The notes beneath the pieces are model-generated. The model had not been told where the DNA came from. It made no database searches and saw only the letters and a list, made by a program, of their open reading frames with translations. Position numbers and translations under genes: made by a program. DNA of 6,230 nucleotides from JBHIER01 sp046760705 [NCBI: bacterium] (GTDB lineage Bacteria; JBHIER01; G020348925), in NCBI GenBank assembly GCA_046760705.1, contig JBHIER010000211.1, positions 1 to 6,230 on the forward strand. The letters run 5' to 3'. This document shows positions 1 to 6,230 of the stretch, one piece after another (the stretch's first letter is position 1; each line of letters begins with the position of its first letter).

Positions 1-18
1 GCAATGACAGGACACTAA
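1..18 (+). other. possible 3' end of an upstream gene
   Basis: Reading from base 1, the frame gives Ala-Met-Thr-Gly-His and then TAA at 16-18. This could be the tail of the preceding gene, which by bzd gene order would be a BzdO-like subunit. Frame 3 is also open from base 3 to a TGA at 81-83 that overlaps the next ATG, so the true end of the upstream gene cannot be decided here. Too short to identify. Confidence 0.25.
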
Positions 19-66
19 AAAATGTTTTTGCCAAAAAAGCAAAGATTCTATTCCCTAATAGTATAC

Positions 67-71
67 GGAGG
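67..71 (+). promoter_or_regulatory. ribosome binding site of the BzdP-like gene
   Basis: GGAGG lies 8 bases before the ATG at 80, a near-ideal Shine-Dalgarno spacing that fixes this start. No convincing promoter is visible in the 79 bases upstream, which fits a gene internal to an operon. Confidence 0.75.
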
Positions 72-79
72 AAATTCCT

Positions 80-856
80 ATGACTACGGCTGGAGTCGAC
101 TGCGGAGCAAAGAATACGAAGGTGGTTCTTTTGAAAGATGGTAAGGTTTTGGCCAGGAGTACGGTCCTGAGTGGTTTTGATCAGAAGGCCGCGGCAGAGC
201 AATCCTTTGCCGAGGCATTGCTGATTGCCGGTCTTTCGAAGGATGACGTCGTACACATCACCGCCACCGGTGCGGGGATGAGGGAGGTCCACTTCGCTCA
301 CGAGACGATGACCGAGGTCGGGGCTGACGCCAAGGGGACCAATTTCCTTTTTCCTTCGGCTAAGACGGTGATCGATGTCGGTGCTGAAGAGGGCCGGGCC
401 ATCAAATGCGATGGGAAGGGTAAAGTGATCGATTTTGCCGTCAACGAAAAGTGTGCCGCCGGGGCTGGATCCTTCACCGAGGCCATGGCCAGAGCTTTGG
501 AGATAGAAGTGGAGCAGATGGGGCCGCTCTCCTTGAATTCGCACAAGGCTGTGCCGATGAACGCCCAGTGCGCCGTCTTCGCTGAATCTGAGGTGGTCTC
601 GCTCATCCACGCCAAAACCCCGAAGGAGGATATTGCCAGGGCTGTTCACGATGCGATTGCCGACCGGATTTCGTCCATGGTCCGGCGGATCGGCATCGAA
701 AAGGATGTGGCCCTCATCGGCGGTGTGGCGCGAAATGTTGGGTTTGTAAGATCTCTTGAAGGCAATTTGCAGGTCACGTTTTCCATACCCGATGAACCCG
801 AATATGTGAGTGCCCTGGGCGCAGCGCTGGCCGCGGCGGAACACGGCGGAGAGTAG
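80..856 (+). CDS. bzdP: benzoyl-CoA reductase ATPase/activase subunit, BzdP-like (BadF/BadG/BcrA/BcrD family)
   Basis: This 258-residue protein belongs to the ASKHA-fold BadF/BadG/BcrA/BcrD ATPases, which couple ATP hydrolysis to electron delivery in class I benzoyl-CoA reductase and 2-hydroxyacyl-CoA dehydratases. Visible motifs are phosphate loop 1 (AGVDCGAKNTKVV, residues 4-16), the second phosphate region (VIDVGAEEG, 97-105), the cluster-ligand loops EKCAAGAG (C125) and QCAVFAESE (C164), and the adenosine-binding segment IGGVARN (213-219). One Cys pair from each partner would bridge a [4Fe-4S] cluster across the dimer. The second phosphate region has GAEE where the partner at 1270-2139 has the usual GGQD. 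Two divergent paralogues side by side argue for benzoyl-CoA reductase rather than the homodimeric dehydratase activator. The length fits the short bzd-type subunits; the P assignment rests on order before the Q-like gene and is less certain than the family. Confidence 0.85.
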   Translation: MTTAGVDCGAKNTKVVLLKDGKVLARSTVLSGFDQKAAAEQSFAEALLIAGLSKDDVVHITATGAGMREVHFAHETMTEVGADAKGTNFLFPSAKTVIDVGAEEGRAIKCDGKGKVIDFAVNEKCAAGAGSFTEAMARALEIEVEQMGPLSLNSHKAVPMNAQCAVFAESEVVSLIHAKTPKEDIARAVHDAIADRISSMVRRIGIEKDVALIGGVARNVGFVRSLEGNLQVTFSIPDEPEYVSALGAALAAAEHGGE

Positions 857-872
857 GATGGTGACCTCTTTC

Positions 873-926
873 TATAGTCTAGGGCCTATGCTCGTAAATC
901 TTACGCCCATAAAGGGCTACACTACA
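873..926. repeat. imperfect inverted repeat, GTAGTGTAG family, copy 1
   Basis: The left arm at 873-897 (a diverged copy reading TAGTCTAGGGCC) faces a right arm at 901-926 that ends in GGGCTACACTACA. The two arms can fold on each other around a short ATC loop. The right part, 904-926, is repeated exactly at 1182-1204. Within it GCCC and GGGC can form a mini-stem across five bases. Confidence 0.7.
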
Positions 927-979
927 ATTTAATCTAGAGATGAAAGATATGAGGAGTAAAGGTGTTTCGAAATTCTACT

Positions 980-1002
980 GTAGTGTAGGGCCTTGTGCCC
1001 GT
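980..1002 (+). repeat. 23-base repeat unit, GTAGTGTAG family, copy 2
   Basis: This unit begins GTAGTGTAGGGCC and ends TGCCCGT. It is repeated exactly, all 23 bases, at 1217-1239, and is an approximate reverse complement of the 904-926 and 1182-1204 units. GGGC and GCCC around CTTGT form a small internal stem. It sits just before the CGAAA-rich element. Confidence 0.75.
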
Positions 1003-1011
1003 ATAGTACCT

Positions 1012-1163
1012 CGAAATCCGAAGCACGAAATACGAAATGCGAAAAAAACCTAAAATTAAAAACCCAAATGTAGAAAACTATGTTTCGAATTTCGCTCATT
1101 TTATATTCGGATTTGTTTCGAGTTTCGATATTCGAATTTCGAGTTTATCTGATTTCGCATTTC
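1012..1163. repeat. CGAAA/TTTCG-rich inverted-repeat element
   Basis: About 150 bases in which the left side is full of CGAAA words and the right side of TTTCG words, so the arms are largely complementary. A perfect 11-base inverted pair is GAAATGCGAAA at 1034-1044 and TTTCGCATTTC at 1153-1163. From memory, similar low-complexity CGAA-rich interspersed elements occur in several uncultured anaerobe genomes; that cannot be tested here. There is no coding content. It is bracketed by GTAGTGTAG-family units, which may be nested insertion or coincidence. Confidence 0.65.
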
Positions 1164-1181
1164 TTGGAGCAGAGCAAACGT

Positions 1182-1239
1182 CGCCCATAAAGGGCTACAC
1201 TACATTTTCTGGGCCAGTAGTGTAGGGCCTTGTGCCCGT
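1182..1239. repeat. inverted repeat, GTAGTGTAG family, copies 3 and 4
   Basis: Two 22-23-base units face each other: 1182-1204 (identical to 904-926) and 1217-1239 (identical to 980-1002). The facing ends CTACACTAC (1195-1203) and GTAGTGTAG (1217-1225) give a perfect 9-bp stem with a 13-base loop, and the outer parts pair imperfectly. No T-run follows, so it is not a classical intrinsic terminator. It ends only 30 bases before the BzdQ-like start, so folding could affect mRNA stability or translation there. Confidence 0.75.
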
Positions 1240-1256
1240 GAATCTGGTGCTTGTAA

Positions 1257-1261
1257 AGGGG
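1257..1261 (+). promoter_or_regulatory. ribosome binding site deciding the BzdQ-like start
   Basis: AGGGG lies 8 bases before the ATG at 1270. The in-frame GTG at 1261 overlaps this site and is therefore a poor start, so the ATG at 1270 is preferred. Confidence 0.6.
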
Positions 1262-1269
1262 TGTACAAA

Positions 1270-2139
1270 ATGGCAGAGGAATACTGGCGATGGAAGGAGT
1301 ACAATTGGCACTCGCCTGAGATCGATTGGCGAACCTCGGAGCTGATTACGGCCGGGGTTGACGTGGGCTCGGTCAGTTCTCAGGCGGTGATTATGAGTGA
1401 CGGTCAACTTTTTGCGTACAGCAACATGCGCACCGGTTCGGACAGCCCGGACAGCGCCAGGAAAGCCATGGACTGGGCCATGGAGGGGACGGAGATGAAG
1501 TTGGAGAACGTGCAATATATCGTCGGTACAGGCTACGGGCGGGTGAATGTTCCTTTTGCGAAGCGGCCCATAACCGAGATTGCCTGTCATGCTCGCGGCG
1601 CAAACTGGATGTACGGGTCGAGCGTGCGGACGGTCCTCGACATGGGCGGCCAGGACTGCAAGGCCATCCACTGCGACGAACGGGGCAAGGTGACCAACTT
1701 CCTCATGAACGACAAATGTGCCGCCGGGACGGGCCGGGGGATGGAGGTTTTTGCCGACCTATTGGCTGTATCCATCGAGGAGGTGGGAGATCTCTCCTTC
1801 GACGTCGATGAGGAACCGGAACCGGTGAGCAGTACCTGCGTCGTCTTCGCCAAGTCTGAGGCGACAGGGTTGTTGCGCCAAGGCTGGCCGAAGAGCAAGG
1901 TACTGGCCGCTTACTGCTCGGCCATGGCCCATCGCGTCTTCACTCTCTTAGAGCGCATCGGTGTGGAGAAAGAGTTTGCCATTACCGGTGGCATCGCTAA
2001 GAACTCCGGGGTGGTCAAACGATTGGAGAAGGAGATCGGCTTTGAAGCCCTCAGACCGAAACACGATACCCAGATAGCTGGAGCCATCGGAGCAGCCCTG
2101 TTTGCTAAGGCATTGCTGGAGAAGGAGAGAAAAAAGTAG
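1270..2139 (+). CDS. bzdQ: benzoyl-CoA reductase ATPase/activase subunit, BzdQ-like
   Basis: This 289-residue protein is the second BadF/BadG/BcrA/BcrD-family ATPase and the likely heterodimer partner of the 80-856 product. An N-terminal extension of about 27 residues rich in Trp/Tyr (EEYWRWKEYNWH) precedes the ATPase core, and to my knowledge this and the total length fit the bzd-type Q subunit. Core motifs: phosphate loop 1 AGVDVGSVSSQAV (28-40), phosphate loop 2 VLDMGGQDCKAI (122-133), ligand loops NDKCAAGTG (C150) and TCVVFAKSE (C190), and adenosine segment ITGGIAKNSG (238-247). C150 and C190 should bind half of the intersubunit [4Fe-4S] cluster. All canonical ATPase motifs are intact, unlike the altered second loop of the partner. 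Starting at GTG 1261 would add only three residues. It is separated from its partner gene by 413 repeat-filled bases, and its stop codon abuts another repeat. Confidence 0.88.
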   Translation: MAEEYWRWKEYNWHSPEIDWRTSELITAGVDVGSVSSQAVIMSDGQLFAYSNMRTGSDSPDSARKAMDWAMEGTEMKLENVQYIVGTGYGRVNVPFAKRPITEIACHARGANWMYGSSVRTVLDMGGQDCKAIHCDERGKVTNFLMNDKCAAGTGRGMEVFADLLAVSIEEVGDLSFDVDEEPEPVSSTCVVFAKSEATGLLRQGWPKSKVLAAYCSAMAHRVFTLLERIGVEKEFAITGGIAKNSGVVKRLEKEIGFEALRPKHDTQIAGAIGAALFAKALLEKERKK

Positions 2140-2321
2140 CCACAGAGGCACAGAGATATAAATAGTTGAATCGTACATGAATTTCCATTTTTTATTTCTG
2201 TCATTCTGAGCTTGTCTCAGAATCTCGTAGACCCTGAAACGAGCCTATCCTGGCGACAGGCCAGGGTTCAGGGTGAGAGAAAAAAGGTATAAGTTCATAA
2301 ATTCTCCGTGTCTCTGTGGCT
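2138..2321. repeat. nested palindromic element with CCACAGAGG-type ends
   Basis: The left arm AGCCACAGAGGCACAGAGA (2138-2156) matches the reverse complement of the right arm (2303-2321) at 17 of 19 bases. Inside are a perfect 8-bp hairpin, ATTCTGAG/CTCAGAAT with loop CTTGT (2203-2223), and a compound stem (2231-2274). The left arm starts within the stop codon of the BzdQ-like gene and the right arm ends 19 bases before the ferredoxin ATG, so the element fills the whole intergenic space. It has no transposase and resembles a small non-autonomous interspersed repeat. Confidence 0.75.
2231..2274. repeat. compound hairpin inside the 2138-2321 element
   Basis: An outer 8-bp stem, ACCCTGAA (2231-2238) with TTCAGGGT (2267-2274), encloses an inner 6-bp stem, CCTGGC (2249-2254) with GCCAGG (2260-2265) and loop GACAG. 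An A-rich, not T-rich, stretch follows on the + strand, so it is not a standard terminator for the upstream gene, though it could slow transcription or protect mRNA ends. Confidence 0.6.
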
Positions 2322-2327
2322 CAACAA

Positions 2328-2334
2328 AGGAAGG
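2328..2334 (+). promoter_or_regulatory. ribosome binding site of the ferredoxin gene
   Basis: AGGAAGG lies 6 bases before the ATG at 2341. This selects ATG 2341 over the in-frame GTG at 2308, which lies inside the repeat arm and lacks such a site. Confidence 0.7.
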
Positions 2335-2340
2335 TTCTCT

Positions 2341-2628
2341 ATGTTAGCTAACTATGGGTACAAGGACGGGTCGGGGGAGTATTTTATCACGGTCGATACC
2401 GAAAGATGCGACGGCTGCGGTGACTGCGTCGAGGCTTGCCCGGCAGGCGTCTTGGAGGTGGTTGAGGATCTGTACGATCCCATCGAGGGCGGTATGATCG
2501 CCTCGGTCACCGAAGAGCATCGAAAAAAGATCAAGTATAGCTGTGGGCCGTGCAAACCGGTGAGCCAGCGGCTGGCCCTGCCCTGTGTGGCGGCCTGCAA
2601 ACCGGATGCCATTACCCATTCCTGGTAG
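2341..2628 (+). CDS. dicluster [4Fe-4S] ferredoxin-like protein
   Basis: A 95-residue cytoplasmic protein without signal peptide. The first site is a classical ferredoxin motif, C23-x2-C26-x2-C29-x3-C33-P (CDGCGDCVEACP). The second is stretched: C68-x2-C71, ten residues, then C82-x3-C86-K-P. Eight Cys suit two [4Fe-4S] clusters, although the second site departs from the usual CxxCxxCxxxCP. It stands in the place of the BzdM ferredoxin that feeds benzoyl-CoA reductase in the Azoarcus bzd cluster, but the sequence alone does not prove orthology. The natural inference is that it carries electrons from the oxidoreductase beginning 11 bases after its stop to the ATPase subunits upstream. It could instead be a small electron-transfer subunit permanently bound to that oxidoreductase. 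Confidence 0.82.
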   Translation: MLANYGYKDGSGEYFITVDTERCDGCGDCVEACPAGVLEVVEDLYDPIEGGMIASVTEEHRKKIKYSCGPCKPVSQRLALPCVAACKPDAITHSW

Positions 2629-2639
2629 ATCGGGCTGGG

Positions 2640-5171
2640 ATGGTTTCATTAGATATAAACGGAAATCAAATTCAAGCAGGGGATTGTGTCACAATCTTGG
2701 AGGCTGCATTATCGGCCCACGTCTACATCCCGCACCTCTGCTCCCATCCTGACCTGCCTCCGATGAAGAGCTTGACTCCTCTCGAGGTCGTCTATAGAGG
2801 TGATGAGGCCATTCGGGGGACTTGTCCCGACCCCCTGCCTGAAGGGAAGGAGGGATGTCGGCTCTGCCTGGTGGAGCTTGAGGGAAGAGACGGGCTCCAT
2901 CGAGCCTGCACCACCATCGCCGAGGACGGGATGGTGGTTCTGACCCACACCCCTGCTGTTCAGCAAGCCCGCCGGGATAATCTGGCCCTCATCATGGCCA
3001 AACACCCTCACGCCTGCCTCACCTGTGCTCAGAAGGAGGGGTGCAGCCTGACCCAGTGTTCGACCAATGTCCCTGAGAAGGAGCGATGCTGCCCGAAGTT
3101 CGGCAGTTGTGAGCTGCAAAAGGTGGGCGAATACATTGGGATTGAAGAGGAAACTCCAAGGTGGATCCCCACTCATTTACCCATCTTTGAAGACGAGCCG
3201 CTCTTCAAGCGGGACTACAACCTGTGCATTGGATGCACCCGCTGCGTGCGGGCCTGTCGGGACCTGCGTGGGGTTGATTCTTTGGGGTTTGTCTATCGGG
3301 ATGGGGAAGTCCTCGTCGGCTCGGTCGCTCCTTCCTTGAGAGAATCGGCCTGCAAGTTCTGCACAGCCTGCGTCGAGGTCTGTCCCACCGGGGCGTTGGT
3401 CGACAAAGATGTGATAGGGGCCGACCGAGAAATCGCTCTGGTGCCCTGTCTTCACCACTGCCCGGCCCGGATCGATGTGCCCCGATACGTCCGACTCATT
3501 GCGCAGGGCAGATTTGCCGAAGCGGCCGCCGTCGTTCGGGAGAAGGTACCATTTCCGGAGATTTTAGGGCACGTCTGCTTTCATCCCTGCGAGGAGGTCT
3601 GCCGCCGTGGCGAGGTGGATGAGCCCATTGCCATATGTGCTCTGAAACGCTTTGCCGCTGAGAACGACTCGGGACCGGGAAAGGGGAATCTCAAAGTTGC
3701 CCCCGCAACAGAGAAACGGGTGGCCATTATTGGATCAGGACCGGCTGGCCTCACTGCGGCCTATTATTTGGCCAGGCTGGGTCACTCGGTGACCGTTTTC
3801 GAAGCTCTGCCCGAGCCCGGGGGGATGATGCGGGTAGGCCTGCCCCCGTATCGGTTGCCTACCGAAGTGCTGAAAAGAGAGATCGACAAGATCATTGCGC
3901 TGGGCGTGGAGATCAAGACCGACTCGCCGGTTGGAGGCACGAAGTCCCTCGCAGACCTTCAGGTTGAAGGGTTTGGTGCCATTTTCGTGGCCACAGGCAC
4001 ACCCTTGAGCAAAAGGCTGAATATTGACGGGACCGATTTAAAGGGCGTTCTGTGGGGATTGGATTTCCTGCGAGATGTGAACCTCGGCAAGGAGGTCGTG
4101 GTCAAGGATCGAGTGGCCGTTATCGGCGGTGGCAACGTGGCCGTCGATGTGGCCTTGACTGCCCGCCGCCTGGGAGCAAAGGAGATTTGGTTGGCCTGCC
4201 TCGAGTGTGCGGAAGAGATGCCGGCCCACCCATGGGAGATTCAAAAAGCGGTGGACGAGGGCATCGTTCTTCATCCCACCTGGGGACCGAAACGTATCTT
4301 TGGAAGAGATGGGAACGTTGCAGGGATAGATTTGATCCGATGTACCTCCGTCTTCGACGACGAGGGGAAGTTCAATCCATCCTTTGATGAATCGAAGACG
4401 AAGAGGATTGAGACTGACATGGTGATCTTAGCCATTGGTCAGTCGTCGGATTGCTCCTTTTTGGAAGGGGCAGGGCTTGAAACCACCGAGAGTGGGGCCG
4501 TAAAGATTGACAGCGAGACTCTGGCCACAAATGTCCCGGGTGTTTTCGCAGGCGGTGATTGCGTCGACGGTCCGACCTCGGTCATTGAGGCCGTTGCCGC
4601 AGGTCGGAAGGCGGCTGTCTCCATTGACAGGTTTTTGGGCGGTCGAGGAGAGGTCGACGAAACATTGGTTCCTTTGGAGAAGCCGGAGCGGAAGCTCGGC
4701 CGGGACGAGGGATTTGGGGATCGGCCGCGAGTCAAGATGGCGTGTCTGCCCATTAGTGAGCGAATAAAGAGTTTTGCTGAAATCGAGCTGGGTTATGACC
4801 CGAAACAGGCTACAGAAGAGGCAAAGCGCTGCTTGCAGTGCGATCTGCGGTTGGAGATGACTCCGGTCATATTTCCACCAGAGGTCGAAAAATGGTTGGA
4901 ATTTACTCCAGAAATATTAAATTCTGTTCCGGAAGTGGAAGGAGTCTTTCAACTGCTCGACGAAGGTAAAGAAGTATTGCAGATAACCGGGACGATGAAC
5001 CTGCGCCAGGGGTTGGAAGAGGCGCTGCACCAAAGCGAGAAAGCCAAGTATTTTCTCTTTGAAGAGAATCCTATGTATACCAAGCGGGAGAGTGAGCTCA
5101 TTCAGCAATACCTGAAAGACCATGGCCGCATGCCCGGCGAGAGATTGAACGAACTGGATGATCTGTTTTGA
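2640..5171 (+). CDS. multi-cluster FAD-dependent NAD(P)H oxidoreductase, NuoG-like/GltD-like fusion (BzdV-like role)
   Basis: This 843-residue protein fuses an iron-sulfur electron wire to a GltD-type flavoprotein. In order: a NuoG-like [2Fe-2S] domain (C34, C73, C76, C90); a His-Cys [4Fe-4S] segment (H122, C126, C129, and C157 in CELQ); two ferredoxin-type clusters (C196/199/202/206 and C238/241/244/248); a GltD/dihydropyrimidine dehydrogenase-type cluster domain (C270, C274, C313, C317, C321); an FAD Rossmann fold (GSGPAG, 365-370); an NAD(P)H fold (GGGNVAVD, 496-503); the closing FAD motif AGGD (637-640); a CLQC pair (731-734); and a roughly 100-residue tail ending LDDLF. It likely moves electrons from NAD(P)H to the adjacent ferredoxin, as proposed for BzdV in Azoarcus; the direction is inferred. 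ATG 2640 is chosen because upstream codons overlap the ferredoxin gene; its Shine-Dalgarno is weak, so coupling to the ferredoxin 11 bases earlier is likely. No membrane segments. It could also serve another ferredoxin-dependent enzyme. Confidence 0.85.
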   Translation: MVSLDINGNQIQAGDCVTILEAALSAHVYIPHLCSHPDLPPMKSLTPLEVVYRGDEAIRGTCPDPLPEGKEGCRLCLVELEGRDGLHRACTTIAEDGMVVLTHTPAVQQARRDNLALIMAKHPHACLTCAQKEGCSLTQCSTNVPEKERCCPKFGSCELQKVGEYIGIEEETPRWIPTHLPIFEDEPLFKRDYNLCIGCTRCVRACRDLRGVDSLGFVYRDGEVLVGSVAPSLRESACKFCTACVEVCPTGALVDKDVIGADREIALVPCLHHCPARIDVPRYVRLIAQGRFAEAAAVVREKVPFPEILGHVCFHPCEEVCRRGEVDEPIAICALKRFAAENDSGPGKGNLKVAPATEKRVAIIGSGPAGLTAAYYLARLGHSVTVFEALPEPGGMMRVGLPPYRLPTEVLKREIDKIIALGVEIKTDSPVGGTKSLADLQVEGFGAIFVATGTPLSKRLNIDGTDLKGVLWGLDFLRDVNLGKEVVVKDRVAVIGGGNVAVDVALTARRLGAKEIWLACLECAEEMPAHPWEIQKAVDEGIVLHPTWGPKRIFGRDGNVAGIDLIRCTSVFDDEGKFNPSFDESKTKRIETDMVILAIGQSSDCSFLEGAGLETTESGAVKIDSETLATNVPGVFAGGDCVDGPTSVIEAVAAGRKAAVSIDRFLGGRGEVDETLVPLEKPERKLGRDEGFGDRPRVKMACLPISERIKSFAEIELGYDPKQATEEAKRCLQCDLRLEMTPVIFPPEVEKWLEFTPEILNSVPEVEGVFQLLDEGKEVLQITGTMNLRQGLEEALHQSEKAKYFLFEENPMYTKRESELIQQYLKDHGRMPGERLNELDDLF

Positions 5172-5172
5172 C

Positions 5173-5177
5173 AGGAG
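5173..5177 (+). promoter_or_regulatory. ribosome binding site of the 69-residue gene
   Basis: AGGAG lies 11 bases before the ATG at 5189, a slightly long but workable spacing. It starts 2 bases after the stop of the oxidoreductase, which points to cotranscription. Confidence 0.55.
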
Positions 5178-5188
5178 AAAAATTTTAA

Positions 5189-5398
5189 ATGGCAAAGATT
5201 GCAAAGGAAGACATAATCATTCGAGTCATTAGACTTAAGGATTACGATTGCATCGTTGAGATTGATGCCCGAATCACGGGTAAAAGACGCATGAACTATT
5301 ATCGCCGAAAATTAGACCTGGCCCTTGACGATGAGCAGCAGATCGTCACCTCTCTTGGCCACAAAATTGCACAAAAAGACACAAAAAAGAAAGAGTAA
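5189..5398 (+). CDS. small basic protein of unknown function, 69 residues
   Basis: I do not recognise this family. The N-terminal part (MAKIAKEDIIIRVIRLKDYD) alternates hydrophobic and charged residues as in a beta strand. The middle holds a basic patch (ITGKRRMNYYRRK, 29-41), and the acidic DDEQQ (47-51) follows. There is one Cys (C21) and no metal motif, signal peptide or membrane helix. It starts 17 bases after the oxidoreductase stop, so it probably shares its transcript. From about residue 57 onward (GHKIAQKDTKKKE) the coding sequence is a CCACAAAA-type repeat arm (5357-5389), so the lysine-rich tail is probably a late addition to a roughly 56-residue core. The basic patch could bind nucleic acid or an acidic partner, but nothing shows this. 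Confidence 0.6.
   Translation: MAKIAKEDIIIRVIRLKDYDCIVEIDARITGKRRMNYYRRKLDLALDDEQQIVTSLGHKIAQKDTKKKE
5357..5389 (+). repeat. CCACAAAA-type repeat arm inside a coding sequence
   Basis: GGCCACAAAATTGCACAAAA and the bases after it closely match the arm at 6158-6187, with CACAAA words at the same spacing. It lies in frame at the 3' end of the 69-residue gene and encodes its Lys-rich tail. No matching right arm or inner hairpin follows, so it is a solo or decayed arm. Confidence 0.6.
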
Positions 5399-5401
5399 TT
5401 T

Positions 5402-5650
5402 GTGAAATCAGAAGACAGCAGATTGATTATGACAAAGGAGAAGGAACTCAAACGGAAGGGTTGGGAGAAGCGGTCAGTGGTTGATGAGCCCCGGGTGAAG
5501 GAACTGGTAGGGCTCTACACATCCTTGGGGTTTGAGGTCCGGGTTGAGCCGGTCCGCCCTGAAGAGATGGTCGGCGAATGCACGGAATGCTTTGAGGTGG
5601 ATTGTACAAAGTACAGGGCTATTTATACGAGACGCAAGCCACAAAATTGA
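5402..5650 (+). CDS. small protein with C-x2-C-x4-C motif, unknown function, 82 residues
   Basis: Not recognised as a named family. The core runs from about residue 20 (GWEKRSVVDEPRVKELVGLY), a helix-like segment, through a strand-like segment (GFEVRVEPVRPEEM, 43-56), to a Cys-containing end, C60-x2-C63-x4-C68, followed by KYRAIYTRRK. Three closely spaced Cys could bind a metal or cluster with a partner ligand, but a fourth ligand is not obvious. The GTG at 5402 is 3 bases after the previous stop and could be translationally coupled. An in-frame ATG at 5429 would remove nine residues, and neither has a strong ribosome binding site, so the start is uncertain. The last codons (Pro-Gln-Asn) and the TGA stop come from a GCCACAAAATTGA repeat arm at 5638-5650. 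Possibly an accessory factor of the redox module; this is guilt by position only. Confidence 0.6.
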   Translation: MKSEDSRLIMTKEKELKRKGWEKRSVVDEPRVKELVGLYTSLGFEVRVEPVRPEEMVGECTECFEVDCTKYRAIYTRRKPQN

Positions 5651-5753
5651 GCCACAAAATCACACAAAAGGGCACAAAACTTGGAGGCAACAGACGGAGA
5701 TCCTGAAATGAATTCAGGATGACATTTCGTGAGATTTTGTGAAGTTTTGTGGC
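5638..5753. repeat. CCACAAAA-type palindromic element, complete copy
   Basis: Two tandem GCCACAAAAT starts (5638 and 5651) lead into CACAAAA words. A perfect 8-bp hairpin, ATCCTGAA/TTCAGGAT with loop ATGAA (5700-5720), sits in the middle. The right arm, ending GTTTTGTGGC at 5744-5753, is the approximate reverse complement of the left. Bases 5651-5722 recur at 6159-6230 with 70 of 72 identical. The plan, CCACA-type outer arms around a CTGA-type hairpin, is the same as in the 2138-2321 element. The element closes the 82-residue gene and ends 8 bases before the ribosome binding site of the next. Confidence 0.8.
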
Positions 5754-5761
5754 CTAAAAAA

Positions 5762-5766
5762 AGGAG
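5762..5766 (+). promoter_or_regulatory. ribosome binding site of the GxxExxY gene
   Basis: AGGAG lies 5 bases before the GTG at 5772. It selects this start over the in-frame GTG at 5739, which falls inside the repeat's right arm. Confidence 0.6.
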
Positions 5767-5771
5767 AGTTT

Positions 5772-6146
5772 GTGGCTGAGGAGATTTTATACAAGGATTT
5801 GAATTACAAAATTGTCGGGGCGCCGTTTGAGGTTTATAAGGTACTTGGATATGGATTCCTGGAAAAGGTTTACGAAAATGCTTTACTCGTAGAATTGAGG
5901 TTGCAGGGTATACCTGCCGAAGGTCAACATCCCGTTGATGTGCTTTATAAGGGTGAACAGGTTGGGGAATACAGAGCAGATATTCTGGTTGAGAACAAAA
6001 TTATTGTTGAATTGAAAGCAGAGAAGGAGTACAATCCAACCCATGAGGCACAACTTATCAATTATCTCAAAGCTACCGGAATTAAAGTTGGAATTTTGAT
6101 AAACTTTGGTGAGAAAAAATGCGAACACAAACGGTTAATCTATTAA
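5772..6146 (+). CDS. GxxExxY family protein
   Basis: A 124-residue protein (GTG start) of the GxxExxY family, named for a motif seen here as GFLEKVY (28-34) in the context YKVLGYGFLEKVYENAL. A later segment, YRADILVENKIIVELKA (68-84), has an Asp (D70) followed by E80-x-K82 on a strand, the pattern expected of a PD-(D/E)xK nuclease-like fold. The conserved helix EAQLINYLKATG (92-103) and the strand KVGILINFG (105-113) complete the usual length. The biological role of the family is not established; nuclease activity is a fold-based inference. The gene is visibly richer in A+T than the redox genes and lies between two nearly identical direct repeats, so it looks like an acquired or mobile passenger and not part of the benzoyl-CoA pathway. 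No signal peptide or membrane helix. Confidence 0.85.
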   Translation: MAEEILYKDLNYKIVGAPFEVYKVLGYGFLEKVYENALLVELRLQGIPAEGQHPVDVLYKGEQVGEYRADILVENKIIVELKAEKEYNPTHEAQLINYLKATGIKVGILINFGEKKCEHKRLIY

Positions 6147-6230
6147 GCCACAAAATCGGCCACAAAATTACACAAAAGGGCACAAAACTTGGAGGCAACA
6201 GACGGAGATCCTGAAATGAGTTCAGGATGA
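6147..6230. repeat. CCACAAAA-type palindromic element, second copy cut by the window end
   Basis: It begins directly after the TAA of the GxxExxY gene with tandem GCCACAAAAT units at 6147 and 6159, then matches 5651-5722 at 70 of 72 bases, including the ATCCTGAA/TTCAGGAT hairpin with loop ATGAG. The right arm would lie beyond the window. Confidence 0.8.

Follow-up and report, generated by a model that had tools for sequence, protein, structure and literature searches.

We have found that genes of the GxxExxY family, together with the inverted arms that surround them, form a unit that comes and goes, in both phylum samples of our survey and in single records elsewhere; the encoded nuclease would itself move this unit, by reading the words of which the arms are composed. 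The explanation that we favour, with moderate confidence, is that GxxExxY is the only gene of a mobile element and encodes a nuclease that recognises the arms of that element, and that the window, i.e. the whole stretch of 6,230 nucleotides that has been analysed, holds an element of this kind with CACAAAA words, flanked by solo units.

The repeat and the gene of the window

The preliminary description of this DNA had reported a 72-base direct pair around a GxxExxY gene, and both elements of that report are borne out: positions 5651-5722 and 6159-6230 are identical at 70 of 72 bases, with a spacing of 508 bp (a 79-nt pair, 5644-5722 and 6152-6230, of 94% in the register of the repeat tool), and the gene between them matches only GxxExxY and PDDEXK_3 in the profile scan (TIGR04256, 149.6 bits against a curated cut-off of 35; PF13366, 145.8 bits against 22), scores that place it in the family. 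The accompanying picture of two copies holds for the pair itself, but not for its confinement to two copies, as words of the repeat recur at 5357-5386, 5637-5650 and 6146-6157. Copy 2 stops at the final base of the window (6230), so that 72 bases are a minimum length. Copy 1 is the left portion of a palindrome of ~105 bp (5650-5754), the second arm of which is located at 5725-5754; the arms of the palindrome carry CACAAAA-type words ~10 bp apart, and the DNA fold of 5650-5754 has an energy of -20.6 kcal/mol (z -4.36), with 0 of 200 shuffles being equally stable. The features of the locus are the following:

5357-5386, + strand: additional forward arm GGCCACAAAATTGCACAAAAAGACACAAAA, coding the C-terminus of a 69-aa ORF, 5189-5398 (repeat and ORF analysis)
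5637-5650, + strand: lone forward word AGCCACAAAATTGA, coding the C-terminus and stop of an 82-aa ORF, 5402-5650 (sequence, repeat and ORF analysis)
5650-5754, no strand: palindromic solo unit made of forward arm, REP-like hairpin and reverse arm, containing copy 1 (DNA fold)
5650-5679, + strand: forward arm with three CACAAAA words at ~10-bp pitch, AGCCACAAAATCACACAAAAGGGCACAAAA (repeat analysis)
5700-5720, no strand: small REP-like palindrome ATCCTGAA-ATGAA-TTCAGGAT within the arm pair (sequence; inner hairpin of the fold)
5725-5754, - strand: reverse arm, complement GGCCACAAAACTTCACAAAATCTCACGAAA, inverted to 5651-5679 (76%) and 6158-6187 (80%)
5772-6146, + strand: GxxExxY (PDDEXK_3) nuclease gene, stop TAA at 6144-6146 (TIGR04256, PF13366)
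6146-6187, + strand: forward words after the gene, i.e. a lone AGCCACAAAA at 6146-6155 and then a three-word arm at 6158-6187 (repeat analysis)
6159-6230, + strand: direct-repeat copy 2, ended by the end of the sequence (repeat analysis)

A reverse arm would be expected immediately past position 6230. Two properties of the window count against its reading as a one-gene element: the arms that are nearest to the gene point the opposite way from the usual order, and the right arm on the outside falls past the end of the sequence. The Rfam scan of the window has returned no RNA family and no rRNA, and the terminator scan was empty; repeat patterns of 25-29 bases have given zero matches in the viral contig collection, and the 25-base repeat core zero matches in the genome contig collection.

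The gene probably starts at GTG 5772, behind AAGGAG, rather than at GTG 5739, where the open frame begins, since AAGGAG lies upstream of the former and the first 15 residues of the longer frame are modelled with a pLDDT below 50. Across the aligned loci, GxxE is conserved in 106/106, D in 105/106, and the E and the K of ExK in 103/106 and 106/106, respectively, all of them being present in the window protein as well; GxxE, Y, D, ExK, Q and R are near-invariant across the 106 sequences, and we take GxxE, D and ExK to be the catalytic residues, from general knowledge of the PD-(D/E)XK superfamily. Values of dN/dS between 0.03 and 0.40 in 13 pairs indicate purifying selection on the gene.

Two further observations concern the surroundings of the locus. 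The arm words supply the last codons and the stops of two small ORFs of unknown identity (5189-5398 and 5402-5650), at which the insertion may have re-ended host genes. Positions 80-5171 hold a cluster of the anaerobic aromatic type, with an activase-like ATPase, a BzdQ-like subunit (TIGR03192, 442 bits), a ferredoxin and an 843-aa NuoG/GltD-like oxidoreductase.

Inverted arms at GxxExxY loci and their coupling to the protein

GxxExxY is common in the sampled groups, occurring in 37 of the 60 genomes of the G002 phylum (36 above the cut-off) and in 29 of the 121 genomes of the G001 phylum, where “phylum” and “family”, when applied to G-labelled genomes, denote sampling groups. The first five relatives were found by protein search, and four genomes then held 29 places. 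From 146 domain hits, the removal of L001-L004 (places duplicated by later loci) and of partial domains has left 125, of which 122 have both flanks; these 122 instances comprise both phylum samples, the 29 places in four genomes, 40 extra loci and the window. Repeated places among them (overlapping L024/L029, and second domains of L056, L057 and L062) all have a profile score below 100, and are thus excluded from what we refer to as the canonical set, i.e. the loci that score at least 100: 103 loci from 48 genomes, the window being one.

The inverted score, i.e. the match between the 200-bp flanks, is considered strong at 30 or above and weak at 24 or above. In the canonical set, 67/103 loci reach 30 and 91/103 reach 24; the remaining 12/103, with no inverted match even at the weak level, count against the one-gene-element reading. 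The median inverted score over the 122 instances is 31, against 17 in mismatched loci and 17 in shifted windows of the same locus, and a score of at least 30 is reached by 68/122 instances, against 36/1209 mismatched loci and 2/467 same-locus shifts, both of these controls having been built on the wider set of 122 and not on the 103. Genes of NTP_transf_2, taken as a further control from 15 genomes (those of the S23 test described below), reach 30 in 0/30 cases; 25 of these 30 matches have frames of at most 160 aa, and among them the count is 0/25.

The arms are composed of tandem 7-base words, about three in each, at a pitch of 9-10 bp (autocorrelation peaks at 9 and 10, 85 loci), and the unit, measured from arm to arm, has a median length of 532 bp (10th-90th percentile 448-609; 74 loci with clear arms). 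The word varies among loci, but is the same in both arms of one locus; within the four genomes, inverted tracts are present in many of the flanks, with the words CACAGAG, CACGGAT, CGCAGAT, CGCGAAT, CGCAAAG and CGCCAAG. At L001, the gene lies between GCCACAGAAACACACGGAACCACACAGAA and its near inverse, flanked by genes that we read as nuoA-like and nuoE-like, while L002 and L003 carry near-identical genes and similar flanking tracts in different surroundings on one contig. Members with a profile score below 100, i.e. divergent or two-domain proteins, have no strong arms, with the exception of L022 (score 43). Among such proteins, those of L024, L056 and L057 (frames of 279, 279 and 271 aa), which lack strong arms, may be domesticated forms.

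Eight plasmid records from named organisms have been scored on flanks of 170 bases, against 200 elsewhere. Inverted arms are present in Bacteroides finegoldii (45) and Bernardetia (36), and short in Treponema (22); the other five score 13-16, so that 6/8 remain below 30, which counts against the one-gene-element reading. The Fusobacteria ZRK30 and Prevotella records have direct repeats instead (59 and 49).

Long direct repeats (Smith-Waterman score of at least 40) are found at 24/103 loci, the window included, against 1/398 same-locus shifts and 0/824 mismatched pairs: they are recurrent, beyond chance, but inverted arms are the more general feature. At the loci inspected by eye, the direct repeats are extra arm copies or a short palindromic arm pair; at L083, L045 and L085, the repeated stretch is such a pair on either side of the gene, as in the window. 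The early suggestion that GxxExxY genes travel with repeats of this kind must therefore be amended, in that repeats do accompany the gene, but those that define the unit are inverted, and the direct kind is secondary. We give next to no credence to the explanation that the direct repeat of the window is a local duplication or an assembly effect only; copy 2 does run into the sequence end, and assemblies commonly stop there within repeats, but the copies differ at two positions, and the recurrence of direct repeats exceeds both controls.

The comparison of arm words with proteins has revealed a coupling of the two: the sharing of arm-word k-mers between genomes rises from 0.05 at 30-40% protein identity to 0.53 at 70% or above, and words and proteins are correlated with r=0.43 (3373 between-genome pairs, 84 loci; 0/2000 permutations). 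Such pairs consist in part of the same insertion in relatives; when these are eliminated by restriction to cross-phylum pairs, a set from which the window is excluded, the correlation is r=0.317 (1650 pairs of 83 loci; 0/5000 permutations, null maximum 0.144). The proteins nearest to that of the window (L066, 68%; L023/L025, 64%; L011, as L001, 62%) are accompanied by CACAGAA words, a single letter off the CACAAAA of the window. It follows from the coupling that the arms are inherited as one unit with the gene. The protein may also recognise the words; the coupling could instead reflect plain co-inheritance, which counts against the recognition reading.

Presence and absence of the unit, and tracts that stand alone

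Insertion polymorphism has been observed at orthologous sites in relatives, the window's own locus lying outside this evidence. In the preliminary description, the gene and a repeat copy had been proposed to arrive as a unit; the arrival is supported, as gene plus arms are present or absent at the same site in relatives, but the unit is bounded by inverted arms. Two near-identical genes with similar flanking tracts occur at two places on one G002 contig (L023 and L025), and in G018, which is closely related to G002, the sites opposite L023, L025 and L012 are empty (hits of 92%, 90% and 84% identity; the query comprised 4110 of 4420 bases, omitting L039, and sites were not derived for L014, L008, L095 and L101). 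At the empty site opposite L023, the gene junction is read straight through, and the insert of the filled site starts with AAAACCACAGAA and ends with GTGGCTTAATAAAAGGGGCAG; the only candidate for a target duplication is 2-3 shared A. Target-site duplications have been sought in 74 armed loci, where direct repeats outside the arms occur in 4/74, all four with arm-like tracts there, and no excision product of the unit has been seen; both results count against the one-gene-element reading.

At the nuoA-nuoE site of the G001 family (12 main loci, L133-L144, of which 7 were read by anchor, leaving out L134, L137, L139, L141 and L144), L133 holds the full unit, L136 an internally deleted gene with both arms kept and L138 the right arm alone; L135 is empty, and L140, L142 and L143 hold other short inserts. 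At two sites of the G165 family, each occupied in 6/9 genomes, unoccupied in 2 and not found in 1, stops inside the gene are known in 3/12 occupied copies (G173 and G141 at site 2, G173 at site 1): some copies of the unit are decaying. At site 2, G106, G173, G141 and G197 share CACAGAT arms and one protein, and G165 and G097 have CACGAAT arms and a protein of 62-65% identity, so that the gene and both arms differ together; the host flanks of the five other occupied genomes are 92-97% identical to the G106 query, and a leftover TTCGTGGC adjoins the CACAGAT arm. It seems that one of the two elements has taken the place of the other at this site. In the sites that were read, the units are inserted at gene junctions.

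Some sites hold remnants or other tracts. In L142 and L143 (nuo site) and L215 (site 2), which lack the GxxExxY unit, short tracts that, by eye, seem periodic at 7 bp occupy the same gene junctions. The comparison of L253 with L020 shows a mosaic scar in G018: at one site, a left arm and a residual right arm belong to different word types, and the 196 bases between them are too few for a GxxExxY gene. Readings based on a promoter only, an operator only or plain gene loss have been discarded in view of the insertion polymorphism.

A host or defence nuclease, for which the tracts would be binding sites or operators and presence or absence would be ordinary gain and loss of a gene, is a very improbable explanation. 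A binding site would fit the coupling of word and protein, and no function is established in the literature found under the family names; such a nuclease is at odds with the two near-identical copies that lie, arms included, at unrelated sites of one contig and are both absent in a close relative, and the family has given no match among 50,697 phage records.

Word tracts are also present outside the GxxExxY loci. Tracts of three CACAGA words have 88 matches in 8/9 genomes, with 0 for the backwards pattern, and of 30 sampled tracts (L197 and L205 among them being overlapping matches at one place), only 1/30 is located at a GxxExxY gene, which counts against the one-gene-element reading. A strict reverse-arm pattern finds partners for 9/30 tracts; in a looser and weak test, ~10/30 show an inverted match of at least 27 no further than 60 bp away, and at 30 or above the count is 4/30 against 8/145 in the control, with no separation, control loci carrying arms too. 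The frequency of solo pairs is thus only roughly known.

These counts bear on a rival explanation that we regard as unlikely, in which a REP/RAYT-like or IS transposase would move the arms, these being mobile palindromic repeats, and GxxExxY would be their passenger or regulator. It draws on the excess of tracts over GxxExxY genes of that word type (88 matches, 1/30 at a gene), on the ~10/30 tracts with a nearby inverted partner in the weak test and on the REP-like hairpin within the arm pair of the window. It is opposed by the tracking of the GxxExxY protein by the word across phyla, which is not required of a passenger, by the catalytic residues and the purifying selection, and by the capacity of the ~530-bp units, which fit little beyond one gene; profile searches of the seven scanned window ORFs have found no transposase, including Y1/HUH transposases.

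Palindromic tracts of other kinds have been observed as well. In the window, an inverted pair of CACAGAG words (AGCCACAGAGGCACAGAGA at 2138-2156 and its inverse at 2303-2321) surrounds a REP-like stretch with no gene inside, and represents a second word type among the solo units. Inverted CGAAAT-word tracts at 1010-1037 and 1116-1143, with a 7-bp step by eye, resemble S23-type arms and are nested between copies of a GTAGTGTAGGGCC repeat at 980-1002 and 1217-1239. In L094, L241, L245 and L256, a second palindromic element, CCCTGTTAAATA ... TATTTAACAGGG and variants, lies inside CGCAGAT arms, as if the arms were its target.

The nuclease, its putative action and the known systems

The structure model of the window protein has a pLDDT of 88.3. 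Its closest solved fold is SSO0001 (4ic1), which we take to be a Cas4 (Foldseek E 1.3e-4), followed by LHK-Exo (6.8e-4); in the VIA comparison, the model aligns with SSO0001 over 97 residues (Z 10.3, rmsd 3.5, 21% identity), and many nucleases follow, among them other restriction-type folds and, further down, Hjc resolvases. The modelled fold supports a nuclease, and does not give the substrate. A sequence search for a solved GxxExxY structure has found none, with one match at chance level (E 0.74), and no cas gene is present among the seven scanned window ORFs.

Arms of this kind are not unique to GxxExxY, which counts against the one-gene-element reading: S23/four-helix genes of the same genomes (L148-L177, the 30 fetched loci that the test covers) also lie between inverted tandem-word arms, 23/30 scoring at least 30 against 2/234 mismatched pairs. 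The period of the S23 arms is exactly 7 bp (26 loci; 0.67 at lag 7, 0.65 at lag 14). Rfam has found no rRNA over the 30 S23 loci, but only two tRNAs and one CRISPR repeat, the latter being a direct-repeat match at the edge of an S23 locus (L148, positions 5-34; RF01315, 50.1 bits). Passages of PMC4990558 describe an S23 ORF in an insert of the 23S rRNA, between terminal inverted repeats with tandem heptamers, where RNase III excises the insert, and cite hypotheses of a mobile-element origin for it.

This published insert, the S23-family genes with similar arms in our genomes and the location of the units at gene junctions in the sites read are the grounds for an explanation at the RNA level, by which the arms would pair in transcripts, RNase III would remove or process the insert, and the nuclease would act on RNA or be a by-product. 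We find it quite improbable: the pitch is exactly 7 in S23 against 9-10 in GxxExxY, a value that suggests one turn of B-DNA; DNA nucleases make up most of the nearest folds, RNA-splicing endonucleases being lower in the list; and no Rfam family occurs in the window.

In the one-gene-element explanation that we prefer, an element of ~0.5 kb (~530 bp) would consist of one gene and two inverted arms of about three 7-base words each, with a word spacing of 9-10 bp that would correspond to about one turn of DNA. The GxxExxY protein would bind its own arm words, or a hairpin or cruciform formed by the arms, and would cut the DNA at the arms, whereupon the unit would move. Solo arm pairs would be non-autonomous copies on which the protein acts in trans, and extra solo copies next to the gene would give rise to direct repeats such as those of the window. 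Far more tentatively, and with doubt prevailing, these elements could be a new class of autonomous mobile DNA, in which a single Cas4/Hjc-like PD-(D/E)XK nuclease, with no transposase, reads the tandem 7-base words that are set at intervals of one helical turn in the two inverted arms, word and protein co-evolve, the word is a lineage-specific address, and displacement occurs by landing in older arms.

The literature under the family names, most subscription papers and all preprints lying outside that search, assigns GxxExxY no role and holds nothing that links it to arms or mobility; among the matches listed in the broader literature, no such element is described, and the matches to arm word strings are unrelated by title. 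GxxExxY is mentioned once in PMC8934634, as a mere domain label near a reverse transcriptase, and once in PMC12085832. The half-kilobase GxxExxY unit appears to be the core of a small mobile element as yet undescribed. If GxxExxY does power elements of variable word, the gene family and many short intergenic palindromes would be explained, and natural pairs of protein and word variants would become available to study the reading of DNA by a small nuclease.

Among the known systems, IS or DDE transposons differ from the GxxExxY unit, which has a median length of 532 bp and no target-site duplication, with no transposase match in the window ORFs. Bacterial MITEs resemble the solo arm pairs (such as 5650-5754) in being short, palindromic and gene-free, but the window has yielded no parental IS, and the gene-bearing units no target duplication beyond their arms. 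The REP/RAYT system is similar in that a nuclease gene is tied to palindromic repeats that also occur alone genome-wide; the RAYT enzymes are HUH/Y1 transposases, however, and GxxExxY is a PD-(D/E)XK nuclease, with arms of tandem words that vary from copy to copy within a genome. With Cas4, the point of comparison is the modelled fold, SSO0001 being the nearest solved structure, alongside lambda-exonuclease-like nucleases and with many other nucleases following; Cas4 carries four Fe-S cysteines, however, and the GxxExxY protein lacks these, having one cysteine from V12 on.

The S23 intervening sequence (TIGR02436; PMC4990558) shares with the GxxExxY unit a lone small gene and inverted terminal arms of tandem short words; the proteins are unrelated, the S23 period is exactly 7 bp as opposed to 9-10 bp, and the insert as published there lies in 23S rRNA, whereas the window has no rRNA, and the gene between its arms is no S23 ORF. 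By analogy, this likeness points to more than one origin of one-gene elements that carry tandem-word arms, and it opens the long-standing question of the 23S intervening sequences to tests from a new side. The GxxExxY units are built like S23 elements but are not members of that group, since their gene and their pitch are different and they are located outside rRNA.
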